Below are positions 1 to 11,916 of a DNA stretch of 11,916 nucleotides, piece by piece (the stretch's first letter is position 1; each line of letters begins with the position of its first letter). The notes below the pieces were generated by a model, which was given only the letters and a program-made list of their open reading frames with translations, did not search any database and was not told the origin of the DNA. Source of the stretch: Candidatus Rokuibacteriota bacterium. GTDB lineage: Bacteria; Methylomirabilota; Methylomirabilia; Rokubacteriales; CSP1-6. A program made the translations under genes and the position numbers. The stretch is from assembly GCA_016201575.1 (NCBI GenBank), contig JACQCN010000034.1, forward strand, positions 1 through 11,916, in the 5' to 3' direction.

Positions 1-229
1 TCGTGGTCATCATCGACGACGCCGCCCGCGAGATCGCGCAGCCCGAGCCCTCGAAGGCGATGTCGCGGATGAGGCCGCCCTCGACGTCCACGTAGACGCG
101 GACCTGGTCGCCACAGAGCGGATTGTACCCCTCGGCGGTGCGGTTCGCGCCCTCCAGCCGCCGGAAGTTGCGCGGCTTCCGGTTGTGGTCGAGGATCACC
201 TGCTGGTACAGCTCGCGCAGCTCGGACAT
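1..229 (-). CDS. sufU: SufU-like iron-sulfur assembly protein, zinc-dependent sulfurtransferase (partial, C-terminus beyond left edge)
   Basis: This is the first 76 residues of a SufU/NifU-N-type protein. It begins [20 protein letters not shown] and continues with the family hallmarks AEGYNPLCGD and FEGSGCAIS. Cys39, Asp41 and Cys64 match by spacing the Zn ligands Cys41, Asp43 and Cys66 known for Bacillus SufU; the fourth ligand would lie outside the window. The retained Asp and the position beside sufS favour SufU, which takes persulfide sulfur from SufS, over a cluster scaffold of the IscU type. The ATG at 229-227 shares one base with the sufS stop (TGATG), so translation is probably coupled. 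A GAGGGGG stretch lies upstream inside sufS. The gene is interrupted only by the window edge. Confidence 0.93.
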   Translation of the reverse strand, partial: MSELRELYQQVILDHNRKPRNFRRLEGANRTAEGYNPLCGDQVRVYVDVEGGLIRDIAFEGSGCAISRAASSMMTT

Positions 230-1491
230 CAGCCGAAGATCCCCCTCACCTCGTGGAGCGCCGCCACCAGCGCGTCCAGCTCCTCGCGGGTGTTGTAGAA
301 GGCCAGGGAGGCGCGGACCGTCGCCGGCACCCCGAACCGCTGCATGATCGGCATCGCGCAGTGGTGGCCGGCGCGGACGGCCACGCCCGCGTGGTCGAGG
401 ATGGTGCCGACGTCGTGGGCGTGGACGCCGTCGAGGACGAAGGAGAGCACGCTCGCCTTCTCCTTCGCGGTGCCGATGATCCGGAGCCCGGGGACGGCGC
501 GCAGCGCCTCGGTGCCGTAGGCGAGCAGGTCCTGCTCGTAGGCGGCCACCCGCTCCAGGCCGAGCCCGCTCAGGTAGTCGAGGGCCACGCCGAGGCCGAT
601 GACGCCCGCGATGTGGGGCGTGCCCGCCTCGAACTTGTAGGGCAGCGCGTTGTAGGTCGTCTTCTCGAACGTGACCGAGGCGATCATGTCACCGCCGCCC
701 TGCCACGGGGGCATGCGCTCGAGCCGCCCCGCCTTGCCGTAGAGGACGCCGATGCCCGTGGGCCCGAGCGTCTTGTGGCCGGAGAAGACGTAGAAGTCGC
801 AGTCGAGGTCCCGCACGTCCACCCGCAGGTGGGGCGCGGCCTGGGCGCCGTCGACCAGCACGGGCACGCCGCGGGCGTGGGCCAGCTCGATCAGGCCCTT
901 CACGGGGTTCACGGTGCCGAGCGCGTTCGAGATGTGGGCCACGGCCACCAGCTTCGTCCGCTCCGTCAAGAGCCGGGCGTACTCGTCGAGCCGCAGCTCG
1001 CCGGCGTCGTCGATGGGGACGACCCGCAGGACCGCCCCCTTCTCCGCGCAGAGCATCTGCCAGGGCACGATGTTCGAGTGGTGCTCCATCGCCGAGATGA
1101 CGATCTCGTCGCCGGCGCCCACGGACGCCCGCCCGTAGCTCTGGGCCACCAGGTTGATGCCCTCGGTGGTCCCGCGCACGAACACGATCTCCCGCGACTC
1201 GGCGGCGTTCAGGAAGCGCTGGACCCGGGCGCGCGCGCCCTCGTAGGCCTGGGTGGCCTGCTCGCTCAGGAGGTGGACGCCCCGGTGCACGTTCGAGTTC
1301 TCGAGCGCGTAGTACGCGGTGATCGCGTCGATCACCACCTGGGGCTTCTGGCTGGTGGCCGCGTTGTCCAGGTACACCAGGGGCTTGCCGTGCACCTGCT
1401 GGTGCAGCGCGGGGAAGTCCTTGCGGATCCGCTCCACGTCCCAAAGGGCGCCCGCCCCCTCCGGAGCTCTCGCGTCTCGGGCCGTGATCAT
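229..1491 (-). CDS. sufS: Cysteine desulfurase SufS (group II, PLP-dependent)
   Basis: This 420-residue, full-length fold-type I PLP enzyme takes sulfur from cysteine, giving alanine and an enzyme persulfide that is passed on for cluster assembly. Landmarks are [11 protein letters not shown] near residues 40-50, [12 protein letters not shown] at 69-80, [10 protein letters not shown] at 136-145, Asp214 in VDGAQ, the Schiff-base Lys240 in [11 protein letters not shown], and the catalytic Cys378 in RAGHHCAMP. The short active-site loop around the Cys is typical of SufS rather than IscS. The reading frame stays open upstream inside sufD, but the ATG at 1491 is the supported start: it has AAGGAG five bases before it and overlaps the sufD stop by four bases (ATGA). 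The partner sufU follows directly. Confidence 0.97.
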
Positions 1492-2825
1492 CGCGTCTCC
1501 TTCGCGCGGGCGTCGCGCAGGCGCGCCATCAGCAGGGCGTCGAGCCGGGCGCGGAGCGGCTCGACCGCGATCCGGGCCAGAACGTCGCTCACGAAACCGT
1601 AGGTGAGGAGCGTGCGGGCGGCCGTCTCGCCGAGCCCGCGGCTGCGGAGATAGAAGACGGCGTCCTCGCCGAGCCGGCCCACCGCGGCGCCGTGGGTGCA
1701 CTTGACGTCGTCCGCGAAGATCTCGAGCTGCGGCTTGGTGTCCACCTCCGCGCTTTCGGAGAGGAGCAGGTTCTTGTTCGTCTGGTGGGCGTCCGTGCGC
1801 TGGGCGTCGGGGCGGACGATCACGCGCCCGTTGAACACCGCGCGCGACGCCCCGTCCAGCACGCCCTTGTAGAGCTGGCGGCTCGTGCAGCGGGGCCGGG
1901 CGTGGTCGATCAGCGTGTGGTTGTCCACGTGCTGGCGGTCGCCGACCACGTAGAGCCCGTCCAGCTCGCAGCTCGCGCCCTCGGCGTCGAACCGCACGTT
2001 GAGGTCGTGGCGGGCGAGCCGGCCGCCGAGCGAGACCGAGCCGGACGTGAACCGGCTGTCGCGGGCCTGGCGCACCTCGGTGGTGCCGACGTGGAAGCCC
2101 CGCCGGCTCTCCTGCTGGACCCGGTAGTGCTCGACGATCGCGCCCTCGCCCGCAACCACCTCCGTCACCGCGTTGGTGAGGTACGTGTCGTCGCCCACGG
2201 CGACGTAGTGCTCGACGATGGTCGCCCGGCTCTCCCGCTCGGCGACCACGAGGTTCCGGGGCTGGCTCAGCACGGGCGCGGCCGGCACCGCCGCCACGAA
2301 GAGCAGGTGGATCGGCTCCTCGACGCGCGTGCCGGGCGCCAGGTGCACGAACGCGCCGTCCTGGGCGAAGGCCGCGCTGAGCGCGGTGAACCCGTTGCGC
2401 GCCCAGTCACCGTGGCGCGCCAGGTGGCGCTCGACCGCGGCCGCGTCGGTGACGAGCGCCTCGGCCAGGCTCGTCACCCGTACGCCGGACGGCGGCGAGG
2501 CGGGCGACGAGAGCTTCGCCGAGTAGCGGCCGTTGACGAAGACCAGCCGCGGGCCGGGCGTGGCGAACGCGAACGGCTCGAGCGCCTCGGCGCCCGGACC
2601 GGCGGGCGCCTCGGCGAGGACGGGCGGGAACGCGATCGCCGCGATGGCCGCCACGTTCGTGTACTTCCAGTCTTCCAGCCGCACCGTGGGGAAGCCGATC
2701 TCGGCGAAGCGGTCGATCGCCGATCGCCGGATCCGGTGGAGCCAGGCGGGGGCGGCGGTGCCGGCGCGCTCGAGCGCCGCGAAGCCGGCGAGGTAGGTGT
2801 CCTTGGGAGTCGCGACCATGCTCAT
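1488..2825 (-). CDS. sufD: SUF scaffold subunit SufD
   Basis: This 445-residue protein is the SufD subunit of the SufBC2D scaffold complex. The N-terminal helical region carries [15 protein letters not shown] (45-59), a SufD signature. The C-terminal beta-helix core carries [16 protein letters not shown] (289-304), FNGRVIV and [12 protein letters not shown] (346-357). [15 protein letters not shown] (371-385) contains His378, the apparent counterpart of the His of E. coli SufD (His360) implicated in cluster assembly at the SufB-SufD interface; this match is by motif, not by alignment. The start at 2825 lies 12 nt after the sufC stop with an AGGGG stretch overlapping that stop. A second in-frame ATG at 2819 is possible. 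The stop overlaps sufS by four bases. Confidence 0.96.
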
Positions 2826-2837
2826 CGCCGGTTACCC

Positions 2838-3608
<771 letters not shown>

Positions 3609-3635
3609 GTCGTCTGTCCTTCCTCCGCGCACCGC

Positions 3636-5093
<1,458 letters not shown>

Positions 5094-5103
5094 AGTGACT
5101 CCC

Positions 5104-5345
5104 GGCCGGTTGCCGAAAGAGGCCCATCTGCTTCGTTGGCTCGGTCGCTCCTCCCTGCGACGTACAACCTACTCGGGCCTCGCCTGGCGGCGGTCGTCCC
5201 GCCGACGCCGCTCAGCTCGAACACCCACGTACGTCTCAGTCGTCGCGATCCACTCGGGCCTCGCCTCGCGACGGGCCCCGTGCCGACGTCGCCCGGCTCG
5301 AACCCCCGCGCCGCCTCGCATCTGGGCCTCTGTCGGCAACCGGCC
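5104..5345. repeat. 242-bp element with 28-bp terminal inverted repeats between sufA and sufB
   Basis: The left arm (5104-5131, beginning GGCCGGTTGCCGA) and right arm (5318-5345, ending TCGGCAACCGGCC) are inverted repeats that pair at 25 of 28 positions. Between them lie two direct repeats of 81-bp period. Taking the element out would leave a 37-nt gap, like the other tight junctions in this operon, which argues for insertion of a discrete unit. There is no transposase and no clear target duplication. It could be a MITE-like non-autonomous element, an extragenic palindromic repeat, or a structured mRNA leader for sufB. In RNA of either strand the arms would close a large hairpin. A short T-run (5349-5353) follows the right arm on the plus strand. 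Confidence 0.75.
5171..5307. repeat. Two imperfect direct repeats, 81-bp period, inside the inverted-repeat element
   Basis: Positions 5171-5226 and 5252-5307 match at 45 of 56 positions, both starting ACTCGGGCCTCGCCT and both containing CTCGAAC near the end. Each copy can fold a 6-bp stem with a 13-nt loop: 5187-5192 with 5206-5211, and 5268-5273 with 5287-5292. The stems differ by a compensatory change, a G-C pair (5190/5208) in one copy and an A-T pair (5271/5289) in the other. Confidence 0.75.
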
Positions 5346-5372
5346 ACGTTTTTCAGTCTCCGCAGCGCGGGC

Positions 5373-5702
5373 TCATGCCGAGAAGGACGTGCCGCACCCG
5401 CACGTCGACTTCGCGTTCGGGTTGGTGAAGGTGAAGCCGGCCGTCAGCCCCTGCTTCACGTAGTCGAGCGTGGTGACGTTCAGGTACAGGTAGCTCTTGG
5501 CGTCGCACACCACCGTGACGCCGTCGATCTCCAGCTTCCGATCGTGAGGGCGCGGCTCGTTGTCGAACTCGAGCACGTAGGACATGCCCGAGCACCCGCC
5601 GCCCTTCACGCCCATGCGGAGGAACACGTCGTCCCCCAGGCTCTGCGCGCGCTTCATCTCCTTCACCTGCTTGATCGCCGCCTCCGACAGTTGGATCGCC
5701 AT
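5373..5702 (-). CDS. sufA: A-type iron-sulfur carrier, SufA/IscA/HesB family
   Basis: This 109-residue protein is the usual length for an A-type carrier, which accepts clusters from the scaffold and delivers them to apo-proteins. The three conserved cysteines are visible: Cys37 in KGGGCSGM, and Cys101 and Cys103 in the C-terminal CGCGTSF. The stretch LDYVKQGLTAGFTFTNPNAKSTCGCG is classic for the family. The name sufA follows from the operon; by sequence alone it could equally be called ErpA- or IscA-like. The ATG at 5702 has GGGAG six bases upstream and lies 22 nt after the regulator gene. It ends 27 nt before the right arm of the inverted-repeat element. Confidence 0.95.
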   Translation of the reverse strand: MAIQLSEAAIKQVKEMKRAQSLGDDVFLRMGVKGGGCSGMSYVLEFDNEPRPHDRKLEIDGVTVVCDAKSYLYLNVTTLDYVKQGLTAGFTFTNPNAKSTCGCGTSFSA

Positions 5703-5724
5703 AGGTGCTCCCGCTCCGTTTTTC

Positions 5725-6159
5725 CTAGCCTCTCAGCGAGAGGACTTCGGGGACGTCCTGGCCCATCAGCTCGGCGATGCTCATCGTGTCCAGGAGCTGG
5801 CCGATCGCCGCCTGGATCTTCTGGACCGGCCGGCGCAGGCTGCACCGCGGCATCTGCGGGCAATCGCTCTCGTCGGCGTAGCAGCTGACGATGTTGATGG
5901 GCCCCTCGAGCGCCCGGACCACCTGCCCGACCGTGATCTCCTCGGGGTGAGCCGCCAGCCGGTAGCCGCCCTTGGGACCGTTGTGGCTGACGATCAGCCC
6001 GCGCTTGGCCAGCCGCTGCAGGATCTTGGCGAGGAGCTCGGTCGGGATGTTGAACTCCTCGGCGATCTGCTTGACCGACACGGGCCCGATCCCCTGGTGG
6101 GCGGCGACGAACTGCATCGCCAGGAGGCCGTAATCGAGGCGCTTCGTGAACCTGAGCAT
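5725..6159 (-). CDS. Rrf2/IscR-family iron-sulfur responsive transcription regulator
   Basis: This 144-residue protein has the Rrf2 winged helix-turn-helix: VSVKQIAEEFNIPTELLAKILQRLAKRGLI at about 27-56, then the wing SHNGPKGGYRLA at 58-69. Cys93, Cys100 and Cys106 (C-X6-C-X5-C) sit where IscR, RirA and NsrR bind an Fe-S cluster, so it probably senses cluster status and controls this operon. E. coli IscR has C-X5-C-X5-C, so one spacing differs by a residue. It could be named IscR or SufR by function; the ligand state is inferred. It is the first gene of the suf operon, with an IscR-like palindrome 38-50 nt upstream of its ATG. No good ribosome binding site is seen, and a short leader is possible. 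Confidence 0.93.
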   Translation of the reverse strand: MLRFTKRLDYGLLAMQFVAAHQGIGPVSVKQIAEEFNIPTELLAKILQRLAKRGLIVSHNGPKGGYRLAAHPEEITVGQVVRALEGPINIVSCYADESDCPQMPRCSLRRPVQKIQAAIGQLLDTMSIAELMGQDVPEVLSLRG

Positions 6160-6191
6160 CGCATCAGGAAGGTTACACCATTCTCCGGCTA

Positions 6192-6217
6192 TTGGCGACT
6201 ACTTTAGTCGGAGCCAA
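6192..6217. promoter_or_regulatory. Candidate IscR-type operator upstream of the suf operon
   Basis: The core GACTACTTTAGTC (6197-6209) is a perfect 5-bp inverted repeat around CTT. It is flanked by TTGGC on the left and GCCAA on the right, the latter offset by three bases. The core closely fits the known IscR type 1 core GACTRWWWYAGTC, with one mismatch at a W position on either strand. It ends about 38 nt before the regulator ATG, where it could overlap a promoter. A weak minus-strand -35 (TTGGCT, 6217-6212) and -10 (CAATAG, 6194-6189) with a 17-nt spacer would straddle it. Autoregulation is inferred. Confidence 0.65.
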
Positions 6218-6222
6218 GGAAG

Positions 6223-6240
6223 ACAGCTAATTCAAGCTGT
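6223..6240. promoter_or_regulatory. Short palindrome upstream of the operator
   Basis: ACAGCT and AGCTGT form a 6-bp inverted repeat around AATTCA. It lies just upstream of the putative IscR operator and -35 of the suf operon. It could be a second regulator site or a weak hairpin at the 3' end of the oxygenase transcript. There is no T-run, so it is not a convincing terminator. Confidence 0.3.
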
Positions 6241-6303
6241 TGGGTCAGGGATGACCACGGGACCGCGAGCCCGGGCTCCCCAGGGGCGGGTGCCGGGCCG
6301 GGG

Positions 6304-6375
6304 TCAATCGATGCCGACGCCCGGCGCCAGCTCGGGACCGCGATTCAGGGCCACCGTCCGGTCGAGCTTTCCCAT
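6304..6375 (-). CDS. Possible 23-residue short ORF downstream of the oxygenase
   Basis: A 24-codon frame starts at ATG 6375 and ends TGA 6306-6304, with a well-placed GGGGAG five bases before the ATG. It starts 23 nt after the oxygenase stop. The product begins MGKLDRTVAL, which resembles the first strand of short-chain dehydrogenases (GKLDGKVALVTG), but then diverges into NRGPELAPGVGID and stops with no glycine motif. It may be a relic of such a gene, a genuine small peptide or chance. The ribosome binding site is the best evidence for translation. Confidence 0.25.
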   Translation of the reverse strand: MGKLDRTVALNRGPELAPGVGID

Positions 6376-6398
6376 GGCCGCTCCCCTGTTCGTTCTCG

Positions 6399-7100
6399 TC
6401 ACGCGGCGTCGTGAAAGATGATCCCGAGGCTGTAGCGAAGGCCGGAGCGGATCCGGCTGACCCCGTGGCGGAGATTCACGCGGTACGCCCCGCGCCTCCC
6501 CTGACCGGGACGGTGATGGACGGCGAAGATCACGGCGTCGCCCTGGCTCAGCGGCACCACTTCGCCTCGGGACTGCGCCCGCGGTCGTTGCTCGACGAGG
6601 AGGAACTCGCCGCCGGTGAAGTCCGCTCCCGGACGGCTCAGCAGCACCGTCGCCTGCAGGGGGAAGACCAGCTCCCCATAAAGGTCCTGGTGCAGGCAGT
6701 TGTAGTCGTCGGCCCGGTACCGGAGCATGAGCGGCGTGGGGCGCGGCTGGCCGGCCGCGTGGCAGCGGCGCAGGTACTCGTCGAGGGTCGGGGGGAACTC
6801 CCCGGGCCGCCCGAGCGACCGGCGCCAGCGGTCGGCGATCGTGACCAAAGGCGGGTACATCGACCGTCGCAGGCGCGCCACCAGGTCCGGCAGCGGGTAG
6901 CCGAAGTACTTGTACTCGCCGCGTCCAAAGCCGTGCCGCTCCATGACGATGCGGCTCCGGAAGCTCTCCTCGAGCGGGTAGAGCGCGACCAGGGACGCGC
7001 ACTCCTCCGCGGTCAAGAGCGGCGTGGTCGCGGACCCGCCGGCGTCGAGCGCCGCCGAGATCGCGTCCCACCCGAGCGCGGCGACACGGTCGTCGATCAC
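6399..7100 (-). CDS. 2OG-Fe(II) oxygenase, Oxygenase-NA (PF09859/DUF2086)-like
   Basis: This 233-residue protein looks like a 2-oxoglutarate and Fe(II)-dependent oxygenase. His137 and Asp139 in NCLHQDLYGE give the HxD of the iron site. His212 in NLRHGVSRIRSGLRYSLG is the distal His, and Arg222 ten residues on could bind 2-oxoglutarate. FRSRIVMERHGFGRGEYKYFGYPLP, LLSRPGADFTGGEFLLVEQRPRAQSRGE and the ending LGIIFHDA match from memory a conserved family annotated as acting on damaged nucleic acid. That substrate is a prediction for the family and is not shown here. The start is a GTG 12 nt after the aldolase stop, with GAGAG upstream, so the two genes are likely co-transcribed. Confidence 0.85.
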   Translation of the reverse strand: MIDDRVAALGWDAISAALDAGGSATTPLLTAEECASLVALYPLEESFRSRIVMERHGFGRGEYKYFGYPLPDLVARLRRSMYPPLVTIADRWRRSLGRPGEFPPTLDEYLRRCHAAGQPRPTPLMLRYRADDYNCLHQDLYGELVFPLQATVLLSRPGADFTGGEFLLVEQRPRAQSRGEVVPLSQGDAVIFAVHHRPGQGRRGAYRVNLRHGVSRIRSGLRYSLGIIFHDAA

Positions 7101-7112
7101 GCGCGGGCTCTC

Positions 7113-7877
7113 TCACCGGCTCCGCTTGCGCCCGGACGCCTCCGCGGCGCGCTTCGCCACGAAGTCCCGGGCCGAGCCGAGCATCGTCTCTTCGATGCTC
7201 AGCATCAGCATGAGGTCCGAAGCGATTCGCTTCCCGGCCTTGCGCGCGCGCGCCTCGGCGTCGGCGGTCAGCGACACCCGCTCCGGATGGTCGGGCTCTC
7301 CGGGGTGCCCGAGGGACGCGGCGAAGTCGTGCGGGCCGCCGGTGATGCCGGTCAGGCCGCGGACCTTCAGGATGGCGTCGAGGTTGCCGTAGCCCCTCTT
7401 CGACTCGATCTGCGCCAGGATGAGCGTGTTCCGGTTCGACCAGCGGGCGAACCCGAGCTTGCCGCCGTGCGCCTCGCCGAGCCTCACGCCGTCGTTGAAC
7501 TCGGTCCCCCGGCCGCCGCCCCAGGAGCGCCGGCCGGCGGGCGGGAAGAGACACGCGTCCACGAGCCGCTGCGCCTCCTCGCCGGTCTCGATGTGCGGGC
7601 CGACGACTCCCTGGACGCCGCGGTCCAGCCACAGGTTGATCGTGCTGGGCGCGATGTCCGGCACGCGGGCCGTCACGGACATGCCGAACCCGTTGGCCAC
7701 GCGGCACATCAGGTCCACGGACTCGGGCGTGAAGGCGCCGTGCTCGCCGTCGAGGTGGAGGGCGTCGAAGCCCGCCCGCGCCGCCAGCTCGACGAGCGAG
7801 GCCGAGGGAAACCCCAGCGCGAAGCTCAGCGCCTTGTGGCCCTTCCGGTTCTTCCGCAAGATCGTGTTCTCGATCAC
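7113..7877 (-). CDS. HpcH/HpaI-family class II aldolase (2-oxo-3-deoxy acid aldolase type)
   Basis: This 254-residue TIM-barrel aldolase resembles HpaI and related pyruvate or oxaloacetate-type aldolases. These use a divalent metal to cleave or form a C-C bond next to a 2-oxo acid. Visible motifs are LHLDGEHGAFTPE with His46, TARVPD with Arg71, the FPPAGRRSWGG loop (111-121), metal ligand Glu158 in LAQIESKRG and Asp184 in GGPHDFAASLG. The frame runs back to a TTG at 7895, but the GTG at 7877 is preferred because AGGGAGG stands just before it and the protein then starts at the first strand. The substrate cannot be told. It heads the transcript that continues into the oxygenase. Confidence 0.88.
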   Translation of the reverse strand: MIENTILRKNRKGHKALSFALGFPSASLVELAARAGFDALHLDGEHGAFTPESVDLMCRVANGFGMSVTARVPDIAPSTINLWLDRGVQGVVGPHIETGEEAQRLVDACLFPPAGRRSWGGGRGTEFNDGVRLGEAHGGKLGFARWSNRNTLILAQIESKRGYGNLDAILKVRGLTGITGGPHDFAASLGHPGEPDHPERVSLTADAEARARKAGKRIASDLMLMLSIEETMLGSARDFVAKRAAEASGRKRSR

Positions 7878-7895
7878 GGCCCCCTCCCTGGACAA

Positions 7896-7950
7896 AGACT
7901 CTCCCGAGTCTCGTATCGTGTGCCGTCCGGCCTTTGCTTGGCAAGGACGG
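7896..7950 (-). promoter_or_regulatory. Leader with two inverted repeats upstream of the aldolase
   Basis: AGACTC and GAGTCT (7896-7911, TCCC loop) form a 6-bp inverted repeat 19 nt before the aldolase GTG. CCGTCC and GGACGG (7923-7928 and 7945-7950) form a second stem. A minus-strand TTGCCA lies within the second stem, but no clear -10 follows. They may be operator or leader hairpins for the aldolase-oxygenase pair. The position is suggestive and the function is unknown. Confidence 0.3.
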
Positions 7951-8035
7951 CGAGGCCGGCCCGGTCGCCGGCTCGTCCGCGTCGAGCAGCGGGAGGGCCG
8001 AGGCCCAGGAGCGTGTCGGACTAACCTCTGTTCGA

Positions 8036-8054
8036 GCGCCGGCTCCGCCGGCGC
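8036..8054. repeat. Perfect GC hairpin, 8-bp stem, 3-nt loop
   Basis: GCGCCGGC, TCC and GCCGGCGC form a perfect stem-loop in non-coding DNA between the aldolase leader and the small coiled-coil ORF. With the neighbouring hairpin at 8075-8100 it makes up a hairpin-rich intergenic block. It looks like a dispersed extragenic repeat rather than a gene. Confidence 0.6.
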
Positions 8055-8074
8055 AACTCGAGGGGGGGGAGGTT

Positions 8075-8100
8075 CGGAAGGGGGGCGGAGCCCCCCTCCG
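8075..8100 (-). terminator. Strong GC hairpin after the small ORF; possible terminator or repeat
   Basis: GGGGGGC (8080-8086) pairs with GCCCCCC (8090-8096) around GGA. The stem extends to CGG and CCG on the outside past one bulged base, giving about 11 pairs. It begins 7 nt downstream of the stop of the minus-strand small ORF, as a terminator would, but no T-run follows on that strand. It may instead be part of a dispersed repeat. Confidence 0.45.
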
Positions 8101-8106
8101 AGTCTG

Positions 8107-8256
8107 CTAACGGGCGGGAAACGCGTCGGCCTTCAGATGCTGCAGCCGCTCGATGCCTGCCTGCAGCCGCTGTATCTGGCTGACCAGCCGGCGCACCGCT
8201 TCGACTTCCCGTCGGAGCTCGGTCACCTCGTCGTCGCGCTCGCGATGTCGCTCCAT
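8107..8256 (-). CDS. Small coiled-coil protein of unknown function (49 residues)
   Basis: I do not recognise this gene. The frame encodes MERHRERDDEVTELRREVEAVRRLVSQIQRLQAGIERLQHLKADAFPAR. Leu, Val and Ile recur at heptad spacing from about residue 11 to 42, predicting one amphipathic, highly charged coiled coil. There is no signal peptide or membrane segment. The frame continues upstream to 8364, but that extension is Gly/Arg/Pro-rich and looks non-coding, so the ATG at 8256 is preferred even though no strong ribosome binding site precedes it. It stands alone between the aldolase leader and the divergent monooxygenase cluster, with a strong hairpin after its stop. Confidence 0.5.
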   Translation of the reverse strand: MERHRERDDEVTELRREVEAVRRLVSQIQRLQAGIERLQHLKADAFPAR

Positions 8257-8477
8257 GCATTCATCGTAGTGCGGGGCCCCCCGAAACCGGGAGAAAAAAG
8301 GACCTATAGGAGCACCGCCTTGAGCCCTTCCCGCGTGGCCCTCCCGGCGCCGCTCCCGCCCCACGGCGGCCGCCGCCCCGGCCGGTTCCTCCGCGGACGG
8401 CTTGCGCCGACGCGAAGGGATCGTCTACGCTTGCGCCATCATGGCGTGGTCGAATCGCCGGCGCTGAGGGCGCGCTC

Positions 8478-9675
8478 GTGAAGTTCGGCATCTTCTACGA
8501 GCACCAGATCCCGCGGCCCTGGTCGGGGCGAAGCGAGTACGAGGTCTTCCAGAACTCGCTCGCCCAGATCGAGCGGGCGGACCGGCTCGGCTACGACTAC
8601 GCCTGGGTGGTCGAGCATCACTTCCTCGAGGAGTACTCGCACTCCTCCGCACCGGAAGTCTTCCTCGGCGCCGCCAGCCAGCGGACGACGCGCATCCGGC
8701 TCGGCCATGGCCGAGCGCGTCGCGACCCTCGACCTCCTCTCCGGCGGCCGCGTCGAGCTGGGCCTCGGCGAGGGCCAGGGGCCGGTCGAGCTGCATCCCT
8801 TCGGCCGCCGCGTCCGGGACAAGCGGGAGGTCTGGGAGGAGGCGGTCCAGGCGCTGATCCCGATGTTCACGCGCCAGTCGTGGGAGTGGCACGGCCGCTT
8901 CTTCGACTTCCCCGCCCGCAACGTGATCCCCAAGCCCTATCAGAAGCCGCACCCGCCGCTCTGGGTGGCCTGCTCGAACATCACCACGATCGGGAGCGCC
9001 GGCCGGTGGGGGATGGGCGCGCTCGGCTTCCAGTTCGTCTCGCCCGACGCCGCGCGCGCCTGGGTGAGCCAGTACTACCTCGAGATGACCCGGAACCTCG
9101 CCAAGCTCGCCGAGTACCCGACGAACGCAAACATCGCGATGGTGAGCGGCTTCATGTGCGCCGAGACCGACGAGGAGGCGCAGGCGAAGGCCGCGGGCTG
9201 GACGTTCTTCGTGTTCTGTCTGAGCCACTACGGCCGGCACGGCATCCCCGCGCCCGGCGACGGCAACATGTGGGAGCTCTACCGGGAGTGGCGCCACACG
9301 CCGAAGGCGCAGGAGACGCTGCGAAGGGGGCTCATCGGGTCTCCGGCCACGCTCCGGGCCCGGCTTCGGGAGTTCGAGGCCGCCCACGTCGATCAGGTGA
9401 TCCTCCTCAACCAGGCCGGCCGCACGACGCACGAGGACATCTGCGCGAGCCTCGAGCTGTTCGCCCGCGAGGTGATGCCGGAGTTCCACGCGCGCGACGG
9501 CGAGCAGCAGCGCTGGAAGGCCGACGTCCTCGCGGGTCGGGTCGATCTCGAGGAGGTCGACACGACGGCCCACACCGTCTACGCCCACCAGAACGAGGAC
9601 ATCGTCCGGCTCACGCCCGAGGAGCTGAAGCGGAAGATGGCGGAGAAGGAGGCGGGTCGACGCTCGGATGCCTGA
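8478..9675 (+). pseudogene. LLM-class flavin-dependent monooxygenase, broken by internal deletion or frameshift
   Basis: Two frames together encode a luciferase-like flavin-dependent oxidoreductase. The first (GTG 8478, GAGGG seven bases upstream) gives 78 family residues: MKFGIFYEHQIPRPW, LGYDYAWVVEHHFLEEYSHSSAPEVFLGAAS and TTRIRLGHG. The second, from about 8707 to the TGA at 9675, continues with AERVATLDLLSGGRVELGLGEG, HGRFFDFP and CSNITTIGSAGRWGMGALGF to a full C-terminus. Homologues usually have about 15 more residues here (a P..FNHP-type segment between LGHG and VAERVATLDL). The joint at 8707-8712 therefore looks like loss of about 44 bp, possibly between TGGC repeats. The C-terminal 322 residues keep normal codon use, so the break is recent or an assembly error. 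The substrate is unknown. Confidence 0.85.
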
Positions 9676-10948
9676 TCCCCGACCATTCGCGGGCCTCGAA
9701 GTCGTGGAGTTCGGGCAGTTCATCGCCGTCCCCTACTGCGGCCAGCTCCTGGCCGACGGCGGCGCCCACGTGATCAAGGTCGAGTCGCTCGAGGGCGACC
9801 CCGTGCGGCGACTGGCGCCGCTCGCTCCCGGCGAGTCGCGGCTCTTCGTGTGCCGCAACCGCGGCAAGCACTCGCTTCCCCTCGACCTCAAGCACCCTTC
9901 GGCCGCGCGCGTCATCGACGCGCTCGTCACCCGCGCCGACGTGGTGCTCACGAATCTGCGGCCCGGGCTCGGCGCCGAGCTGGGCCTCGACGCGACGACG
10001 CTCCTGGCCCGGCATCCCCGGCTCGTCGTGGGCAACGTCACCGGCTTCGGGCCCCGCGGCCCGGACGCCGGGCTGGCCGCGATGGACCTCGTCATCCAGG
10101 CCCGCAGCGGGCTCATGGCCGCATCCGGCCGGGTGGCGGACGGCATCCCGATCCCGCCCGACCCGCCCATCGCCGACTACGTGTGCGCCATGACGCTCGC
10201 CTTCGGCATCGCGTCGGCGCTCCTGCGCCGGGCCGTCACCGGGCGCGGCGGCGAGGTCGAGGTCTCGCTGCTGATGGCGGCGCTGGTCCCGCAGAACAAC
10301 GCGATGATCCGGGTGCACGAGGTGGACGGGCCCGCTCACGCCGGGGCGCTCGAGGCGCTCGCGCGGCTCAGGCAGGCCGGCGCGCCGTACGCCGAGCAGG
10401 TCGCCGTCACGCCCCAGTACCGCACGCCGGCGATGAGCGGCGTCTACTACCGGACCTACGCCACGAAGGACGCCGCGATCGCCGTGGCCTGCGTGAGCCC
10501 GGGGCTCCAGCGCGCCCTCATGCGGGCGGTGGGAATGACGGACGAGGCCCACGAGAAGCCTCTCGGGGATCCCGCGGCGGAGGCGCGCCACTACGCGGCC
10601 CTGCAGGCGCGCGTCGAGCCCGTGATCGCGTCCCGCGCCACCGCCGAGTGGAAGGCGACGTTCGACGCGCACGGGATCCCGGCGGCCGCCGTTAAGATCC
10701 CGCTCGAGCTGCTCGACGACGAGCAGGTGCTCGCGAACGGGATGCTCCACGACCTCGCGCATCCCGCCCTCGGACCCGTGCGCGTTCTCTCGACCCCGCT
10801 GCACCTGGACCGCGACGCCTTCGCGCCCGCCCCCGCCACGCCCCCGTTCGGCTCGGAAGCGCGGGACATCCTGCGCGCGCTGGGCTTCTCGGAGGTGGAG
10901 ATCGACCGGTTCCTTACCGACGGCGTCACCCGCCGCCGTTACGAGTAG
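9668..10948 (+). CDS. Class III (CaiB/BaiF) CoA-transferase
   Basis: This 426-residue enzyme of the CaiB/BaiF/formyl-CoA transferase family moves CoA between carboxylic acids through a catalytic Asp. The N-terminus GLEVVEFGQFIAVPYCGQLLADGGAHVIKVES, then RNRGKHSLPLDLKHPSA (63-79) and NLRPGLGAELGLD, are family signatures. Asp140 in AAMDLVIQARSG is the likely nucleophile, as in YDLxxQAxSG. HGIPAAAVKIPLELLDDEQVLANGML (335-360) is the conserved C-terminal part. The ATG at 9668 overlaps the monooxygenase stop by eight bases, implying coupled translation. It is the only intact gene of the three-gene cluster. It could activate an acid for breakdown; the donor and acceptor are unknown. Confidence 0.93.
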   Translation: MPDPRPFAGLEVVEFGQFIAVPYCGQLLADGGAHVIKVESLEGDPVRRLAPLAPGESRLFVCRNRGKHSLPLDLKHPSAARVIDALVTRADVVLTNLRPGLGAELGLDATTLLARHPRLVVGNVTGFGPRGPDAGLAAMDLVIQARSGLMAASGRVADGIPIPPDPPIADYVCAMTLAFGIASALLRRAVTGRGGEVEVSLLMAALVPQNNAMIRVHEVDGPAHAGALEALARLRQAGAPYAEQVAVTPQYRTPAMSGVYYRTYATKDAAIAVACVSPGLQRALMRAVGMTDEAHEKPLGDPAAEARHYAALQARVEPVIASRATAEWKATFDAHGIPAAAVKIPLELLDDEQVLANGMLHDLAHPALGPVRVLSTPLHLDRDAFAPAPATPPFGSEARDILRALGFSEVEIDRFLTDGVTRRRYE

Positions 10949-10952
10949 CCCG

Positions 10953-11774
10953 TTGGGAGACCACCATGCCGTCCTCATGGGCCTCGACGCCAGCGTCCAC
11001 CCGTTCGCCGCTCATCCCGCCTACTGCGAGATCGGGCATCTGCCCCTGGCCGAGCGGGTGGCGCTCCTGGGGCAGCCCGAGCGGCAGCGGCGCCTCGTCG
11101 ACGAGCGGCCGCGCGACGAGTTCAGCCAGTGGATGGACCGGGCCATCGCGCGGACCTTCGCGCTCGGGCGCCCGCCGGATTACGAGCCGGACCCGGCCAC
11201 GAGCGTGACCGCCCGCGCGCGGGGGCAAGGCCGGAATGCCTACGAGCTCGTGCTGGAGCTCCTGCGGCAGGACGACGGCCGCGCGCTCCTCTACCATCCG
11301 TTCGAGAATTACAGCGGGGGCAGCCTCGACGTCGTGCGCGAGATGCTCCTCGACGAGGCCACCGTGCTCGGCCTCGGCGACGCCGGAGCCCACGTGGCCA
11401 CCGTGTGCGACGCCAGCTCGCCGACCGCGCTGATCACCCACTGGGCGCGGGATCGGGTTCGCGGCGGGCGCCTGCCGCTCGAGTACCTCGTGCGCCGGCA
11501 GACCAGGGACGCCGCGCGGGCGGTGGGACTCCTCGATCGCGGCGTGCTGGCCGCCGGCTACAAGGGGGACATCACCGTGATCGACTTCGCCGCCCTGACG
11601 CTCGAGCGGCCGGAGCTCGCCTACGATCTCCCCGCGGGAGGCAAGCGCCTCGCCCAGCGCGCCCGGGGATACCGTCACACGGTGCTGAGCGGGGTCGAGG
11701 TGGCGCGCGACGACACGTCCACGGGCGCCCTTCCCGGCGTGGTCGTCCGCGGGACGCCGCCGGCGCCGGGGTGA
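10953..11774 (+). pseudogene. N-acyl-D-amino-acid deacylase-type amidohydrolase, N-terminal half missing
   Basis: The 273-residue open frame matches only the C-terminal part of the D-aminoacylase-like amidohydrolases, which usually run about 500-580 residues. It holds MGLDASVHPF, ALLYHPFENYSGGSLDVVREML, GLGDAGAHVATVCDASSPTALITHWARDR (the Asp of GDAGAH is the retained catalytic or metal residue) and VGLLDRGVLAAGYKGDITVIDFAALTL near the C-terminus. The N-terminal strand, the HxH metal site and the bridging residue are absent. A perfect ribosome binding site (GGGAGACCACC) precedes ATG 10966, but that ATG is out of frame with the rest. This suggests an internal deletion just after the native start. 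The in-frame TTG 10953 or ATG 10977 are poor substitutes. It follows the CoA-transferase by 4 nt. Confidence 0.8.
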
Positions 11775-11803
11775 CGATCTAGCCGGATCAGCGCGGGCGC
11801 CGC

Positions 11804-11916
11804 TTACTCGTCGTCGCCCCGGCGCCGGCTCAGCGCCCGGCGCCGCCGCTTGCGCGCCTGGGCCTGCTTTCGCTTGCGCTTCACCGACGGCTTCTCGTAG
11901 CGGGCCCGCCGCTTCA
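11804..11916 (-). CDS. rpsU: 30S ribosomal protein bS21 (partial, N-terminus beyond right edge)
   Basis: The last 36 codons of a minus-strand gene read KRRARYEKPSVKRKRKQAQA, then an Arg/Lys-rich tail ending RRGDDE and TAA (11806-11804). The YEKPSVKRKRK block is the hallmark of bS21, a small basic protein of the 30S subunit needed for normal translation initiation. The tail is more arginine-rich than in model bacteria. The gene converges on the amidohydrolase remnant, 29 nt from its stop, with no clear terminator between them. The N-terminal third or so lies outside the window. Confidence 0.93.
   Translation of the reverse strand, partial: KRRARYEKPSVKRKRKQAQARKRRRRALSRRRGDDE

Follow-up and report, generated by a model that had tools for sequence, protein, structure and literature searches.

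A composite MITE-like repeat in the sufA-sufB spacer of a Rokubacteriales genome and its probable link to IS5-type insertion sequences

The suf operon and its long spacer

The window, as the analysed stretch of 11,916 nt is called here, belongs to a Candidatus Rokuibacteriota genome (G000; 2.57 Mb, 77% complete) and carries on its minus strand a suf operon comprising genes for an Rrf2-type regulator, sufA, sufB, sufC, sufD, and sufS, identified by Pfam; the ABC ATPase was read as SufC and the class-V aminotransferase as SufS. The spacer studied is bounded upstream by sufA (5373..5702, minus strand), encoding an A-type iron-sulphur carrier (Fe-S_biosyn, Pfam PF01521), and downstream by sufB (3636..5093, minus strand; PF01458). 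The sufA stop codon is located at 5373-5375 and the sufB start at 5093, which confirms the gap of 279 nt reported in the first-pass annotation. The remaining gaps had been described as 12-27 nt or overlaps, and our own gene calls agree for regulator-sufA (22 nt), sufB-sufC (27 nt), and sufC-sufD (12 nt); a possible exception is sufD-sufS, with a gap of 50 nt and an uncertain start. Elsewhere in the window, a luciferase-like gene is apparently split over two frames near 8700 (8478-9773 and 8707-9675), which appears to be a frameshift or a sequence error.

The RNA-folding z was -6.1 for the whole spacer on the minus (sense) strand and -5.9 for the segment 5104..5345 on the plus strand. No U-run follows the long hairpin on the suf sense strand, and the sole terminator-like site lies on the antisense strand. 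A frame of 85 aa spans the repeat and is not called by our own gene caller.

The strong fold and the position between sufA and sufB would suit a fixed leader or regulator acting in cis on sufB alone, but the window has no Rfam match at the gathering score, dozens of copies of the repeat stand beside other genes, and the repeat is absent from both comparable gaps. SufB matches at E ≤ 1e-100 were obtained in 15 other genomes, and in two of them sufA is adjacent (flank ≤1.5 kb). The sufA-sufB gap is element-free in both, as had been anticipated for relatives, being 30 nt long in G001 (same genus; SufB 91% identical) and 38 nt in G049 (SufB 86% identical). As the origin of the segment a sufB leader is refuted by the dispersed copies and the element-free gaps, and such an explanation is hardly credible.

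Composite structure of the repeat

The segment 5104..5345 had been described as a discrete 242-bp inverted-repeat element. Its 28-nt arms (5104-5131 and 5318-5345) do pair at 25 of 28 positions (89% complementary), as claimed; 25 matches is the best value for a 28-nt inverted repeat in 5095-5355, while 1000 dinucleotide shuffles gave a mean of 18.9 and a maximum of 23. The two internal repeats reported between the arms were also found, as direct repeats of 59 nt (5171-5229 and 5252-5310), 80% identical. The repeat is therefore real; its discreteness and its right boundary did not hold. Alignment with a plain copy from genome G002 (82% complete) revealed two gaps of 57 nt along with point changes, and on this alignment the 242-bp segment is a composite in which an unrelated repeat, B, interrupts a core, T, with two inserts of 57 nt each. 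The core folds back on itself and measures ~126-128 bp, and fuller copies add an outer right arm to it. B is a GC-rich unit of 57-65 nt, found inside T at a few places, alone, or in tandem; it is not a strong hairpin, with DNA-fold z from -1.2 to +1.1 for three units.

Read along the plus strand, the window copy begins with the left terminal arm of T at 5104..5131 (inverted repeat I1), where the plain copy aligns from 5105. It continues with the left inner core, aligned to the plain G002 copy and running from TTCGTTGGCTCGGTCGCTCCTC to GACGTACAA (5132..5167), and with the first B insert, 57 nt in the core loop (5168..5224), recognized from an alignment gap and direct repeat D1. The middle core at 5225..5245 contains GTACGTC, which pairs with GACGTAC at 5158-5164 (inverted repeat I16; alignment). 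The second B insert of 57 nt follows at 5246..5302, delimited by repeat analysis and an alignment gap; the boundaries of both inserts are approximate. The right part of the core with its terminal arm occupies 5303..5345, as seen in the inverted and direct repeats and the alignment. From the flank table of copies and the alignment, the element also extends beyond 5345 into a relic of the outer right arm, ACGTTTTTCAG (5346..5356), for which the family form is ...TTTTTCAGCATCCTGCTAG. The flanks of the window copy, CCCG and CAGC, contain no target duplication, and the copy has no stop codon in common with a gene. A 3-nt insertion common to both arms was considered and ruled out, since the alignment gave substitutions. 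Besides the composite make-up and the outer right arm, the first-pass annotation had overlooked the IS5-type partner and the stop-codon docking described below.

Copies and distribution of T and B

With the segment as query, G000 returned 82 pieces at E ≤ 10, of which 55 rows reached E ≤ 1.6e-4; these formed 40 clusters on 35 contigs, comprising 12 with T only, 9 with T and B, 18 with B only, and 1 with neither. The BLASTN comparison proposed earlier thus yielded many copies in the own genome and in relatives, with conserved ends and differing flanks. Genome G019 gave 22 BLAST matches, of which those listed correspond to the B part, and no T at E ≤ 1e-5. Because G019 has B matches without T, the two are separable families. 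At one locus (L028, G000:C21, 1371-1630) B alone is repeated in tandem between two genes, with a unit of 65 nt; at L013 and L024 it lies within a different flanking repeat. The T loop at L106, L108, L119, L230, and L231 (GWA2_70_23 / G011) holds another insert of ~60 nt, which differs from B and occupies approximately the site of the first B insert of the window.

A covariance model, R1, was built from 27 T cores. There were 33 candidate cores, from which L023 (spurious), L100 (cut by the contig), L106, L108, and L119 (loop insert), and L060 (unclear right end) were dropped; of the 27 remaining, L115 and L117 were left out, and L018 and L019 were added, giving the 27 cores of alignment A1. The class was searched at E ≤ 1e-5 with at most 36 candidates scored per genome, so counts near 36 mean at least that number. 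The model retrieved many more copies, which was the third check proposed earlier, and T was detected in 50 of the 95 genomes, G000 included. By family, it was present in 40 of 57 genomes of the window's own family (f1), in 7 of 7 of f9, in 1 of 1 of f2, and in one genome each of f8 and f5. Within the same genus, G002 has at least 32 copies, and G001 has none at E ≤ 1e-5. The existence of other copies and their spread beyond the sufA-sufB gap argue for a dispersed element, as do the empty gaps and the covariance model; the proposal of a MITE-like element without a transposase is thereby supported.

An exact 26-nt core pattern occurred in 28 contig stretches of three MAGs, all 28 titled Rokubacteria or Rokuibacteriota, which bears out the first-pass suggestion that similar repeats recur in such genomes. 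Because L058 is identical within L124 and L059 within L123, G002 corresponds to MAG AR9 and G011 to GWA2_70_23. Searches of plasmids with a G002 copy and of phages with the window copy returned only pieces covering 10-18% of the query (E 0.07-0.9), and a search of viral_contigs gave 27 matches. Two viral-labelled stretches (L280 and L281, IMG/VR 3300038557) stop ~100 nt past TAGCAGGCTGCTGAAAAAGG; perhaps assemblies or trims broke at the repeat. Among titles and opening lines of abstracts, in a collection largely outside subscription journals, no other account of the T family was found. T is a new family of a MITE kind that is already known.

Ends, target site, and an empty site

Flanks and stop codons were analyzed in 88 copies. 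Of 121 model rows, 40 were the weaker strand of a counted copy, and L192 (cut) and L198 (65 nt) were excluded; the resulting 79 rows were combined with the window copy and with 8 copies from the first G000 loci. They represent G000 (15 copies), G002 (29), G011 (20), and G078 (24); in the genomes other than G000, the copies were picked by best model score.

Plain copies end in TAGCAGGCYGCTGAAAAA, and the full element runs CTAGCAGGCYGCTGAAAAA ... TTTTTCAGCAKCCTGCTAG. With the flanks seen in four genomes, the full layout is CTA, then GCAGGCYGCTGAAAAAGGCCCATCTGC ... GCATCTGGACCTTTTTGAGCRGCCTG, a short spacer, and TTTTTCAGCAKCCTG followed by CTAG. The 4-mer at the left is CTAG in 34 of 88 copies, and TA is the dinucleotide on that side in 49. 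The outer right end is present in 55 of 88 copies, with TA next to it in 28 of those. Fifteen of these 55 copies have the same 4-mer on the left and the right, compared with 8.8 on permutation (P ~0.005), and the identical pairs include CGAG/CGAG, CCAG/CCAG, and CTAA/CTAA. Where TA stands on both sides (20 copies), agreement at the first base (15) is no higher than the 15.3 expected by chance, and at the last base (17, against the same expectation) it is weakly higher (P 0.10); the outer bases do not significantly favour a length of 4 bp over 2 bp. The flanks point to a 4-bp target duplication of the YTAR kind; duplication of a plain TA is possible.

One clean filled/empty pair was found: T is present at L240 in G011 and missing from the orthologous site TTCTAGGCGCCC of G072. 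The filled copy (G011:C163, 2072-2198) is positioned precisely on the TAG stop of a gene for a HesB/IscA-like iron-sulphur carrier. The target was the gene's own TAG, and the stop was kept; the second target copy reads CCAG, which we take for a mutated CTAG. This is also a second iron-sulphur gene with T at its 3' end. At the L220 site of G078, the element is absent in G073, G075, and G079, whose flanks are too diverged for the target to be read.

A transposase with matching ends

Ends matching those of T belong to IS5-type elements. The gene for an annotated 'IS5 family transposase' of a Neorhizobium galegae plasmid is framed by TAGCAGGCTGTTGAAAAA on one side and by an inverted near-copy of it on the other. 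In G053, a member of the window's own family, a 1344-bp IS has the ends TAGCAGGCTGCTGAAAAA and, inverted, TAGCAGGCTGCGGAAAAA; these outer ends match those of T with one mismatch at one side, and the interior of T is unlike this IS. The G053 transposase is 60% identical to the Neorhizobium protein, and both carry DUF772 and DDE_Tnp_1 and score well over the cut-off of NCBIfam IS5_4 (NF033581), with IS1182 second and under its own cut-off. The left end of the G053 IS supplies the TAG that closes an upstream frame, open for >150 codons and not called by our own caller. Among six plasmid loci examined, L292 of Microvirga also has such ends, 1.5 kb apart, and L287 of Paracoccus is described below.

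A search of 22 genomes for relatives of the transposase (E ≤ 1e-8) gave 5 matches in 3 of them, with T-like ends only on the G053 match. No partner transposase with matching ends was found in G000 at its 77% completeness, and none was seen in most of the T-bearing genomes searched, the assemblies of which are fragmented. At the five loci listed with T-like end pairs 400-3500 bp apart, the ends are those of separate copies flanking an ordinary gene call. Elements of ~165 bp with the same end sequence and other interiors are present at L287 (Paracoccus versutus plasmid pBEN) and L285 (IMG/VR), so the end motif of T extends beyond the class.

Two other partners were considered. The TA at the left end of more than half of the copies would agree with a MITE of the IS630/mariner type with TA duplication, similar to RUP, which passages of PMC2229807 tie to IS630-Spn1 and TA targets. 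However, the matching ends belong to IS5-type ISs, and 17 DDE_3 (PF13358) matches in 8 of 14 genomes include none flanked by T ends, which makes this origin very unlikely. At one of the 17 loci (L250) there is merely a copy of ~160 bp nearby. The TIRs proper to these genes were sought at 10 of the 17 loci, of which 3 were without a called gene, 1 was without a repeat, and the rest had repeats unlike T. A repeat of the REP/BIME type spread by RAYT, a Y1 transposase, would likewise be palindromic, intergenic, and mosaic with a second repeat, as T is. We consider it slightly less probable still than the IS630-type origin, since PF01797 had no matches in G000 or G002, 77% and 82% complete, and the ends and length of T fit an IS5-type partner.

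Overall, T is short and non-coding, lacks a transposase, and has TIRs, dispersed copies, and the ends of an autonomous IS, features by which it classifies as a MITE.

Docking at stop codons and the hairpin

Neighbouring genes were called by our own codon-usage script, trained and checked on the window genes only. A TAG or TAA stop is exactly common to the T copy and a neighbouring gene in 33 of 88 cases (left end 23, right 11, both 1), and in 7 more the gene is closed by a TGA lying 10-12 nt inward of the left end. Gene 3' ends facing a copy lie ≤40 nt from the core in 72 of 97 cases, compared with 17 of 74 for 5' ends, and divergent gene pairs surround T in 8 of the 83 copies with both neighbours called. 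One copy in 88 (L167), which was retained, is inside a called gene.

In 76 copies aligned to the model, 95.7% of the cells of the consensus hairpin are paired. Double changes were recorded in 18 of its 35 pairs, with 162 cells versus 61 in shuffles, counts that are inflated by relatedness. The two outer helices contain 60 doubly changed cells (25 from one pair), 14 cells changed on one side only, and 54 unpaired cells, including 20 at the outermost pair. When the arms of the window copy and the plain G002 copy were compared by eye, all five left-arm changes were mirrored on the right; the right arm has three extra changes that the left arm does not mirror; two of these create a pair and one breaks it.

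These data could mean that T was adopted as an RNA element, the hairpin of which processes or stabilises mRNAs, and that selection keeps its copies 3' of stops and in suf. The strong covariation along the whole hairpin, inner helices too, the excess of 3' over 5' ends near the core, and the rarity of divergent pairs agree with this possibility, and ERIC offers a precedent (PMC2229807, in part). But covariation in a DNA palindrome can occur without selection on RNA. Template switching is a way by which one arm of a DNA palindrome corrects the other, and the mirrored changes fit such correction as well as a selected RNA. Moreover, at the same loci 28 of 64 non-coding CTAGs (44%) are stop codons, as are 34 of the 77 T ends sitting on TA (44%), compared with 102 of 744 non-coding or stop TAs (14%). 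The excess at stops thus equals the CTAG background; a preference for CTAG suffices for docking, without any need to invoke selection for a 3' role. Neither G001 nor G049 has the suf copy, and in G001 the model found no T at E ≤ 1e-5. Adoption as RNA is accordingly a tentative reading that we rather doubt.

Proposed history of the suf copy

We consider it likely, with good confidence, that the suf segment is a decayed composite copy of the MITE T, with ends common to IS5-type ISs, tolerated in the operon. A transposase of the G053 type (DUF772 and DDE_Tnp_1) would have moved T in trans, with a preference for CTAG-like targets and with a short, probably 4-bp, duplication left behind. In these GC-rich genomes nearly half of the non-coding CTAGs are stop codons, and T would thereby land at gene ends; both of its ends regenerate TAG, so that the stop would be kept after insertion. 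In the suf copy, which we take to be old, the unrelated 57-65-nt repeat B appears to have settled twice. This copy is probably immobile because its terminal CTAGs are gone, and it would now be transcribed passively as a hairpin of ~250 nt between sufA and sufB. The close sufA-sufB spacing would likely be lost as a consequence, and the hairpin may perhaps provide a site for RNase processing. By analogy with ERIC in Yersinia, an effect on sufA:sufB expression is possible. A broader idea, which we regard as speculative and on balance doubtful, is that a stop-docking MITE, by its choice of CTAG targets and with TAG spelled by its ends on both strands, enters operons, essential ones too, without gene breakage, and that host operons such as suf use its hairpin, preserved over the full length of the element, to set the mRNA ratio of adjacent genes.

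T is a repeat family of an uncultured class, found in roughly half of its searched genomes, with ends that link it to an IS5-type transposase. It suggests how short mobile elements may come to lie at gene 3' ends in GC-rich genomes, where the target word seldom occurs in coding DNA but is frequent at stops, and where the ends of T would restore the stop. The own genome and G001 constitute a natural filled/empty pair for the effects of an insert inside an essential operon. The hairpin also calls for caution, as strong pair covariation in a DNA palindrome alone does not prove a selected RNA.

Comparison with known systems

Passages of PMC2229807 and PMC2759123 describe the enterobacterial repeat ERIC (IRU/RU-1; 127 bp) as a fold-back hairpin with TA ends and a TA duplication, intergenic and in some cases fused to gene 3' ends; in the former source its hairpin is reported to process or stabilise mRNA and to affect expression in Yersinia. 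T is of the same size class and is likewise an intergenic fold-back hairpin with TA ends. T has an IS5-type partner by its ends, whereas those passages establish no mover for ERIC, and no sequence relation was found when a T copy was compared with 20,395 E. coli records (E ≤ 0.01). RUP of pneumococcus and Correia/NEMIS of Neisseria are presented in parts of PMC2229807 as short MITEs with TIRs and TA ends, and a role in mRNA processing or stabilisation is proposed for NEMIS (PMC2229807 and PMC2759123, in part). The mover of RUP was deduced from ends in common with an IS, according to a section of PMC2229807. The mover of T is proposed here in the same way, from shared IS ends; the partner of RUP is IS630, whereas the ends of T are those of an IS5-type IS.

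BIMEs are mosaic repeats. T and B resemble them in that modules of two repeat families combine (the 9 clusters of T with B), and differ in that B is not a strong hairpin and no RAYT was found in G000 or G002. Insertion at a gene 3' end is mentioned for another MITE in a portion of PMC5896051. The duplication made by IS5 is given as 4-bp YTAR in an excerpt of PMC10359306. Unlike members of the IS5 family, T carries no transposase, and it is like them in having ends that match those of ISs with an IS5_4 transposase.
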